This document shows positions 1 through 64,000 of a stretch of 64,000 nt of DNA, piece after piece. The stretch is from Acuticoccus sp. MNP-M23. GTDB lineage: Bacteria; Pseudomonadota; Alphaproteobacteria; Rhizobiales; Amorphaceae. The stretch spans positions 124,001 to 188,000 of the forward strand of contig NZ_CP133480.1 of assembly GCF_031195445.1 (NCBI RefSeq), given 5' to 3'. The translations under genes were made by a program, and so were the position numbers. How positions within the stretch are numbered: position 1 is the stretch's first letter; every line of letters starts with the position of its first letter. The notes below the pieces were generated by a model. The model was not told the origin of the DNA and searched no databases. It saw only the letters and a list, made by a program, of their open reading frames with translations.

Positions 1-1
1 G

Positions 2-100
2 GGCCGCGACGGGGATGGGCAGATCGCAGCCGCGCAAAATGCCCTGCGCAACACGCTCGCCGTCAGCCGCCAGCCCGACCCCGCCGGCGTGACCGAATAG
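2..100 (+). CDS. C-terminal end of an unidentified gene (5' part outside window)
   Basis: An open frame enters from the left edge and ends at a TAG at 98-100, giving a 32-residue C-terminal tail that ends ...SRQPDPAGVTE. It converges on the LysR gene, whose stop lies at 117-119. The tail is rich in Ala, Gln and Arg, as in many helical C-termini, but it is too short to assign to a family. The call rests only on the open frame, the high-GC codon pattern and the tail-to-tail layout. Confidence 0.4.
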   Translation, partial: GRDGDGQIAAAQNALRNTLAVSRQPDPAGVTE

Positions 101-116
101 ATGACCGGCCGGCGCC

Positions 117-1028
117 TCAATCCGGCGTTGGCACCGAACCGCTGAGGCGCGTTGCAATTTCCGCCTCGAACACGTCGATCAGAGCATCGGCGAGGGGCGC
201 CACTGCCCTGTTGTCCGGCACGACCGCAGACAGGGTCAGGGAAACCGGCGGCACGAACGGCAACACCTTCACCTGGCGCGACGGCCAGAAGCCGGCTGAA
301 AACTCGTCGATCAGGCCGACGCCAAACCCCTGCTCCGCCACAAGGGCCGCCGTGTTGAGGAAACGCACTTCCACCACCGGCGCATAGGGCACCCCCGCGT
401 CGCGAAACTTGTTCTCGACCAGAAAGCCGATCCGGCTGGTAGGCTGCGGCCCCACAAGCGGCACGTCCGCAAGGTCCTGCGGGGTAACCTCATCAAGCTG
501 CGCGATGGGGTGATCCGCCTGGCACAGGCAGACCGCCCGCACTTTTGCAAGCTTGCGAAGGCTGAGACCGTTGCGCTGCGGCGCCTCCATGGCAAAGCCG
601 ACATCGGCCACCCCGTTCTCGACCATCTCCAGAACATTGCCGAGCGACTCGGTTTCGATACCGATTCGAACCTCTCCCCGCTGCGACAGGAAAGCGCTCA
701 CCGCCGCCGGCACCACCGCTGTGGAGAGTTCGGCCGTGGAAACGATCCGAAGCCGGCCGGCAATACCGGCGCGCAGATCCTGCGCGCGCTGCTTTACCGC
801 GTTCAGCTGGAGGAACAGCGGTTCTGCGGTTTCGATGAGGATCCGCGCTTCCTCCGTCGGCACCAGCCCGTTGCCGCCTCGCTCGAACAGGCGAAAGCCA
901 AGGCGCGTTTCCATGTGTTTGAGCGCGTTGGACACGGCAGATTGCGACACGCCAAGGTCTTCCGCTGCCGCAACGGTGGTGCGGCAGTGCATGATGGCGC
1001 GGAAGATTTCCAGTTGCCGCAGGTTCAT
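117..1028 (-). CDS. LysR-family transcriptional regulator
   Basis: A 303-residue LysR-type regulator. Residues 1-60 form the winged helix-turn-helix (LRQLEIFRAIM, then AEDLGVSQSAVSNALK), and residues from about 90 onward match the periplasmic-binding-like effector domain. The ATG at 1028 is chosen because the LysR homology begins there; an in-frame ATG at 1046 would add six residues. It is the last gene of the run that starts with the CoA-transferases at 7641 and has the same orientation. LysR proteins usually act at a nearby divergent promoter, and a T-N11-A dyad lies at 7717-7735, so it plausibly controls the catabolic operon, frcBCA, or both. The inducer is unknown. Confidence 0.85.
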   Translation of the reverse strand: MNLRQLEIFRAIMHCRTTVAAAEDLGVSQSAVSNALKHMETRLGFRLFERGGNGLVPTEEARILIETAEPLFLQLNAVKQRAQDLRAGIAGRLRIVSTAELSTAVVPAAVSAFLSQRGEVRIGIETESLGNVLEMVENGVADVGFAMEAPQRNGLSLRKLAKVRAVCLCQADHPIAQLDEVTPQDLADVPLVGPQPTSRIGFLVENKFRDAGVPYAPVVEVRFLNTAALVAEQGFGVGLIDEFSAGFWPSRQVKVLPFVPPVSLTLSAVVPDNRAVAPLADALIDVFEAEIATRLSGSVPTPD

Positions 1029-1056
1029 CGGGCTATCCGACACCATCGGCGCCCGA

Positions 1057-1353
1057 CTATTCGGTGCCGTGACAGCCATCCATGCCAGCAAATCGAAGCC
1101 GCGTGAAGTTGGAGACCCTCCCTTCGAAGGGGCCGAACCCCTTGATTGCGGCAAACTCCAGGCTTTCGTAGGCTTCCGGCCCGCTGATTTCGTAGATCGC
1201 GACGTATTTGGGGCCACCCTCGACACAAATGCGGCGCGTTGCGGACAACCAGCCAGGGCACGCCAGAATATCCGGCAAATGGACGTTGTCGTACCAGTCG
1301 TTGAATGCGGCTTCGTCTTCGGCCGCAACGTCCACCATGACGATATGGAGCAT
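1057..1353 (-). CDS. Small EthD-like / dimeric alpha-beta barrel protein
   Basis: A 98-residue protein starting MLHIVMVDV, with the pattern AFNDWYDNVHLPDIL typical of EthD-like dimeric ferredoxin-fold proteins. Such proteins usually bind small organic substrates, and some assist oxygenases or dehydratases. The ATG at 1353 is used because upstream residues are low-complexity and overlap the preceding gene. It sits 8 bases after the stop of a DapA-family gene and just before the LysR gene, so it belongs to the catabolic operon. No catalytic residue can be assigned and the exact role is unknown. Confidence 0.7.
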   Translation of the reverse strand: MLHIVMVDVAAEDEAAFNDWYDNVHLPDILACPGWLSATRRICVEGGPKYVAIYEISGPEAYESLEFAAIKGFGPFEGRVSNFTRLRFAGMDGCHGTE

Positions 1354-1361
1354 CGGCACCG

Positions 1362-2282
1362 TCACACCGTAAGCCCCGCAGCCCGCAGCGCACCGGCAAG
1401 GGCTTCCGTTTCGGCAGCGTCCAGCGCCGGTGCCGGCGCACGGCACACCGCAGACGGAATGCGCCCCAGCATCACCAGACAGGCCTTGAGCCGCGCCGTG
1501 GCAAGGTGCCCCGGCGCGCCGTAGACGATGCGGCCAAGCTCGAACAGCGCGTCGTGCAGGCGGCGGCCCTCGGCCATGTCGCCAGCGTCCACCGCCCGCT
1601 CCAGTGCCACGATCAGTTCCGGCACCACCGCGGCAAGGCTGACGAGGCTGCCGTCGCTGCCAATGGCAAAGCTCGGGAACAGATGCTCATCGCCAGAGGC
1701 CATGACTGCCACATCCGGCCGCAACGTTCGGGCAAGACGGCGGGTCCTGTCATAGGCCAGCGTCTCCCAGCTCCCCTCCTTGATGCCGACAACGGTCTCG
1801 ATCTCAAGCAGGGCGCCCAGCGTTGGTTCGGTGTACGCAGTCTTGCCAGCGCCCACCGCGCCCTGAAACAGGAACATCGGCGTGCCGGCAGCCTCGGCAA
1901 TGGCCTTGTGATGGGCAACGATCGACCGCCGGTCCGCCCCCAGCGCCCACGAAAAGGGCGGAAACACCATCACGGCGTCGGCGCCTTCCCGGGCAGCGCA
2001 GGCGGCCCGTTCGGCCGCCGCGCTGGTGCCTTCCGCATTGATCCCGCAGACCACCAGCTTGCGCCACGCGGCCTTGCGCGCAACCGCCACCACCTCAGCC
2101 GTTTCCGCAACGGTCAACATGGCGTTCTCGCCGGCGTGACCGTTGACCAGAAGCCCGACGATACCATCGGTGGCAAGCACAGCGCCGAGGTGGGCGGTGA
2201 GCGCTGCCTCATCGATGGCGCCATCCGCAGTCATCGGCAAGATGGTTGCTGCGTAGATGCCGCCGAAGGGATGGCGTGTCAT
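1362..2282 (-). CDS. DapA-superfamily lyase (dihydrodipicolinate synthase/aldolase fold), paralog 1
   Basis: A 306-residue (beta/alpha)8 barrel of the DapA/N-acetylneuraminate lyase family. Visible marks are the N-terminal GIYAATILPMT, the LLVNGHAGE loop and the Schiff-base lysine in VVGIKEGS. The tyrosine normally found in the YNxP loop of dihydrodipicolinate synthase is replaced by Phe (LFQGAVGAGK), so this is unlikely to be the lysine-biosynthesis enzyme. Family members cleave or dehydrate 2-keto acids through a lysine Schiff base. Its ATG overlaps the stop of the other DapA paralog by four bases (ATGA), showing tight coupling. The substrate is not predictable from sequence. Confidence 0.8.
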   Translation of the reverse strand: MTRHPFGGIYAATILPMTADGAIDEAALTAHLGAVLATDGIVGLLVNGHAGENAMLTVAETAEVVAVARKAAWRKLVVCGINAEGTSAAAERAACAAREGADAVMVFPPFSWALGADRRSIVAHHKAIAEAAGTPMFLFQGAVGAGKTAYTEPTLGALLEIETVVGIKEGSWETLAYDRTRRLARTLRPDVAVMASGDEHLFPSFAIGSDGSLVSLAAVVPELIVALERAVDAGDMAEGRRLHDALFELGRIVYGAPGHLATARLKACLVMLGRIPSAVCRAPAPALDAAETEALAGALRAAGLTV

Positions 2283-3205
2283 GCGAGGTCTCCCATGTGT
2301 GCGCGCACGGTGCGGCGCACCGTATCGGCGACAGCAGGCGTTACCGCCATCAACGGCAGGCGCGGCCTGGCGCACGTGATGATGCCGAGGGCCTCCAGGG
2401 CGACCTTGATGCGGGTGTGCATGTCGACAATGGGGGCAGCGCCGTAGACGGTGCGCACCAGAGGGTGCAGCGCATCGCTGGCGGTGCGCATGGCGGCAAG
2501 GTCCACCCGCGCTGCGGCATCCCAGAGGGCATGAAGCTCGGTGGGGGCAAGACTTGCAAGGCCGGACAAAAGCCCGTCGGCACCCACGGCAAGCTGGGGC
2601 AGGAACCAGTCGAAGTTGGAGGGTAGCATCGCGACATCGGGTGCCTCACGGCGCAGGGCGCGAAAATTCTCCTCGTAGGCCAGCATGGTGTTGGAGCCTT
2701 CCTTGACCGCAATCACCTTCGGCAGCTTCGCAATGTCCACCAGCGTCTGGGTCGAATAGCCAAGGCCGGATGCCAGCGGGAACTGGAACACCGACGCCGG
2801 GATCGACACAGCCGCCGTCACCGCCGCGCAAAATTCGACCGGTGCTGCGGTTGAGGCGGCCCCGCCCCCGAGCGCTGCGGGCGGAAAGATGACGATGGCA
2901 TCGGCGCCCGCGGCCTCCGCTTCACGCGCCTGCGCGATGGCATCGTAAACGCCGAGCGGAACGACACCGGCCAGAAGCGGCTTGCTGCCGATGATTTCGC
3001 GCGTGCGGCGGATGACCGCCACCCGCTCCTCGGCATCCAGCGAGGTCGCTTCGCCCGCGTGGCCGTTGACGAACACGGCGGCGATGGTGTCCGGCACCGC
3101 ACAATGCTCCAGAACGCGTGCGTAGGAGGGCCAGTCGATGGCGCCGCTCTCGTCGAACGGCAGGATGGTGGCGACGGTGACGCCGGAGAGATCGGAGGAC
3201 TTCAT
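2279..3205 (-). CDS. DapA-superfamily lyase, paralog 2
   Basis: A 308-residue second DapA-family barrel. It shares the architecture of its neighbour: VTVATILPFDE at the start, VFVNGHAGE, and the Schiff-base lysine in VIAVKEGSNTM. The usual active-site tyrosine is again absent (SVFQFPLASG). The two paralogs are clearly divergent, so they may form a hetero-oligomer or act on two related keto acids. ATGA overlaps join it to the MaoC-like gene upstream and to paralog 1 downstream. The operon context of CoA-transferases, dehydrogenase and hydratase suggests a role in breaking down a small carboxylic or sugar acid, which is inference. Confidence 0.8.
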   Translation of the reverse strand: MKSSDLSGVTVATILPFDESGAIDWPSYARVLEHCAVPDTIAAVFVNGHAGEATSLDAEERVAVIRRTREIIGSKPLLAGVVPLGVYDAIAQAREAEAAGADAIVIFPPAALGGGAASTAAPVEFCAAVTAAVSIPASVFQFPLASGLGYSTQTLVDIAKLPKVIAVKEGSNTMLAYEENFRALRREAPDVAMLPSNFDWFLPQLAVGADGLLSGLASLAPTELHALWDAAARVDLAAMRTASDALHPLVRTVYGAAPIVDMHTRIKVALEALGIITCARPRLPLMAVTPAVADTVRRTVRAHMGDLA

Positions 3206-3639
3206 TGGGTCTTGGGCATCTTTCTGGGGTATTTCAAAGTGGCGCGGGCCCTCAGGACCTCGCGCTGATCCTCGTTGGTGGCCGAGCCCTCCCAGATCAG
3301 GGTGCGCGTCTCTTCATGACGCTCCGCAATCCAGACTTCGATCTTCAGCGTATCGCCGTAGAAGACGGGGCCGGTGAACCAGAATTGATCGTCGATGGAG
3401 ATGCCGAGAACCCCGGCAAGCTCCGCCGTCAGAACGCTGGTGCAAAGGCCGGCGACCATGATGCCGGGCGCCAGCCTCTGGCCGAAGCGGGTGCCGCCAG
3501 CATAGTCGTCGTCGATGTGGACGGGGCCGAAATCACCGGTGGCGGCGATGTAGAGCGCACCGTCCGCCTCGGTTACGGTCTTCGACATCGAGACGCGGTC
3601 ACCCACGTTCAGGGCATCGAAGGGAACGACATCGTACAT
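3202..3639 (-). CDS. MaoC-like hotdog dehydratase
   Basis: A 145-residue single-hotdog protein. The hydratase 2 motif is recognisable in TGDFGPVHIDDDYA, with candidate catalytic Asp36 and His41, followed by the conserved RLAPGIMVAGL helix. MaoC-type enzymes hydrate trans-2-enoyl-CoA to 3-hydroxyacyl-CoA or run the reverse. The start ATG shares one base with the stop of the other hotdog gene (TGATG), and its own stop overlaps the next DapA gene. It probably hydrates the enoyl-CoA made by the adjacent acyl-CoA dehydrogenase. Confidence 0.8.
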   Translation of the reverse strand: MYDVVPFDALNVGDRVSMSKTVTEADGALYIAATGDFGPVHIDDDYAGGTRFGQRLAPGIMVAGLCTSVLTAELAGVLGISIDDQFWFTGPVFYGDTLKIEVWIAERHEETRTLIWEGSATNEDQREVLRARATLKYPRKMPKTQ

Positions 3640-4073
3640 CAGCTTTCCATGGCCGGCACCATTACGGCCGTCCCGCGCATGACCTTCACGTCTTTGACGC
3701 AGAGCGATAATTCAAACTTCAGCGTGTCTCCGGTTTCAACCACTTTCGCGCAGGCCTGAACGGTCTGCCCGACCGTGATCGGGTGCAGGAACTCGGTGGA
3801 CAGTGCGCTGATGCGGCGCCGCGCGCCACCGGCGCGGGCAAGGCATGTGGTGACGAGAGCGGTGGCCGCCAGCTCGAATACCGCAGCATCCTCGAGGCCT
3901 TCCAGCTTTGCGCAGGTACGGTCCACGTAGAGACCGCCAAGGTTGCCACTGATGCCAGTGTACATGGCCTGCTCGGCGACAGTCATCGTCTTGCGGAAGG
4001 ATATCGTCTCACCGATCTGGGGTGCCGTATGCTTTTTCATTTCGCAACTCTTCATTTCGGCCATGACATTCAC
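3639..4073 (-). CDS. MaoC-like hotdog protein lacking the catalytic Asp/His
   Basis: A 144-residue hotdog-fold protein. The stretch GISGNLGGLYVD aligns with the motif of the neighbouring hydratase, but Asn replaces the catalytic Asp and Tyr replaces the His. It therefore looks like a non-catalytic partner subunit, a known arrangement for paired MaoC proteins. The longest reading starts at a GTG (4073) that overlaps the dehydrogenase stop (GTGA). ATG codons at 4064, 4055 and 4040 are alternatives; the last has a weak AAGAG upstream and would give MKKHTAPQIGE. The start is thus uncertain by up to 11 residues. Confidence 0.75.
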   Translation of the reverse strand: MNVMAEMKSCEMKKHTAPQIGETISFRKTMTVAEQAMYTGISGNLGGLYVDRTCAKLEGLEDAAVFELAATALVTTCLARAGGARRRISALSTEFLHPITVGQTVQACAKVVETGDTLKFELSLCVKDVKVMRGTAVMVPAMES

Positions 4074-5230
4074 AGGGACAGGCCGCGCTTCATCACCGAA
4101 CGGGCGATGAGCATTCGATGTACTTCAGAGGTACCATCATAGATTCGGGTGACACGGGAATCTCGATAGATACGCTCCAGCGGTAGTTCTTTCGTGAATC
4201 CGTAACCCCCGAATATCTGTATTCCGCGGTCAGCGACCCGGCCCAACATTTCGGAAGCGAAAACTTTCACCATTGAAACTTTAGCGCGAACGTCCCTGTT
4301 TTGGTCGATCTCCCAAGCGGTATTCAGCACCATCATCCGGGTAGCGAATATATCCATTGCGGTATCGGCGATCATTTGCTGCACCATCTGGAAGTCCCCG
4401 ATGGGCTGGCCGAACTGCTTTCGGCCGTTGGCCTGTTCGCGCATCAGTTCCAGAACGCGCTGCGCCATCCCCACCGAACGGGCGCCGATGTGCGCCAGAC
4501 GCACCGCAGCAACGCTCGCCATGATGAGCTTGAACCCTTCGCCGAGCTCTCCCAGAATGGCCGAACGCGGCACGCGGCAGTTGTCGAAGACAAGTTCGGC
4601 ATGGCCGTAGCCGCGGTGGCCCATCATCTTCTGCGTCCGCGCGACCTTGAAGCCCGGCGTCCCGCGATCGACGAGGAAGAGCGTGATCCCGCCACGCGCG
4701 CGCTTTTCGGCATCGGTCAGCGCCATCACGATCACGTAGTCCGCAATATCGCCGTCCGAGATGAAGTGCTTGGTGCCGCTGATGAGGAAATCGTCACCGT
4801 CAGCCGTCGCGGTGGTGCTGATGGCGGCGGCATCCGAGCCCGCACCGGGCTCGGTGATGGCCATGGCGGTGATGAGATCGCCCCGCACCGTCGGCTTCAG
4901 GTAGCGCTCGGTCTGGGCCGCGTCGCAGGCCATCAGCATGGGGTAGACCTGCCCGAAGACGCGCCGGATCAACGCATCGGACGTCTGCCCGAGCTGCTCT
5001 TCGACAAGGCACATGTCCACCGTCGAGAGCCCGCCGCCGCCCACCGCCTCGGGCATGTTGAGGGCGTACAGACCCAGAGCCTGCGCCTCGGCCTTCACGC
5101 GGGCGAGCGCATCGGCCGGGATGATGGCGGCCTCTTCGGTCGCCATCTCCAGCGGCTGCACCTTTTCGGTGACGAAGCGGCGGACAGTGTCCACCACCAT
5201 TTGGGTCTCTTCGGGAATTTCGAAGTCCAT
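4070..5230 (-). CDS. Acyl-CoA dehydrogenase
   Basis: A 386-residue FAD-dependent acyl-CoA dehydrogenase of full length. The N-terminal helical domain is followed by the FAD/substrate motif MAITEPGAGSDAAA, and the C-terminal domain holds IFGGYGFTKELPLERIYRD. The position that carries the catalytic Glu in medium-chain enzymes (YEGT) is Asp here (YDGTSEV), as in several side-branch members of the family, so the catalytic base may lie elsewhere. Fifteen bases separate it from the CoA-transferase upstream. It would introduce a 2,3 double bond into a CoA ester made by the operon's CoA-transferases. The chain type of the substrate cannot be told. Confidence 0.88.
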   Translation of the reverse strand: MDFEIPEETQMVVDTVRRFVTEKVQPLEMATEEAAIIPADALARVKAEAQALGLYALNMPEAVGGGGLSTVDMCLVEEQLGQTSDALIRRVFGQVYPMLMACDAAQTERYLKPTVRGDLITAMAITEPGAGSDAAAISTTATADGDDFLISGTKHFISDGDIADYVIVMALTDAEKRARGGITLFLVDRGTPGFKVARTQKMMGHRGYGHAELVFDNCRVPRSAILGELGEGFKLIMASVAAVRLAHIGARSVGMAQRVLELMREQANGRKQFGQPIGDFQMVQQMIADTAMDIFATRMMVLNTAWEIDQNRDVRAKVSMVKVFASEMLGRVADRGIQIFGGYGFTKELPLERIYRDSRVTRIYDGTSEVHRMLIARSVMKRGLSL

Positions 5231-5245
5231 CAGGGCCTTATCCGG

Positions 5246-6448
5246 TTACGGCTGGTCGGTGTGCGGCGCGGGAACGCCAATGACGCCGCGCGCGGCAAGC
5301 GCGTCCACGTCGGCATCGGACACACCAAGTTCGGTGAGAATTGCGCGGCTGTCGGCGCCGGCCGACAGGGGCATGGTTCGCAGCGGCGGCGTCACGCCGT
5401 CATATTTGATCGGGTGGGTGAGCAGGGAGACCGGCGTGCCGTGCACATCCGCCTCGGTGAAGGCACCAAGATGCTGCGCCTGCGGGTCGGCGCGCACATC
5501 GTCATAGCTCTGGATCCGCTCGTGCCAGATGCCGGCGGCATCGAAGCGTTCCGACACGTCGGCAAAGGTGCGCGGCGCCAGCGCCTCTGCCATGGCAGAG
5601 GCGTAGCGTTCGCGCTCGGCATAGCGGTCGATCCCGGACAGCGCGCGCAGCCGGTCGCTGTCCAGCGCATCGGCAAGGCGCCCGGCATCGTTCATCGACA
5701 GGACGATGTTCGCGTCCGCCAGCGCATACGCCCCGTAAGGCGCATCATGATACCAGCTCCCCACATTGGGGCCGCGGGCCATCACGTCCCCCTCCACCTG
5801 GCGGGCGAAATATTTGGTCATTGCCTCGGTCTGGAGGTCGAGCGCCGCCTGGAAGAGGGACGCCTCGACCCGGCCGCCCTCGCCTGTCTGCAATTTGCGC
5901 ACGAACGCAGCCAGAATGCCCATGGCGAGGAGCGATGCCCCGTGCTGGTCCACCACCGCAGCGCCCACGACGGTCGGCCCCTGCGGGCCGCCCCCGGTGG
6001 CCGCCACGAGGCCGGAGCGCGCCTGCATCAGAAGGTCCTGGCCGGGCCGCATCGCGGCGGGCCCATCGGCGCCAAGGCCTGTGGCGGAGGCGTAGATGAT
6101 GTCCGGCTTCAATGCCTTCAGCGCGCTGTAGCCAAGGCCAAGGCGGTCCATCACGCCCGGGCGAAAATTCTCCACCACCACGTCGCTCGCCGCCGCCAGC
6201 GTCCTGACCAGCGCAAGGCCGTCCGGATGCTTGAGGTCCACGGCAAGGCTGCGCTTGTTGCGGTTGGCCGACAGGAGGAACGCGCTGACGCCGTTGACGT
6301 GGGACCGCCCGCCGGACCAGTGCCGCTCGAACGCCCCCTGCAGCGGCTCCACCTTGACGACATCGGCGCCCATGTCCGCCAGATACTGGGTGGCGGCCGG
6401 CCCCTGAAGATAGTGGCAGAAGCTGAGGACCTTGAAGTCGAGCTTCAT
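5246..6448 (-). CDS. CaiB/BaiF family (class III) CoA-transferase, paralog 1
   Basis: A 400-residue class III CoA-transferase. Family marks are LQGPAATQYLADMGADVVKVEP near the N-terminus (residues 15-36), VENFRPGVMDRLGLGY, and the region GAAVVDQHGASLL, where Asp167 is the likely nucleophile that forms the acyl-anhydride intermediate. Class III enzymes move CoA between carboxylic acids without free energy cost. Its ATG overlaps the stop of the second CoA-transferase by four bases. Two such genes side by side may encode a heteromer or two steps of the same pathway. Confidence 0.87.
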   Translation of the reverse strand: MKLDFKVLSFCHYLQGPAATQYLADMGADVVKVEPLQGAFERHWSGGRSHVNGVSAFLLSANRNKRSLAVDLKHPDGLALVRTLAAASDVVVENFRPGVMDRLGLGYSALKALKPDIIYASATGLGADGPAAMRPGQDLLMQARSGLVAATGGGPQGPTVVGAAVVDQHGASLLAMGILAAFVRKLQTGEGGRVEASLFQAALDLQTEAMTKYFARQVEGDVMARGPNVGSWYHDAPYGAYALADANIVLSMNDAGRLADALDSDRLRALSGIDRYAERERYASAMAEALAPRTFADVSERFDAAGIWHERIQSYDDVRADPQAQHLGAFTEADVHGTPVSLLTHPIKYDGVTPPLRTMPLSAGADSRAILTELGVSDADVDALAARGVIGVPAPHTDQP

Positions 6449-7641
6449 GCCGCGTCCTCGGCCTTCACCGTCCCGGCGGAAATGAGGCGCTCGATATCGT
6501 CCGCGCCGTAGCCGGCTTCGGCCAGAATTTCGCGGGTCTGCGCGCCAAGTGGCTGCGGTACGAGGCGGACCTCGGGCGCCGCACCGTCATAGCGTACCGG
6601 GTGCGAGACCATGGTGATGTGTGCACCGGTCGCGCCCGGCATTTCGGTGAATGCCCCCAGATGCTTCAGCTGCGGGTTGTTTTTCAGGTCGTCATAATCC
6701 TCGACCCGCGCATTCCAGACGCCGGCGGCATCCAGCCTCTCGACCCAGTGTGCGGTCGGCCGGGTGCGCACAGTCTCACGCACCAGCGCCGTGATTTCCG
6801 CGCGGCGGGGAAGCGAGTCTGCATCGGCAAACTCTTCCAGTGCCGCAATGCCGAGCGCGTCGCCCAGCGTTTTCGGCGCTGCCATTGAAATGGCGATGGC
6901 ACCATCGGCAGTCTCGTGAATGCCGTAGCCGCCGGCGCTGAACCAGGCGGCCACGCCGCCCGGCCCGCGCGGGCCCTCGTGGGCCGCGCCGTTCATCCAC
7001 GCCGCAATGGACTCGCCTTGCAGATCCACCGCAGCCTGCAACAGGCTGACGTCGATGCGGCCACCCTTGCCCGTGCGTTCGCGGGCATAAAGTGCAGCAG
7101 AGATCGCCATGGCGTAAAGCGCTGCCGCATGGTGGTCGATCACCACCGAGCCGACCGCTGTGGGCGGCCCCTCGGCCGGTCCCGTGTGGGCGGCAAGACC
7201 GGACATGGCCTGCAACAGGAGGTCCTGACCCGGCCGGTCCTTGTAGGGGCCATCGGCTCCGAAGCCGCTGGCGGCGGCGTAGATGAGGCGCGGATAGTCC
7301 GCCAGAAGGCGCGCTGGATCAAATCCCAGACGCACCATTGCGCCGGGGCGGAAATTCTCCATCACGATATCGGCTCCGGCAATCAGCCGTTCCACGATCG
7401 CGCGGCCTTCGGGAGACTTCAGATCGACGGCAAGGCTGCGCTTGTTGCGGCCGGTGCACAGAAAATTGACGCTCTGCCCGTCAACGAACCGGCCGGCCAC
7501 GGCCCAGCCGCGCTGGAAAGCGCCGCCGGTCGGCTCCACCGCAATCACGTCGGCTCCCATATCGCCCAGAAGCTGGGCGGCCGCCGGTCCGGCGAGAAAA
7601 TGGTTGAGGCTGACAACCCGAACGCCGTCCAGAAGTCCCAC
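6445..7641 (-). CDS. CaiB/BaiF family (class III) CoA-transferase, paralog 2
   Basis: A 398-residue class III CoA-transferase and the first gene of the catabolic operon. It shares the LAGPAAAQLLGDMGADVIAVEP and MENFRPGAMVRLGF motifs and keeps the candidate nucleophile Asp in SVVIDHHAAAL. The GTG at 7641 is chosen because a GGAG lies 7 bases upstream at 7649-7652 and the family homology starts immediately (GLLDGVRVVSLNH). A TTG further upstream at 7698 has no such signal. It diverges from the frcBCA sugar transporter, with about 280 bases between the two starts. Confidence 0.85.
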   Translation of the reverse strand: MGLLDGVRVVSLNHFLAGPAAAQLLGDMGADVIAVEPTGGAFQRGWAVAGRFVDGQSVNFLCTGRNKRSLAVDLKSPEGRAIVERLIAGADIVMENFRPGAMVRLGFDPARLLADYPRLIYAAASGFGADGPYKDRPGQDLLLQAMSGLAAHTGPAEGPPTAVGSVVIDHHAAALYAMAISAALYARERTGKGGRIDVSLLQAAVDLQGESIAAWMNGAAHEGPRGPGGVAAWFSAGGYGIHETADGAIAISMAAPKTLGDALGIAALEEFADADSLPRRAEITALVRETVRTRPTAHWVERLDAAGVWNARVEDYDDLKNNPQLKHLGAFTEMPGATGAHITMVSHPVRYDGAAPEVRLVPQPLGAQTREILAEAGYGADDIERLISAGTVKAEDAA

Positions 7642-7716
7642 AAGGTCGCTCCATTGATCGCTGGCGGAACCTTGAGGAAACACCCCTAGAAATACCAATA
7701 ATAAAAGCGCCTTATA

Positions 7717-7735
7717 ATATCAGTTGGAGTGATAT
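7717..7735. promoter_or_regulatory. Inverted repeat with LysR-type T-N11-A core in the divergent spacer
   Basis: The spacer between the CoA-transferase operon and frcB contains a perfect dyad, ATATCA-N7-TGATAT. It holds the T-N11-A spacing typical of LysR-family operators (T at 7720, A at 7732). The surrounding 7690-7735 is unusually AT-rich for this genome and includes a TATAAT at 7713-7718. The LysR protein at the end of the operon is the natural candidate to bind here. This is a pattern match only. Confidence 0.5.
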
Positions 7736-7921
7736 GTGGGCGTTGATGCGTTCTGCAGCCCTTGCGCGAATCTCGACGATCCAAGGGCGTGCCAATACCC
7801 GCCAGCATTGTGGCTATCTCCTTTAAATTGACGAAAGCGTTCGGTGCTGCTTGTCTCAGGCAACCGGAGTCATTCGGCAATCAAGCGTGGTCAAAAAGGC
7901 CACCGATCCAGGGAGTTTCCA

Positions 7922-8938
7922 ATGAACCACATTGCGAAGACGACGCTGCTCGCCGCCGCCGCGACCGTGCTCGGTGTGACGGCTGCCAGTGCGCAGAGCG
8001 CGTGTCTCATCACCAAGACCGATACCAATCCCTTCTTCGTGAAGATGAAGGAAGGCGCCACGGCAAAGGCCGAGGAACTCGGCATCACGCTGAAATCCTA
8101 TGCCGGCAAGGTGGACGGCGACCACGAAAGCCAGGTCGCCGCCGTGGAGACGTGCATTCTCGATGGTGCCAGCGGCATCCTCATGACCGCGTCCGACACC
8201 AAGGCCATCGTGCCGGTGCTGAAGCAGGCGCGCGACGCCGGCATTCTGGTCATCGCGCTGGACACGCCGCTGGAGCCGCTGGACGCCGCAGATGCCACCT
8301 TCGCCACCGACAATTTCAAGGCCGGCGAGCTGATCGGCGAGTGGGCTGCCGCAACCCTCGGTGATGACGCCGCCGACGCGAAGATCGGCATGCTGGATCT
8401 GGCCGTCAGCCAGCCCTCCGTCGGCGTCCTGCGCGACCAGGGTTTCCTCACCGGCTTCGGCATCGACACCGGCGACGTGAACCGCTGGGGCGACGAGACC
8501 GACCCCCGCATCGTCGGCAACGATGTGACCGCGGGCAACGAGGAAGGCGGCCGCCGCGCGATGGAAAACCTCCTCGCCAAGGACCCGATGATCAACGTCG
8601 TCTACACCATCAACGAACCTGCCGCCGCCGGCGCCTACGAGGCGCTGCGCGCCATCGGCCGCGAGAACGACGTGCTGATCGTCTCCGTCGATGGTGGTTG
8701 CCCCGGTGTGCAGAACGTCAAGGACGGCGTGATCGGCGCCACCAGCCAGCAATATCCGCTGTTGATGGCATCGCTCGGCGTGGAGGCCATTGCCGAGTTT
8801 GCCAAGTCCGGCAACAAGCCCGAACCCACCGAGGGCAAGGACTTCTTCGACACCGGCGTCGCACTGGTGACCGACAAGCCCGTGGACGGCGTCGAATCGA
8901 TCGACACCGCCGAAGGCACGGACAAGTGCTGGGGCTGA
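7922..8938 (+). CDS. frcB: Sugar ABC transporter periplasmic binding protein (FrcB-like)
   Basis: A 338-residue pentose/hexose-binding protein of the ribose-binding (cluster B) type. It starts [10 protein letters not shown] and has a clear Sec signal ending at about residue 24 (ASA before QS). The mature N-terminus [19 protein letters not shown] and the region [12 protein letters not shown] resemble FrcB, the fructose/ribose/mannose-binding protein of rhizobia. The ATG is preceded by GGGAG; earlier in-frame starts would bury the signal peptide. It is first in frcBCA. Divergent transcription from the CoA-transferase operon suggests shared control. The sugar bound is inferred from resemblance only. 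Confidence 0.87.
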
Positions 8939-8956
8939 TTGCCCCCTTCTGATCCG

Positions 8957-8981
8957 GCGCGCGGGCTCCCTGCCCGCGCGC
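8957..8981 (+). terminator. GC-rich intercistronic stem-loop between frcB and frcC
   Basis: A perfect 10-base-pair stem (8957-8966 with 8972-8981) encloses a 5-base loop and is not followed by a T run. Such hairpins after binding-protein genes typically protect the upstream message and reduce read-through, giving more binding protein than permease. Confidence 0.55.
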
Positions 8982-9039
8982 GTCCCATGAGAAGCGACCT
9001 TGCTGCGGCGTCGACCGTTCCGCCCGGCAATCCGGAGGC

Positions 9040-10104
9040 ATGATGACCGACGCGCAAGTGTCCGGCGAGAGCAAGGCCCGCGAGGCCGAACGCGTGGCCG
9101 AATTCGAGGACGAGCGCCGCGGCGTCCTCACCCACATCCAGCACTTCCTGCATCAGACGCCGGCGGCCGTGCCGCTGATCGTCCTCATCATCTCCATCAT
9201 CGTGTTCGGGCTGGTGCTGGGATCGAAATTCTTCTCCCCCTTCGCGATGACCCTCATCTTGCAGCAGGTGGCGATCGTCGGGATTACCGCCGCCGCGCAG
9301 TCGCTGGTGATCCTCACCGCGGGCATCGACCTTTCGGTCGGCGCGATCATGGTGTTCTCGTCCGTGCTGATGGGGCAGCTCACCTTCCGCTACGGCATCC
9401 CGGCGGAGATCTCCATTGGCGTCGGCCTCATGGCCGGCACCTTGATGGGCACCATCAACGGCATCCTCGTTTCGGTGATGAAGCTGCCGCCGTTCATCGT
9501 GACGCTCGGCACCTGGCAGATCTTCCTGGCCGCCAACTTCCTTTATTCGCGCAACGAGACCATCCGCTCGCAGGACATCCAGGCCGACGCGCCGGCGCTG
9601 CAATTCTTCGGCGAGAAGTTCAGCGTTGGCGGCGCGGTCTTCACCTACGGCGTGGTCGGCCTCCTACTCCTCGTGGTCATCCTCGCCTATGTGCTGAAAC
9701 ACACCGCGTGGGGCCGCCACGTCTATGCCATCGGCGACGACCCGGAGGCGGCGCAGCTTTCCGGCGTGCAGGTGCGCCGCGTGCTGATCTCGGTCTACGC
9801 GCTGGCCGGCCTCATCTGCGCCTTTGCCGGCTGGGTGCTGATCGGGCGCATCGGCTCGGTCTCGCCGACATCGGGCCAGCTTGCCAACATCGAGGCGATC
9901 ACCGCCGTGGTGATCGGCGGCATCTCGCTGTTCGGCGGGCGCGGCTCCATCGTCGGCTCGCTGTTCGGGGCGCTGATCGTGGGCGTGTTCTCGCTCGGCC
10001 TTCGCATGGTGGGGACGGACCCGCAGTGGACCTACCTCCTCATCGGCGTTCTCATCATCGTGGCGGTCGCCATCGACCAGTGGATCCGAAAGGTGGCGGT
10101 ATGA
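9040..10104 (+). CDS. frcC: Sugar ABC transporter permease (FrcC-like)
   Basis: A 354-residue inner-membrane permease of the BPD_transp_2 (RbsC/XylH) family, with a cytoplasmic N-terminal tail of about 45 residues and eight or more hydrophobic segments. The family signature LVILTAGIDLSVGAIMV is present, as is the cytoplasmic coupling-loop region GRHVYAIGDDPEAAQLSGV. A CCGGAGGC element lies just before the ATG. Its stop overlaps the ATPase start by four bases, so permease and ATPase are translationally coupled. Confidence 0.88.
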   Translation: MMTDAQVSGESKAREAERVAEFEDERRGVLTHIQHFLHQTPAAVPLIVLIISIIVFGLVLGSKFFSPFAMTLILQQVAIVGITAAAQSLVILTAGIDLSVGAIMVFSSVLMGQLTFRYGIPAEISIGVGLMAGTLMGTINGILVSVMKLPPFIVTLGTWQIFLAANFLYSRNETIRSQDIQADAPALQFFGEKFSVGGAVFTYGVVGLLLLVVILAYVLKHTAWGRHVYAIGDDPEAAQLSGVQVRRVLISVYALAGLICAFAGWVLIGRIGSVSPTSGQLANIEAITAVVIGGISLFGGRGSIVGSLFGALIVGVFSLGLRMVGTDPQWTYLLIGVLIIVAVAIDQWIRKVAV

Positions 10105-10880
10105 CCGAACCCGTTCTGAAAGCGCGCGGCCTCGTCAAGCGGTTCGGCCGCGTCACCGCGCTCGACCGCTGCGACTTCGACCTGATGCCCGGCGAGATCC
10201 TCGCCGTCATCGGAGACAATGGGGCCGGCAAGTCCACCCTCATCAAGGCGCTCTCCGGCGCGCTCAGGCCCGAAAGCGGCGAGATCACGCTGAACGGCGA
10301 GCGCGTCCGCTTCGCCTCCCCGCTGGAAGCACGCACCGCCGGCATCGAGACCGTCTACCAGAACCTCGCCCTCTCCCCGGCCCTCTCCATTGCCGACAAC
10401 ATGTTTCTCGGCCGCGAGATCCGCAAACCCGGAATCCTGGGCTCCGTCTTTCGCAAGCTCGACCGCTCCGCCATGGAACAGCGCTCGCGCGACCTGTTGT
10501 CGGAGCTGGGGCTGATGACGATCCAGAACATCGGCCAGGCGGTGGAAACCCTGTCGGGCGGTCAGCGGCAGGGTGTCGCGGTGGCACGCGCCGCCGCCTT
10601 CGGCTCCCGCGTCATCATCATGGACGAGCCGACCGCGGCGCTGGGCGTCAAGGAATCGCGCCGCGTGCTGGAGCTGATCCGCGATGTGCGCGAGCGGGGG
10701 ACCCCCATCGTCCTCATCTCCCACAACATGCCGCATGTGTTCGAGGTGGCGGACCGCATCCACATCCACCGCCTCGGCCGGCGGCTCACCGTCATCAAGC
10801 CCGGCGACTACACCATGTCCGACGCCGTTGCCTTCATGACGGGGGCAGAGGACCCGCCGGCGGAGGCGCTGGCGGCCTGA
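10101..10880 (+). CDS. frcA: Sugar ABC transporter ATPase (FrcA-like, single nucleotide-binding domain)
   Basis: A 259-residue ABC ATPase with Walker [10 protein letters not shown] (about residues 38-46), signature [16 protein letters not shown] and Walker [12 protein letters not shown]. Most cluster-B sugar importers use a fused double ATPase of about 500 residues. The frc type uses a single domain, as here, which supports the Frc assignment. The frcK kinase found in Sinorhizobium is not present; the next gene is proS. Confidence 0.88.
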
Positions 10881-10986
10881 GCGGGGCTCGCGCAGGCATT
10901 CCAAAGCCTGTACTGGGGATGGCCTGCGATTGACCCGGCCCCGCCACCGGGTCCAATACCCATCCCCGCCGCTGAAGAGTGAACCG

Positions 10987-12309
10987 ATGCGCCTGTCCCG
11001 CTATTTCCTGCCCATCCTGCGCGAGACGCCGAAAGAAGCCGAGATCGTCTCGCACCGGCTGATGCTGCGTGCCGGCATGATCCGCCAGCAGGCCGCCGGC
11101 ATCTACTCGTGGCTCCCCATGGGCTTTGCGGTGCTGAAGAAGATCGAGCAGATCGTGCGCGAGGAACAGAACCGCGCCGGCGCGCAGGAAGTCCTGATGC
11201 CGACGATCCAGCCGGCTGACCTGTGGATGGAATCGGGCCGCATCAACGCCTACGGGCCGGAGCTCCTGCGCATCACGGACCGCCACGAGCGCGCGATGCT
11301 GTTCGGCCCCACCAACGAGGAGATGATCACCGACATCTTCCGCACCCATGTGAAGAGCTACAAGGCGCTGCCGCTGAACCTTTACCACATCCAGTGGAAA
11401 TTCCGCGACGAGGTGCGCCCCCGCTTCGGCGTCATGCGCGGCCGCGAATTCTTGATGAAGGACGCCTACTCCTTCGACATCGATGCCGACGCCGCCAAGG
11501 CCGCGTATCAGCGCATGTTCGTTGCCTACCTGCGCACATTTTCGCGCATGGGCCTCACCGCCATCCCGATGCGTGCCGACACCGGCCCCATCGGCGGCGA
11601 CCTCTCCCACGAGTTCATCATCCTTGCCGACACCGGCGAGAGCGAGGTGTTCTGCCACCGCGCGATGCTGGACAAGCCGATCCCCGGCGAGGACACCGAC
11701 TTTTCGGCCGACCTCTCCCCCATCATCGACGACTGGACGAGCCTTTACGCCGCCACCGACGAGATGCACGACGAGGCCGCCTTCGACGCGATCCCCGAGG
11801 CTGACCGCGTCACCGCGCGCGGCATCGAGATCGGCCATATCTTCTATTTCGGCGAGAAATATTCCAAGCCCATGGGCGCCGTGGTGATGGGGCCGGACGG
11901 CGAGGAAAAGCCCGTCCACATGGGCTCCTACGGCGTTGGCGTCTCCCGCCTCGTCGGCGCCGTGATCGAGGCCTGCCACGACGAGAACGGCATCATCTGG
12001 CCCGATGAGATCGCCCCGTTCGACATCGGCCTCATCAACCTCAAGCCCGGCAATGCGGAGACCGACGCGATGGTGGACCGTCTGGAAGCCGCCTTCGAGG
12101 CCGCCGGCAAGTCCGTGCTGGTGGACGACACCGACCAGCGCGCAGGCGGCAAGTTCGCCTCCATGGACCTCATCGGCCTGCCCTGGCAGGTGGTGGTCGG
12201 CCCGCGCGGCGCCGGCGAGGGCACGGTAGAGATCAAGCGCCGGGCGACGGGGGAGAAGCACACCGTGTCCGAAGCCGACGCCCTCACCCGGCTCACGACC
12301 CGCCCATGA
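10987..12309 (+). CDS. proS: Prolyl-tRNA synthetase
   Basis: A 440-residue class II ProRS of the short alphaproteobacterial type, without the roughly 180-residue editing insertion of the E. coli enzyme. It charges tRNA-Pro with proline in the cytoplasm. Class II motifs are visible: motif 2 around [26 protein letters not shown] and motif 3 near [13 protein letters not shown], followed by the anticodon-binding domain from about residue 340. The ATG at 10987 follows a GAAGAG. Its stop overlaps the lolC start (ATGA), and proS-lolC-lolD-dnaE is a common order in Rhizobiales. Confidence 0.95.
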
Positions 12310-13556
12310 GTGCCTTCGGCGCGCTCGAATGGAACATCGCGTGGCGGTATCTCCGCTCGCGCCGGCGCGAAACGTTCGTGTCGGTCATCTCCACGCTGTC
12401 GCTGATCGGCATCGCGCTTGGCGTTGCGACCCTCATCATCGTGATGGCGGTGATGAACGGGTTCCGCGCCGAACTCTTCAACAAGATCCTCGGCGTTTCC
12501 GGCCATGTCCTCCTCCAGCCCATCGACGGCCCGCTGACCGACTTCAGGGCGGTCTCGGACCGGATCGAGAAGGTCCGCGGCGTGACGATGGCGATCCCCT
12601 TTGTGGAGGGACAGGCGCTGGTGTCGGGCAAGGTGGGCTCGTCCGGCGCGCTGGTGCGCGGGCTGGAACAGCAGGATTTCGACAAGCTGACCTTCGTGTC
12701 CGACCGCTTGCTGCTCGGCAATGGCGACACCTTCGGGACCTCCAAGGGCGTGATGATCGGCTCGCGGCTCGCAGCCAGCCTCGGCGTCTCGCTGGGGGAC
12801 TCGATCCAGCTCATCAACCCCAACGGCGCGGTCACGCCCTTCGGCGTCACGCCGCGGATCGAGAGCTACCCCATCCAGGGCATCTTCGAGATCGGCATGA
12901 GCGAATACGATTCCTCGTTCATCTACATGCCGCTGGAAGAAGCGCAGTACTACTTCAACGAGGAAAACGAGGTCACGGCGATCGAGGTCTTCGTCGACGA
13001 TCCGGACAGTGTCGACCGGTTGCGACCGCTGATCGATACCGCCGCCGCCCGCCCGCTGTTCCTGATCGACTGGCGGCAGCGCAACCGCACCTTCTTCTCC
13101 GCGCTGGTGGTGGAGCGCAACGTGATGTTCGTCATCCTGACGCTGATCATCCTCGTCGCAACCCTCAACGTCATCTCCGGCATGATCATGCTGGTGAAGG
13201 AGAAAACGCGCGACATCGCGATCCTGCGCACCGTCGGCGCCGGCCGCGCCATGATCATGCGGGTGTTCCTGATCGTCGGCCTCTCCATCGGCGTGGCGGG
13301 CACGCTGATCGGCTTCGTGCTGGGGACGCTGATCGCGCTCAACATCGAGGCGATCCGGCAGTTCATCTCGTCCCTCCTGCGGACCGAGCTGTTCTCGCCG
13401 GAACTCTATTTCCTGTCCAAGATGCCGGCCGACATGGACTCCACCCAGACCACAGTCGTCGTTGCCATGGCGCTGATCCTCTCGCTGCTGGCCACCATCT
13501 ATCCGGCATGGAAAGCGGCCAAGACGGACCCCGTCGATGCGCTGAAGGCCGATTGA
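12306..13556 (+). CDS. lolC: Lipoprotein-releasing ABC transporter membrane subunit (LolC/LolE)
   Basis: A 416-residue inner-membrane protein. TM1 lies near residues 25-50 and is followed by a large periplasmic domain (about 50-270). Three C-terminal transmembrane segments carry the FtsX-type pattern [16 protein letters not shown], which couples to the ATPase. It extracts outer-membrane lipoproteins from the inner membrane and hands them to LolA. Alphaproteobacteria commonly have a single LolC/E homodimer, consistent with one gene here. Start and stop overlap the flanking genes (ATGA, TGATG). Confidence 0.92.
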
Positions 13557-14242
13557 TGAGCGAGACCCCACCGCCTCTGGCGCTTACGGGCGTCACCCGT
13601 CACTTTGGCGACGGCGATACCGTGGTCAACGTCCTCACCGGCGTCGACCTCACCATCCTGCGCGGCGAGCTGGTGGCACTGGTTGCCCCGTCCGGCGCCG
13701 GCAAATCCACGCTCCTGCAGATCGCGGGGCTTCTGGAACGGCCGAGCGGCGGCACGGTGGCCATTGGCGGCATCGATGCCGGACACCTGTCCGACAAGGA
13801 ACGCACCGCCATCCGGCGTGACAGGATCGGCTTCGTCTACCAGTTCCACCACCTTCTCGGCGACTTCACGGCACGGGAGAATGTCGCGCTGCCCCAGCGG
13901 CTTGCGGGCGTTTCCCCCGGCGCCGCGCTCAAACGGGCCGACGATCTTCTGGAAACGCTCGGCCTTGCCTCCCGCCGCACCCACCGCCCCGGCGCACTGT
14001 CGGGCGGCGAGCGCCAGCGCGTCGCCATCGCAAGAGCGGTCGCCAACAAGCCCGACCTGCTCCTGGCAGACGAACCGACCGGGAACCTTGACCAGGGCAC
14101 TGCGGAAAACGTTCGGGATGCGTTCCTATCGCTCAGCCGCGAGAACGGCCTAGCCGCACTGGTCGCCACGCACAACCCCGCGCTGGCTGGTGACATGGAT
14201 AGGATTGTGCACCTCAGTAACGGTTTGGTAACCGACTCATAG
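13556..14242 (+). CDS. lolD: Lipoprotein-releasing ABC transporter ATPase
   Basis: A 228-residue ABC ATPase of the MacB/LolD family, with Walker A APSGAGKST, signature [16 protein letters not shown], Walker B LLLADEPTGNLD and the H-loop VATHNP. It powers lipoprotein release by LolC/E. Its ATG overlaps the lolC stop by one base. Usual length for the family. Confidence 0.93.
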   Translation: MSETPPPLALTGVTRHFGDGDTVVNVLTGVDLTILRGELVALVAPSGAGKSTLLQIAGLLERPSGGTVAIGGIDAGHLSDKERTAIRRDRIGFVYQFHHLLGDFTARENVALPQRLAGVSPGAALKRADDLLETLGLASRRTHRPGALSGGERQRVAIARAVANKPDLLLADEPTGNLDQGTAENVRDAFLSLSRENGLAALVATHNPALAGDMDRIVHLSNGLVTDS

Positions 14243-14262
14243 AACGAACCAGAACACCTCAA

Positions 14263-14291
14263 TTGATGTTCTCGTAATATTCTCATACAGT
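14263..14291 (+). promoter_or_regulatory. Promoter candidate with SOS (LexA)-like box in its spacer
   Basis: TTGATG (14263-14268) and TACAGT (14286-14291) are 17 bases apart and resemble -35 and -10 hexamers. In the spacer is GTTC-N7-ATTC (14268-14282), one base off the alphaproteobacterial LexA operator GTTC-N7-GTTC. The next translated element is the 32-codon ORF at 14321. Pattern match only. Confidence 0.4.
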
Positions 14292-14320
14292 CCCTCCATA
14301 GAACAAATGGAGAGGCAGTC

Positions 14321-14419
14321 ATGAAGCGGTTCATTCTCGATCTCGGTGGCCTGGTGTCCTGCGCGTCCTTCCTCGGCGCGGTCTATCTGTGGATGGGGCA
14401 CGTTCAGTCCATCATCTAG
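14321..14419 (+). CDS. Very small membrane protein (32 residues)
   Basis: The frame starts at an ATG preceded by a strong GGAGAGG (14309-14315, 5 bases of spacing) and runs to a TAG, encoding MKRFILDLGGLVSCASFLGA followed by VYLWMGHVQSII. A basic start followed by a roughly 18-residue hydrophobic stretch predicts one inner-membrane helix. It lies between lolD and dnaE behind a LexA-like promoter. Size, topology and possible SOS control recall SidA, the 29-residue SOS-induced division inhibitor of Caulobacter; this is a hypothesis and I cannot align the two here. Confidence 0.55.
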   Translation: MKRFILDLGGLVSCASFLGAVYLWMGHVQSII

Positions 14420-14511
14420 CCTCTACGCCAGCCGGCTCGCCGCCTACTCTGGCGGGCCTTCATCATCCGGCGGCAATCGGCCGCCGGCCTCAGGCGCGAA
14501 CGGAGCGGCAC

Positions 14512-17500
14512 ATGTTCATTCACCTGCGTGTTCACTCGGCGTTCTCGCTCCTCGAGGGCGCGATGCAGCTGAAGAAGATCATCAGCCTCGCAGGGGATGA
14601 CAAGCAGCCCGCCGTGGCGGTGACGGACACCGCCAACCTCTTCGGCGCGCTGGAGTTTTCCGAAAAGGCATTCGAGGCGGGCATCCAGCCGATCATCGGC
14701 TGCACCGTTCCCTTGCGCCTGCCCGAGCGGATCCAGAACGGCAAGCAGATCACCCCGGTGACGCGGCTCCCCCTCTACGCCGCGAACGAAACCGGGTTCA
14801 TGAACCTGCAGCGCCTCATCAGCCACGCGTACCTGTCGTCCGAAGGCCGCTCCCCCAGCGTCTCGATGGCGGACTGCGCGACCTATAGCGAAAGCATCAT
14901 CGCGCTGTCCGGCTGGCTCGGCGGCCCCGTCGGCTTCTCGTTACGCGATGGCGACTTGGATGCCGCCCGCGCGATGACCGCCGCGCTTGCCGAAACCTTC
15001 GGCGATCGCTTCTACTGCGAACTCCAGCGCCACGGCGACAAGGGCGAGACCACGCTGGAAGAGGCCACCGTCAACATGGCCTACGACATGGGCCTTCCGC
15101 TGGTTGCCACCAACGAGGCCTACTTCGCCGCCCACGATGACTACGAGGCGCACGACGCGCTGATCGCCATTGCCGAAGGCCGCCGCCTTGGCGATGACGA
15201 CCGCCGCCGCCTCACCGCCGAACACTGGCTGAAGCCGCAAAGCGCGATGGAAGCCCTGTTCGCGGACCTGCCGGAGGCCATCGAGAACACCGCCGAGGTG
15301 GCGCTGCGGTGCTCCTACCGCCCGCGCAAGCGCGGCCCGATGCTGCCGAGCTTCCTTGCCGGCGAAGGCGGCGGCGAAGCGCGCGACGCGGCGGACGACA
15401 TCGAGGCGGAGGCCGAGCGCCTGCGCACCATGGCGCTGGAGGGGCTGGAAAAACGCTTTGCCACCCGCGGCATGGCGCCCGGCGTCGAGCGCGAGGTCTA
15501 CGCCAAGCGGCTGGAGCACGAACTTTCCATCATCACGTCGATGAAGTTCCCCGGCTACTTCCTCATCGTGGCGGACTTCATCCAGTGGGCGAAGCAGCAG
15601 GACATTCCGGTCGGGCCGGGCCGCGGCTCGGGTGCCGGCTCGCTGGTCGCCTACGCGCTGACGGTCACCGACCTCGATCCCCTCCGGTTCGACCTCCTGT
15701 TCGAGCGCTTCCTCAACCCAGAGCGCGTCTCGATGCCGGACTTCGACATCGACTTCTGCCAGGACCGGCGCGACGAGGTGATCACCTACGTTCAGAAGCG
15801 CTACGGCGCCGACAAGGTGGCGCAGATCATCACCTTCGGAACGCTGCAGGCGCGCGCCGTGGTGCGCGACGTCGGCCGCGTCCTCGACATGCCCTATTTC
15901 AAGGTCGACCAGCTCGCCAAGATGGTGCCGTCGAACCCCGCCAACCCGGTCACGCTGGGCGAGGCGATGAAGACCGAGCCCGCGCTCCAGCAGGCCCGCA
16001 AGGAGGACGGCGAGGTCGACCGCCTCCTGCAGATGGCGCTGAAGCTGGAAGGCCTCTACCGCCACGCCTCCACCCACGCCGCCGGCATCGTCATTGGCGA
16101 CCGGGCGCTGGAAGAGATCGTCCCGCTGTACCGCGATCCGCGCTCGCCGCTGCCGGTCAGCCAGTACAACATGAAGTGGGTGGAGAGCGCCGGCCTCGTC
16201 AAGTTCGACTTTCTGGGCCTGAAAACGCTCACCACCATCCAGCGCGCGCTGGCACTGATCGACGAACCCATCGACCTCGACACCCTCCCGCTCGACGACA
16301 AGGCCTCCTACGAGCTTCTGGCCCGCGGCGAGACGGCCGGCGTGTTCCAGCTGGAAAGCCAGGGGATGCGCAAGGCGCTGGTTGGCATGAAGCCGGACCG
16401 GTTCGAGGACATCATCGCCATCGTGGCGCTCTATCGCCCGGGCCCGATGGACAACATCCCGAGCTACAACCTGCGCAAGCAGGGGCTGGAGGAACCGGAC
16501 TACCTCCACCCCATGCTGGAGCCGATCCTGAAAGAGACCCACGGCATCATCATCTACCAGGAGCAGGTGATGCAGATCGCGCAGGTCCTCTCCGGCTACT
16601 CGCTCGGCGAAGCTGACCTTCTCAGGCGCGCCATGGGCAAGAAGATCGCTGCCGAAATGGCCGTCCAGCGCGACCGCTTCGTGGAAGGCGCCGAGGCGCG
16701 CGGCACCTCCGCCGCAGACGCCAACCACATCTTCGATCTTGTGGCCAAGTTCGCCAACTACGGCTTCAACAAGTCGCACGCCGCAGCCTATGCGCTGGTC
16801 GCCTATCACACGGCCTATCTCAAGGCGAACCACCCCAAGGAGTTCCTGGCCGCCTCGATGACGCTCGACATGGGCAACACCGACAAGCTGAACGATTTTC
16901 GCGCCGAGGCGCAGCGCATGGGCTTTGACGTCAAACCGCCGTGCGTGCGCACGTCCCGCGCGGAATTCACCGTGGTGGACGATGCCATCGTCTACGGCCT
17001 TGCGGCGGTGAAAGGCGTCGGCCGTCCGCTGGTCGACTTCATCGAGGCCTCGCAGACCGAGCCCTACAAGAGCCTCACCGACTTTGCGAACCGGCTCGAC
17101 CCGAAAGTCGCCTCCAAGCGTGCGCTGGATGCGCTGGTGTGCGCCGGCGCATTCGATTGTTTCGGCACCGACCGTGCCACGCTGTCGGGCGGCCTCGACC
17201 AGATCATGGGCGTTGCCAACCGCGTCGCCAGCACTGCGGCCATGGGCCAGAATGACTTCTTTGGCGAAGCCAAGGCAGAAGACCTGCGCCTGCCCACCGA
17301 TGCCGCGTGGACACCCGCCGAACGGCTGAAGCGCGAGCACGACGCCATCGGCTTCTACCTCTCGGCCCATCCGCTGGACGACTATGCCGAAGCGCTGCGC
17401 GGCGCCAGCGTCCCCCGCTGGCGGGATTTTGCGCAGCAGGTGCGCGTCGGCGCGGGGACGCGGCTTGCGGGCGTGGTGATCTCGCGGCAGGAGCGGCGCA

Positions 17501-17940
17501 CCAAGAGCGGCAATCGCATTGCCATCGTCCAGCTGTCCGATCCGTCAGGTCAGTTCGAGGCGGTCGTGTTTCAGGATACGCTGGAGGCCTGCCGCGACCG
17601 GCTGGACCCCGGCGCCTGCGTCCTCCTCACGGTCACCGCGCAGGAGCGGGACGAAGGGCTGGCCGTGCGCATCCAGAACGTGGAGCCATTGACCAAGCTG
17701 GCCGGCGCCGGCCAGCGCTCCCTCAAGGTGTTCATCGACCGGCCGACGGCCATCGTCTCCATCGACAAGCTTCTGGGCGACACCGGCGCTTGCGGCGTGA
17801 CGTTTGTCGCGCTCGCCCCGTGCGGCACGGAAACGGACATCGTGCTGCAATCGGGCCGTGCGGTGTCACGCTCCGTGGCCAACGCCATCCGCTCCATGGC
17901 GGGCGTGGTGGACGTGCGCTACACCGAAACCTCGCACTGA
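14512..17940 (+). CDS. dnaE: DNA polymerase III alpha subunit
   Basis: The replicative C-family polymerase, 1142 residues, of normal DnaE1 length. The PHP domain starts at once (MFIHLRVHSAFSLLEGAM). The palm has the catalytic PDFDIDF motif (Asp near residues 410 and 412), and the fingers include the YQEQVMQIAQVLSGYS region. Toward the C-terminus are helix-hairpin-helix segments, then an OB-fold (GTRLAGVVISRQERRTKSGN) and the tau-binding region. A GGAGCGG precedes the ATG. It is not dnaE2, because no imuA or imuB lies nearby and the lol/dnaE context is that of the essential gene. Confidence 0.96.
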   Translation: MFIHLRVHSAFSLLEGAMQLKKIISLAGDDKQPAVAVTDTANLFGALEFSEKAFEAGIQPIIGCTVPLRLPERIQNGKQITPVTRLPLYAANETGFMNLQRLISHAYLSSEGRSPSVSMADCATYSESIIALSGWLGGPVGFSLRDGDLDAARAMTAALAETFGDRFYCELQRHGDKGETTLEEATVNMAYDMGLPLVATNEAYFAAHDDYEAHDALIAIAEGRRLGDDDRRRLTAEHWLKPQSAMEALFADLPEAIENTAEVALRCSYRPRKRGPMLPSFLAGEGGGEARDAADDIEAEAERLRTMALEGLEKRFATRGMAPGVEREVYAKRLEHELSIITSMKFPGYFLIVADFIQWAKQQDIPVGPGRGSGAGSLVAYALTVTDLDPLRFDLLFERFLNPERVSMPDFDIDFCQDRRDEVITYVQKRYGADKVAQIITFGTLQARAVVRDVGRVLDMPYFKVDQLAKMVPSNPANPVTLGEAMKTEPALQQARKEDGEVDRLLQMALKLEGLYRHASTHAAGIVIGDRALEEIVPLYRDPRSPLPVSQYNMKWVESAGLVKFDFLGLKTLTTIQRALALIDEPIDLDTLPLDDKASYELLARGETAGVFQLESQGMRKALVGMKPDRFEDIIAIVALYRPGPMDNIPSYNLRKQGLEEPDYLHPMLEPILKETHGIIIYQEQVMQIAQVLSGYSLGEADLLRRAMGKKIAAEMAVQRDRFVEGAEARGTSAADANHIFDLVAKFANYGFNKSHAAAYALVAYHTAYLKANHPKEFLAASMTLDMGNTDKLNDFRAEAQRMGFDVKPPCVRTSRAEFTVVDDAIVYGLAAVKGVGRPLVDFIEASQTEPYKSLTDFANRLDPKVASKRALDALVCAGAFDCFGTDRATLSGGLDQIMGVANRVASTAAMGQNDFFGEAKAEDLRLPTDAAWTPAERLKREHDAIGFYLSAHPLDDYAEALRGASVPRWRDFAQQVRVGAGTRLAGVVISRQERRTKSGNRIAIVQLSDPSGQFEAVVFQDTLEACRDRLDPGACVLLTVTAQERDEGLAVRIQNVEPLTKLAGAGQRSLKVFIDRPTAIVSIDKLLGDTGACGVTFVALAPCGTETDIVLQSGRAVSRSVANAIRSMAGVVDVRYTETSH

Positions 17941-17956
17941 GGCTGCAAGCTTCAGG

Positions 17957-18940
17957 TCAGGCGGCGAGGCAATCGGCCAGCATCGCATCGTCGATGTTGC
18001 CGCCCGACAGGACGATCGCAACGGTGCCGCCGGAAAAGCGCGCCGCCCCCGAGAGAAGCGCCGCCAGCGCAATGGCCCCGCCCGGCTCGCAAATGAGCTT
18101 GAGTTCTCTCGCGGCAAAGGCGACTGCGGCCTTCATGTCGGCGTCGCCCGCAGTAAAGCCGGGGCGTGCGTGGGCCTTCAGGATGGGGAGCGTCAACTGG
18201 CCAGGGGTTCGCGCCAGAAGCGCATCGGCAAGGGAGCCGGCCAGCTTCGCGTTCGCCTCGTGCCGGCCGCTGGTGATCGAACGGGTGGTATCGTCGAACC
18301 CTTCCGGCTCCACCGGGTGACAGGCTGCCGGCGCCAGAGCCGCGAAGGCCGTCGCAACGCCGGACAACAGCCCGCCGCCGCTGACCGGCACCAGCACCGC
18401 ATCGGCCCGAAGCCCGAGTGCCGTGAGGTCCTGGGCCATTTCGAGGCCTGCGGTGCCCTGCCCTGCCATCACGAACGGATCGTCGTAGGGCGGCACGAAG
18501 ATCGCGCCGGTCTCGGCGGCAATGGCCTCGCAGATCGCAACCCGGTCTTCGCGCTCCCTGTCGTAGGCCACAATCCGGGCGCCGGAGCGTTCGGTGCGGA
18601 GGCGCTTGGTGGCCGGCGCATCCTGCGGCATGACGATGGTCGCCGGCACGCCGAACAACCGGGCCGCTTCCGCCACCCCTTGCGCGTGATTGCCGGACGA
18701 GGCTGCAACAACCCCGCGTGCGCGCTCACCATCGCTCATGGCCGCAAGCCGGTTGTACGCCCCGCGAAACTTGAACGATCCGGTGCGCTGCAGACACTCC
18801 GGCTTGATGAAGACCCGTGCGCCAACGGCTTCATCCAGAACGGCGGACGTCAGGAGCGGTGTGCGCACCGCATGCCCTGCAAGCCGTGCCGCGGCCGCCT
18901 CGATATCCGCAAGGCCGATCGCGAGACCCGGCGCCGTCAT
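17957..18940 (-). CDS. Threonine/serine dehydratase (PLP-dependent, catabolic type)
   Basis: A 327-residue fold-type II PLP enzyme. The PLP lysine is Lys57 in TGSFKFRGA, the glycine-rich phosphate loop is VPVSGGGLLSG, and ASSGNHAQGVA contacts the substrate. It lacks the C-terminal ACT-like regulatory domain of biosynthetic IlvA, so it resembles TdcB or serine racemase/dehydratase enzymes that deaminate threonine or serine to 2-keto acids. It converges on dnaE with 16 bases between stops. Its ATG overlaps the stop of the upstream phosphodiesterase (ATGA). Confidence 0.85.
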   Translation of the reverse strand: MTAPGLAIGLADIEAAAARLAGHAVRTPLLTSAVLDEAVGARVFIKPECLQRTGSFKFRGAYNRLAAMSDGERARGVVAASSGNHAQGVAEAARLFGVPATIVMPQDAPATKRLRTERSGARIVAYDREREDRVAICEAIAAETGAIFVPPYDDPFVMAGQGTAGLEMAQDLTALGLRADAVLVPVSGGGLLSGVATAFAALAPAACHPVEPEGFDDTTRSITSGRHEANAKLAGSLADALLARTPGQLTLPILKAHARPGFTAGDADMKAAVAFAARELKLICEPGGAIALAALLSGAARFSGGTVAIVLSGGNIDDAMLADCLAA

Positions 18941-19770
18941 TGCGGCGGCGCGGCGTTGGCCGCCATCTCGGCAAACGACACGGGCGCGCCATAATCGTCC
19001 ACATAGCCCACGTGGGAAACGCCGTTGCCCTCTTCCACAATGTGGATGGCGTAGGCGGGCGGCTCCATCACCAGCTGCGCCCGGTCTTCGCCCAGCGAAA
19101 GCGCAACCTGATGCGCCACACCCGGCACCGCCATCGAGGTGACGCCCGCAACGTCACCAATGATGACACGGTGTACATGGCCGCAGATGATCCGCGCCAC
19201 GTTGCGGTGCCTGGCCAGGACCGCGGCAAAGGCGTCCGCATCGCTGAGGCCGATGCCGTCCATGCCGGTGCCGGTGCGGAAGGGCGGGTGATGCATGGCA
19301 ATGAGCGCAGGACCGCAGCCGGCCAGTGTCTCGTCCAGCCACGCCAGTTGCGCCGGCCCCAGCGTGCCGTGGTGGCTCCTGGTGTCCAGCCCGTCGACCG
19401 AGGTGTCGAGCGAGATAGCCATGACGCCGCCGATCTCGCGCGCATGGCAGAGCTTGCCGGCCACCGGCTCGTCCACAACGCCGGGCCACGCGATGAACGC
19501 CGCGCGCAGCGCAGCGGTGCGGTCGTGGTTGCCGGGCATCACCAGCACAGGCACGGAAAAACGCGAGAGCAGCATTTCGGCGCGGGTGTAGGCGTCTTCC
19601 TCGCCAATGTCGGCGATATCCCCCGTCACGATCACGGCGTCGATGTCGCCGTGCCGGAGCAGCAGCCGGTCGATGGCGGCCGCGGCGTGGCGGTCGGCAT
19701 CGATGCGGCCGAGTGTCAGGACGCCCGGCGGGCGGAGGTGAAGATCGGTGAGCTGCGCGAAAACTGCCAT
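18937..19770 (-). CDS. Metallophosphoesterase, CpdA/Icc-like (3',5'-cyclic nucleotide phosphodiesterase type)
   Basis: A 277-residue calcineurin-like phosphoesterase with the full metal-binding series: LTDLHL, VTGDIAD, MPGNHDR, AMHHPP and CGHVHR. The arrangement fits the class III cyclic nucleotide phosphodiesterases (CpdA), which hydrolyse cAMP, but other phosphodiester substrates are possible. The ATG at 19770 is used because the first motif follows within ten residues; upstream in-frame codons are low-complexity. It is coupled to the dehydratase downstream. Confidence 0.8.
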   Translation of the reverse strand: MAVFAQLTDLHLRPPGVLTLGRIDADRHAAAAIDRLLLRHGDIDAVIVTGDIADIGEEDAYTRAEMLLSRFSVPVLVMPGNHDRTAALRAAFIAWPGVVDEPVAGKLCHAREIGGVMAISLDTSVDGLDTRSHHGTLGPAQLAWLDETLAGCGPALIAMHHPPFRTGTGMDGIGLSDADAFAAVLARHRNVARIICGHVHRVIIGDVAGVTSMAVPGVAHQVALSLGEDRAQLVMEPPAYAIHIVEEGNGVSHVGYVDDYGAPVSFAEMAANAAPPQ

Positions 19771-19936
19771 GCCCGCTCGATAGCAGCGGCGGACCGGTCG
19801 CGCCAGCAGGTCCGGGCCGCGTCCAGCATCAATCGGCGCCGTGCGCATCGACCCTGCCGAAATGGGTGGGGTGTGTGGCGGCGCACTTTGGGCTAAGCCC
19901 CATGGCGCCACCCGCCCTGACACACGGACCATACCC

Positions 19937-21622
19937 ATGATTCCCCCCCGCTCAGGCCCCATGGACACAGGGCTCGGCCTTCTGGCCGGGTTGATGCTTC
20001 TGGCTGCCATCGCGCTTGGCTTTCTGCCCGGCCAGGCCGGTGTTCCGCCGCTCGACCGGGACGAGCCGCGCTACACCCAGGCCACCAAGCAGATGCTTGA
20101 AACGGGCGACTATGTGCGCATCCGCTTTCAGGACGCGCCGCGCCACAAGAAGCCCGTTGGCATCCACTGGCTTCAGGCCGCGGCGGCCAAGGCGAGCGGC
20201 TTGGGCGCCGATGCGCCGCTCTGGGTCTACCGCATCCCCTCTCTCCTCGGTGCGCTCTCTGCGCTGCTCCTTTCGGTGTGGGTCGCCCGCGCCTTCCTGC
20301 CCATGCCGCTGGCGCTGGCGGTTGGCGCCATTTTCGGGGCAACCATCATCCTCGGGGTGGAGGCGCGCCTTGCCAAGACAGATGCCGTGCTTCTCGCCAC
20401 CATCCTACTGGCACAGGGCGCACTGGCGCGATTGTGGCTGTCCGAGCGGCGCCCTCTCGGGACGGCAGTGCTGTTCTGGCTGGCGCTCGGCGCGGGCATT
20501 CTCGTGAAGGGGCCGATTGCACCGATGGTGTGCGGCCTCACCATTGCGGCACTTGCCCTTGCCGACCGCAGGCGCATCCTCTCCAACCTGCGGTTTGTGA
20601 TCGGCATTCCCATTGCCGCGGCGGTGTGCCTGCCCTGGTACCTCGCCATCTATGCCGCCACCGACGGGGCGTTCTTCGTGGCGGCCGTGGGCAAGGATTT
20701 TCTGGGCAAGGCGGCAGGCGGCCAGGAGGGGCACGGTGCGCCGCCGCTCACGCACATCGGCCTGTTCCTCGCCGTGGGCTGGCCGCTGGCGCCCCTTGCC
20801 ATCGCCGCACTGTGGCGCGCGGTGCGGATGCGCAGCGATGCCATCCTCTTTGCCGCCGCGTGGGTGGTGCCGGCGTGGATCGTCTTCGAGCTGACGCCCA
20901 CCAAGCTGCCGCACTACACGCTGCCGCTGCTGCCCGGCATTGCGCTCGCCACCGTCGCGTCGCTCGCCGCAGCAACGCCGCCGCGGGCGCTCAAGGTGCT
21001 TGCCGGCGCGCTGGTGCTGGCCGCACCGCTCGGCGTCCTCGGCGCTGCGGTGATGGCACCCTTCATCTTCGCGCAGATTGGCGCCGGTGATCCGTCGCTG
21101 GTGGCAGACTTTCCGCAAGTGACTGTCATCGTGCTTGCTGCCCTTGCAGCGGCAGCCGGGCTCGCCGCAGCAGTCGCCATCTGGCGCGGCGCGAGGCTGG
21201 TCTCACCCGCGGTGCTGGCGCCGGTGGTGGCCGCCTCGGTGATTGCACAGGCCACGATCTGGGGCATCGCCCTGCCGGCGACAAAGCCGATCTGGATCTC
21301 GCCACGCCTTGTGGCCGCGGCCGCTGAAGCAGCGCCTTGCGCCAGCCCGCGGATCATTTCGGTCGGCGGCTTCAACGAGCCGAGCCTCGTCTTCCTCTCA
21401 GGCACGAACACCGCCCTTCTGACCGCAGAAGAAGCCGCCGAAGCGGTCACCCTGTCCGGCGAAGGCTGTGCGGTGATTGCTGCCCGCGGTGAGGCCGTTG
21501 CAACCGTCCGTGCCGCGGCTTTGGCAAAGCGTGTCACCCTTTTCGAGGCCGGTCACGTCACCGGCTTCAACATTTCCAAGGGCGACCCGATCGACCTCAC
21601 ATTGTTCCAGCGCGCCCGTTAG
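19937..21622 (+). CDS. GT83/ArnT-like membrane glycosyltransferase
   Basis: A 561-residue polytopic membrane protein with about eleven hydrophobic segments. The first periplasmic loop has the ArnT/PMT signature DRDEPRYTQATKQML, and HKKPVGIHWLQ follows. Enzymes of this fold transfer a sugar from a polyprenyl phosphate to lipid A or another surface acceptor on the periplasmic side. The ATG at 19937 precedes the first TM; a second ATG at 19961 is also possible, and neither has a strong ribosome site. The donor and acceptor are not predictable. It converges on the aap operon across a terminator. Confidence 0.8.
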   Translation: MIPPRSGPMDTGLGLLAGLMLLAAIALGFLPGQAGVPPLDRDEPRYTQATKQMLETGDYVRIRFQDAPRHKKPVGIHWLQAAAAKASGLGADAPLWVYRIPSLLGALSALLLSVWVARAFLPMPLALAVGAIFGATIILGVEARLAKTDAVLLATILLAQGALARLWLSERRPLGTAVLFWLALGAGILVKGPIAPMVCGLTIAALALADRRRILSNLRFVIGIPIAAAVCLPWYLAIYAATDGAFFVAAVGKDFLGKAAGGQEGHGAPPLTHIGLFLAVGWPLAPLAIAALWRAVRMRSDAILFAAAWVVPAWIVFELTPTKLPHYTLPLLPGIALATVASLAAATPPRALKVLAGALVLAAPLGVLGAAVMAPFIFAQIGAGDPSLVADFPQVTVIVLAALAAAAGLAAAVAIWRGARLVSPAVLAPVVAASVIAQATIWGIALPATKPIWISPRLVAAAAEAAPCASPRIISVGGFNEPSLVFLSGTNTALLTAEEAAEAVTLSGEGCAVIAARGEAVATVRAAALAKRVTLFEAGHVTGFNISKGDPIDLTLFQRAR

Positions 21623-21630
21623 GATGAAAA

Positions 21631-21652
21631 AGGGCGGGCCTGAGCCCGCCCT
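21631..21652 (-). terminator. Intrinsic terminator of the aap operon
   Basis: A 9-base-pair GC stem (21631-21639 with 21644-21652) with loop CTGA. Read on the minus strand it is followed by TTTTT, the classic Rho-independent form. It lies 24 bases after the aapP stop and between convergent genes, so it may also slow transcription from the plus strand, where the T run is weak. Confidence 0.85.
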
Positions 21653-21676
21653 GTCTTCGCCGTGGCGAACGCTCTC

Positions 21677-22471
21677 TCAGTGAGCGAGAATCTGCGACAG
21701 GAACAGCTTGGTCCGCTCGTGCTGCGGGTTGGTGAAGAACGGCTCCGGGGCGTTCGATTCCACAATCTGCCCCTGATCCATGAAGACCACGCGGTTGGCC
21801 ACCTGGCGGGCAAAGCCCATCTCGTGGGTCACGCAGATCATGGTCATGCCGGTCTGCGCGAGGTCGACCATCACGTCGAGCACTTCCTTGATCATCTCCG
21901 GGTCAAGCGCGGAGGTCGGCTCGTCGAACAGCATCACGTTGGGGTTCATGCACAGGGCGCGGGCGATGGCGACGCGCTGCTGCTGACCGCCGGACAGCTG
22001 GCCCGGATATTTGTTGGCCTGCTCGGGGATCTTCACCCGCTCCAGGTACTTCATCGCAATCTCGTTGGCTTCCCTCTTGGGCATCTTGCGCACCCAGATC
22101 GGCGCCAGCGTGCAGTTCTCCAGAATCGTGAGGTGCGGGAACAGGTTGAAGTGCTGGAACACCATGCCGACTTCGCGGCGGATCTCGTCGATCTTCTTGA
22201 GGTCCGACGTCAGCGGGACGCCATCAACCGTGATCGCGCCCTTCTGGAACTTCTCCAGCGCGTTGATGCAACGGATCAGCGTGGACTTGCCCGAACCAGA
22301 GGGGCCGCAGACAACGATCCGCTCCCCCTTCTGGATCTTCATGTTGATGTCCTTCAGGACATGGAACTCGCCATACCACTTGTTCATCGCCTCGATTTCG
22401 ATGGCGACCTCATCGGAGATCTCCAGCGGGGGTGGCGTGGTGTCGGGCTCGGCAAACGCGGCTTCGGCCAT
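21677..22471 (-). CDS. aapP: General L-amino acid ABC transporter ATPase
   Basis: A 264-residue polar amino acid ABC ATPase with Walker [10 protein letters not shown], signature [16 protein letters not shown], Walker [13 protein letters not shown] and the switch histidine in CVTHEM. It energises the broad-specificity AapJQMP importer. It is the last gene of aapJQMP, 12 bases after aapM, and is followed by a strong terminator. Confidence 0.92.
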
Positions 22472-22483
22472 TGATGTGTCTCC

Positions 22484-23779
22484 CTAACGGCGGTCGGATG
22501 CCCGAAGGCGTTTTTCGAGGAACATGGAATATCGGCTCATTCCGAAGCAGCAGACGAAGAAAAGCAGAGCGATGAAGCCGTAAAGCTCCCACACAATGCC
22601 GTTCCAGTCACTATCGGAGCGGATCGGCTTCGTCAGACCGAGCGGATCGAGCAACCCGATCACCGCGACCAGCGTCGTGTCCTTGAAGAGGCCGATGAAG
22701 GTGTTGACGATCCCCGGAATGGAAATCTTCAGCGCCTGCGGCAGAATGATTAGCCGCATGCCCTGCCAGTAGGACAGGCCCAGCGTGTCGGCCGCTTCGT
22801 ACTGGCCGTTCGGCAACGCGGCCAGACCGCCGCGGATCACTTCGGCCATGTAGGCCGAGGCAAACAGCGTCGCCATGATGAGGACGCGCGGGATGATGTC
22901 GAAGTCGGTGCCGGGCGGCATGAAGTAGTTGAGGAGGGTCGACGCGACAAACAACAGCGTGATCAGCGGCACGCCGCGGATGAACTCGATGAACGTCACG
23001 CAGATGACCTGCAGCACCGGCAGACGGGACTGGCGCCCCAGCGCCAGAAGGATGCCGAGCGGCAGGGACCCTGCAATGCCGGTCACGCCGATGACCATGG
23101 TGAGGAGAAGCCCGCCGAAGCGGGACGACGGCACCGACTCCAAAAACAGTCCGCCCCAGAGCAGGAAGAAGGCGAGGAACGGAAACACCAGCGAGAACGC
23201 GAGCCATTTCCGGCGGTAGGCCGGTCCGCCGAACAGGAAGGCAAGGATGGCCACCGCCACGGCCACACCCACCGTGGGGTTGATGAAGCCGGCAATGTTG
23301 CCCCGGTCCACCCAGGTAAACAGCGCGATGGCCACGACGCCGGCCATGATCCAGATGAGCGGGCGCATGGAACGGAACAGCACCGGCATCACCGCAACCA
23401 CCATGAGGAGGAAGGCCACGTTGGGACGCCAGCGCAACTCGTCAGGATAAAAGCCGTAGATGATCTGGTTGTAGCGCTCGCGGATCACGGCCCAGCAGGC
23501 GCCCGAAACGCCCTCGCCATGGGTTTCGCGGATGATGTCACGGCATTCCGAAAGGCTGCTTGCATGCCAGACGGCCTTCAGGATCGCCCAGTCGATGATG
23601 CCGGGCAGCAGCCACGCCAGAAAGGCGATGGAGAGAATCGTCAGGAGCGAGTTGAACCACGAGGAAAAGAGGTTCGCCCGCAGCCAGCCCATGACGCCGG
23701 TGGAAGAGCCGGGTGGCGGCTGCGTCGGATACTGCGTTTGCGCAACGTAGGGGACGGTTTCGGCGTGGGTTCCGCTCAT
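22484..23779 (-). CDS. aapM: General L-amino acid ABC transporter permease
   Basis: A 431-residue permease of the HisM/GlnP type, much longer than the 220-residue minimal form, as expected for Aap permeases. Multiple N-terminal transmembrane segments precede the core. The core has IEFIRGVPLITLLF and the coupling loop AEVIRGGLAALPNGQYEAADTLG, where the EAA motif contacts the ATPase. It follows aapQ by one base. Confidence 0.9.
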   Translation of the reverse strand: MSGTHAETVPYVAQTQYPTQPPPGSSTGVMGWLRANLFSSWFNSLLTILSIAFLAWLLPGIIDWAILKAVWHASSLSECRDIIRETHGEGVSGACWAVIRERYNQIIYGFYPDELRWRPNVAFLLMVVAVMPVLFRSMRPLIWIMAGVVAIALFTWVDRGNIAGFINPTVGVAVAVAILAFLFGGPAYRRKWLAFSLVFPFLAFFLLWGGLFLESVPSSRFGGLLLTMVIGVTGIAGSLPLGILLALGRQSRLPVLQVICVTFIEFIRGVPLITLLFVASTLLNYFMPPGTDFDIIPRVLIMATLFASAYMAEVIRGGLAALPNGQYEAADTLGLSYWQGMRLIILPQALKISIPGIVNTFIGLFKDTTLVAVIGLLDPLGLTKPIRSDSDWNGIVWELYGFIALLFFVCCFGMSRYSMFLEKRLRASDRR

Positions 23780-23780
23780 C

Positions 23781-24989
23781 TCACCGCTCCACCAGTTTCA
23801 CGCGGGAATTGTAGAAGTTCATCACCGAGGAAATCATCAGCGAAAGGAGAAGGTAGAATGCCATCAGAAGCAGGATGCATTCCATCTCGCGCCCCGTCTG
23901 GTTCAGCGTGATGCCGCCAAGGGTGCCGGTGGCGTCCATGTAGCCGACGGCAATTGCAAGCGAGGAGTTCTTGGCAAGGTTCAGATACTGGCTGATCAGC
24001 GGCGGCACGATGACCCGCAGCGCCTGTGGCAGGACGACGAGGTTCATCGTTCGTCGGGGCCGGAGGCCCAGCGCAAACGCCGCCTCGGACTGCCCGTGGC
24101 TGACCGACAGGATGCCGGCGCGCACGATCTCGGCAATGAAAGCGCCGGTGTAGAGCGAAAGGGCGAGCCACAGCGCAATCAGGCTGTCGCGCATGAAGAT
24201 GCCGCCGCGGAAGTTGAAGCCCCTGAGCTCGGGATATTCCAGCGTGATCGGCTGGCCGAGCGCGAAGAAGGCAAGCAGCGTCGGCACGATCAGAATGCCA
24301 AGGCCGAGCCACAGGACAGGCGTCTGCTCGCCCGTGGCGGTCTGCCGCTTTCGCGCCCAGGCCCTCAGCGCAAACAAGCCCGCAACCGACAGCGCGAAGA
24401 TGATGAGGACGATGTTGCCGCCGTCACCGATGATCGGCGCTGGAAAATAAAAGCCGCGGTTGGTGAAGACGACGGCGCCCGCGTCGAGCCCGTCCTCGCC
24501 GCGAAATGCGTTGGGCGGGGGCAGCGATTCGTTCACGACGGCCGCTACAAGGAGGATCCAGAGCAGCACCGGGACGTTGCGGAAGCCTTCGACATAAACG
24601 GTCATCAGCTTGGAAATCAGCCAGTTGGGCGAAAGGCGCGCCACACCGGCAATGACCCCCAGGATGGTGGCCAGAACGCAGCCCATGGCCGCCACCAGAA
24701 GGGTGTTGAGAATGCCGACCACGGCCGCGCGGGCGTTGGTGGACCGGCTGTCATATTCGATCAGCTGCTGGTTGATGTCGTAACCGGCGCTTTGCCAGAG
24801 GAAGCCGAAATCGAATTCCTTGCCCAGCGCCCGAAGGTTCACGACCGTGTTGTTCACCAGCCATGCCACCGCCAGCATCAGGATCATCATGGTGATGGCC
24901 TGGATGAAGCCGGATCGATAGCGCGCATCGGTCCAGAGCATGTTGAAGCGGAAAGACGGTTGTGGCGGGCCTGACGTGACGACGCTCAT
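23781..24989 (-). CDS. aapQ: General L-amino acid ABC transporter permease
   Basis: A 402-residue permease paralogous to aapM, forming the heterodimeric channel. The same marks are present: VEGFRNVPVLLWILLV in the first core helix and the coupling loop AEIVRAGILSVSHGQSEAAFALG. The ATG follows a GGAGAG. A strong hairpin at 25094-25121 separates it from aapJ, so its expression depends on read-through. Confidence 0.9.
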   Translation of the reverse strand: MSVVTSGPPQPSFRFNMLWTDARYRSGFIQAITMMILMLAVAWLVNNTVVNLRALGKEFDFGFLWQSAGYDINQQLIEYDSRSTNARAAVVGILNTLLVAAMGCVLATILGVIAGVARLSPNWLISKLMTVYVEGFRNVPVLLWILLVAAVVNESLPPPNAFRGEDGLDAGAVVFTNRGFYFPAPIIGDGGNIVLIIFALSVAGLFALRAWARKRQTATGEQTPVLWLGLGILIVPTLLAFFALGQPITLEYPELRGFNFRGGIFMRDSLIALWLALSLYTGAFIAEIVRAGILSVSHGQSEAAFALGLRPRRTMNLVVLPQALRVIVPPLISQYLNLAKNSSLAIAVGYMDATGTLGGITLNQTGREMECILLLMAFYLLLSLMISSVMNFYNSRVKLVER

Positions 24990-25093
24990 GTCATACTCTC
25001 CGCGGGTGGCGCTGACGGGCTTGGCACGGTCTGGCGCAAAAAATCATCTGTTCGAAAAAACGCGGCATACGGCGCTGCTGCACAAGCCGGAAA

Positions 25094-25121
25094 AAGGGGC
25101 GCGGGATGACCCGCGCCCCTT
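25094..25121 (-). terminator. Attenuating hairpin between aapJ and aapQ
   Basis: A perfect 12-base-pair stem (25094-25105 with 25110-25121) with loop ATGA. It starts 9 bases after the aapJ stop and is followed on the minus strand by TTT. Such a partial terminator makes the periplasmic binding protein more abundant than the membrane subunits. Confidence 0.75.
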
Positions 25122-25130
25122 GATCAAGGC

Positions 25131-26156
25131 TTAACGGAACGGCGGCGCGTAGAGAATGCCACCGTCGCTGTAAAGTGCGTTAAGACCGCGCTCCAGGCCG
25201 ACCGCGGTGTCCGGGCCCAGAAATTCGTCGAACAGCTCGGCGTAGTTGCCGGTCGCCGCAATGGCCTTCACGGCCCAGTCGGACGGCAGGCCCATCATCT
25301 CGCCGTAGCCCCCGTCAACACCGAGAAGACGTGCAACTTCCGGGTCGAGTTCTTCAACCGGTTTGGATGCCATTTCCTCGACGTTTTCCTTGGTGATGCC
25401 TTTTTCTTCCGCAATGATCAGCGCGTTCAGCGTCCAGCGGACGACGTCGGACCATTCGGAATCGCCATGGCGCGTGACCGGACCAAGGGGCTCCTTGGAG
25501 ACGATCTGCGGCAGGATCACGTGCTCGCTCGGGTTTTCGAACGAAGAGCGGACAGCGGCCAGACCGGATGCGTCGGTCGTGTATGCATCGCAGGCTTCAG
25601 CAAGATATTTTTGCTGGGCTTCGTTGTCGGTCTCGATGGGGACCGGCTCGTAGTTCATGTCGTTGGCGCGGAAGTAGTCAGCAAGGTTCAGCTCGGTGGT
25701 GGTGCCGGTCTGAATGCAGATGGTCGCGCCGTCGAGCTCAAGCGCGGAGGTCACGCCGAGCGCCTTGGGCACCATGAAACCCTGACCGTCATAGTAGTTG
25801 ACGCCCTGGAAATCGAGCTTCAGGTCCACGTCGCGCGAAAGGGTCCACGTCGTGTTTCGGGAAAGGAGATCCACTTCGCCGGAGGCCAGCGCGGTGAAAC
25901 GCGTCTTGCCGGTGAGCGAGGTGTATTCAACGGCTTCGGGGTCGTCGAAGATGGCCGCGGCGACTGCCTGGCACAACGCAACGTCGAAGCCCTGCCAGCT
26001 GCCGTTCTCGTCCGTGAATGCAAACCCGACGAGGCCGGTATTGATCCCGCAGTTCAGATTCCCTCGGTCCTTGACCTCTTGCAAGGTCTGCGCGTTGGCA
26101 GGTACGGCAATCAGGCCTGCGACGGCCGCCGCTGCCGCGAAGTTTATAATCCTCAT
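25131..26156 (-). CDS. aapJ: General L-amino acid-binding periplasmic protein
   Basis: A 341-residue solute-binding protein with a Sec signal (MRIINFAAAAAVAGLIAVPA, cleaved after NA near residue 22). The mature start TLQEVKDRGNLNCGINTGL and the segment SLTGKTRFTALASGEVDLLSRNTTWT are typical of AapJ/BztA. The ATG at 26156 follows an AGGAG; an upstream ATG at 26264 would mask the signal peptide. It binds many L-amino acids and delivers them to AapQM. It is divergent from metC and preceded by a sigma-54 promoter candidate. Confidence 0.93.
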   Translation of the reverse strand: MRIINFAAAAAVAGLIAVPANAQTLQEVKDRGNLNCGINTGLVGFAFTDENGSWQGFDVALCQAVAAAIFDDPEAVEYTSLTGKTRFTALASGEVDLLSRNTTWTLSRDVDLKLDFQGVNYYDGQGFMVPKALGVTSALELDGATICIQTGTTTELNLADYFRANDMNYEPVPIETDNEAQQKYLAEACDAYTTDASGLAAVRSSFENPSEHVILPQIVSKEPLGPVTRHGDSEWSDVVRWTLNALIIAEEKGITKENVEEMASKPVEELDPEVARLLGVDGGYGEMMGLPSDWAVKAIAATGNYAELFDEFLGPDTAVGLERGLNALYSDGGILYAPPFR

Positions 26157-26216
26157 CGTGATGCAACTCCTAAGGTGGTTCACGGAAAACAATTCTGCCG
26201 CTTCATCGGCTCGCAA

Positions 26217-26231
26217 GCACTTAACGTGCCA
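26217..26231 (-). promoter_or_regulatory. Sigma-54 (-24/-12) promoter candidate upstream of aapJ
   Basis: On the minus strand the bases read TGGCACG-TTAA-GTGC, which keeps the invariant GG and GC with 10 bases between them and differs from the TGGCACG-N4-TTGC consensus at one base. It ends about 60 bases before the aapJ ATG, a suitable leader length. The Rhizobium aap operon is known to be under nitrogen (Ntr) control, so the site is biologically reasonable. I did not find a convincing NtrC operator above it. Confidence 0.55.
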
Positions 26232-26322
26232 CTCACGCGCAACCCTGCACGCGCCGTGCCGCATAGCTTGCTCACACTAATCAGAAGAACGCTCTTTCGC
26301 CAACGCCCTAAAGGGAAATTCT

Positions 26323-27510
26323 ATGTACAAAAAGCCAGCCGACGCTCATCAGGCGAAGCTTGCACCCGCCACCCGGATCGCTCACGGCGGCCTCGACCCT
26401 TCGGCGTTTCATGGCTTTGTCAATCCACCTGTGGTGCATGCATCCACGGTGCTTTACCCGGACATTCAGGGCACGATCGACCGCACCCAGCCCTACACCT
26501 ACGGTAGTTCCGGCACGCCGACGACGGACGCTTTGCGGGCTCTGGTCCTGGAACTCGAAGAGGCAGAGGACTGTGTTCTCACGCCCACAGGCCGCGCCGC
26601 GAACGCCTGCGCACTGGCTGCTTTGGTGAAACCCGGCGATCACGTCATCGTGCTGGACAACGTCTATTTTCCCACCCGCAAATTCTGCGACGGCTTTCTC
26701 ACCCGCTTCGGCGTGACGACCACCTATGTCGATCCACTCGACCATGGCGCCGTTGCCGCAGCGCTCGAAATGCCCACGGCGGTGGTATTTCTGGAGGCAC
26801 CGGGGTCACAAACCTTCGAGGTGCCGGACATTCCGCATCTGGCGACAATGGCACGCGAGGCCGGCGCCACCACAATCATGGATAACACCTGGGCAACGCC
26901 ACTTTATTTTCAGCCCATAGCCCACGGGATCGACATCTCGATCCAGTCCGCCACCAAATATTTCGGCGGTCATTCCGACCTTCTGATGGGCACCGTCAGC
27001 GGCAATGGCGAACCGATGGCGAAGGTCCGTGCAGCCTGGCAGGACCTCGGCCTGCATGTGGGTCCGGAGGACGTGTTCCTCACCATGCGCGGGATCCGGA
27101 CGCTGGATGTGCGAATGGAGCGGCATGCGCGCAATGCGCGGATCGTGTCCGAATGGCTGTCCGGCAATCCGCTGGTGCACCGCGTCCTCTACCCCGCGCT
27201 GCCGGGCGCACCGGGGCACGAAATGTGGAAGCGCGACTTCAAGGGCGCCTCTGGCCTTCTCGGCATCACGTTCAAGGACCGCACGCGCGAAGAGGTGATC
27301 CGCTTCATCGACGGTCTGGCGCTTTTCGGGATCGGGTATTCCTGGGGCGGGTTCGAGAGCCTTGCGACCCTGGCGCCCATGCCGTCCCTGCGCAGCGCCA
27401 CCACGTGGCCCGAAGATGAGGCGGTGGTCCGCCTTCACATCGGCCTCGAAGACCCCGGCGACCTGATTGCCGACCTCGACAACTCGCTGAAAGCCGCCTT
27501 CGCCGCCTGA
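26323..27510 (+). CDS. metC: Cystathionine beta-lyase
   Basis: A 395-residue Cys/Met-metabolism PLP enzyme. The PLP lysine lies in IQSATKYFGGHSD (near residue 212), with the N-terminal THGG-like IAHGGLDPSAFHG and the YTYGSSGTPT loop. It splits cystathionine to homocysteine, pyruvate and ammonia in methionine synthesis; a role as a carbon-sulfur lyase on other substrates cannot be excluded. It is divergent from aapJ, an arrangement also known in rhizobia. Confidence 0.85.
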   Translation: MYKKPADAHQAKLAPATRIAHGGLDPSAFHGFVNPPVVHASTVLYPDIQGTIDRTQPYTYGSSGTPTTDALRALVLELEEAEDCVLTPTGRAANACALAALVKPGDHVIVLDNVYFPTRKFCDGFLTRFGVTTTYVDPLDHGAVAAALEMPTAVVFLEAPGSQTFEVPDIPHLATMAREAGATTIMDNTWATPLYFQPIAHGIDISIQSATKYFGGHSDLLMGTVSGNGEPMAKVRAAWQDLGLHVGPEDVFLTMRGIRTLDVRMERHARNARIVSEWLSGNPLVHRVLYPALPGAPGHEMWKRDFKGASGLLGITFKDRTREEVIRFIDGLALFGIGYSWGGFESLATLAPMPSLRSATTWPEDEAVVRLHIGLEDPGDLIADLDNSLKAAFAA

Positions 27511-27517
27511 TGCCTGA

Positions 27518-27543
27518 CGCCCGCAGGCTCCGGCTTGCGGGCG
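27518..27543. terminator. Bidirectional hairpin between metC and the LABNT gene
   Basis: An 11-base-pair stem with one G-T pair (27518-27528 with 27533-27543) and a 4-base loop lies 8 bases after the metC stop, between convergent genes. T runs on both sides are short, so termination may be partial. Confidence 0.55.
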
Positions 27544-27561
27544 GTTCAGGCCGTGTCGGGG

Positions 27562-27894
27562 TCAGACCGTGTTGGCGAGCGCGCTGCGCCGTTCGCGGAA
27601 GATGAGCCAAAGATTGCGGCCGTAGATGAACAGCCCCATCCCCTGCCCCGCAATGAACACGGGGTCTTCGCGGTAAAGCGCATACACGAACAACAGCGCC
27701 CCGCCCGCGATGGAGAAGAACCAGAACGCCACAGGCACCACAGACCGGCCCGCCTTCTCCGACGCGATCCACTGGATCAGGAAGCGCGCCGAAAACATCG
27801 CCTGTGCAAAAAAGCCGATGGCGATCCAGACGGTGAACTGCGCCACGAACACGTTGTGGAACCAGGCGCCCAGCGACGCGAAAGCCTCAGACAT
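27562..27894 (-). CDS. Lipid A biosynthesis N-terminal domain (LABNT) membrane protein
   Basis: A 110-residue protein with three hydrophobic segments and the signature ARFLIQWIASEKAGRSVVP followed by FWFFSIAGG, as in the N-terminal domain family first noted in lipid-A-disaccharide synthases. The start at 27894 overlaps the stop of the GT2 gene by 8 bases. The pairing GT2 plus LABNT is common in alphaproteobacteria and suggests a membrane helper in lipid-linked sugar transfer. The biochemical role is unsettled. Confidence 0.82.
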   Translation of the reverse strand: MSEAFASLGAWFHNVFVAQFTVWIAIGFFAQAMFSARFLIQWIASEKAGRSVVPVAFWFFSIAGGALLFVYALYREDPVFIAGQGMGLFIYGRNLWLIFRERRSALANTV

Positions 27895-28633
27895 CCGTCC
27901 GCTCCAGAACGTCCGCCGCGACAGGGCGGGATGCGCTGCGGCGGCGCAGCCACCACACGCCCAGAAGGTCGGGAATGCCGACCAGCGCCCGGTCCAGCGT
28001 GCCGTATTTGGACTGTCCGCTGGTCCGCGGCCGATCCGCCACCGCCACATGGGCAATCTTCCAGCCTTCCCGCATGAACAGCGCCGGATAGAAGCGGTGG
28101 TTGTTGTCGAAGAACGGGATCAGCAGGTAGGCGTCGCGGCGCATGGCCTTCAGGCCGCACGCGGTGTCGCGCGTGTCATCGGCCAGCATCGCGCGGCGCA
28201 GGCGGTTGGCAAGGCGCGAAGCGATCTTCTTGCGGGCGCCATCGTGCCGCTGCGTGCGCTGGCCGGCAACGAGACCAATGGCAGGGTCCCTGATCAGCGG
28301 GGCAACGAGATCGGCCAGGAACTTGGGGTCGTTCTGACCGTCGCCGTCCACCGTCACGGCAATGTCGCCACGGGCAGCCAGAATGCCGGCACGAACGGCG
28401 CGCGATTTCCCGCCCGATTTTTCGTGCCGCAACAGGCGCACCGCAGGCAGCGCAGCGGCGCGGACCGCGTCGGCCGTGCCGTCGGTCGAGCCGTCGTCCA
28501 CGACAATCACTTCGAATGGCGGCGGCAGCGGACCGGCCAGAACTTCGTGCAGGAGCGGCACGATCGCGTCCCGCTCATCCTTGGCGGGGATCACGATGCT
28601 CACGAAGGGGCGCGAAGGGTTGCGGGCTTGCAT
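27887..28633 (-). CDS. GT2-family glycosyltransferase (dolichol-phosphate-mannose synthase-like)
   Basis: A 248-residue GT-A enzyme. VSIVIPAKDERDAIVPLLHE, VVDDGSTDGT and the metal-binding TVDGDGQNDP are all visible. No C-terminal transmembrane pair is present, so the adjacent LABNT protein may provide the membrane anchor. Related enzymes make polyprenyl-phosphate sugars, the donors for ArnT-like transferases such as the one at 19937. That functional link is inference. Confidence 0.87.
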   Translation of the reverse strand: MQARNPSRPFVSIVIPAKDERDAIVPLLHEVLAGPLPPPFEVIVVDDGSTDGTADAVRAAALPAVRLLRHEKSGGKSRAVRAGILAARGDIAVTVDGDGQNDPKFLADLVAPLIRDPAIGLVAGQRTQRHDGARKKIASRLANRLRRAMLADDTRDTACGLKAMRRDAYLLIPFFDNNHRFYPALFMREGWKIAHVAVADRPRTSGQSKYGTLDRALVGIPDLLGVWWLRRRSASRPVAADVLERTDV

Positions 28634-28776
28634 GGGTCCGGACAGTTTGGCCGCGCGAGCGGGTTTACGACACTGTAAACCGCTCCCCTACTACCCAAAC
28701 CGCCTTCACCACAAGAGCGGCGGCCCGCCAGCCCCGCGGGACCCTGGGGTGCGCCAGACGTACCCCGGCCAACGCC

Positions 28777-29097
28777 TCAGGCGCAGCGGAAGGCCGCCGT
28801 GGGCACCCAGCCATAATAAAGGTTGTGCCGCGGCGGCTTGATGCGCACCCACAGATCATAGGACGGCGATGTGGGCGCTTCCATGATTTCCACCTCCATC
28901 CCCGCCGGCAGAAAGCCCCAGACCTCGCCCTGCGGCTCCTGAAACACTTCAAGCTGACCGGAGGTCGTGACGATGATGCAATAATAGGAGGTGGCCACGG
29001 GCGGCGCGGGCGCCTTGAAAAGGCGCGGCAGGTCCGCAGCCGGTGCGGCAGACCCGAAGGCGATGAGGAACATCGGCAAGAGTGCGGCAAGGCGCAT
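28777..29097 (-). CDS. Secreted SH3-like domain protein
   Basis: A 106-residue protein with a short signal peptide (MRLAALLPMFLIAFGSAAPA, cleaved near residue 21) and a C-terminal half resembling a bacterial SH3 fold (GFLPAGMEVEIMEA, then WVRIKPPRHNLYYGWVPTAAF). Such domains bind peptidoglycan or mediate periplasmic contacts. Nothing in the neighbours (truB and the GT2 gene) defines its task. Confidence 0.65.
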   Translation of the reverse strand: MRLAALLPMFLIAFGSAAPAADLPRLFKAPAPPVATSYYCIIVTTSGQLEVFQEPQGEVWGFLPAGMEVEIMEAPTSPSYDLWVRIKPPRHNLYYGWVPTAAFRCA

Positions 29098-29240
29098 GAA
29101 GCGGGCTCCGATTGCGCAAATGTGTGCGCGAGGGCGGATGGGCTTCGCCGCGAAAGCGAAGCACCACTTGCCTTTAACCCGTTATGCTGTGCCCGGCGGT
29201 GCATCGCTGCCCGGAACCTTGCGCCCCTGCGCAGGCGGGC

Positions 29241-29267
29241 GCGTTCCGCGGACGTGCCGCGGAACGC
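29241..29267. terminator. Perfect hairpin downstream of truB
   Basis: An 11-base-pair perfect stem (29241-29251 with 29257-29267) with a 5-base loop starts 9 bases after the truB stop on the minus strand. There is no T run after it, so it is either a Rho-dependent or mRNA-stabilising structure. Confidence 0.5.
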
Positions 29268-29276
29268 TGTTGCGGT

Positions 29277-30407
29277 TCAGTGTGCCGCGCTGACGGCGAG
29301 CGCCTCGTGCTCCGCCGCTGCCGAGGCGTCCGCATCGTTTTCTGCGGCCGCACTGGCTGCCGCGGCTTTCGCCTCGGCCTGTGCGGGCGGCGTGATGGTA
29401 ATCCGGCGGCGGCCGCCGCGGAACACGCGCACGGGGTGCAATTCGCTCTGCTCGGCACGGCACAGCGCAATCAGCTCGCCGGCCATCATCGCACGCACTT
29501 CGCTGCCCTCCAGATCGTCGCGCAGCGGGCGCAGGATCGCCCCCTGCCCGCGCTTGAGGCGGCTTGCGGCCACGCGGTCCACCTCGGCGGCAGGAAGGCC
29601 GTCCAGCGCAAGGGCGGGGCTGAGGAGGCGTGCGTCGATGGCCGCCTGCGGGTCGGCGGCTGCCATTTCGCGCAGGTCGTCCAGCGTCACCATGTCCGCT
29701 TCGTCGAACGGGCCGACGCGGGTGCGCCGCAGCTGGCTGACGTGCCCCTCGGTGCCCAGCGCCTGCGCAAGGTCGCGCGCAATGGCGCGGACATAGGTGC
29801 CCTTGCCGCAATCAGCTTCCAGGACACAGGTGTCCGCCGCCGGCTCGCCGACGATGGCAAGGCGGGTGATGGTCACGGTGCGTGCCTTGATGTCGACCAC
29901 CTCGCCTTCGCGGGCGAGGTCATAGGCGCGCTGGCCGTTGATCTTCACCGCGGAATATTGCGGCGGGATCTGCATGATTTCGCCGACGAATGCCGGCAAG
30001 GCCGCCTCGATGGCCTCACGGCCGGGGCGCACGTCGCTGGACGCGATCACGCTGCCGTCGGCATCGTCGGTGTCCGTCGTTGCGCCCCAGGTGACCGTGA
30101 AGCGGTAGCGCTTGGCACCGTCCACCACATAAGGCACGGTTTTGGTCGCATCGCCGAAGGCGAGCGGCAGGAGGCCGGAGGCCAGCGGGTCGAGCGTGCC
30201 GGCATGGCCGGCCTTCTCGGGCAGGAACAGCCGCTTCACGGCGCCCAGTGCCTGGGTCGACGTGATGCCGATGGGCTTGTCGAGCACGATCCACCCGTCG
30301 AGCTGGTTCTTCGGCTTGCCACGGCGGCGCTGACCGTTGCCGTTGCGGGGCTTTCGCGCCGCCGCGGGCTGTGGCTGATCGTCCTGCAGATCGAAGGTCT
30401 TAACCAT
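29277..30407 (-). CDS. truB: tRNA pseudouridine-55 synthase
   Basis: A 376-residue TruB. The catalytic aspartate is Asp73 in GHAGTLDPLASGLL, and the KxxGxTS-like motif DKPIGITSTQAL precedes it. It converts U55 of tRNAs to pseudouridine. It carries a basic N-terminal extension (residues 10-34) and an Ala/Glu-rich C-terminal tail of about 40 residues beyond the PUA-like region. The ATG at 30407 is chosen because AGAGGGA lies just upstream; it overlaps the rbfA stop by 8 bases. Confidence 0.93.
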   Translation of the reverse strand: MVKTFDLQDDQPQPAAARKPRNGNGQRRRGKPKNQLDGWIVLDKPIGITSTQALGAVKRLFLPEKAGHAGTLDPLASGLLPLAFGDATKTVPYVVDGAKRYRFTVTWGATTDTDDADGSVIASSDVRPGREAIEAALPAFVGEIMQIPPQYSAVKINGQRAYDLAREGEVVDIKARTVTITRLAIVGEPAADTCVLEADCGKGTYVRAIARDLAQALGTEGHVSQLRRTRVGPFDEADMVTLDDLREMAAADPQAAIDARLLSPALALDGLPAAEVDRVAASRLKRGQGAILRPLRDDLEGSEVRAMMAGELIALCRAEQSELHPVRVFRGGRRRITITPPAQAEAKAAAASAAAENDADASAAAEHEALAVSAAH

Positions 30408-30798
30408 CGGTTCCCTCTGTGCCATCGTCTCCCTTCGCAATGTCCTTTGCGATGATCGGGTCCTTGAGAACCGAGCGCATCCAGTCATCGTCATCGAAGC
30501 GTGTGTCGAGCCGGAACCTGAGGTCCGGCATGTATTTCAGCTGGCGGATCTCGCGGGCGAGCGCGGCCCGCAGCGGTTTGGCGTTGCGCGCCAGAGCCTT
30601 GATGATCCGGTCCCGGTTCTCGCCGCCCAGCGGCATGACGAGCACGGTCGCGATCTTGAGGTCCGGGCTCATCCGAACCTCGGGCACCGTGATCGGCTGG
30701 CGGTCAATGTCGGGATCGTAGGTTCCGCCACGCGCGAGAATGGCGGAAAGCGCGTGGCGAACGAGTTCGCCGACGCGCAGCTGACGCTGTGATTGCAT
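30400..30798 (-). CDS. rbfA: 30S ribosome-binding factor A
   Basis: A 132-residue KH-fold protein that helps maturation of the 16S rRNA 5' end. Typical pieces are QLRVGELVRHALSAIL, TVPEVRMSPDLKIATVLVMPL and RLDTRFDDD. The ATG at 30798 is preferred over an upstream GTG at 30819 because a GAGG lies 5 bases before it (30804-30807). It is located between infB and truB as in most bacteria. Confidence 0.93.
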   Translation of the reverse strand: MQSQRQLRVGELVRHALSAILARGGTYDPDIDRQPITVPEVRMSPDLKIATVLVMPLGGENRDRIIKALARNAKPLRAALAREIRQLKYMPDLRFRLDTRFDDDDWMRSVLKDPIIAKDIAKGDDGTEGTDG

Positions 30799-30852
30799 TT
30801 TATCCTCGGGGCTGGCCACGGCGGGGATCGGACCCGGTCCGCGGCGCTAAAA

Positions 30853-30876
30853 ACCGGCGGGACGGCTCCCGCCGGT
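30853..30876 (-). terminator. Intrinsic terminator after infB
   Basis: A perfect 10-base-pair stem (30853-30862 with 30867-30876) and 4-base loop, followed on the minus strand by TTTTT (30848-30852). It lies 13 bases after the infB stop and 54 bases before the rbfA start, so it should reduce transcription into rbfA-truB. Confidence 0.8.
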
Positions 30877-30889
30877 CCCGCTTTTTCGT

Positions 30890-33800
30890 TTAGGCGAGCG
30901 TGCGCTCGACTTCCTCGACGCGGAAACACTCGATGGTGTCGCCCTCGCGGATGTCCTCGTACTTCTCGAAGGCCATGCCGCACTCCTGGCCGACCTGCAC
31001 TTCCTTCACTTCGTCCTTGAAGCGCTTCAGCGTCTTCAGCATGCCCTCGTGGATGACCACGTTGTCGCGCAGGAGGCGGACACCAGCACCGCGCTCGACC
31101 ATGCCTTCGGTGACGCGGCAACCCGCGACCTTGCCGGTCTTCGTGATGTTGAAGACCTGGAGGATCTCCGCATAACCGATGAAGGTTTCGCGGCGCTCCG
31201 GCTTCAGCATGCCGGACATGGCGTCCTTCACGTCGTCGATCAGGTTGTAGATGATCGAGTAGTAGCGGATTTCCACGCCGGCCCGATCGGCCGATTCGCG
31301 GGCCTGCTTGTTGGCACGCACGTTGAAGCCGATGATCACGCCGCCGGTCGCCGCCGCAAGGGTGACGTCCGATTCGGTGATCGCGCCGACGCCCTGGTGC
31401 AGCACGCGGGCCGCCACTTCGTCGGTGTTGAGCTTTTCGAGTGCGCCGACAATGGCCTCGGACGAACCCTGCACATCGGCCTTCAGCACGATCGGGAACT
31501 CGGAGAGCCCCGCGGCCTGCAGGTTCGACATCATCTGCTCCAGCGACACGGCGGTCGACGGGGCGGTGCTCGTGTCACGCTTCAGGCGCTCGCGGTACTC
31601 GGTGATCTCGCGCGCACGGCCTTCGCTGTCGACGACCACGAACTGGTCGCCGGCTTCCGGCGTGGCGTTGAGGCCCAGAACCTCGACCGGCATGGACGGC
31701 AGCGCTTCGCTGACCCGGTCGCCCTGGTCGTTGAGGAGTGCGCGAACCTTGCCCCACTCCGTGCCTGCGACAATGATGTCGCCGACCCGCAGCGTGCCCT
31801 GCTGGACGAGAACGGTGGCCACGGAGCCGCGCCCCTTGTCGAGCTTGGCTTCCACGACGACGCCATGCGCCTCGCGATCCGGGTTGGCCTTCAGCTCCAG
31901 GAATTCGGACTGGAGGATGACCGCTTCGAGCAGCTTGTCGAGGTTAAGGCCCTTGAGCGCGGAGACTTCCACGTCCTGAACGTCACCCGACATGGATTCG
32001 ACCACGATGTCCTGCTGGAGCAGGTCCGTGCGAACACGCGTCGGATCGGCGCCCGGCTTGTCGATCTTGTTGATCGCCACGATCATCGGAACACCGGCAG
32101 CCTTGGCGTGAGAAATCGCCTCCGCCGTCTGCGGCATCACGCCATCGTCCGCCGCCACCACCAGGATGACGATATCGGTCGCCTTGGCACCGCGGGCACG
32201 CATCTGGGTAAAGGCGGCGTGGCCCGGCGTGTCGAGGAAGGTGATCTTCTGACCGTCCAGCTCGACCTGATAGGCGCCGATGTGCTGGGTGATGCCGCCG
32301 GCTTCGCCGGACACCACGTTGGCCTTGCGGATCGCGTCGAGCAGGCTGGTCTTGCCGTGGTCGACGTGGCCCATGATCGTCACGACCGGCGGCCGCGTGA
32401 TCGAGTTTTCCAGATCCATGTCGCGAGCGTCGAACAGACCCTCTTCGACATCGGCTTCGGACACGCGCTTCACGGTGTGGCCGAACTCGGTCACGACCAG
32501 CTCGGCGGTCTCGGCGTCGATGATGTCGGTGATCTTGTGCATCTGCCCCTCTTTCATGAGGAGCTTGATGACGTCCACACCACGCTCGGACATGCGCGAG
32601 GCAAGGTCCTGGATCGAGATGGCGTCGGGGATAACGACTTCGCGCACAACTTTCTCCCGCGGGCCGGACCGTGATCCGCCGCGCTTTTCTTTTTCACGGC
32701 GGCGACGCAGCGCTGCGAGCGAACGCCCGCGCTCCGAATCGTCTTCCAGGGCGGTGGTGATCGTCAGCTTGGTACGCCGGCGGTCGTCGCCCTTGACCGC
32801 AGTCTTGGTGGGGGTGGCGCGGGCCTTCTTGGCCTTGGCGCTCGCCGCCTCGTCTTCTTCCAGCTCCTTGCTGGTCTTGCGGCGGACCGGGCCGGTGCCG
32901 CGCGCCGGGCGCACTTCACCGTCGACCTCGGTCGCGGACGCATCGGCAGCCTTGTTGGCGGCCGCAGTCTCTTCCTGGGCAGCCTTGCGGGCGGCCAGTT
33001 CTTCCTCGGCCTTGCGGCGAGCCTCTTCGCGCTCGCGCTTCAGTTCGGCTTCGGCCAGATCGCGCTTTGCCTGGTCGATGGCATCGCGTTCGCGAATCGC
33101 CTCTTCCTCGGCGCGCTTCTTCTGCTCGCCCTGCTGGGTGCGCGCCGTTGCCAGCGCGCGCGCCCGTGCATCCTGCTCGGTCTTCGACAGGGTGCGGTGC
33201 ACCTGCGGGCCGCCACGACGGGGCTCCTTGGCCCGCTCCACACGCTCGCCGCGCGGGGGGGACGCCGGGGTCCGCCCGCGGGGGGCCGGGGTATCGCGCT
33301 CGGGCGTGCGCTGCTGGCCGCTGCGCGGGCCGGGCGAAGACGCCTGGCTCGAACGGCGGCGCTGTGCGGGCGCTTCCACCGGCGCCGGCTTATCCTTCAC
33401 CTCGGCACGGCCGATGATGCGCGGACGCGCCGAAAGATTGAGAGCCTGGGCCGCCAGCTCGTCGGCGCTCGCGCTCGCGCTCGCGGCCTTGGCTGCCGGC
33501 TTGGCAGTTTCAGCCACAGCGTCAGGCGCGGCCTCGGCCACGACCGGCTCTTCCTTCGCCTTGGCGGGTGCCTTGGGGGCCGGCGCTTCGTCGGGCTTCG
33601 CGGCAACCGGCTTGTCAGCCTTGGCGGCTGGCTTGCTGGCAGGTGCGGGCGCAGGCTTCTCGGGCGCTGCCTTTGCAGGTGTCGCCTTGGCGGGTGTCGC
33701 TTTGGCAGTGGTCGCCTTGGCGGTCGCAGCCGTCGCCGGCGCGGCTTCTGCCACGACGGGTTCGGGGGCCGGTGCGGGCTCGGCCGGTGCCGGCTGCGGT

Positions 33801-34021
33801 GCAGCAGCTTCCGGCTTGCGCGGCGCAGCCTCGGCGGCAGGTGCGGCATCGCCCTGTCCCGGAACCACAATCCGGCGCTTCTTCTTTTCGACCACAACCG
33901 ACTTGGTGCGCCCGTGGGAGAAGCTCTGCCGTGTGGTAGACTGCTCCACACCGCCGCGACGCAGGCTCAAGGTTTTCTTGCGCCCGCCAAGTTGTTCGCC
34001 GGTGTCGTTCGTATCGCTCAT
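30890..34021 (-). CDS. infB: Translation initiation factor IF-2
   Basis: A 1043-residue IF-2. The first roughly 480 residues form a long Ala/Pro/Lys/Glu-rich linker with a short IF2_N-like start ([15 protein letters not shown]). The GTPase domain has G1 GHVDHGKTS near residue 548, G3 DTPGHAAF and G4 NKIDK, followed by domains II and IV that bind initiator tRNA. The start ATG overlaps the stop of the YlxR-like gene (ATGA). It places fMet-tRNA on the 30S subunit. Confidence 0.96.
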
Positions 34022-34683
34022 ACAGTCAAAGGTCCTGCGAACATGAGTTCGTCGGTGTGGTTGGAAACGTCCGCGGGATGCAATGGCCCAAACTCGTAGC
34101 CGCGCAAGCGCAGAGCGTCCGTGAAGAAGAGATCGCTCGTTCGGCCGGGCGCGAGTGCGACATGAACCACACGTTGACGCCCCAAGGTGCTCTCCAGCTC
34201 AGCCGAAGAAAACACGTCAGCCACACTCCACTTGTTATGGAGTTCCAAAGCCTTTTTGGCAAGCGCCTCCACCTTTTGGCGGCTATCTTCAGATGCATCG
34301 CTTGCAAAAATCAGCCCTGTCACCGCCCTGTCACGCACGGCGGCCCGCACTTTCTCGAAGCCGGCCACAACAAGGCCGGCCTTCTGCGCCATCGACAGGC
34401 GCTCCAGTGCGGCACGGCGCAGAAGCGCCGCCACATCATCCGCCAACGTTGGCGAAACTTTCAAATCGGCACGGAATCCGCGGGAAAAGACCCGCTTCTT
34501 CGCAGCTTCCGCCACGCTGGTCCGCGTGCCGTCCACCCAGACGCCACGCCCCGGAAGGCGGCGCTTGATATCAGGCGTGACGACGCCGTCCGGCGATAGC
34601 ACGAACCGGACCATGGTGTCCGGCGTGCCCGTTCGCCGGGTCAGCGCACATGTTCGTTCTGGCGACCTATCCGCTTTCTTCAG
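34018..34683 (-). CDS. ylxR: YlxR (DUF448) RNA-binding protein with L7Ae-like C-terminal domain; probable CTG start
   Basis: About 221 residues if translation starts at the CTG at 34683. The frame between that codon and the first ATG (34614) encodes [10 protein letters not shown], the conserved YlxR signature that an ATG start would delete. GGAGG lies 7 bases before the CTG (34691-34695), and CTGA overlaps the nusA stop just as ATGA overlaps join other genes here. No in-frame ATG, GTG or TTG lies nearby upstream. Residues from about 110 on ([19 protein letters not shown]) resemble an L7Ae-type RNA-binding fold. It is always found between nusA and infB; the Bacillus relative binds RNase P. Confidence 0.82.
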
Positions 34684-36302
34684 GAGACAGCCTCCGCCGC
34701 AACGTCTGCCTCGCCATCGCCTTCGTGCGCATCCTCGGCGGGTCCGGAAAGGTCTTCCTCGGTGATCCAGCCAGCCGACACGCGGGCGGTCATGATCATC
34801 GCTTCGGCATCGGCACGGCTCACGTCGAACGCGGCAAGCGGACCGGTGTGGCGAACCGTCTCCGGCCCCCGCTTCTCGACCCAGCCGACCAGATCGTCCG
34901 GCACGGAGCCGGCAAAATCCTCAAGGCTCTTCACGTCGTCCTCGCCAAGCGCCACCATCATTGCGGTGGTGATGCCGGGCACCTGCTTCAGGTCGTCGTC
35001 CACGCCCAGCTCGCGACGCTTTTCGTCGTTGCGAACCTCGATCTCTTCGAGGTTTTCACGGGCACGAGCCTGCAATTCCTCGGCGGTCTCGTCGTCAAAG
35101 CCCTCGATGGAGGCGATCTCGTCAATCTCGACGTAGGCGACCTCCTCCATGGAGGTGAAGCCTTCGGATGCCAGCAGCTGGCCCACCACTTCGTCGACGT
35201 TGAGGCCATCGACGAAGAGCTGCGTGCGCTCGGCAAATTCCTTCTGCCGGCGCTCGGACTCTTCGGCCTCGGTCATGATGTCGATGTCCCAGCCGGTGAG
35301 CTGCGACGCGAGGCGCACGTTCTGGCCGCGGCGGCCGATGGCGAGCGAAAGCTGCTCGTCCGGCACCACCACCTCGATGCGCTCCGAATCCTCGTCGAGC
35401 ACCACCTTGGAGACCTCGGCCGGCTGCAGCGCGTTGACGATGAACGTCGCGGCATCGGGCGACCAGGGGATGATGTCGATCTTCTCGCCCTGCTGCTCCT
35501 GCACCACGGCCTGAACGCGAGAGCCGCGCATACCGACGCAGGCGCCGACCGGGTCGATGGAACTGTCATGGCTGATGACGGCGATCTTGGCGCGGCTGCC
35601 GGGGTCACGGGCGACCGACTTGATCTCGATCACGCCGTCGTAGATTTCCGGCACTTCCTGGCGGAACAGCATCTTCGTGAACATCGGATGCGTGCGCGAC
35701 AGGAAGATCTGCGGGCCGCGCGGCTCGCGGCGGACATCGGCAATGTAGGAGCGGATGCGGTCGCCGGGGCGGAAGACTTCGCGCGGGATCAGCTGGTCGC
35801 GCCGCACGATGGCCTCGCCGCGGCCAAGGTCCACGATGACGTTGCCGTATTCCACGCGCTTGACGATGCCGTTGATGATCTCGCCGACGCGATTCTCGAA
35901 CTCTTCATACTGGCGGTCGCGCTCGGCCTCGCGGACCTTCTGCACGATCACCTGCTTGGCGGATTGGGTGGCGACGCGGCCGAACTCGATCGGCGGCAGC
36001 GGGTCGGCGATATAGTCGCCGACATGCACTTCCGGATTCTTCGCCAGCGCATCGGAAAGCGCAATCTGGTTGTTGGGGTTCTCGACCTCTTCAACCACTT
36101 CCATCAGCCGCTGCAGCCGCGTTTCGCCAGACTTGGGGTTAATCTCGGCACGGATTTCAGTTTCCTGACCGTAACGGGCCCGCGCAGCCTTCTGGATCGC
36201 GTCTTCCATCGCCTCGATCACGATGGCGCGGTCGATCTGCTTCTCGCGCGCAACCGCGTCAGCGATTTGCAACAACTCCAGCTTGTTCGCGCTGACTGCC
36301 AT
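34680..36302 (-). CDS. nusA: Transcription termination/antitermination factor NusA
   Basis: A 540-residue NusA. It has the N-terminal RNA polymerase-binding domain, an S1 domain near residues 135-200 ([21 protein letters not shown]), two KH domains ([31 protein letters not shown]) and a C-terminal acidic repeat region with helix-hairpin-helix character. It modulates RNA polymerase pausing and antitermination. It is second in the operon, 111 bases after rimP. Confidence 0.96.
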
Positions 36303-36413
36303 TGTTCATCCCCAAGTGGGGGCGATCCGCCCCGCCGAGTTCAAAGTCGGGGCACCGCCCCGTCGTCATTCAGGTCGCAGGCCCGCGCCTGCGTTAAAGA
36401 AAGGCCCTGGCCG

Positions 36414-36953
36414 TCAGTTCTGCGCGGCCTTCTTGCCGGCCCGCAGCGATTCCTCGACTAGAGCGTCGGTCAGCAGGAGTCGCGCGTCGGCAATGTCGGT
36501 GAGCGACAGCCAGGCGGTCTCGGCACCAACATCCGGCAGGCGAATGCCCACCTTGCCGTCTTCGACACCCATCAGCTTGCCGCGGAACCTGCGGCGACCG
36601 TTGATGGGAAGCTGCGTCTCGATCCGGGCCTCCTGCCCGCTCCAGCGCACGAAATCTGCTTCGCGCACCAGCGGCCTGTCGATCCCCGGAGAGGACACCT
36701 CAAGGCTGTATTCGCGGCCAATGGGGTCGTCGACGTCGAGCACCGGCGAAATCGCGTGGCTGATCGCCTCGCAATCATCCACGGTCAGGGTGCCGTCATC
36801 GCGCTCGGCCATGACCTGGACGGTGCAGCCGTGCTGCGCCAAAATCCGCACGCGCACCAGGCGGAAGCCCAGTGCCTCGATGCTCGGCGCCACGACGTGC
36901 GCCACACGGGCTTCCTGCCCGCTTTCGGTAATCAGCCGGTCGTCTTGCGACAC
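36414..36953 (-). CDS. rimP: Ribosome maturation factor RimP
   Basis: A 179-residue RimP needed for 30S assembly. The [10 protein letters not shown] start of the first domain, the motif [13 protein letters not shown] and the C-terminal SH3-like domain are present. The GTG at 36953 is chosen because GAGGA sits 4 bases upstream (36958-36962); a TTG at 36980 would add nine residues without such a signal. It heads the rimP-nusA-ylxR-infB operon. Confidence 0.93.
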
Positions 36954-37048
36954 ATGGTCCTCAGGCTTCGGTGGGCGCAAACGCTGAAGCGGGCCGGCCC
37001 CACTCCGGAAGCCAACCGATCAGCTCTCACACCAATCTGGAATGCGCT

Positions 37049-37582
37049 CTAGATAGCCTGCGGTTGCGCCCCGCGCAAGGGCGCCTGTGCAAAGGGAGCG
37101 AACGCTTCAACCACGCGCTCGTAAACCGGGCGCTTGAACGGCACCACCACGTCCGGCGTTCCGGCGAGCGCCTCCCAGCGCCAGCGCGAGAATTCCATCT
37201 GGTGCCCGTCCGGCGGCTCGGTCACGTTGATTTCGGCCTCCTCCCCCTCGAAGCGGAAGGCGAACCAGCGCTGCGCCTGCCCGCGGAAACGCCCGCGCCA
37301 GGCCCCCATTTCGGACGGCAGGTCGTAGTGGAGCCAGCCCGGCACCTCGCCCAGAAGCGACACGCTGCGGACGCTGGTTTCCTCGTGCAGCTCGCGGAAG
37401 GCAGCGTCGATGGGGGTCTCGCCCTTGTCGATCCCGCCTTGCGGCATCTGCCAGGAATATTTGGGGACGACCCCGCGCGAGGACCGTTTGCCCATGAACA
37501 CGCGCCCCTCGGCGTCAAACAAGGCGATTCCCACGCAAGGGCGATACCCCTTGCCGGGCCGCGACCGGGCCACTTCGCTCAA
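37049..37582 (-). CDS. rppH: RNA pyrophosphohydrolase
   Basis: A 177-residue Nudix hydrolase with an intact box GGIDKGETPIDAAFRELHEE and the RppH-type start GYRPCVGIALFDAEGRVFMGKR. It removes pyrophosphate from the 5' end of mRNAs, triggering decay. The longest supported start is a TTG at 37582 with GAGG eight bases upstream; a GTG at 37573 is the alternative. Length is usual for alphaproteobacterial RppH. Confidence 0.9.
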   Translation of the reverse strand: MSEVARSRPGKGYRPCVGIALFDAEGRVFMGKRSSRGVVPKYSWQMPQGGIDKGETPIDAAFRELHEETSVRSVSLLGEVPGWLHYDLPSEMGAWRGRFRGQAQRWFAFRFEGEEAEINVTEPPDGHQMEFSRWRWEALAGTPDVVVPFKRPVYERVVEAFAPFAQAPLRGAQPQAI

Positions 37583-37684
37583 AAGACAGGCCTCGACCGG
37601 ATCGAACGCGGCGCCGGTCCGGACAGCCCGCAGGCAAACAGAATGCGTGCCCTCTGCGTCATCTCGTATCCCTCAAACTTGGTT

Positions 37685-38320
37685 TCAGGGCGCAAGCCAT
37701 TCGCGCCCGCCAGCGTCGCGGTAGTCGATCCGCGCGCGGCGATGTCCATTTGCTGCCAGATAAAGCCATTCAAATTCATTAACCGCAACGGTAATGGCCA
37801 CGAAGTTGGCATAACCGGCATCATCGCCAAGTGCGGCGGCCGCGGCGACCATCTCGGGCGTCTCCACGGGCGCACCGGGTCCGAAAGGCTGGCGATAACA
37901 AGCTTTTGAATAATGAGGCATCGCGCCCCAGAGCGATTCGGTCAGCGCGTCCCGGTTGTGAATTGCCGCGTCGCCGGAGACGCGCACCTGAATTTTTGCG
38001 TCATGGTCGTAAAGGATTATCGCGCACGACGGCGCTGCCGCCAGTTCTGGGATCTTGGCTGAGCGCACATCGGTGTGGAAGCGCAAGGTGCGGTCGCCTT
38101 CGTCGGCGCCGCGCAGCACCACGGTGCGGGCCTGCGGCCGGCCAGCCTCATCCACCGTTGCCACAACCACCTGATGAAATGCGCTTTTGCGCATTTTAAC
38201 GCCATCCACCATCGCGTCCCACGCCGCGCGCTCCACAGCGCCAAGGTCGTGATAATGGGCGGGAAAATCGGCGCCGCGGGCGGATGAAGCGTTGTCTGTT
38301 GCAAGGTTCGTCATGGTCAT
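37685..38320 (-). CDS. Pyridoxamine 5'-phosphate oxidase-like flavin protein
   Basis: A 211-residue split-barrel flavin protein. KSAFHQVVVATVDEAGRPQARTVVLRG and the FMN-binding DVRSAKIPELAAAPSCAIILYD match the PNPOx-like superfamily. It lacks the C-terminal signature of genuine PdxH, so the substrate is uncertain. The start ATG at 38320 gives MTMTNLATDN. It has no obvious functional neighbours. Confidence 0.78.
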   Translation of the reverse strand: MTMTNLATDNASSARGADFPAHYHDLGAVERAAWDAMVDGVKMRKSAFHQVVVATVDEAGRPQARTVVLRGADEGDRTLRFHTDVRSAKIPELAAAPSCAIILYDHDAKIQVRVSGDAAIHNRDALTESLWGAMPHYSKACYRQPFGPGAPVETPEMVAAAAALGDDAGYANFVAITVAVNEFEWLYLAANGHRRARIDYRDAGGREWLAP

Positions 38321-38349
38321 CCCGATCTGGCGGCCGGACGGCCGGCTGC

Positions 38350-39186
38350 CTAGGTGCGCTCGCCGATGCGGTCCATCACGCGGCTGGCGCGCACGAAGGC
38401 GTGGCCGAACAGGCTGCGGGCCAGCGCCACCGGCGCGAACGCCGCCGCAGATGCCGGGCCGATCACCACGGTCGACTGCCGCCCCAGCGCCGCCAGCGAC
38501 TGGGCCGCCACCTTTTCCGGCGCCATCGCGCCCGGAATGCGGCCACCGCTGTAACCGGCCCGTGCGCCGAATGCGGTTTTCACCGCGCCGGGGCAGGAGA
38601 CCAGCACGTCGATGGGCTTGCCGCTCATCTCGGCGGCAAACGATTCGGTGAACGACAGCACCAGCGCCTTGGAGGCGGCGTAGGTGGCAAGCGTCGGGAT
38701 CGGGAAGAACGCGGCCGACGAGGCGACGTTGATGAGGCCGGCGTTGCGGCCCGAAAGCTCGGCACGGTCGATCATCCCCGGCACCAGCCGGTGGATCAGC
38801 GCCATCACCGCCTCGACGTTGACGCGAAGCGTCGTCTGGTGCTCCTCGAACGGCACGTCGAGGAAATTGCCGTACTGGCCGAGGCCCGCGTTGTTGATGA
38901 GGAGATCGACCTCGCCGGCCTCTGCGGCACGGGCGACGGCATCCAGTCCCTCGTGGGTGGCAAGGTCGGCCACCACCGTTTCCGCCCTCGGGCCGAACTC
39001 GGCCGCGAGAAGCGTGAGCGCCTCCTCGTCGCGGCCGGTGAGGATCATCGCCGTCTCTTCGGGGAGCGCACGGGCGAAGGCGGCGCCGATGCCGCCTGTC
39101 GCCCCGGTGATCAGCGCGCGGGCGGAAGGCTCGCGCGGGGTCATCAGGGCATCACGGATTTTCGAATGGGTCATGCTGCATGACAT
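38350..39186 (-). CDS. Short-chain dehydrogenase/reductase
   Basis: A 278-residue classical SDR with the NAD(P)-binding TGATGGIGAA, the NNAGLGQYG motif and the catalytic Ser, Tyr and Lys (SSAAFFP, YAASK). The ATG at 39186 follows a GGTGGA; ATGs at 39174 and 39147 are possible alternatives. The substrate cannot be inferred. It lies in the same direction as, and downstream of, the gcv operon, 43 bases after the gcvPB stop. Confidence 0.85.
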   Translation of the reverse strand: MSCSMTHSKIRDALMTPREPSARALITGATGGIGAAFARALPEETAMILTGRDEEALTLLAAEFGPRAETVVADLATHEGLDAVARAAEAGEVDLLINNAGLGQYGNFLDVPFEEHQTTLRVNVEAVMALIHRLVPGMIDRAELSGRNAGLINVASSAAFFPIPTLATYAASKALVLSFTESFAAEMSGKPIDVLVSCPGAVKTAFGARAGYSGGRIPGAMAPEKVAAQSLAALGRQSTVVIGPASAAAFAPVALARSLFGHAFVRASRVMDRIGERT

Positions 39187-39228
39187 ACAAGTCCACCCGC
39201 AATTGTCGAGATGCTGCTTCTCTTTGCC

Positions 39229-40731
39229 CTACTCGGCCGCCTCAGCCAACGGCGCGGGAGCCTCGTAGGTGAGGACGGGTTTGCGGGCAGCCCGCGTCTC
39301 GTCCAGCCGCCGGCGCGGGGCAAAACGCGGCGCCTCGGTGAAGCGCTCGGTGTCGCCATTGCGGGCGGCCTTGGCAAGGTCCCGCATGGTGGCGATGAAG
39401 AGATCCAGCGAGGCGAGGCTCTCCGATTCGGTTGGCTCCACCAGCATCGCGCCGGAGACGACCAGCGGGAAGTACATGGTCATCGGGTGGAAACCCTCGT
39501 CGATCAGCGCCTTGGCGAAATCGAGCGTGGTGATGCCGGTGCCCTTGAGGAAGCGGTCGTCGAACAGCACCTCGTGCATCGCGGGCTTTTCTGGGAACGA
39601 GACGGTCATCACATCTGACAGCGAGGCCTTGATGTAGTTGGCGGCGAGCACCGCATCCTCGGAGGCTTCGCGCAGGCCATCGGCGCCGTGGCTCATCATG
39701 TAAGAGAGCGCGCGGACGTACATTCCCATCTGGCCGTGGAACGCCGTGAGGCGGCCGAAGGGGAGTTCCTCGCCGGTGGTCTGGTCGGCGCGCTCGACCA
39801 GCGTGCCGTCGGCGCGCAGGAACGGCACCGGCGCGAACGGGGCCAGCCGCTCCGACAGCACCACGGGGCCGGAGCCCGGCCCGCCGCCACCATGGGGGGT
39901 GGAGAAGGTCTTGTGGAGGTTGATGTGCATCGCGTCGACGCCAAGGTCGCCGGGCCGCGTCTTGCCGACGATGGCGTTGAAGTTCGCCCCGTCGCCATAG
40001 AAATACGCGCCCGCCTCGTGCAGCGCTGCGGCAATTTCGGCAATCTCCGGCTCGAACAGGCCGCAGGTGTTGGGGTTGGTCAGCATGATCGCCGCGACAT
40101 CACTGTCGATGGCTTCCTTCACGGCCTCGACCGACACCGTGCCGTCGCTGCGCGCCTTGATCGAGCGCACCTTGTAGCCGAGCGCGGCGGCGGTGGCGGG
40201 GTTGGTGCCGTGGGCGCTTTCGGGCACCAGAACCGTGGTGCGGGTTTCGCCCTTGGCGGCGATGGCGGCGCGGATTGCCATCATCCCCGCAAGCTCGCCC
40301 TGCGCGCCGGCCTTGGGGGACAGCGCGACGGCTTCCATCCCGGTCATGACGCACAGCCAGCGGGAGAGTTCGCCCATCAGCTCCAGCGCGCCGGGCACGG
40401 TGGAGACCGGCTGCAGCGGGTGAATGTCGGCAAAGCCCGGCAGCCGCGCCATCTTCTCGTTGAGGCGCGGGTTGTGCTTCATGGTGCAGGAGCCGAGCGG
40501 GTACATGCCAAGGTCGATGGCGTAGTTCTGCCGCGAAAGACGCACATAGTGGCGCATGGTTTCCGGCTCGGTGAGGCCCGGCAGATCAATGGCGCTCTTG
40601 CGGGCGAGGCTGCCGAGGCGGCTCTTGACTTTCGGCGGTTCCGGCAGGTCGACGCCGGTGTTTTCCAGCCGCCCGACCTCGAACAGCAGCGGTTCGTGGA
40701 TTTCCAGCGCTTCGTTTTTGGTGAAGGTCAT
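39229..40731 (-). CDS. gcvPB: Glycine dehydrogenase (decarboxylating) subunit 2
   Basis: A 500-residue P-protein beta half. The PLP lysine is near residue 274 in INLHKTFSTPHGGGGPG. With GcvPA it decarboxylates glycine and moves aminomethyl to lipoyl-GcvH. The split P-protein is less common in rhizobia, where one long GcvP is usual. Its ATG shares one base with the gcvPA stop (TGATG). It is last in the gcvT-gcvH-nudix-gcvPA-gcvPB operon. Confidence 0.94.
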   Translation of the reverse strand: MTFTKNEALEIHEPLLFEVGRLENTGVDLPEPPKVKSRLGSLARKSAIDLPGLTEPETMRHYVRLSRQNYAIDLGMYPLGSCTMKHNPRLNEKMARLPGFADIHPLQPVSTVPGALELMGELSRWLCVMTGMEAVALSPKAGAQGELAGMMAIRAAIAAKGETRTTVLVPESAHGTNPATAAALGYKVRSIKARSDGTVSVEAVKEAIDSDVAAIMLTNPNTCGLFEPEIAEIAAALHEAGAYFYGDGANFNAIVGKTRPGDLGVDAMHINLHKTFSTPHGGGGPGSGPVVLSERLAPFAPVPFLRADGTLVERADQTTGEELPFGRLTAFHGQMGMYVRALSYMMSHGADGLREASEDAVLAANYIKASLSDVMTVSFPEKPAMHEVLFDDRFLKGTGITTLDFAKALIDEGFHPMTMYFPLVVSGAMLVEPTESESLASLDLFIATMRDLAKAARNGDTERFTEAPRFAPRRRLDETRAARKPVLTYEAPAPLAEAAE

Positions 40732-42059
40732 CAGATCTCTCCCAGCGCTGCGGCGAGGCTTGCAATGTCGTCGTCGGTGGTCAGCTCGGTCGCGGCCACC
40801 ACCATGAGGTCGCGGTCCGCGTCGGGGTCGAGGCGGGAAACCGGGACACCACCAAGGATGCCCTTTGCCGCCAACCGCTCGATCACCTCGGCCGCATCGC
40901 CCGGCACCTGAACCGTGAATTCGTTGAAGAAGGTGTCGTTGAGCACCTCCACGCCCGGCACGGCCGCCAGCGCCTCGGCGGTCTTTACCGCGGCGGCATG
41001 GTTGAGGGCGGAAAGGCGCGAGAGACCCGCTTCGCCGAGCAGCGTCATGTGGATGGAGAAGGCCAGCGCGCAGAGGCCGGAGTTGGTGCAGATGTTGGAG
41101 GTCGCCTTGTCGCGGCGGATGTGCTGCTCGCGGGTGTTGAGCGTCAGCGCAAAGCCGCGCTTGCCCTCGGTGTCCTGCGTCTCGCCCGCAAGGCGGCCCG
41201 GCATCTGGCGTACGAACTTCTTCTGCGTCGCGAAAAGGCCCACATAGGGGCCGCCGAAGTTCAGCGCATTGCCGATCCCCTGCCCCTCGCCCACCACAAT
41301 GTCGGCGCCCATGGCACCCGGCGCCTCGATGGCGCCGAACGCGACGGGCTCGGTGAACACCGCAACCAGCAGCGCGCCGGCCGCATGGGCGGCCTCCGCG
41401 ATGGGCTTCAAGTCGATGAGGTGGCCGTAGAAGGATGGCGTCTGCACCACCACGCAGGCGACCGTGTCGTCGATGGACGCGACAATGTCTTCCGTGGCGC
41501 GCGGGTCGGCGGGAAGCGCGGTCACGTCGACGCCCGTCGCGATGGTCTCGATCACGTCGCGATACTGGGGGTGAAGGCCGCCGGCGAGCACGGCCTTGCG
41601 GCGGCGCGTGGTGCGGGCGGCCATCATCACCGCCTCGGCGGCGGCGGTGGAGCCGTCGTACATGGAGGCGTTGGCGACCTCCATGCCGGTGAGGCGCGCC
41701 ACCTGGGTCTGGAACTCGAACAGCACCTGGAGCGTGCCCTGGCTGATCTCGGCCTGGTAGGGCGTGTACGAGGTGAGGAATTCGGAGCGCTGGATGAGGT
41801 GGTCGACGCTGGCCGGCACATGGTGGCGGTAGGCGCCGGCGCCGACGAAGAACGGGCCGTCGCCGGCCGCGTGGTTCTTTCGCGCCATTTTCGACAGCGC
41901 GCGTTCCACGGCCATCTCGGACTGGCCGGTGGGGAGCGGCAGCAGGCCGTCGACCCAGTGCTTTGCCGGCACGTCGGCAAACAGGTCGTCGACGCTCTCG
42001 ATGCCGATCCGCTCCAGCATCAAGGCACGGTCGTCCGCAGTCAGCGGGTGGTAGCGCAT
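40731..42059 (-). CDS. gcvPA: Glycine dehydrogenase (decarboxylating) subunit 1
   Basis: A 442-residue P-protein alpha half, starting [19 protein letters not shown] with the conserved [20 protein letters not shown] and [11 protein letters not shown] regions. It lacks the PLP lysine, which is supplied by GcvPB. Thirty bases separate it from the Nudix gene upstream. Confidence 0.94.
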
Positions 42060-42089
42060 GGATTCACTTCCCGTTCGTCGTATCGGTCA

Positions 42090-42536
42090 TCAGCGCACGA
42101 GGAGTTCGAGGCTGTCATATTTCGCTTCGCCGGGCGGGCCGAAGGCGGCGTCCGCCAGGCTGTCCGGCTTGAAGCGGATGCCGGCGAGCGCATCCCGGTC
42201 AAAAAAGGCGCGCTCGCTCACGATTTCATCGGTATCGCGCCAGGCGGGGTCCAGCGCACCGCCCGCGATGGTGGCGCGGAAGAACAGCTCCACCTGGTGG
42301 AAGCCCTTCTCGGGGCTGTGGAACTCGTTCACCAGCGCCAACGCGCCGACCTTGATGGTGAGCCCTGTCTCCTCGAACACCTCGCGCACAAGGTTCTCGG
42401 TGAGGCTGGCGTGGGGCTCGACACCGCCGCCGGGGGCACACCACAGGTCGCTGAGGCCGGCCTTGTAGGCGTTGACGAGGAGGAGCTTGCCGTCCTCCAC
42501 AATCAGCGCACGCACCGCAAGGCGAGGCCCGGCCAC
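42090..42536 (-). CDS. Nudix hydrolase embedded in the gcv operon
   Basis: A 148-residue Nudix-fold protein. The box reads GGGVEPHASLTENLVREVFE, with a full C-terminal REVFEETG but Ala in place of the first Glu (GX5E), so metal binding may be altered; such variants occur in active members. It starts with a GTG three bases after the gcvH stop and is followed by gcvPA. The substrate is unknown. Position inside the operon means it is co-expressed with glycine cleavage under the riboswitch. Confidence 0.82.
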   Translation of the reverse strand: MAGPRLAVRALIVEDGKLLLVNAYKAGLSDLWCAPGGGVEPHASLTENLVREVFEETGLTIKVGALALVNEFHSPEKGFHQVELFFRATIAGGALDPAWRDTDEIVSERAFFDRDALAGIRFKPDSLADAAFGPPGEAKYDSLELLVR

Positions 42537-42539
42537 GCC

Positions 42540-42908
42540 TCAGCTCTTGGCGAGGAAGGCGTCGTAGGCGGCCTTGTCCATCAGCGCGTCCACCGCCGCG
42601 GCGTCGGAAAGCTTGATCTTGGCGAACCAGCCGCCCTCCTCAGCCGCCTCGTTGACGAGCTGCGGGTTCTCGTCCAGCGCGGCGTTGACCTCGGTCACCT
42701 CACCGTCCAGCGGGGCGTAGACGTCTGACGCGGCCTTCACGCTTTCCACCACTGCGAACGCATCGCCCTTGGCGAGCGTGCGGCCCACCTCGGGCAGCTC
42801 CACGAACGTGATGTCGCCGAGCTGTTCCTGCGCGTGGGCGGTGATGCCCACGGTGGCAATGTCGCCGGCGAGGTCGATCCACTCGTGGTCTTCGGTATAG
42901 CGCTTCAT
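42540..42908 (-). CDS. gcvH: Glycine cleavage system H protein
   Basis: A 122-residue lipoyl carrier. Lys58 in [12 protein letters not shown] is the lipoylation site, and the N-terminal [10 protein letters not shown] is typical. It shuttles the aminomethyl group between GcvPA/B and GcvT. Its ATG overlaps the gcvT stop by four bases (ATGA). Confidence 0.95.
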
Positions 42909-44035
42909 AGGAGTCCCTTGCGTTTGACGTTGGGCTGGACGAAGGGCAGCGCGGCGACGGTGACGCCAATCCGCTTGCCCCGCACGTCCGCTTCAAGCTT
43001 CGTGCCGATTTCGGCGCAGGCGGAGAGGACGAGCCCCACCGCGATTGGCGCCCCCACCGTCGGCCCGACGCCGCCGGAGGTGACGATGCCCGCCGTGTGC
43101 TCGCTCTGATAAAGCGCAGCGCCCGCCCGCACGGGCACCCGCCCCTCAACGGTGAGCCCGACGCGCTGGCGTGCTGGCCCGTCTTCGAGTTCGGCAAGGA
43201 TCGGTTCGGCGCCGATGAAGCCGCCCTCGGCCCGGCGCCGCTTGCCGATGGCAAACACGATGCCGGCTTCGACGGGTGAAATGTCTTCGGCAAGGTCCTG
43301 GCCGTAAAGGCAGAGCCCGGCTTCCAGCCGCAGCGTGTCGCGCGCGCCAAGGCCCACCTCGGTCACGCGCGGATCGGCCGCCAGCGCCGCCCACGCGGCC
43401 GGCGCCACCTCCGGCGGCAGCGACAGCTCGAAGCCGTCCTCCCCGGTGTAGCCGCAGCGCGAGACCAGCGCCGGCACGCCGAACGCCTCGGTCTGGACCG
43501 CGGTCATGAAGGTGAGTGCGGCAAGGTCGGCTGCCACGTGCGGCGCCAGCACCGCCTCCGCCTGCGGCCCCTGCAGCGCAATCAGCGCGCGGTCCAGGAA
43601 ATCGACCGAAACGCCGGATGCGGTGTGTTTCTCGATGTGGGCAGCCACGGCATCGCGGCGGGCGCCGTTGACCACCAGGCGAAACCCGTCGCCAAGGCGC
43701 GTGATGATGAGGTCATCCACCACGCCGCCATTTTCGTTGGTGACGACGGTGTAGCGGGCAATCTCGTCCTTGAGGCCGGTGATGTTGCCGGGGGTGATCC
43801 GCTCCAGCCACTCGGCAGCGCCCGGACCGGACACGTCGGCCTGACCCATGTGCGACACGTCGAACAGGCCGGCGCTGGTGCGCGTTGCCGTGTGCTCGGC
43901 GATGATGCCGGTGTACTGGATCGGCATTTCGTACCCGGCGAAGGGCACCATCCGCGCCCCGGACGCCTTGTGCAGATCGTAAAGCGGTGTGCGGCGCAGT
44001 GCGCCATCACCCGAATCGGTATGTTCTGATCCCAA
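42905..44035 (-). CDS. gcvT: Aminomethyltransferase (glycine cleavage T protein)
   Basis: A 376-residue GcvT. It has the N-terminal folate-binding fold ([39 protein letters not shown]) and the C-terminal barrel. It releases ammonia and makes methylene-tetrahydrofolate. The TTG at 44035 is chosen because GGAGG lies 5 bases upstream (44041-44045) and the family homology starts soon after. In-frame codons further upstream (such as an ATG at 44098) lie inside or touching the glycine riboswitch, so they are unlikely starts. First gene of the operon. Confidence 0.92.
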
Positions 44036-44094
44036 GGATCCCTCCAGTCCACGACGAAACAGCCAGCCGCGAAAATGCGTCTGCTGCCCTTCTG

Positions 44095-44270
44095 TCATGG
44101 CACCTGAGAGATTTCCCGGCACGCCCAAAAACGCGCCAGCTACTCCTTCGGTGGGCTGCTCCCGCGAGCAGCCGCTTTCCAGAATCTCGTTTTTTGCGCG
44201 GTCCTTTTGCCTGAGAGTTTCCGGGCCGTTGCTCCTTCGGCGCCGCACGAATGCGGTCTCTCCCGCGCAA
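44095..44270 (-). promoter_or_regulatory. Tandem glycine riboswitch controlling gcvTHP
   Basis: Two consecutive aptamers are readable on the minus strand. The first (about 44267 to 44196) begins GGGAGAGACC and contains CCGAAGGAGCAA and AACTCTCAGGCAAAAGGAC. The second (about 44182 to 44097) contains CGGGAGCAG, CCGAAGGAGTAG and AATCTCTCAGGTGCC. These are the conserved core elements of the gcvT-type glycine riboswitch. It ends about 60 bases before the gcvT TTG start and would turn on glycine cleavage when glycine is plentiful. Confidence 0.92.
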
Positions 44271-44318
44271 GCCTTAGTGTGCTGCTCACCTGCGCAAAGT
44301 CAAGCGAAGCGGCACGGA

Positions 44319-44888
44319 TCAGCCGTCAAAGCCCACCACGATCTCGGCGTTTGCGGGGTCCTTCACGGCGATCGCCTCGTCAACGTAGGCCCAGTCGTCG
44401 GACGCGCCGGACCGCGTCACGCCGACGCTGTGAAGGCGGCTGTAGGTGACTTCGCCGTTTTCGCGAACGGCAATGCGCAGGGGCAGCTCGATGGCCGAAG
44501 GCGCACCGCCGCCGCCCTCGATCACACGGCCCGAAACCCCGACGCGCACCGTCACCCCGTCGGCCGCCGGCGAACACTCGCGCGCCATTTTGGTGATGGT
44601 GGCTTGCCAGCGCAGGCGCGACGGGTCGTCGCTGCCGCCGTCGCGGCGGATCACTTCTGTCCCCGACAATATGTTGACCGGCGGGCAGGTGGATTTCGGC
44701 GTGAAAAGTGCCGGGTCGATCACTTCCGGCTCCGGCCGTCCCGCGTTGATGATCTTGCCGAATGTGCCCTTGTCACCGGACGAACCGCTGCACGCGGCAA
44801 GCACGGCGGGGAGAACCACCATCGCGCACACCACACCGGCGCGCCGCACCCGTCCGGCTGTTCGGGACCCGTGTTGCTGTCTTGCCAT
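44319..44888 (-). CDS. Putative lipoprotein of unknown function
   Basis: A 189-residue protein with a lipoprotein signal: basic start, a hydrophobic stretch and the lipobox VLAAC with Cys33 as the lipidation site. The mature part has no motif I recognise. It includes the segment DGVTVRVGVSGRVIEGGGG, suggesting a beta-rich fold. A GGAG lies upstream of the ATG. It stands alone between the riboswitch and ispH; the next gene is divergent. Confidence 0.7.
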   Translation of the reverse strand: MARQQHGSRTAGRVRRAGVVCAMVVLPAVLAACSGSSGDKGTFGKIINAGRPEPEVIDPALFTPKSTCPPVNILSGTEVIRRDGGSDDPSRLRWQATITKMARECSPAADGVTVRVGVSGRVIEGGGGAPSAIELPLRIAVRENGEVTYSRLHSVGVTRSGASDDWAYVDEAIAVKDPANAEIVVGFDG

Positions 44889-44969
44889 CGGCCTAGCGCT
44901 CCTTGACTCTGCACACTCGCGCTCCTCTATGACTGGGAGACGTCAAAAATCAACGTCAGGCGAGGGGCG

Positions 44970-45950
44970 ATGGACAACGGAAGAGCCATGAAGGTGCTGC
45001 TTTGCGCCCCGCGCGGCTTCTGCGCTGGTGTGGACCGCGCCATCCAGATTGTCGAGATTGCGCTTGAGCGCTTCGGCGCGCCTGTCTATGTGCGGCACGA
45101 GATCGTCCACAACCGCTACGTCGTCCAGTCGCTGGAAGACAAGGGTGCGGTTTTCGTCGAAGAGCTGGAAGAGATCGAGGCGGACGACCGTCCCGTGATC
45201 TTTTCGGCCCATGGCGTTCCGAAGGAAGTTGAAGCGGACGCTGCGGCGCGCAACCTCTTCTTCCTCGATGCCACCTGCCCGCTGGTCTCAAAGGTCCACC
45301 GCGAAGCGGAAATCCACCACAAACGCGGCCGCCACATCCTGCTCATCGGCCATGCCGGCCACCCCGAAGTCGTCGGCACCATGGGCCAGCTGCCCGAGGG
45401 CACGGTCGAGCTGATCGAAACCGTCCGCGACGTGGCGCGGCTCGACGTGCCGGACCCTGCCAATCTTGCATGGATCAGTCAGACCACCCTTTCGGTGGAT
45501 GACACGAAGGCCATCGTCAGTGCTCTCAACGAGCGCTTTCCCGCCATCGTCGGCCCCCACAAGGACGACATCTGCTACGCCACCACAAACCGGCAGGAGG
45601 CGGTGAAGGCCGTGGCCGCCGATTGCGATGCGATGATCATCGTCGGTGCGCCCAACTCGTCCAACTCCCAGCGCCTGCGCGAAGTGGCGCTGTCGGCCGG
45701 CTGCCCGCGCGCCCAGCTCATCCAGCGCGCCAGCGAGATCGACGTCGAAAGCTACGACGGCGTGGCGACCCTCGGCATCACCGCCGGGGCCTCCGCGCCC
45801 GAAGAGCTTGTCGAGGAAGTGCTCGACCGGTTTGCCGCGCGTTTTTCGCTGACGCTGGAATCGGCCCGTACCGCGGACGAAACGATCGTCTTCCCGCTCC
45901 CCCGCCTTCTGCGGGACACTGCGAAACCCGAAAAAGCGGTCGCCGGCTGA
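44970..45950 (+). CDS. ispH: 4-hydroxy-3-methylbut-2-enyl diphosphate reductase
   Basis: A 326-residue IspH, the last enzyme of the MEP isoprenoid pathway. Three conserved iron-sulfur cysteines are visible in [18 protein letters not shown] and ICYATTNRQ, together with the PNSSNSQRL motif. Two starts are possible: ATG 44970 (GAGGGG very close) or ATG 44988, which has GGAAGAG at good spacing and gives [12 protein letters not shown]. It forms the usual ispH-thrB-rnhA group. Confidence 0.95.
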
Positions 45951-45984
45951 TCAGGCCGCGCCGCCCTGCGAAATTTCATCGATC

Positions 45985-46950
45985 ATGGCCGTCTATACTC
46001 ACGTCGACGACGAGGCGCTTGCCGCCTTCCTGACCCTTTACGACGTGGGCGACATGCTCTCGGTCAAGGGCATTGCGGAAGGGGTCGAAAACACGAATTA
46101 CCTCCTTCGCACCGAACAAGGCACGTTCATCCTCACGCTGTACGAGCAGCGGGTGGATCGGGACGAGCTGCCTTTCTTCCTGCACCTGATGGAACATGCT
46201 GCCGACAAGGGCCTTGCCGTGCCCCGCCCGGTCCACCGCCGTGACGGCGGCGTCATCTCGCAGCTTTGCGGCCGCGCAGCCGCCATGATCACCTTTCTGG
46301 ACGGGGTGGCCGCCCGGCGCCCCGGCCCTTTGCAGTGCGCCGAACTCGGCCGCGGTCTCGCCGCGTTCCACGCCGCCACCGCCGACTTCGGCATGACCCG
46401 CCGGAACGGCCTTGGCATGGCGGCCTGGGCGCCTTTGTTTGCCCAGTCTCGCGAAACCGCCGACACCGTCCTTCCGGGGCTCACGGCCATGGTGAGCGAT
46501 GAACTCGAATGCCTCGCGGCCGCCTGGCCGACCACCCTCCCCACCGGGATCATCCACGCCGACCTCTTTCCCGACAACGTGTTCTTCGTCCAGAAGAAGC
46601 TGTCCGGCCTGATCGACTTCTATTTCGCCTGCAACGACATTCTCGCCTACGATCTCGCCATCTGCCTCAACGCCTGGTGCTTCGAGGAGGACGGGTCGTT
46701 CAACGTCACCAAGTCGCAGGCGATGACCAGCGCCTATGCCGCCGTGCGGCCCCTGTCGGATGCCGAGGTGGAGGCCATGCCGATCCTTGCGCGCGGCGCT
46801 GCGCTCCGCTTCCTGCTGACACGCCTGCACGACTGGCTGCGCGTGCCCGAAGGCGCCTTGGTGACCCCGAAGGACCCGGTGGATTACGTGAACCGGCTGC
46901 GCTTCCACCGGCAGGTGACGCGGGCATCCGAATACGGAATTTCCCTGTGA
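45985..46950 (+). CDS. thrB: Homoserine kinase (ThrB, APH-fold type)
   Basis: A 321-residue homoserine kinase of the aminoglycoside-phosphotransferase fold, as in Pseudomonas and alphaproteobacteria rather than the GHMP form. It shows [15 protein letters not shown] at the start, the catalytic loop [13 protein letters not shown] and the metal-binding [11 protein letters not shown]. It phosphorylates homoserine on the way to threonine. Its stop overlaps the rnhA GTG start. Confidence 0.92.
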
Positions 46951-47399
46951 GCGACGACCGCGACATCGTGATCTACACCGACGGTGCGTGCAGCGGGAAT
47001 CCCGGCCCCGGCGGCTGGGGCGCTATTTTGACGTTCGGCGAGCACAGCAAGGAGCTGTTCGGCGGCGAGAAGGACACGACCAACAACCGCATGGAGCTGA
47101 CCGCAGCGCTGCGCGCCCTGGAGGCTCTCAAGCGCCCCTCCGAAGTGACGGTCTACACGGACAGCCAGTATCTGCGCAAAGGCATCACCGAGTGGCTCGC
47201 CGGCTGGAAGCGCAAGAAATGGATGACGGCCTCAAAGCAGCCGGTGAAGAACGTGGATCTGTGGCAGGCGCTGGACGCGCAGGCCGGGCGTCATGATATC
47301 GACTGGAAGTGGGTCAAGGGTCACGCCGGCCACCCCATGAACGAGCGGGCCGACGAGTTAGCCCGCCAGGGCGTCACCGAGATCCGCAGCAAGCGCTGA
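46947..47399 (+). CDS. rnhA: Ribonuclease HI
   Basis: A 150-residue RNase HI that removes RNA from RNA-DNA hybrids. All four catalytic acids are present: Asp12 ([14 protein letters not shown]), Glu50 (NNRMELTAA), Asp72 (YTDSQY) and Asp136 (NERADELA). It uses a GTG start overlapping the thrB stop (GTGA). Confidence 0.94.
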
Positions 47400-47466
47400 C
47401 TGCCCGCAAATTTCCGCCCCCGCGCGCCTTGCGACCCCGCCCCACCATCGCCATAACCATGGTCAG

Positions 47467-47543
47467 GTCCTCGTAGCTCAGCAGGATAGAGCATCAGATT
47501 CCTAATCTGGGGGTCGCAGGTTCGAATCCTGCCGGGGACACCA
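47467..47543 (+). tRNA. tRNA-Arg (anticodon CCU)
   Basis: A 77-base cloverleaf with encoded CCA. The acceptor GTCCTCG pairs with CGGGGAC (one T-G pair), the D-arm has AGCTCAGCAGGATAGAGC, the anticodon loop is TTCCTAA with anticodon CCT, and the T-arm has GGTTCGAATCC. It marks the change from core genes on the left to accessory signalling genes on the right. Confidence 0.95.
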
Positions 47544-47656
47544 ATTAACTCAAATTGCTTGGATGACTCACAGCCTGGTTCAGGGTCTGGACCGGTGATC
47601 TGGTGAACAGGGCCGTCATCTGCCTCATCTCCGGCTGAGATACCGGGCCGCTGCGC

Positions 47657-48958
47657 TCAGGCGCTGGCAAATTGGAGCCCGTGGCCGCCTGACACTGCGG
47701 CGGGCACGCGCCGTCCGAACGCGCCGACCACCTTCGCCGTCACGCCGCGCGCGCCCGCCTCCGCCTCGCCGGCAGCGGCCACCGGATGGGCGTGCCCTGC
47801 GCATCTGAGCGCCAGTCCCTCGTGGAAGTGGCGCCCTTGCTGGACGCGGCAGCCGAGCGCGGCGAGAAAACGCGCGCTGGCGGCGCAGTCGACCCCGTCC
47901 GCACAGACATCGAAGCCGAGCGCACTGGCCATCGCGACGAGGGCGCGGACGACGTTCCGAGCCCGGTCGCCACCCTTCAGCGAAGCGACGAGCGTGGCGT
48001 CGAGTACGACCTCAGCAAACCCGGCACGGGCGAGTTCGGGCACGCAGACCATGCTGGAACCGAAATTGCTGAGCGACACGGCGATGCCACGCATCGTCAT
48101 CATTTCCAGGAACGTGCCGAGCGCGACGGGGTCCGCCGTCGCTGCGGGCTCGGAAATCTTGACGATGAGCTGCGAGGGCGCCAGACCCTCTTCGCGCAGC
48201 ATCGCAGCAATCGAGGCTGCGGCCTTCGCGTCATGGACGATGGCGGGACTGAGCGCGACGACGGCGGGGAGCGTCTCTTTGCCAGCGGCCTCCAGATGGC
48301 GGGCGTGGCGTCCGACCGCACGCACGATGATCCGCATCAGCGGGTCCGACAGCCCGCCTTGTCGGGCAAGGCACATCAAGGCGTTATGATCGACCCGGCC
48401 CCGATCCGCGGACTGCCACGACGCATTCGCCTCGCAGCCGACGACAATGGGATCGCCGCTCCCCTGCCACACCACGCGCGGCAGAAAATCGACGTCGATC
48501 CCTGCCGCGGCGATTGCGATCTCCAGCGCCTTCGTGTCGTCGCTCCGGGACGCCGCCGCGCTGGAGGGGCGCGCCCGCTCGATCGCCTCCGAAAGGTCGC
48601 GCATCCGGATCGGCCGATGGACGGCAACCGCCGTGCCGACCCCCGCCGCCATAGCAAGACTTTCGATGTCCGCCGCCGCCTGGTCCTCCTCGATCAGCAT
48701 CACCAGCGCCGTGCCGGGGCTTGCGATGCCGATCTCGTGCAGGACGCCGGTGCCGTCAATCATCCTCAGCCCGGTAATCATCAAGGCAGGCTTCTCGCCG
48801 CGGATCGCGTCGAAGGCTTCAGATCGGGTCTCGACGATATGGACGGCGTACCCCGCGTCCTGCGCTGCTTTGGCGACAACCTGCCGTACGGCAGGGGAGT
48901 CGATGAGGATGAGTGCGGCTGCGTCGTTCTTTTTCGTCACGAGTTCAGACCCTGTCAT
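47657..48958 (-). CDS. Degenerate receiver-EAL protein
   Basis: A 433-residue protein with a receiver-like fold (about 10-130) and an EAL-like domain (about 150-400). The receiver lacks the phosphorylated Asp (MITGLRM where VLLDLxM is expected). In the EAL domain EAL is EAN (GCEANASW), the metal-binding DDFG is SNFG and AEGVE is ADGVD, while the QG motif (CRVQQGRHF) remains. It probably cannot be phosphorylated or cleave c-di-GMP, but may still bind it or a partner. Its start lies 18 bases after the stop of the OmpR-type regulator, in the same direction. Confidence 0.8.
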   Translation of the reverse strand: MTGSELVTKKNDAAALILIDSPAVRQVVAKAAQDAGYAVHIVETRSEAFDAIRGEKPALMITGLRMIDGTGVLHEIGIASPGTALVMLIEEDQAAADIESLAMAAGVGTAVAVHRPIRMRDLSEAIERARPSSAAASRSDDTKALEIAIAAAGIDVDFLPRVVWQGSGDPIVVGCEANASWQSADRGRVDHNALMCLARQGGLSDPLMRIIVRAVGRHARHLEAAGKETLPAVVALSPAIVHDAKAAASIAAMLREEGLAPSQLIVKISEPAATADPVALGTFLEMMTMRGIAVSLSNFGSSMVCVPELARAGFAEVVLDATLVASLKGGDRARNVVRALVAMASALGFDVCADGVDCAASARFLAALGCRVQQGRHFHEGLALRCAGHAHPVAAAGEAEAGARGVTAKVVGAFGRRVPAAVSGGHGLQFASA

Positions 48959-48976
48959 CGGCCGAGCGACGTCTGC

Positions 48977-49771
48977 TCAGTCGATGATGTACCCCACGCG
49001 ATGCACCGTCCGGATCACCTCGGCTCCGTTGCAGAACGAAGCGAGCTTCTTGCGGATGCTCGACACATAGATGTCGATCCGCCGATCCATCGGGTTACGC
49101 TCTCCGGGGCCGATCACCATGTGATGCAGAGTGTCTCGGCTTAATACGTTTCCGCTGTTAGTTACGAGCGCCGCAAGCAATCGGATTTCAGGTTTTGAGA
49201 GTGCGACATTCTGTCCTGATGTGTGGGTGACCGAATAGCGCCGCGGATCGATCGAGAATTCGCCGAACGCGACCGGCCCGTCGGCGGCGACCGGGTGGAC
49301 CTGTTCGCGTAGCTGCATTATCCGCGCGCCGGCGCGCTTGACGCGGGCGGACAGCTCCCGGGTGTGAAAGGGCTTGGAGATGTAGTCGTCCGCGCCGATC
49401 TCGATGCCGATCACAACGTCGAACACGTCGCCGCGGCCGGACAGGATGATGACGGCCGTCCGCTGGCTGCCGCTCAGCTCCTTGACGAGATCGATGCCAT
49501 TCTCGCTGGTGAGGTTGAGGTCGACGATGCAGATGACAATTTCCTCGCGCGACAACGCCCTGCGCGCATCGGCGAGGTTCGAGGCGGTCCGAACCGCATA
49601 ACCCTCCATCTGCAGGACGTCGGTGACGAGCTCGCGAACCCCCTCGTCATCGTCGACCACGAGCGCGATCCACTGATCGGATATTTTCGGTGCCTCAAGC
49701 GTTCCGGCCTCGTCGCTCAGGCCTTGCGCCGGGGGTACAGGGGCTGCTCCAAAATCCGTCGCTGCTGTCAT
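48977..49771 (-). CDS. OmpR-family response regulator
   Basis: A 264-residue regulator with a Q/A/P-rich leader of about 34 residues. The receiver domain contains VVDDDEGVRELV, phospho-acceptor Asp in CIVDLNLTSENG, and the conserved Lys in ISKPFHTREL. The C-terminal winged helix ends RTVHRVGYIID. No partner kinase is adjacent in the same operon; the nearest kinase is at 51591, on the other side of the RTX gene. Confidence 0.9.
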   Translation of the reverse strand: MTAATDFGAAPVPPAQGLSDEAGTLEAPKISDQWIALVVDDDEGVRELVTDVLQMEGYAVRTASNLADARRALSREEIVICIVDLNLTSENGIDLVKELSGSQRTAVIILSGRGDVFDVVIGIEIGADDYISKPFHTRELSARVKRAGARIMQLREQVHPVAADGPVAFGEFSIDPRRYSVTHTSGQNVALSKPEIRLLAALVTNSGNVLSRDTLHHMVIGPGERNPMDRRIDIYVSSIRKKLASFCNGAEVIRTVHRVGYIID

Positions 49772-50096
49772 CTTCTGAGCCTTACTTGATCGCCCTATTA
49801 AATCTCAGAATGTAAAAAAGTGAAATACCCGTTTGGCGTGTGACATTGTCTTTTTGCAGCGTCGTGAGCGGCCTCGGCCTCGAAACGCAAGGAAACCGGC
49901 GCGATGCGACCCGCGCCTGATCTCGGCCGCGACGATTCCACCTACGGAAAATGCAGAGCGCAATATTACAAAAATAACAACTCGAGCATTACCTAAATAA
50001 TAGCAGCCTTCATTGGAAATTTTGCTATTTCATTTGCATAGAGACTGCCTCGGCCCGTCCCTAACTGTTTCTCCAGCACAAACCTGGAGTAAAACC
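49772..50096. other. Divergent intergenic region, AT-rich, between regulator and RTX gene
   Basis: This 325-base spacer holds the promoters for two divergent genes. The segment 49970-50040 is strikingly AT-rich for this genome (TTACAAAAATAAC and CTAAATAATAGC are examples), which suggests a bent or silencer-bound promoter region. I see no clear -35/-10 pair, perfect dyad or hairpin, and no ORF of interest. Confidence 0.5.
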
Positions 50097-51377
50097 ATGG
50101 ACGACTTCATCGGCACTAACATGAATGACAGGGTCTTCGGCACCGACGCTGCGGACACTCTCAAGGGTCTCGACGGCGACGATACGCTCGTCGGTAACGG
50201 CGGCAACGATCGCATCCTCGGCGGCGAAGGGTCCGACACCGTGCGCGGTGACAGCGGTGACGACGTCCTGAACGGTGGTCTCGGTGATGACGTGCTGCGC
50301 GGCGGTGACGGCAATGACCGGCTTGTCGCCGAGGACGGCGCCGACATCGCCCGAGGCGGAGAAGGCAACGACATTGCCTCAGGCGGTGATGGCGACGACC
50401 GTATCTTCGGTGATGCCGGCGACGATCGCCTGCAGGGCGACGCAGGTCTCGACACCATTGACGGCGGCATCGGCAACGACGTGATGTTCGGCGGCAATGG
50501 AGGCGACCGCATGTTCGGCGACGCCGGCGACGACCGGATCTTCGGCGACAACGGCAACGATTTCATCGAAGGCGGTGACGGGATCGATTTCATCCACGGT
50601 GGTTTGAACAACGACATCATCCGCGGCGACGCCGGAAACGACCGCATCTTCGGTGAGGCTGGCAACGACAGAATGTTCGGCGGAACCGGGATCGACTTCA
50701 TCCGCGGCGGCGACGGTGAAGACACTATCCTCGGCGAGGACGGCAACGACCGCCTGTTCGGCGAAGGCGGCAATGATAAGATGCGCGGCGGCATCGGGAA
50801 TGACCGGATGGACGGCGGTACCGGAGACGACCGGATGCTTGGCCAGGACGGCAACGACACTCTTGACGGCGGCGCGGGGGCAGACGAGCTCTTCGGCGGT
50901 GGCGGCCGGGACGAGCTGAACGGCGGGGCCGACAACGATACGCTCGGTGGCAGCGGCGGGTCCGACATGCTCAACGGCGGTGATGGCGACGATGAGCTCT
51001 CCGGCGGCAACGGCGGCGACACTCTCGACGGCGGCGCCGGTAACGATTCCCTCGACGGCGGCAACGGCGACGACACGCTGGACGGCGGCGGTGGCATGGA
51101 CGAGCTGACCGGCGGCGACGGCAGCGACACGTTCGTTTTCGAGGACGGCGCGACGGTGACAGACTTCAACGCGGCCGAGGATTCTGTCGACTTCGGCCTC
51201 GCCGTCGGGCTCGATACCGGGCTCGACATCCTCGGCGCATCACTCGAAGTCGGCGCAAACCTCGAGATCATCGACAGCCTTGGCGCGACGGTCACGCTTA
51301 ACGACGTCACGCTGGTAGACCTCGCGCTCAACCTCGGCGTCGACCTGCCGATCATCGACCTCGATCTTGGCCTCTGA
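50097..51377 (+). CDS. RTX (hemolysin-type) calcium-binding repeat protein
   Basis: A 426-residue acidic protein made almost wholly of glycine/aspartate-rich nonapeptides (GGxGxDxLx type), with about 36 consecutive units between residues 14 and 350. It ends with a non-repetitive tail that includes DTFVFEDGATVTDFNAAEDS. RTX proteins fold on calcium outside the cell after type I secretion through a C-terminal signal; no Sec signal is present here and no type I secretion genes are in the window. The ATG at 50097 follows TGGAG. The role may be adhesion or matrix; no enzyme domain is seen. Confidence 0.88.
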   Translation: MDDFIGTNMNDRVFGTDAADTLKGLDGDDTLVGNGGNDRILGGEGSDTVRGDSGDDVLNGGLGDDVLRGGDGNDRLVAEDGADIARGGEGNDIASGGDGDDRIFGDAGDDRLQGDAGLDTIDGGIGNDVMFGGNGGDRMFGDAGDDRIFGDNGNDFIEGGDGIDFIHGGLNNDIIRGDAGNDRIFGEAGNDRMFGGTGIDFIRGGDGEDTILGEDGNDRLFGEGGNDKMRGGIGNDRMDGGTGDDRMLGQDGNDTLDGGAGADELFGGGGRDELNGGADNDTLGGSGGSDMLNGGDGDDELSGGNGGDTLDGGAGNDSLDGGNGDDTLDGGGGMDELTGGDGSDTFVFEDGATVTDFNAAEDSVDFGLAVGLDTGLDILGASLEVGANLEIIDSLGATVTLNDVTLVDLALNLGVDLPIIDLDLGL

Positions 51378-51390
51378 TCTGCGCATCAAT

Positions 51391-51455
51391 TCCCGCGCGA
51401 GGCCCTGATCCCCGCGGGAGGTTTTCGAGGGCGGCCGGCGTTTGCGCTGGCCGCC
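51391..51455 (+). terminator. Two hairpins downstream of the RTX gene
   Basis: A 7-base-pair stem with a 15-base loop (51391-51397 with 51413-51419) followed by GGTTTT, and then a 10-base-pair stem with one G-T pair (51430-51439 with 51446-51455). Together they probably end the RTX transcript, since the next gene has its own leader of more than 130 bases. Confidence 0.5.
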
Positions 51456-51590
51456 TTCAAGGTTGAGCTGCGGCGATGCCGCAGGTCGCCCCGACAGATG
51501 ATATACTTTACAGTGCGCTCGAAGACTCTTTGTTTATTATCTAAAAGCAAGATTTTCGTCATTGCATGACCACAGGCTGTCGAGGTTGTT

Positions 51591-54500
51591 GTGGCCGGAA
51601 ACATCATTTTCGAACCTGTCGCGCGGACCGGCAGCTTGCCGCCGTCACTGTCACGGGAGGCCGGTGCGCTCGACCGTCTGACCCGTGTCATCCGCGGCAG
51701 GTTCGGCGCATCGGCCGCAATGATCCTTCCGCCACACACGTCGGATCCCGCCCGCGCACTTGCGGCGGCCGGCGACCTCACGGCGGACCGGCGCCCCGCC
51801 GCCGGCGAAGCGCTCAGAGAGGTCACCGCGCCGATCTTGGGGAGCGTCGGCGAGCAGCTCGGCCAGCTCGTGCTCCGCGTCTCGTCCGATGCTGCGGTCG
51901 ACGCCATCGCGGCGGACGACCTTGAAGATGTCGTTTGTCTGGCCGCAGGCATTCTCGAGGAGCAGGCCGCGGCCCCCACGCTTGCGACCACCGCGGAAGT
52001 GGAAAGCGCCGGCGTCCTCTTTCAGGAATTCCTCAAGGCGGCTCCGGCTGCGATTGCCATGTTCGACACCGGGATGCGCTTCCTCGCGGTCTCGACGTCC
52101 TACCGGACGCTGTTTGGCCTGACGGGAGAGAAGATCCTTGGCCGCTCGCTCTATGACGTCATGCCCGACCTTCCGCCAGAATGGAGCGACCAGCAAAGGC
52201 GGTGCCTCTCGGGCCAGCCGATCGTGGTCGAGCGCGACAGCATTCGCCGGACCGGCGGCGTGCAGAAATTCATCCGCCGCCATCTCGATCCATGGCTCAA
52301 CAAAGACGGCGCGATCGGCGGCATCCTCTCCTGGTGCGATGACATCAGCCCCCGCGTCACGGCCGAAGCGATGCTGGCGGAAAATCAGCACTTCCTTCGT
52401 GCCGTTCTGGAATCCGTCGACGAAGGGATGTCCGCGTGCGATGCGCGCGGTCACGTTCTCTTCCGCAACCGACGGCTGCGCGAGATGCACGACCTCGACG
52501 AGGAGCAGGCGCAAAAAGCATCGCTGCCCGCCGAAGCGCTGAACCTTTACGGCATTGGCGCGACGGAGCGCGTCCCACAGCGCAAATCGCCCCTGTTTCG
52601 GGCCCTCGACGGGGAGCGGGTCGTCGACGAGCGGCTCGAGATCCGCGTTCCAGGCCGGGCGGCGCGACAAATCCTCTCCACGGCGTTGCCGATGGAGGAC
52701 GCCAACGGCGCCTGCATCGGGGCTGTGGTCTCCGAGCGCGACGTTACGCAGTCGGTCGAATCGCTCAGGCTGCTGCGTGAGGCGCATGCGCGCTACCTCG
52801 CGATCTTCAACAACACGTTTCAATTCTGCGCACTGCTGTCCCCGGATGGCAACGTTTTGGAGATCAACAACGCGGCGCTGCGCATGAGCGGCCTTTCGCG
52901 CGACGAGGTCATCGGCTGCCGCCTCTGGGATCTGCCGGGTTTTGCGCGCGATCCGGGCCTGTCGCGGCACGTTGCCGCCGCATTCCGTCTTGCGCGCGGC
53001 GGCGTTTCCCATCGCTATGAGGTCGAGCTCTTCGGCGCCGCCAGCCGCCGCGTGCCTGTCAATTGCGCGCTGGTGCCGGTTTGTGACGAGACAGGCGCAC
53101 TCGTCAACGTCCTCGCCGAGGCGCGCGACATCACCGACGTTCGGCGCAACGAGGCAGCGCTCAAGCAGCACGAGCAGGAGTTGCGGCTGATCCTCAACAG
53201 CGTGCCTTCACGCATCATGGTCAAGAACACGCGCAACGAGATCCTGCGCTGCAACCGCGCGGCGGCCGACGCACTGGGCCGGGGCATCGCCGATGTTGAG
53301 GGGATCAACCTCGAGGCGATCCGCCCGGACCTTGCGCAGCGCGAGTGGCGCAGCGACCTGCGCGTCATCGCCCAGGGCACAATGGTTTCCGCCGCGCCGG
53401 GACCGGACGACATGACGGAGGGCGCAAGCGGCTGGGTCAGCACGACCCGCGTCCCCTTCGCCGACGCCACCACCGGCGAGCAGCTCGTCTGCGTTGTCAC
53501 CAGCGACGTGACCGAACTGGTGGAGGCCCAGCTTGCCTTGCGCGAAAGCGAGTACCAGCACCGCCAGATGTTCAGCCGCACGCCGATGATGCTGCAATCG
53601 ACCGACCTCGAAGGCGCGCTCGAACACGTCAGCGACTACTGGTGCGACAAGCTCGGCTACACGCGTGCGGAGGCTCTGTTCCGCCCGTTCACCGATTTCA
53701 TGACCACCGGATCCCGCGAGCGCGCCCTTGCCAACCGCGCCCACGCGAGCCCGCCCGGCGGTGGTACACAGACCCTGCACGGCGAGTACGAATTCGTCCG
53801 TTCCGACGGCCAGGTTCTCGAGATCGAGCTCTCGGAGCTGATCGAATGGGAGGACGAGGGCAGCTGCAACCGGGTGATCGGCGTTCTCACCGACGTTACC
53901 GAGCGGCGTCGCGCGGAGCGTGACCTCATGCACATGCAGCGGATGGAATCGGTCGGTCAGCTCACCGGGGGCCTCGCACACGACTTCAACAATCTGTTGT
54001 GCGTCGTCCAGGGCAATCTCGAGCTTCTGGATGTGTCGGTGGACAATGATCCGGTCGCACGGCGCCGGGTGAAGGCGGCGGCCAAGGCGGTTGAAAGCGG
54101 CGCTCAGCTGACGCGCCGTCTGCTGACGTTTGCGCGCCGCCAGCCCCTCTCCCGCGCCACGCTTGACCTCGTCACGCTGGTGCGCGGCATCACCGACCTC
54201 CTCCGCCGCGCAGCAGGCGAGGCCGTGCGTATTGAGGTCGACGCCCCCGAAATGAAGCTGGCGGTAAACACCGACGCCTCGCAGGTGGAAGCCGCCCTCC
54301 TGAACCTCACCGTCAATGCGCGCGATGCGATGCCTGACGGCGGGACCCTGACGATCAGGGCCGCGCTCGTCACATTCGGGGACGGCGAGGCGCCGCAGCA
54401 GCTGGAGCCCGGCAGCTACGTCTGCCTCAGCATCATCGATACCGGCGAGGGTATTCCGCCGGAGCTGCAATCGCGCGTGTTGGAGCCGTTCTTCACCACC

Positions 54501-55046
54501 AAGCACAGCGGTTCGGGCAGCGGCCTCGGGCTGAGCATGGTCTACGGCTTCATGCAGCAGACCGGCGGTGCGGTCACGCTTTCCAGCGCGCTGGGCGAAG
54601 GCACGACGATCAACCTCTATTTCCGGCAGTCGACCGACATGGTGGCCGTGCCGCCCACCACCCCCACGGACGAGGAAACGCCAGACACCGCTGTGCGCGA
54701 CGCGACGATCCTCGTGGTCGAGGATCAGGCGGAGGTGCGGGTGGTGCTGGTCGAGGCGCTGCAGAGGCTTGGTTACATGACGATCGATACCGGCGACGTC
54801 GCCGAGGTGGAGGAGGTGCTCGCAGCGTTCGACGTCGACCTCGTCCTCTCCGACGTCGTGCTGCCCGGCCCGCGCAACGGCCTCGCCCTCGCACGGGACC
54901 TCTTCGAAACGAGGCCCGATCTACCCGTGGTGATGATGAGCGGCAATGCAGACGCGGAGGCGGTCATCAACGACCGCCTCACCATGCTCCGCAAGCCGTT
55001 CCAGCGCGAGGAACTTGCCCGCGCCATCGCCGAAGCCCTCGCCTGA
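51591..55046 (+). CDS. Multi-PAS hybrid sensor histidine kinase
   Basis: A 1151-residue cytoplasmic kinase. A GAF-like N-terminus (1-135) is followed by five PAS-type domains (from about 140 to 775). HisKA has the phospho-acceptor His in GGLAHDFNNLL near residue 797. HATPase_c shows NLTVNARDAMPDGG, DTGEGIPPELQSR and GSGLGLSMVYGF. The C-terminal receiver has Asp in VLSDVVLPG near residue 1087. There are no transmembrane segments, so the signal is intracellular. It starts at a GTG with GAGG 5 bases upstream. The OmpR-type regulator on the other side of the RTX gene is a possible output partner. Confidence 0.9.
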   Translation: MAGNIIFEPVARTGSLPPSLSREAGALDRLTRVIRGRFGASAAMILPPHTSDPARALAAAGDLTADRRPAAGEALREVTAPILGSVGEQLGQLVLRVSSDAAVDAIAADDLEDVVCLAAGILEEQAAAPTLATTAEVESAGVLFQEFLKAAPAAIAMFDTGMRFLAVSTSYRTLFGLTGEKILGRSLYDVMPDLPPEWSDQQRRCLSGQPIVVERDSIRRTGGVQKFIRRHLDPWLNKDGAIGGILSWCDDISPRVTAEAMLAENQHFLRAVLESVDEGMSACDARGHVLFRNRRLREMHDLDEEQAQKASLPAEALNLYGIGATERVPQRKSPLFRALDGERVVDERLEIRVPGRAARQILSTALPMEDANGACIGAVVSERDVTQSVESLRLLREAHARYLAIFNNTFQFCALLSPDGNVLEINNAALRMSGLSRDEVIGCRLWDLPGFARDPGLSRHVAAAFRLARGGVSHRYEVELFGAASRRVPVNCALVPVCDETGALVNVLAEARDITDVRRNEAALKQHEQELRLILNSVPSRIMVKNTRNEILRCNRAAADALGRGIADVEGINLEAIRPDLAQREWRSDLRVIAQGTMVSAAPGPDDMTEGASGWVSTTRVPFADATTGEQLVCVVTSDVTELVEAQLALRESEYQHRQMFSRTPMMLQSTDLEGALEHVSDYWCDKLGYTRAEALFRPFTDFMTTGSRERALANRAHASPPGGGTQTLHGEYEFVRSDGQVLEIELSELIEWEDEGSCNRVIGVLTDVTERRRAERDLMHMQRMESVGQLTGGLAHDFNNLLCVVQGNLELLDVSVDNDPVARRRVKAAAKAVESGAQLTRRLLTFARRQPLSRATLDLVTLVRGITDLLRRAAGEAVRIEVDAPEMKLAVNTDASQVEAALLNLTVNARDAMPDGGTLTIRAALVTFGDGEAPQQLEPGSYVCLSIIDTGEGIPPELQSRVLEPFFTTKHSGSGSGLGLSMVYGFMQQTGGAVTLSSALGEGTTINLYFRQSTDMVAVPPTTPTDEETPDTAVRDATILVVEDQAEVRVVLVEALQRLGYMTIDTGDVAEVEEVLAAFDVDLVLSDVVLPGPRNGLALARDLFETRPDLPVVMMSGNADAEAVINDRLTMLRKPFQREELARAIAEALA

Positions 55047-55468
55047 CGGGCGCGGCGCGTGTGCCCTGACATCGCGCTTTGGGATTGAAGGCGGCGCCGA
55101 TGTCGTCTTCATCTATTGCCGCGCCGTCTGTGGCGGGATTCATCGGCTTCTGGAGCGCAGACGGCCACCACCCAACGTCAGCGCCTCAAGGAACGTCATC
55201 GCGGTTGCGCAATGGCCTTTGCTGCATCTGGTTCTTGTTGCCGGACGTTGGCAGCGCGCGCTTGTTTGCAGAGTTCTGCTAAAATTCTTCGTAAAGGCGC
55301 AGTACCGGCAACGCATTGAAAATAGACCGATCGAGAACAGATCGTGATGATCTTGCGCAGCCCCTGAAGATCCATGTCGGATCGGTCCGTGAGAGGAAAC
55401 ACCTTCAATGTTCGCCTTGTAAAATAAGGCGGCTTGTTGCCGTGGCCCGCTCATCCGGCCCGTGCCCC
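55047..55468. other. Intergenic region between the hybrid kinase and the sulfatase (convergent)
   Basis: This 422-base stretch has no convincing gene. A minus-strand frame (55140-55472) overlaps the sulfatase stop by ATGA but encodes a Cys/Ser/Arg-rich sequence without homology cues and looks like noise. There is a small hairpin (CGCCTT at 55413-55418 with AAGGCG at 55426-55431) that could help terminate the sulfatase transcript. Composition is somewhat less GC-rich than the flanks. Confidence 0.5.
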
Positions 55469-56953
55469 TCATCCGCTGCCATCAGGGTCGTCGAGCCGGT
55501 TGATGGCGGGATCGAAGGACCAGACTTGGGTGCTCTCCGGCTGGATGGCGCGCGCCCATGCCCCGAGCCGGTCTTTCTCGATCCGGCGTTCGGCCATCCG
55601 CGCGGCAATCTCGCCAGCGTTCCAGCCTTCGGTGAGGCGGGCGCGCAGCGCATTGCGCACGGTCTGGTGGGCCGGGTCCGCTGCCAGATTGCGGGTTTCC
55701 AGGGGGTCTGCGGCAAGGTCGAACAGCTGGTCGGGCGCATTGTCGTAGATGATGAGCTTGTGGTCGCCCGAACGGATCATCCGCTGCTGCACGGCGCGGC
55801 CGCCGGTCCAGGCCGGCACGGCGTCGGTGCAGTATTCGGAGAAGGTTTCGCTCTGCCACGGTGCGGCGGCATCCTGCGCCAGAGCCCAGAAGCTGCGGCC
55901 ATCGGCGTGGGGCAGTGGCGCGCCGCCCATCGCCTCGATCATGGTCTGGCTGAGGTCGGTGAGGTTGACCACCTGGTCCCGCACCGCGCCCGCAGGCAGG
56001 ACGCCCGGCAACCGCATCACCAGCGGGACCTTCACCGATTCCTCGTAGAACGTGTGCTTCCACCACAGGTCGCGCTCGCCCACATGGTCGCCATGGTCGG
56101 AGGCGTAAACGATCAGCGTGTCATCCATCAGCCCCGCCTCGCCTAGCGCGGCGAGCACGCGGCCGATCATCTCGTCCATCCGCGCCACAAGGCCCCAATA
56201 TGCAGCGCGCGCCCGCGCCACGGCATCGGCCGGCACATCGTCGATGCCGCGGTTCCCGCGCCACCAGGTGTGGAACGGGTGGTCTGCGGCCTCGGGGCCA
56301 AGGTTCGGCGGCGGCACACGGTCCGCGTAGGCCTCGAAGGCGGCCCGGTCCACAACGTAGGGCGGGTGGGGCAGCATCAGGCCGACAGTGAGCGCAAACG
56401 GGGTCCCGCTGGCAGCATGCCGCGGCGCCTCCTCGCGCAGCCATTTGACCGCGGCTTCGGTCACGTCTTCGTCCTTGGCCTGGTAGGCGCCATGGCCGGG
56501 GCCGCTTTTGGCCACCGCTTCGGGCTGCGGATCGTTGGTGCCGGCCAGTACGCCGAGCGAATGGCGCGACGTGCCCGGCCAGTTGGGGCTGTGGTCGCCC
56601 ACATGGCGCTCCGCATAGCCGTGCAGCTGGTCCGGCCCCAGCGCATGCATCCGGCCGATCAGCACCGGCCGCGCCCCGGCCGCGCCCATCGCGTGGAGCC
56701 ATGTGGGGAGGTCCGAGCGCAAGATATCGTCGTTGGTCCAGCACTCCTGCCGGTGGGGAAAGCGGCCGGTCAGCATGCTCATCCGGCTTGGGACGCACAC
56801 TGGCGAAGGGCAGTAGGCGTTGGTGAAGCGCACGCCTTCGGCTGCAAGCCGGTCGATGTGCGGGGTATCGACCACCTTGTCGCCATAGCAGCCGGTGACA
56901 GCCGGTGTGTGCTGGTCGGAAAAGAGAAAGAGCAGGTTGCGGGGTTTTGCCAT
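55469..56953 (-). CDS. Type I sulfatase
   Basis: A 494-residue sulfatase of the alkaline phosphatase fold. The N-terminus holds the metal site FLFSDQH (Asp13), and the signature PVCVPSRMSMLTG contains Cys53, which is converted to formylglycine by a maturase. DHGDHVGERDLWWKHTFYEESV supplies more metal and substrate residues. It resembles choline-sulfatase and arylsulfatase branches, but the substrate is not certain. No signal peptide is seen, so it is probably cytoplasmic. The ATG at 56953 is used; upstream codons to a TTG at 57004 are low-complexity. Confidence 0.87.
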   Translation of the reverse strand: MAKPRNLLFLFSDQHTPAVTGCYGDKVVDTPHIDRLAAEGVRFTNAYCPSPVCVPSRMSMLTGRFPHRQECWTNDDILRSDLPTWLHAMGAAGARPVLIGRMHALGPDQLHGYAERHVGDHSPNWPGTSRHSLGVLAGTNDPQPEAVAKSGPGHGAYQAKDEDVTEAAVKWLREEAPRHAASGTPFALTVGLMLPHPPYVVDRAAFEAYADRVPPPNLGPEAADHPFHTWWRGNRGIDDVPADAVARARAAYWGLVARMDEMIGRVLAALGEAGLMDDTLIVYASDHGDHVGERDLWWKHTFYEESVKVPLVMRLPGVLPAGAVRDQVVNLTDLSQTMIEAMGGAPLPHADGRSFWALAQDAAAPWQSETFSEYCTDAVPAWTGGRAVQQRMIRSGDHKLIIYDNAPDQLFDLAADPLETRNLAADPAHQTVRNALRARLTEGWNAGEIAARMAERRIEKDRLGAWARAIQPESTQVWSFDPAINRLDDPDGSG

Positions 56954-57141
56954 CGGGGCGTTCTGCCTCTTGTTGCGGGGCGCATGGTGCCGGCGGTGCC
57001 CCAACGCAATTGACGAGTTCGGACGGTAATCTTAGGAGTTTGCCAAAGCGCACCGGCTTCGTAACGTGCTTCAATGGGATCCGGCTACACGAAAGCCATG
57101 GCCGGTCAGTCGCCGCGGCTGGGCAAGCAAGGACGAGTGGT

Positions 57142-57561
57142 GTGAGCCAGGCTTTCACGTTGACCCTCGCAAGCTCTGACGATCCCGGCCTGCTTGCTGC
57201 CGCGGTCGAAGCGTTTGCCGAAGACCAGGCGCTGCCGATGAAGTCGGCCTTCACGCTCGATCTGGTGCTGGAAGAGATCGTCACCAACATCATCAACCAC
57301 GGCGCGGGACCCGGCGGCGCCACGGTCGACATCACGGTCCAGCGCGACGGCGACGCCCTCAAGGGCACTGTGCGCGACAACGCTGCCCCGTTCGATCCGC
57401 TGACCCGGCCCCCGGTCGATGTCAGCGCCAGTGTGGAGGAGCGCGAGATCGGCGGGCTCGGCATCCATCTTGTACGCGAAATGACCGAGACTCTGGGCTA
57501 CACCTATGCCGACGGGCACAACGTGCTGACCTTCACGATCGGCCTCAAGGAGTTAACGTGA
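57142..57561 (+). CDS. RsbW-like anti-sigma/serine kinase (GHKL ATPase)
   Basis: A 139-residue HATPase_c2 protein. The N box is LEEIVTNIINHG, the G1-like VRDNAAPFDP and the G2 GGLGIHLVREM follow, as in RsbW/SpoIIAB kinases that phosphorylate STAS antagonists and bind a target such as a sigma factor. The GTG at 57142 is preceded by AGGA. Its stop overlaps the STAS gene (GTGA). It is the kinase half of a partner-switching pair whose target is not in the window. Confidence 0.87.
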   Translation: MSQAFTLTLASSDDPGLLAAAVEAFAEDQALPMKSAFTLDLVLEEIVTNIINHGAGPGGATVDITVQRDGDALKGTVRDNAAPFDPLTRPPVDVSASVEEREIGGLGIHLVREMTETLGYTYADGHNVLTFTIGLKELT

Positions 57562-57902
57562 GCGAGCTGACACTCAAGACCGAAACGGTGGACGGCGTTG
57601 CCGTCTTCATCCCAGCCGGACGGATCGACTCGCAGACATCGAAAACATTCGAGGAGGCGGTGCTCGCTGCCATTGCCGCCGGCTCCACACGCATGGTCTT
57701 CGACTTTGCCGATCTCGCCTACATTTCCAGCGCGGGCCTGCGGGTTGTGCTTCTGGCCGGCAAGCGGGTGCGCACGGCCGGCGGCAAGCTGGTGCTGGCG
57801 AACCTCCAGCCGGCCATCCGGGAAGTCTTCGAGATTTCCGGCTTTCTCAACCTCTTCACGGTCACAGACGACCGTGCAGCAGCGGTGGCCGCCACCGCCT
57901 GA
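57558..57902 (+). CDS. STAS-domain anti-sigma factor antagonist
   Basis: A 114-residue SpoIIAA/RsbV-like protein. The phosphorylatable serine is Ser57 or Ser58 in YISSAGLRVVLL, and the N-terminus has IPAGRIDSQTSKTFEEAV. Unphosphorylated, such proteins bind the partner kinase and free its target. It is translationally coupled to the RsbW-like gene upstream by a GTGA overlap. A phosphatase (RsbU-type PP2C) to complete the switch is not present in the window. Confidence 0.88.
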   Translation: MSELTLKTETVDGVAVFIPAGRIDSQTSKTFEEAVLAAIAAGSTRMVFDFADLAYISSAGLRVVLLAGKRVRTAGGKLVLANLQPAIREVFEISGFLNLFTVTDDRAAAVAATA

Positions 57903-57926
57903 CGCGGACTGTGCTTTCCTGCCGCC

Positions 57927-58607
57927 TCAGGCGGCGCCGCCGCGCAACGGGCCGAATTTGAGCTGGCCGATGCCATCGTCCTGTGCCCGGCACGCAAAGG
58001 CCGCCTCCCCGGCCTGAAACCGGTCCTGCGCCTCGTCGATCCGTCCCGCTTCCATCCACTGGCAGTCTGCTGCCGGGCGAACGGGCGCGGCCACCGGGCG
58101 GTGGTTCACATAGCGCCAGCCATAGGGTTTGCGCACCAGCGCAACCGTTGCAAAGCCGCACTTCAACAGGTTGCGCATGGACGGGATGTTGCCGGGCGAG
58201 GCCTTGGCAATCACGTGGCTGGCGCCAAGGCGGGCGGCCTCTGCAATCCGCGTGTCGATGATCGCGCGTTGCAGCCCGCGCCTCCAGTAGGCCGGTGCCA
58301 CCGCGGAACCGTCGAGCACCATCAGCGGCGCCTCGGCCGGAACCACACTGGCAAGGCCGGTCCGGTCGTGCTCACTGTCCAGCACCGGCCGCAGAACACC
58401 GTAGGCGATGAGCTGCGGCCCGTCGCGAAAGCCGACGATCCCGCCGCCGACTGCGAAAATCTCGTCGAAGAATGCCGGCTCGTCGGGCCGCACCGCTGCC
58501 GGATTGGGCAGGCGCGACAGGGCGCTGAGGTACAGGCGGTACACCTCGTCGACATCCCCGCGCGTCAGGCGGACCTCGTCCAGCGTGGAGGCGGCGGCCA
58601 GGGTCAT
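57927..58607 (-). CDS. GNAT-family N-acetyltransferase
   Basis: A 226-residue protein with a GNAT core: the acetyl-CoA loop region VAPAYWRRGLQRAIIDTRIAEAARLG, and ASPGNIPSMRNLLKCGF in the last strand and helix. It is the final gene of a four-gene operon joined by ATGA overlaps to the solute-binding protein. An acyltransferase downstream of a sensor and transporter is unusual and may modify a protein or metabolite of the pathway. The acceptor is unknown. Its 3' end faces the STAS gene, with 24 bases between the stops. Confidence 0.78.
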   Translation of the reverse strand: MTLAAASTLDEVRLTRGDVDEVYRLYLSALSRLPNPAAVRPDEPAFFDEIFAVGGGIVGFRDGPQLIAYGVLRPVLDSEHDRTGLASVVPAEAPLMVLDGSAVAPAYWRRGLQRAIIDTRIAEAARLGASHVIAKASPGNIPSMRNLLKCGFATVALVRKPYGWRYVNHRPVAAPVRPAADCQWMEAGRIDEAQDRFQAGEAAFACRAQDDGIGQLKFGPLRGGAA

Positions 58608-59596
58608 GTGAGGACGTTCGCGTAGCTCAACATGCCCAGCGGCGGGTAGAGTTCCATCTCGCGCGCCAGCGGCATGTTGATGATGAGCGCGAACCGCTCC
58701 AGCGTCTCGATGGGAATTTCAGCCGGCGCCGTGCCGGTCACCAGAATCTGCTCGGCCTTGTAGGCGGTGAGCTGCCCCAGCGAATAATAGCGGCAGACGA
58801 GGCTGATGAGGGCTGACCGCTGCAGCAGCTCCACCGCCGAAAAGCCGGGCAGCCCGAGCGCCGTCGCAGCCGGGGCCACCTGCTCGATGTTCTGCGACAG
58901 GAACGTGTCCGGCAGATAATAGAGCCACTCGGCGCCTTCGGCAGCCAACTCTGCCACCAGAGCGGGGGCGGTCGACGCATCCGGTTTGCCGTCGGCACCC
59001 AACGCAAACGTGCGCTCCAGCAAAGTGAAGCCCATCTCGCCCTCGATGCTGCGCAGGTCCGCGACAATTGCGTTCGAGTTCTGCTCGGTGGGCGTATAGA
59101 GCACGCCCAGCCGCTTGAACGGGCGGTAGGCGTCCATCGCGCGGAGCTGCGGCGCGGCCGGCACCACGTGAGAGGTGCCGGTGATGTTGCGCCCGGAAGA
59201 GGCGCGGCTCGGCACGACGCCCGCCTTCACCGGTGTCGATACCATGGTGAAGACGCCCGGAATGTCGGTGATATAGCGCGCGGGGTCGGGGTCATCGTCC
59301 TTGCCGAAGGTCGCCAGCGTGACCGGTGTTCCCCATGTGTAGACAAGGTCCGGCTTTGCCTCACGGACTTCCTTCAGAATGTCCGGCACCCGCGAAGGGT
59401 CCAGCTCGGCAGAGCGGTGGGTGATTTCCACGTCGATGCCGCGTTGCTCCAGATAGTCGCGGAAACCGCGTTCCACATCGGTTTCGCCGCGGTATGTGAT
59501 CTGAAAGATCCTGAACGGGTCTCTGGCTCTCGCGATCCGCGGTGCGGAGAGGGCCGCAAGGCCGCCAAGCACGGTCCGGCGCGATACGCCAATCAT
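58604..59596 (-). CDS. Orphan ABC-type solute-binding protein with Tat signal
   Basis: A 330-residue protein of the ABC_sub_bind (PF04392-like) family. The N-terminus has a twin-arginine signal (VSRRTVLGGLAALSA), so it is exported folded. RIFQITYRGETDVERGFRDYL starts the first lobe, and KRLGVLYTPTEQNSNAIV is typical of the second. No permease or ATPase is adjacent, so it likely works as a ligand-presenting partner rather than a transporter part. It overlaps both neighbours by ATGA. Confidence 0.83.
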   Translation of the reverse strand: MIGVSRRTVLGGLAALSAPRIARARDPFRIFQITYRGETDVERGFRDYLEQRGIDVEITHRSAELDPSRVPDILKEVREAKPDLVYTWGTPVTLATFGKDDDPDPARYITDIPGVFTMVSTPVKAGVVPSRASSGRNITGTSHVVPAAPQLRAMDAYRPFKRLGVLYTPTEQNSNAIVADLRSIEGEMGFTLLERTFALGADGKPDASTAPALVAELAAEGAEWLYYLPDTFLSQNIEQVAPAATALGLPGFSAVELLQRSALISLVCRYYSLGQLTAYKAEQILVTGTAPAEIPIETLERFALIINMPLAREMELYPPLGMLSYANVLT

Positions 59597-61593
59597 GTCA
59601 TCTCCCCCACTTCAACCGAGGTGCCGGACCGTCCGGCGAGCCACGCCGTCAGCCCGAACACGAGCCCGCCGCCTGCCACGATAACGGCCGTTGCCACAAG
59701 CGCCACTTCGGCGGACCACATGGTCCACAATGCGCCCACAAACAAAGGCCCGAGCGCTGTGCCAAGCCTCTCCACCAGACGGAACACACCGTAGACCCCG
59801 CCCTCCGAAAGGTCCGGAATGATGCGGCGGCCGATTTCACCCACCAGCGCCGACTGCGGCGTCGTCGAGATGCCTTGTGCAATGCCGATCTGCGCGACCA
59901 TGGCAGCGGCGCCCCACGGCGCCGGCCACAGGTAAAGATGCCCCACGGCGCTGGCCGCCGCCAGAGCGCCGCCGACCACAAAAGGCGTCCGATTTCGCGC
60001 ATTGTCGCTGAACGCCGAGATGGTGGGCACCACAATCAGCATGGCGAGCCCGTAGAGCATCAGCACCCGGCCGATGGCCGAATCCTCGAACTGCCCCTGC
60101 AGCGCCAGCGGCAGATAATAAAAGCACACGCCAATCAGGAGCATCTTGGCCGGGAGCGCGCAGCCCACCAGAAGCGTCGCCATCAGCGGGCGTTTCAGGA
60201 CCGTGGCAAGATCGGACAGGCGCACCGCCCGTCCGCGGACCGCATTCTGCCCGGCGGTGGCTGGCAGCGCCACGTAGGCGCACGCATAGGCGGCAAGCGC
60301 CATGGCGGCGCTGACGAGGAAGGTGGTGTTCTCGCCCAGCCGATCGGACACGATGCCGCCAATGGGCGGCCCGCACAGCATCGCCGCCATGATGGCCGAA
60401 ACGAAGAGGCCGATGCCGCGCGCCCGCTGCCGCGAATCCGTCCGGTCCACAATGAACCCCTGCGCTGCCACGAACACCGCGGCAAAGCCGATGGCGGTGA
60501 CGGCGCGAAAGCCGATCAGCTCCGTCATTGTGGTGGCGAACGCCGTACCGGCAAAACCGAGCGCTGCCACCAGCGCGCCTGCCCGCAGCGCGCGCGCCCT
60601 GCCAAAGCGCTCGGTGACCCCGTTCAGCCAGGGCTGGGACAGGGCCACGATGGCCATGAAGATCACCATGGGCGCCGCAATCACGAGCTGGGTGGCGGTA
60701 CCGCTGGCGCCATGCGCCACACTGGCAATGTAGTGCGGCAAAAATGGCCGGGTCATTTCCTCGGCAAAGAAGAACAGGAACACCGGGGCGCGGATGGCAA
60801 CCAGCGAAACCGGCGCGGGCTCTGAGCCTTTGCCGATGTTGTGGGCGGCCGCAAAGGCTTCAAGCCGGGCGGTGGACGCTGCATCCCCCGCCTCCGCCGC
60901 CTGGAGAGCCAGGCGCGCATGGCGCGCGCGCAACTTGTTGACGCGGTGGTCGATCGCATCGATCTCGGCGGCGATGGGTCCACTGCCGCCCACCGGCGGC
61001 AGCAGGCGCAGATTGCCTTGCCTCACCGCATCCAGCCGCAGGCTGAGGCCGCGAAACCGCTGCGCCGATGGCAGCGCAAACGCAAAGGCCGTCAGTTCCA
61101 GCGCCACCAGCACCGCAACCACCAGCAGCACCAGACCGTCGACCCACAAATCGCGCACCAGCGTCTGCGCCACATCCACCGGCACGGCAATCTCCACCCG
61201 TCCGGCGGGCTCGCCGTCAGGCCCGACGACAGGTGCATGAACCCGGCGCCATTCGTCTGCAGCGTCGGTATTTGCGAACCGGCTGCGCTGGACGCTGGCC
61301 ACGATATTGCCGTTCTCGTCCTCCAGCGCAGCCGCCGCGAACTGGGCGTTCTCGTCCAGCGCATTCTGCAGCACGGCGTTTGCGCCCACGAAGCGGTCCA
61401 CCGGAATGCCGTAGCCCACGGCTTCGGACGAAAGGCTGGCGATGGAGCTGGCAACGCTTTCCGCCTTGCGATCCAGAGCAGGCACCAGAAGCGCGCGTGC
61501 GCCTTCGACGGTCTGCCAGGAGATCAGCGCCAGCCCGGCAATGAGTGTCGCCAGAACGATGGCAAGGACGGCAGCATCGGTGCGGCGGTTCAT
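59593..61593 (-). CDS. Sensor-HAMP-MFS fusion membrane protein
   Basis: A 666-residue protein in which a two-TM sensor module is fused to a major facilitator transporter. TM1 spans about 8-29. A periplasmic domain (about 30-148) includes SEAVGYGIPVDRFVGANAV and EDENGNIVASV, and TM2 spans about 151-173. A HAMP-like and coiled segment follows (LSLRLDAVRQGNLRLLPP, to about 255). From about 265 to 655 comes an MFS core of about 12 helices with RFGRARALRAGALVAALG. A sensor that directly gates or reports on an MFS carrier is an unusual domain order. It is coupled by ATGA overlaps to the sensor gene upstream and the binding protein downstream. Confidence 0.82.
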   Translation of the reverse strand: MNRRTDAAVLAIVLATLIAGLALISWQTVEGARALLVPALDRKAESVASSIASLSSEAVGYGIPVDRFVGANAVLQNALDENAQFAAAALEDENGNIVASVQRSRFANTDAADEWRRVHAPVVGPDGEPAGRVEIAVPVDVAQTLVRDLWVDGLVLLVVAVLVALELTAFAFALPSAQRFRGLSLRLDAVRQGNLRLLPPVGGSGPIAAEIDAIDHRVNKLRARHARLALQAAEAGDAASTARLEAFAAAHNIGKGSEPAPVSLVAIRAPVFLFFFAEEMTRPFLPHYIASVAHGASGTATQLVIAAPMVIFMAIVALSQPWLNGVTERFGRARALRAGALVAALGFAGTAFATTMTELIGFRAVTAIGFAAVFVAAQGFIVDRTDSRQRARGIGLFVSAIMAAMLCGPPIGGIVSDRLGENTTFLVSAAMALAAYACAYVALPATAGQNAVRGRAVRLSDLATVLKRPLMATLLVGCALPAKMLLIGVCFYYLPLALQGQFEDSAIGRVLMLYGLAMLIVVPTISAFSDNARNRTPFVVGGALAAASAVGHLYLWPAPWGAAAMVAQIGIAQGISTTPQSALVGEIGRRIIPDLSEGGVYGVFRLVERLGTALGPLFVGALWTMWSAEVALVATAVIVAGGGLVFGLTAWLAGRSGTSVEVGEMT

Positions 61594-62264
61594 GTGGCGC
61601 GTGCCTCATGGCCAGGCGGGCGCGCCATCTGGGCGGCAATGGCGTCCTGTTCACGGGCAATATCGGCAAGGATGGCTGCGGTTTCGGGCGGGACGCGGCC
61701 TTCGGCCGTTTCGGGGCCGAGGAGGCGGCTGACCGCGCCCCGCACCCCGAGCGAGACCAGCACGATGAGCACCAGCGCCCCGGCAAGGCCGGCAATGAGC
61801 GCGGTGCTGATCACCCGCGGCGCCAGCGGCGCAAGCGCGGCATACACCCGCTGAGGGTCGGCAATGGCCATCACCTGCCCCTCCACGGTGCCAAAGGCGG
61901 AAATGATGATCGCGCTGCGCAGGGTTTCATTGCTGTCCTCGAAGCCTTCGCCGGCAACGGTCCCGCTCTCGAACAGCACCCGGCCATCGAGCGCTGCAAC
62001 CCGCAACGCGCCGATGGCCGGATCGGCGGACATTTCACGCTCCATCGTGCGCTCCAGACCGACCTGTCCGGCAAGCGGCAACCCCAGCATCAGTGCGGTG
62101 TGGGCTTCGTTGGCGATCCGCCGGCTGACGGTCTCGAACCGCTCCCCCGTCAGCTCGACATAAGCGGCGCGCACGCTGGCATAATTGAGGTAAGCGCCGA
62201 GCAGCAACGTCACCGCCAGAAGCGGCAGGAGCGAGGCAAGAATTGCCAGGGCGAGTGCGCGCAC
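61590..62264 (-). CDS. Two-TM membrane sensor-like protein, paralog A
   Basis: A 224-residue protein: TM1 near 5-25, a periplasmic domain to about 150 (NEAHTALMLGLPLAGQVGLE, ALDGRVLFESG), TM2 near 157-180 and a short cytoplasmic tail. It matches the sensor part of the MFS fusion in layout and in a GLP/GIP-type motif. The GTG at 62264 is chosen because AAGGGG lies 5 bases upstream; upstream codons would place a long soluble leader ahead of TM1. It is first in the operon and divergent from paralog B. Confidence 0.7.
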   Translation of the reverse strand: MRALALAILASLLPLLAVTLLLGAYLNYASVRAAYVELTGERFETVSRRIANEAHTALMLGLPLAGQVGLERTMEREMSADPAIGALRVAALDGRVLFESGTVAGEGFEDSNETLRSAIIISAFGTVEGQVMAIADPQRVYAALAPLAPRVISTALIAGLAGALVLIVLVSLGVRGAVSRLLGPETAEGRVPPETAAILADIAREQDAIAAQMARPPGHEARAT

Positions 62265-62485
62265 GATCACCCCTTTTCGGCTTGGCGGCGTGTGGTCCGG
62301 TCTGCCGGAAGCTTTCGTCGGCGGTGCAAGGCCACGGCGGGACAGGAATGCACACGACGGTCGCACGGCGTCTTCGCGTGCAGGCTTGCTCGCCACCCCC
62401 GATCTTGTCAACGTCGTCACGGCGTGATGGGTGGAACCGAAGTTACGCACCTGACGGGCTCTCCCCCGGGTGCTAGAGAAACATC
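62265..62485. promoter_or_regulatory. Divergent promoter region between the two sensor operons
   Basis: The 221-base spacer must hold start sites for both the sensor/HAMP-MFS/binding-protein/GNAT operon and the plus-strand sensors. I see no convincing -35/-10 pair, and no sigma-54 or extracytoplasmic-function consensus. Paired transcription from one spacer suggests joint control. Confidence 0.4.
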
Positions 62486-63226
62486 ATGGGTCGTTTTTCC
62501 GTCTTAACTTCAACGGTTCTCATCGCCGTTCTGGGCGTCATCGCCTACACGCTCGTGGCAACGCGGACGATGGAACGGTCTGCCGCGCAGCTTGCGGCCG
62601 CCCAGTTCGATTTCATTTTATCGCGCGCCGACGAGGCCATCGAACGCAATCTCCACCTCGGCCTGGCGCTGGGCGAGGTGAACCAGGCCTCCGCCGCGCT
62701 GGAGCGTGCCATGTCGCGCTCGCCCTCCATTCTCGGTGCGGACGTGATCTCGGTTGGCGGGACGACCCTTTATTCAACCGATCGCGGCGCCCTTGGCGAA
62801 CCCATTCCGGACCGGTGGCGCATCGCCATCAACGACACGCACAACGAGACCTGGCGCGCCGAAGCCTTCGATAGTGTGACCATGGGCCGGCCGGTCAGCA
62901 ACGATTTCGGTCAGGTCGAAGGGTGGGCCGCCCTCATCATCGACCGCGACGCCCTCTCCGCTCCACTTTCCGAAGCGCCGCGCACGGTGCGGATGATGCT
63001 GCCGGCCATCATCCTCGTGGCTCTGGGAGCGCTGGTGATTGCGGCCGTCGTGATCCGCTGGTCCTACCGCAGGGCATGGATCGACCTGAAGACACCGCCC
63101 CCGCCGCCGGAGCGGCGCGATGCGTTCGATCAGGCCAATCTCCGCGCCGTCGAAAGCTGTGCAAACACCAATGCGGTGCTGGCCCAAGTCCGCACCGAAA
63201 TCCAGCGGCTCGATGCCATTGTCTGA
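62486..63226 (+). CDS. Two-TM membrane sensor-like protein, paralog B
   Basis: A 246-residue protein with TM1 near 4-25, a periplasmic domain (about 30-165; IERNLHLGLALGEVNQASAA, VGGTTLYSTDRG), TM2 near 168-192 (RMMLPAIILVALGALVIAAV) and a short proline-rich cytoplasmic tail ending RTEIQRLDAIV. The design matches paralog A and the sensor half of the MFS fusion. It has no kinase, cyclase or phosphatase output domain, so it may act by protein contact. Its stop lies within the start of the next gene (14-base overlap). Confidence 0.7.
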   Translation: MGRFSVLTSTVLIAVLGVIAYTLVATRTMERSAAQLAAAQFDFILSRADEAIERNLHLGLALGEVNQASAALERAMSRSPSILGADVISVGGTTLYSTDRGALGEPIPDRWRIAINDTHNETWRAEAFDSVTMGRPVSNDFGQVEGWAALIIDRDALSAPLSEAPRTVRMMLPAIILVALGALVIAAVVIRWSYRRAWIDLKTPPPPPERRDAFDQANLRAVESCANTNAVLAQVRTEIQRLDAIV

Positions 63227-64000
63227 GCCAGTCCCGTCACATCAGGCCGGCCAGCGGGATCTTGCCGGTGCCCGCCGCGCCGACAGGGCTGCCTTCGTGC
63301 TGGCCCTCTCGGTCGGCGCGGTGGTGCTCGTGGCAACGCTCTGGCTTGCGACCATCATGATCCAGCCGCGCCTCCAGCGTCTGGAAGTGGCCTCCACCGA
63401 AGCGGCGCAGACCCTCGCCAGCGCCGTGGCCGAGGACTTTGCCGAGGCCGTCGCCCTTGGCATTCCCCTTCCCCAGATGCGCGGCGTCGATGATTATCTG
63501 AGCGCTGTCCTGCGGTCGGATAACCTTGTTTCCGCGGTTCTCGTGCTCGGTGCCGAGGAGCAACGCCTTTTCGCCGTTCCTGCGCGAACAGCGGTGCCGC
63601 GGCCGCTGGTGCGCGCGCAGATCATGGTTGATGACAAGGCGGTGGGCACCATCATCGCCGGTCCCTCGCCGCAGATCGCCGAAACGGCCAGACTGCACCT
63701 GCTGCGCTCTGCCATTGCGATGGCTCTTCTTGTGGGGCTGTTGTCCGGCATCCTGTTTCGCATCGCGCTTCTGGAGCGGTTGAACCTGCCGCAGGCGCGC
63801 CTTGGTGCCGCAGCCGGCGCTGTCGGCCGCGGAACGTTCGGCGAATTCACACCGCCGCGGGCCGGCGCGATGCTGGCGCTCGGGCGCAGTGCGGGGCTGC
63901 TGCTTGCCCCCATCCGGCGCGAATACCGCCGCCTCGTCGCCCTCACCGACGAGGTGCGCGCGCTCGACACGTTCGGCCGGGTCCGCACCGAAATCGACGA
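63213..64000 (+). CDS. Two-TM membrane sensor-like protein, paralog C (3' end outside window)
   Basis: An open frame from the ATG at 63213 continues without a stop to the window end (262 codons). It starts MPLSEPVPSHQAGQRDLAGA. A TM1 follows (AFVLALSVGAVVLVATLWLA), then a periplasmic domain with EAVALGIPLPQMRGVDDYL and LGAEEQRLFAVP, a TM2 (AIAMALLVGLLSGILFRIAL) and a cytoplasmic part that has begun by the edge. It resembles paralogs A and B. Whatever output domain it has lies beyond 64000. Confidence 0.7.
   Translation, partial: MPLSEPVPSHQAGQRDLAGARRADRAAFVLALSVGAVVLVATLWLATIMIQPRLQRLEVASTEAAQTLASAVAEDFAEAVALGIPLPQMRGVDDYLSAVLRSDNLVSAVLVLGAEEQRLFAVPARTAVPRPLVRAQIMVDDKAVGTIIAGPSPQIAETARLHLLRSAIAMALLVGLLSGILFRIALLERLNLPQARLGAAAGAVGRGTFGEFTPPRAGAMLALGRSAGLLLAPIRREYRRLVALTDEVRALDTFGRVRTEID

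Follow-up and report, generated by a model that had tools for sequence, protein, structure and literature searches.

The SOS-induced protein SidA of Caulobacter has been described as a 29-residue protein of the inner membrane with FtsW and FtsN as interaction partners; mutations in FtsW or FtsI can overcome its action (PMC4211646). Its gene is classed among the early LexA-controlled SOS genes (PMC12700426). Among the papers listed by literature searches for SidA beyond Caulobacter, none describes Hyphomicrobiales relatives in its title or abstract opening. In Sinorhizobium meliloti, a small ORF with translation evidence, sORF25, has been reported in the 5'-UTR of dnaE1 (PMC10117765). A second division inhibitor of Caulobacter, DidA, is reported to act on the FtsW/I/N complex, but is SOS-independent and induced via DriD (PMC4211646). 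In other phyla, YneA of Bacillus and SosA of Staphylococcus are described as SOS-induced division inhibitors, the former interacting with FtsW. Both have larger parts outside the membrane.

A small gene between lolD and dnaE

The locus analyzed here lies in a stretch of 64,000 nucleotides from Acuticoccus sp. MNP-M23, hereafter the window, and comprises the following genes and translation signal.

13556 to 14242, plus strand: 5' neighbour, an open frame that we take to be lolD, the lipoprotein exporter ATP-binding subunit, as named in the preliminary description and consistent with the ABC motifs seen
14309 to 14315, plus strand: Shine-Dalgarno GGAGAGG, 5 nt ahead of the ATG, read directly
14321 to 14419, plus strand: small gene, putatively SidA-like, 32 residues with one predicted transmembrane helix (conservation, frame selection, helix model, profile link)
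14512 to 17940, plus strand: 3' neighbour, a frame of 1142 residues, presumably dnaE, the DNA polymerase III alpha subunit

Direct reading of the sequence places the ATG at 14321 and the end of the stop codon at 14419, with the product MKRFILDLGGLVSCASFLGAVYLWMGHVQSII, in agreement with the coordinates and the 32-residue ORF of the preliminary description. The strong Shine-Dalgarno claimed there is also found, and this position is purine-rich in most congeners. AlphaFold2 predicts a single helix for the protein (residues 2-31, mean pLDDT 91.1), consistent with the single transmembrane helix proposed previously. No convincing second copy of the ORF is found in its own genome, the next best match (16.5 bits) lying within a 531-residue frame.

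A search with the 32-residue protein in 61 genomes finds it in all eight genomes of the genus, a count that includes the window's own genome, with E-values of 3.6e-4 or better. The seven congener proteins share 48-67% identity with the window protein, and comparison of the lolD-dnaE gap among these relatives locates the ORF between the two genes in 8/8 genomes. In each of the two genomes sampled from the sister genus (L023/L054 and L035), dnaE is likewise preceded by a 32-residue ORF; the protein search had picked up just one of the two (E 1.55). Across the eight genus sequences, compared over 28 codons, pS is 0.552 and pN 0.239 (pN/pS 0.43), while the other two frames return pN/pS of 0.80 and 2.03, with two stops in each; differences are commonest at third codon positions (0.467 versus 0.315 and 0.188). 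The small ORF is a real gene under purifying selection.

Two candidate RNA structures around the start of the gene were set aside: a hairpin near the ribosome site (~14293-14312; z -0.99), the 5' arm of which lies ahead of the likely transcription start, and a terminator-like hairpin at 14251-14272, of which 0.8 are expected by chance. Separately, a GC-rich stem-loop without a T run occupies positions 14467-14488, between the small ORF and dnaE, and could reduce read-through into dnaE.

Promoter and LexA-like site in the genus

The region upstream of the small ORF contains the following elements.

14263 to 14268, plus strand: -35 element TTGATG (TTGATG in 7/8 congeners, TTGCCG in one)
14268 to 14282, plus strand: LexA-like operator GTTC-N7-ATTC, both half-sites retained in 8/8 congeners
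14286 to 14291, plus strand: -10 element TACAGT, with a 17-nt spacer in 8/8 congeners

The spacer of TTGATG-17-TACAGT contains the body of GTTC-TCGTAAT-ATTC. The preliminary description had reported a LexA-like GTTC-N7-ATTC within a 17-base promoter spacer; this arrangement does recur in 8/8 congeners, but in every one of them the box departs by one base from the perfect direct repeat GAAC-N7-GAAC. The perfect repeat is present at the lexA promoters of the genus in 8/8 cases and at the recA promoters in 7/7, LexA being detected over the cut-off in 8/8 genomes (one congener has a second and partial LexA-like match of 41.6 bits at G007:C246:5724-5912) and recA in 7/8; the window's own genome encodes both lexA and recA, each with perfect boxes. 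In the gap preceding the small ORF, L008 is the one congener with a perfect LexA box, which lies elsewhere in the gap (position 43); the sister genus has a perfect box as well.

A wide matrix derived from the dnaE-upstream boxes of other families (72 boxes, some without a tie to a small ORF) ranks the window site first of 127,960 window positions, whereas a narrow matrix built from the 15 boxes at the genus's recA and lexA promoters ranks it 612th in the window. Genome-wide, GTTC-N7-RTTC returns 192 matches versus 110 for the reversed control, which by itself is weak evidence for a LexA site, and a consensus promoter scan calls nothing at the small-ORF promoter. Promoter and site stand above chance because the ORF, the spacing and the site are kept in 8/8 congeners and the same layout is encountered in other families. 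Given the one-base-off box and its first rank by one matrix against the 612th by the other, LexA control of the small gene in this genus is likely but not certain, as judged from sequence.

Small ORFs upstream of dnaE beyond the genus

The survey was extended to the dnaE-upstream DNA of three sets of loci. The first comprises 61 loci from 31 families of the order, 21 of them among the best DnaE matches and 40 hand-picked for family spread, drawn from the 292 genomes with a DnaE match (eight being the genus itself); the first 110 residues of the dnaE product find a match in 292 out of 297 genomes of the order, and L049 was excluded as its stretch was truncated and read inside dnaE. The second holds 60 class-draw loci hand-picked from 181 genomes with a match, and the third 77 further loci from genome contigs (80 minus L205, L220 and L259, which have short upstream DNA). 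A locus was counted when a perfect LexA box is followed, 25-100 nt on, by an ORF of 22-50 residues that encodes a hydrophobic core and has bases resembling a ribosome site. In alignment A2, row L004 stands two codons out of register.

Box and small hydrophobic ORF occur together upstream of dnaE at 32/61 order loci, 6/60 class loci and 21/77 genome-contig loci, and in none of the ten dinucleotide shuffles performed for each of the three sets. Within the order sample, 19 of the 31 families have such a pair, or 20 when boxes with one mismatch also count; 11 families return none by this test. No pair was found at any of the examined dnaE loci named Rhodobacteraceae, nor does a small ORF accompany the boxes of the 15 recA and lexA upstream stretches of the genus. 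The box usually lies within the promoter spacer, as in the typical stretch CTTGACAAAAGAACAAAACAAGAACATA, and TTGA precedes it by 5-14 nt in 36 of 61 box-ORF pairs. The distance from the stop of the small ORF to the dnaE match ranges from 24 to 338 nt.

Across families, the small proteins share a recurring D..A....F......W pattern, and lysine and arginine residues total 81 before the helix core and 18 after it over 61 rows. A Pfam scan of 51 family members gives a best E-value of 0.024, and none of its matches was judged real.

Longer forms were also observed. In family f61, L091 and L093 encode 47 residues, with a ~15-residue N-terminal extension before the common helix, and have perfect LexA boxes. 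In family f11 (L052 and L128), in the region ~700-150 nt upstream of dnaE, LexA boxes precede a longer frame, of 103 and 114 residues from the chosen ATG, without any Pfam match over cut-off; towards its C-terminus this frame encodes a helix similar to the small proteins (VVRDLALLSVMIVAATAFVGMTGL; VVRDAAAFGALVLFATMVAVVLLGLG).

Relationship to SidA

The curated SidA equivalog model, NCBIfam NF033228 (div_inhib_SidA, cut-off 35 bits), does not match the window protein, and its best match in the same genome (13.1 bits) is at a place other than the small ORF. Over the class draw, none of 190 genomes exceeds the cut-off, and most of the weak matches look like chance. One of them, however, at 18.1 bits in G359, lies 224 nt upstream of the dnaE match, in an ORF of 29 residues with two perfect LexA boxes, and it is this match that led to the synteny between SidA and dnaE. 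With the G359 DnaE as query, loci named Brevundimonas, Phenylobacterium and Caulobacter, from relatives of C. vibrioides, were retrieved. Three of the five dnaE-upstream ORFs of Caulobacteraceae that were scanned pass the model (L194, 65.8 bits; L195, 59.6 bits; L197, 58.0 bits), with Brevundimonas L192 (23.9 bits) and G359 (20.5 bits) below the cut-off. These scores place SidA directly upstream of dnaE in Caulobacteraceae. The same kind of dnaE-upstream ORF, with one-off LexA boxes, is present in the Caulobacteraceae L191, L193 and L196. The curated model itself passes only for close Caulobacter relatives.

Sequences of 32 hydrophobic residues carry little homology signal. A first decoy test, in which the window ORF fell behind 29 of 647 decoys, was discarded since family members from other loci and start sites had contaminated the decoy set. 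The decoys retained are 77 hydrophobic ORFs from places away from dnaE, and the main profile was built from 37 Hyphomicrobiales proteins, with SidA and this genus excluded. This profile scores all eight SidA-locus proteins at 13.4-26.3 bits, above all 77 decoys (best 6.6 bits). It gives the window protein 7.7 bits; six of the eight genus proteins beat all decoys and two fall among them. A profile of all groups, SidA included and this genus excluded, places all eight genus proteins above all decoys (17.1-28.8 bits; best decoy 9.3), the window protein being at 28.8 bits. A profile from SidA alone scores most other groups weakly; it assigns 5.5 bits to the window protein and does not clear three of the eight genus proteins from the decoys.

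The window ORF resembles the ORFs of the Caulobacteraceae loci, which have LexA boxes, in that it encodes ~30 residues with one helix and lies directly upstream of dnaE. It differs in that its product is unmatched by NF033228, its upstream neighbour is lolD and its LexA-like box is one-off. As a one-helix ORF within the 22-50 residue range, directly upstream of dnaE and with a profile score above matched hydrophobic decoys, it probably belongs with the wider SidA-like group at the dnaE locus defined here; where that group has a LexA box GAAC-N7-GAAC ~25-100 nt from the start, the window has the one-off version. The curated model does not identify the window protein as SidA; we propose with moderate confidence that the two belong to one diverged family. 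The preliminary description had suggested a small membrane protein analogous to SidA. The shared place upstream of dnaE, the LexA boxes of the Caulobacteraceae loci and the profile tests linking the groups support this proposal and make homology more likely than analogy.

Proposed function and alternative explanations

The window ORF probably encodes a diverged, SidA-like peptide that is repressed by LexA and inhibits the synthesis of septal wall. It would be part of a wide alphaproteobacterial group of membrane peptides with a single helix and SOS control, Caulobacter SidA among them. LexA bound to the box between the -35 and -10 elements would keep the promoter silent. After DNA damage, LexA cleavage would open the promoter, and the peptide would be made from a short leader. 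It would then enter the inner membrane, presumably with its positively charged N-terminus inside in view of the lysine and arginine bias across the helix core, and would act like SidA on the FtsW/FtsI/FtsN complex, delaying septum synthesis until repair. The gene, its conservation, the predicted helix, the promoter layout, the place beside dnaE and the profile link to SidA are observed here; LexA control in the genus, membrane insertion, the target and division arrest are inferred. No SulA (PF03846) over the cut-off is found in this genome (best 12.1 bits versus 23.1), which leaves room for a SidA-like division brake. By description, DidA may share the proposed FtsW/I/N target, but differs in its SOS-independent induction via DriD; YneA and SosA, set side by side with the window protein on the same basis, would be comparable as SOS-induced division inhibitors of other phyla.

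A less likely reading of the promoter in the genus involves another regulator. An exact palindrome, ATGTTC-N3-GAACAT, overlaps the LexA-like site in 5/8 genomes (L005, L006, L007, L008 and L010). It is rare elsewhere, with 1-3 places in each of these five genomes and none in the other three, which rules it out as a general SOS box. The perfect direct repeat is missing at this site in every congener. On this reading, the gene would encode a small membrane protein that is conserved but has another function, with a non-LexA regulator reading the palindrome. We consider this unlikely: the window and two further congeners have a broken palindrome, while GTTC and ATTC are retained in 8/8, perfect LexA boxes occupy the same place in the sister genus and in most families with the ORF, and one-off boxes also precede the SidA-like ORFs of L191, L193 and L196.

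The main rival to a SidA-like inhibitor, which fits poorly and to which we assign a low probability, is that induction of dnaE is the purpose of the LexA promoter and that the small ORF is a leader (uORF), the peptide having no role. The ORF is indeed always on the same strand as, and just upstream of, dnaE. Moreover, sORF25, compared by description only, is likely the Rhizobiaceae counterpart of the window ORF, and the authors of that study suggest a uORF role for 5'-UTR sORFs, naming sORF25 before dnaE1, in a main text in which the terms LexA, SOS and SidA do not appear (PMC10117765). A leader, however, does not account well for purifying selection on the peptide sequence or for the D..A....F......W pattern recurring across families, and the variable distances from the small ORF to dnaE are ill-suited to a leader whose effect depends on geometry. 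At the same place, SidA is reported as a tested protein effector (PMC4211646).

Lastly, short ORFs are common and the box, taken by itself, shows hardly any genomic enrichment, but a chance ORF with a chance promoter-like sequence is ruled out, as near to certainty as such data go, by conservation in 8/8 congeners, frame-specific selection and the complete lack of box and ORF in ten shuffle rounds.

Significance

On a broader scale, we see an even chance that SidA is one branch of an ancient alphaproteobacterial SOS division checkpoint, which has kept its place directly ahead of dnaE in lineages ranging from Caulobacterales to Hyphomicrobiales, with rewiring and extension in some of them. The operator would have been rewired in this genus, and a long N-terminal part would have been gained in family f11. 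Such a family would have gone unnoticed because the gene is ~30 codons long. The papers retrieved give no description of division arrest after DNA damage for rhizobia, Devosia, Stappia and their relatives, and a SidA-like gene, present at one fixed position in 19 of the 31 sampled families, would provide a precise candidate division brake for each. Its constant pairing with dnaE also prompts one to ask why a division brake would travel with the replicative polymerase.

Follow-up and report, generated by a model that had tools for sequence, protein, structure and literature searches.

In the LuxP-LuxQ, TorT-TorS and ChvE-VirA systems, a periplasmic binding protein of a family other than the one described below reports to a membrane sensor kinase; these systems have no MFS domain and their output is a histidine kinase. 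To our knowledge, proteobacterial partner switches are mostly without known inputs. We know of no solute-binding protein (SBP) or MFS protein in SiaABCD of Pseudomonas aeruginosa, and of no fused periplasmic sensor or SBP in UhpC. In UhpBC, the MFS protein UhpC is the sensor for the histidine kinase UhpB (PMC4790336). In R. capsulatus RbaVWY, RbaY has a receiver domain and rbaVW is described as a two-gene operon (PMC3999984). TrpXYZ and CD0873 are aromatic amino acid ABC importers with binding proteins of family PF04392 (PMC9382623, PMC6816091). It has been proposed that, through coiled-coil linkers, one type of sensor can be shared by phosphatases, kinases and cyclases (PMC12143880).

We analyzed a stretch of 64,000 nucleotides (the window) from Acuticoccus sp. 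MNP-M23. It contains most of a cluster that appears to be an undescribed surface sensor controlling a phosphatase switch, and relatives appear to connect the same sensor to other outputs. The original prediction had called the system undescribed, and no published description was found in the literature searched. The cluster shares with RsbU-RsbV-RsbW and SpoIIE-SpoIIAA-SpoIIAB a PP2C phosphatase, a STAS protein with a predicted phosphorylatable Ser, and an RsbW kinase, all with key residues, but its input side (an SBP and two sensor/sensor-MFS pairs) is new and no sigma-like gene was recognized nearby. SiaABCD also includes a HAMP-containing membrane PP2C protein, a STAS-type partner and a nucleotide cyclase as possible output, but that enzyme is a diguanylate cyclase and the one here is a class III cyclase. 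The phosphatase is not a SiaA orthologue (NCBIfam SiaA score of 59.1 bits, cut-off 700). UhpBC, with an MFS-type receptor for a signaling enzyme, is a precedent for the role proposed here for S1MFS and S2MFS, but its output is a histidine kinase. The SBP belongs to the same family as the TrpXYZ and CD0873 binding proteins, but the cluster lacks a permease or ATPase.

Gene order at the home locus

The genes are listed in Table 1. A four-gene chain (sensor, sensor-MFS, SBP and GNAT acetyltransferase) joined by ATGA had been described, and all three overlaps (S1/S1MFS, S1MFS/SBP and SBP/GNAT) are present in the sequence. The RsbW-like kinase and STAS genes said to converge on this operon are confirmed by matches to PF13581 and PF01740; they overlap by GTGA and are convergent with GNAT. 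Of the two sensors thought to diverge from the operon, S2 stands, divergent from S1 across the 215-bp gap, and the other proves to be the first part of another sensor-MFS protein, truncated where the window ends. The S2 and S2MFS genes overlap by 14 nt, and the remainder of S2MFS and the phosphatase lie outside the window in the same rightward operon. The claim that the sensors lack a normal output domain does not hold, as the next gene encodes a sensor-HAMP-PP2C phosphatase, an RsbU-like enzyme of the kind that RsbW and STAS require. The missing output was an artefact, because the window edge cuts before this gene. Sulfatase, PAS hybrid kinase and urease genes were rejected as cluster members, as they are not conserved as neighbors.

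Table 1. Predicted features of the cluster, in window positions and, where marked, L003 positions
Feature	Position	Strand	Remarks
RsbW-like HATPase_c_2 Ser/Thr kinase	about 57142..57561	+	Start inferred from orthologues; ORF open from 56905
STAS anti-anti-sigma-type protein	57558..57902	+	PF01740; TIGR00377 above cut-off
GNAT acetyltransferase	57927..58607	-	PF00583 33.8 bits (cut-off 20.7); final gene of leftward operon
SBP, Tat-type periplasmic binding protein, TrpX-like	58604..59596	-	PF04392 83.5 bits (cut-off 25.9)
S1MFS, periplasmic sensor, HAMP-like segment and 12-helix MFS	59593..61593	-	PF07690 111.6 bits at 272-586
S1, two-TM periplasmic sensor without cytoplasmic output domain	61590..62270	-	GTG start 62270; ORF open to 62450
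Divergent intergenic region, 215 bp	62271..62485		Presumed promoters of both operons
S2, two-TM periplasmic sensor, S1 paralogue	62486..63226	+	
S2MFS, sensor and divergent MFS-fold protein	63213..65090 (L003:9214-11091)	+	Window ends at 64000
Sensor-HAMP-SpoIIE/PP2C phosphatase	65091-67139 (L003:11092-13140)		Rightward operon, beyond right edge
PAS-class III cyclase	L003:13137-14492	-	

Binding protein, sensors and MFS proteins

The SBP is encoded by a single-copy gene and is the best-conserved protein of the cluster set. As originally predicted, it has no permease: the three genomes checked, including the home genome, each have one PF04392 copy and no TrpY-type permease (PF06541), which rules out an ordinary ABC importer with a permease encoded elsewhere. 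Its score against the TrpX equivalog model is 83 bits (cut-off 390). The twin arginine (R6-R7) and L10 of the signal are invariant in 17 orthologues, and we predict Tat export, as had been claimed. In alignments with TrpX and VC_1101, an invariant His (His143) takes the place of TrpX Asp152, Asn233 is replaced by Thr231, and the Asp preceding VC_1101 Tyr262 by an invariant Arg (Arg269); Thr90 and Tyr270 are retained. An ordinary aromatic L-amino acid, the ligand suggested by family analogy, is disfavored by these replacements and is unlikely because of the change at Asp152. Since the SBP is the sole member of its family in the genome, the signal could be sought by direct ligand screening.

None of the sensors of the cluster matches a Pfam family; their predicted topology suggests a Cache-like fold. 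S1 has two TM segments and is a paralogue of S2 (2e-7 for S1 against the S2 profile, 3e-13 for S2 against the S1 profile). In relatives of 800-855 amino acids, S1 and the sensor-MFS are joined as one protein. The sensor and MFS parts of the sensor-HAMP-MFS fusion originally described hold; the HAMP is a weak match, with no Pfam hit and an hhalign probability of 57% (E 1e-4) to the HAMP of the phosphatase. The S1MFS structure model (pLDDT 79) has a helix-loop-helix at this segment, and a related sensor in L092 carries PF00672 (45 bits). The sensors of S2MFS and S1MFS are homologous (hhalign 99.6%), and a model of an S2MFS orthologue (pLDDT 85.6) matches MFS structures, e.g., NorA (TM 0.70). Sequence and models identify both proteins as MFS-fold proteins.

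Probable partner switch and conservation across genomes

The phosphatase matches PF07228 (166 bits) and its metal aspartates (D477, D495, D614 and D666/D667) are invariant. RsbW matches PF13581 with 69 bits, can be aligned with its B. subtilis counterparts RsbW and SpoIIAB (PDB matches), and has an N-box (E57, N61) and GGLG motif (G116-G119) that are invariant in 12 orthologues. The STAS motif YISSAGLR is invariant; its second Ser, which aligns with SpoIIAA Ser58 and is invariant in 13 orthologues, is the predicted phosphorylation site. All parts of an RsbU/V/W-type partner switch are present with key residues, and we predict a phospho-cycle.

Clusters of orthologous genes are present in Acuticoccus, Amorphus, Chelatococcus, Mesorhizobium, Jiella and Albimonas, among others. 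Among 62 loci, the sensor-MFS gene is near a PF04392 binding-protein gene in 60 and near a phosphatase gene in 36. The SBP gene comes directly after the sensor-MFS gene, often with an ATGA overlap. Another 23 loci have the two-arm cluster with S2MFS, and two of these show a cyclase swap. L090 has a single operon of S1MFS, SBP, PP2C and RsbW with 4-nt overlaps throughout, and L086 a single operon of GNAT, SBP, S1, S1MFS and PP2C. The families recur together, and RsbW and STAS adjoin the cluster in most full clusters, an outcome in favor of the original prediction. In two Acuticoccus-group genomes the orthologous RsbW/STAS pair is located elsewhere in the genome; both have one close RsbW orthologue, and no SpoIIE domain was found besides that of the cluster phosphatase. 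A relative without the cluster (89% complete) has neither a SpoIIE domain nor a close RsbW orthologue. We reject a chance neighborhood, because the same genes are found in the same order across Alphaproteobacteria, over many genera, and because copy numbers are exclusive.

A predicted joint function of the cluster genes is strongly supported by synteny, single-operon versions and domain fusions, and the cluster is probably one signaling module in which the SBP and sensor-MFS proteins control the phosphatase partner switch. The exported SBP would capture a small periplasmic ligand and act on membrane proteins that combine an MFS domain with a pair of periplasmic sensor units. There would be two such receptors, S1 with S1MFS and the diverged copy S2 with S2MFS. 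These may gate the membrane phosphatase (dCache-type sensor, HAMP, coiled coil and SpoIIE/PP2C) encoded by the last gene of the S2 operon, which would strip the phosphate placed by RsbW on STAS Ser58. Unphosphorylated STAS would bind RsbW and free its client, or STAS itself may act on an effector, perhaps the neighboring class III cyclase. We infer the ligand binding, the SBP-sensor contact, the final target and the direction in which control runs. With a periplasmic sensor of its own, the phosphatase could act independently of the other sensors. Signal transfer by direct contact or through the partner switch had been suggested; with the phosphatase as the next gene, a phosphatase-driven switch is much likelier than contact between sensor tails and RsbW/STAS. 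The locus provides a conserved, compact input module fixed to one partner switch.

A GNAT gene is near the cluster at 29 of the 62 loci, an alanine racemase at 13 and a D-Ala-D-Ala-ligase (Ddl)-like ATP-grasp gene at 11; L092 has two weak Ddl-like proteins. The enzyme set differs between clades, some having none, and GNAT is alone in the home cluster. Signaling alone does not account for these neighbors.

Alternative roles and other outputs

The SBP and S1MFS could instead form a binding-protein-dependent secondary transporter for uptake or efflux, with the phosphatase, RsbW and STAS only regulating it or metabolic neighbors. The MFS part of S1MFS is better conserved than the sensor (mean identity 52% vs 41%) and has invariant charged residues (E278, E279, R282, K483, R605, E608, R609), and both the SBP gene position and the recurring enzymes would fit. 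However, the MFS carries fused sensor domains, signaling outputs of several chemistries recur, the front end is found inside type VI secretion operons, and the strong divergence of S2MFS (31%, no Pfam match) is expected for a non-transporting transducer. We consider transport as the main role unlikely. Less likely still, GNAT, alanine racemase and the ATP-grasp enzyme would produce or alter a signal derived from an amino acid, either self-made or of cell-wall origin, which would be moved by the MFS and detected by the SBP and sensors. The counts above favor this idea, but the enzymes vary by clade and no product is known.

For the last step of the signaling module, RsbW may restrain a client whose gene lies elsewhere, such as a sigma factor, in the manner of classical sigma-B/F switches, a possibility we hold tentatively. 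The alignment of RsbW with its B. subtilis counterparts and its retained residues agree with this, but no RsbW client of any kind was recognized in the cluster, and no sigma-like gene in the inspected neighborhoods, where domain profiles covered part of the flanking ORFs. In R. capsulatus, a search for a cognate sigma factor of RbaVW found none, and RbaV itself is regarded as the output (PMC3999984). It is slightly more doubtful that the cyclase is the final output, with free STAS activating or inhibiting it and the module controlling cAMP. The cyclase, with CyaB as its best PDB match, adjoins the phosphatase in every cluster of Acuticoccus and Amorphus as well as in L027, L038 and L039, and SiaC activating SiaD is a precedent (PMC8457831). 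Against this, clusters of Mesorhizobium, Chelatococcus, Jiella and Albimonas without the cyclase keep the phosphatase, and most also RsbW and STAS; the cyclase is also transcribed towards the phosphatase and therefore has its own promoter.

Comparison between species, through swaps and fusions, shows which of the parts communicate. In L081 and L083, a class III cyclase domain of the same family as the neighboring cyclase replaces the phosphatase domain exactly, and neither RsbW nor STAS was found close by. Elsewhere the front end adjoins GGDEF-EAL or histidine kinase genes. The front end is not bound to the partner switch, as some relatives have the sensor-MFS and SBP but lack a nearby phosphatase. 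It is conceivable, if still the weaker bet, that an SBP-dependent MFS transceptor is a widespread receptor type in which MFS replaces the ABC, TRAP or TTT permease. It would comprise an SBP, two sensor units and an MFS domain, with PP2C-RsbW-STAS, class III cyclase, GGDEF-EAL, histidine kinase and type VI systems as swapped outputs. If the SBP-MFS pairing is physical, this would be a receptor architecture of which we know no example, and the type VI operon placement would point to a candidate extracellular cue for those secretion systems. In L092 and L093, first considered as MFS-phosphatase fusions, domain coordinates show the sensor-HAMP fused to PP2C without the MFS.

Gene organization of the cluster

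The original prediction described genes for a sensor (S1), a sensor-MFS protein (S1MFS), a solute-binding protein (SBP) and an acetyltransferase (GNAT) joined by ATGA overlaps, with divergent sensors and convergent RsbW and STAS genes. The overlaps and Pfam matches bear this out. It also held that none of the sensors seen has a normal output domain, but this came from the window edge, which hid a phosphatase encoded directly after the second sensor-MFS gene (S2MFS). The metal aspartates are kept in all phosphatase orthologues aligned, RsbW orthologues keep the N-box and glycines, and STAS orthologues keep a serine aligning with SpoIIAA Ser58; a partner switch, itself of a known kind, is therefore represented by all three of its parts.

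Features of the cluster and related loci (window = 124001-188000 of contig C1, genome 5.16 Mb; L numbers are genomic loci, with L003 the home locus past the window)
Feature	Position	Arrangement	Domains and remarks
Hybrid histidine kinase	51591-55046 (+)	adjoins cluster	1151 aa, multi-PAS, receiver domain; neighbor not conserved
Sulfatase	55469-56953 (-)	diverges from RsbW	PF00884, SGSH_C; neighbor not conserved
RsbW	about 57142-57561	convergent on leftward operon	HATPase_c_2
STAS	57558-57902	convergent on leftward operon; GTGA overlap with RsbW	STAS
GNAT	57927-58607	leftward operon, last of four	GNAT
SBP	58604-59596	leftward operon; ATGA overlap with GNAT	ABC_sub_bind
S1MFS	59593-61593	leftward operon; ATGA overlap with SBP	MFS_1
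S1	61590-62270	leftward operon; ATGA overlap with S1MFS	
S2	62486-63226	divergent from leftward operon across 215 bp; S2MFS next	
S2MFS	ends at 65090	runs past right edge	
Phosphatase	65091-67139	directly after S2MFS	682 aa; SpoIIE/PP2C (166 bits), HAMP
PAS-class III cyclase		after and convergent to phosphatase	
ureG-like, ureF-like genes	L003:13137-16076	precede PAS-cyclase, same strand	cyclase and UreG ORFs overlap as listed
Swapped protein	L081:14780-16963; L083:3058-5241	in place of phosphatase	exact replacement of PP2C catalytic domain by class III cyclase domain
FlhB/YscU-family export gene	L086:8350-10205	adjoins SBP/sensor-MFS/PP2C operon	flagellar or type III secretion locus

Each of S1 and S2 combines two membrane segments with a periplasmic domain of some 130-150 residues that no Pfam family matches. 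S1MFS and S2MFS are homologous in their sensor parts (hhalign 99.6%). Pfam does not recognize the home S2MFS; the model of an orthologue (pLDDT 85.6) has an MFS fold and matches NorA (TM 0.70). Mean pairwise identity is 52% in the MFS part of S1MFS (41% in its sensor), whereas the MFS part of S2MFS is not conserved (31%), a contrast suggesting that S1MFS may still handle a ligand or ion and that S2MFS has turned transducer. SBP is the most conserved protein of the set (61%), and its orthologues keep the twin-arginine signal. Compared with TrpX and relatives, an Asp reported among the ligand-binding residues is replaced by an invariant His and a neighboring acidic or amide position by an invariant Arg; these residues make a plain aromatic amino acid an unlikely ligand. 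Three genomes were checked for PF04392, the SBP family, and PF06541, the TrpY-type permease family: each has a single PF04392 copy, at this cluster, and none has PF06541.

Conservation across genomes

The sensor-MFS family was found in 31 of 385 genomes in a class-wide search and 12 of 398 in a phylum-wide search. Named hosts of orthologues are Acuticoccus, Amorphus, Chelatococcus, Mesorhizobium, Jiella, Albimonas, and several uncultured Alphaproteobacteria. The arrangement RsbW, STAS, GNAT, SBP, S1MFS, S1, then divergently S2, S2MFS, PP2C is kept in cluster-bearing Acuticoccus and Amorphus genomes and in other families. SBP is present in 60 of 62 sensor-MFS neighborhoods (the remaining two are short contigs), the phosphatase in 36, GNAT in 29, RsbW in 27 (a profile count that may include some distant homologues), STAS in 25, the cyclase in 16, alanine racemase in 13, and a D-Ala-D-Ala-ligase-like (Ddl-like) ATP-grasp gene in 11. 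Profile counts of PAS-kinase/GGDEF proteins in these neighborhoods may likewise include some distant homologues.

The racemase lies on the GNAT/STAS side in clusters outside Acuticoccus and Amorphus (L027, L028, L038-L044, L046-L048). Racemase or Ddl-like genes recur beside the module in these loci and L085, with further cases at L029-L032, L092, L098, L100, L101, L103, L104, L122, and L123, hinting at D-alanine or cell-wall chemistry.

In two same-genus genomes RsbW and STAS are not beside the cluster. Both have one close RsbW orthologue elsewhere with an adjoining STAS gene, and their sole SpoIIE-type phosphatase is the one encoded in the cluster. A relative in which no cluster was detected (genome 89% complete) has neither a close RsbW orthologue nor a SpoIIE-type phosphatase. 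Far from the cluster, the home genome encodes a second, different partner-switch module (L136, G000:C1:294000-309999) with RsbT-like, RsbX-like, STAS, kinase, and response regulator genes and, by motif, a KaiC-like protein.

Proposed link to the phosphatase and predicted signaling

In L081 and L083, residues 1-425 of the swapped protein are the sensor-HAMP-coiled-coil of the phosphatase, and the rest is the catalytic domain of the cyclase family that neighbors the phosphatase in Acuticoccus; neither neighborhood showed an RsbW or STAS gene. A coiled-coil linker has been proposed to let outputs be exchanged in this phosphatase class (PMC12143880). A complete phosphatase in L092 and L093 is preceded, within one fused protein, by a sensor-HAMP unit that resembles the one in the sensor-MFS protein. 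S1MFS, SBP, PP2C, and RsbW are consecutive with 4-nt overlaps in L090, and L086 has GNAT, SBP, S1, S1MFS, and PP2C in one co-directional run. The simplest reading of these fusions, swaps, and runs is that SBP and the sensor/MFS proteins are linked to the phosphatase, physically or at least functionally.

The gene cluster behind the prediction is confirmed, and its anatomy, conservation, residues, and fusions are shown by the analysis; its interpretation as a joint signaling system is partly supported and is improved here. We infer all interactions and the direction of control as follows. Ligand would act through SBP on the sensor/MFS proteins and these on the phosphatase, which would convert STAS~P to STAS; RsbW would then be sequestered and its client freed. 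UhpC is an MFS-type protein. UhpC-UhpB is a precedent for the proposed membrane-protein sensing role, with UhpC, an integral membrane protein, sensing glucose-6-phosphate for the kinase UhpB (PMC4790336). As an alternative or additional last step, STAS may target the neighboring cyclase; SiaC-SiaD (PMC8457831) offers an analogy, and the cyclase swap agrees with such a step. Rhodobacter capsulatus RbaV, where the output appears to be the STAS protein itself and not a sigma factor (PMC3999984), is a precedent for STAS as output.

A proposed receptor exchanged between outputs

In other relatives, two sensor units and the MFS form a single 800-855-aa protein with SBP adjoining; S1 and S1MFS are therefore its split form, and S2 and S2MFS are a diverged, head-to-head second copy of that pair. 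PAS-GGDEF-EAL or PAS-histidine-kinase genes lie near the fused protein and SBP in L029-L032, L098, L101, L104, L122, and L123, most of which also have the Ddl-like gene. To our knowledge, the literature searched describes no receptor that joins an orphan SBP with sensor-MFS proteins and is exchanged between outputs, as proposed here.

Seven genomes from a different class of the phylum (L116-L119, L141-L143) carry sensor-MFS and SBP genes within type VI secretion operons, placed either between ClpV and TssK or ahead of VgrG. Neighbors include ClpV, TssF/G, TssK/L/M, or VgrG. Where the placement is ClpV-TssK, a second SBP gene (PF00497-type) follows, and several of the type VI loci encode an FHA-like protein, by motif.
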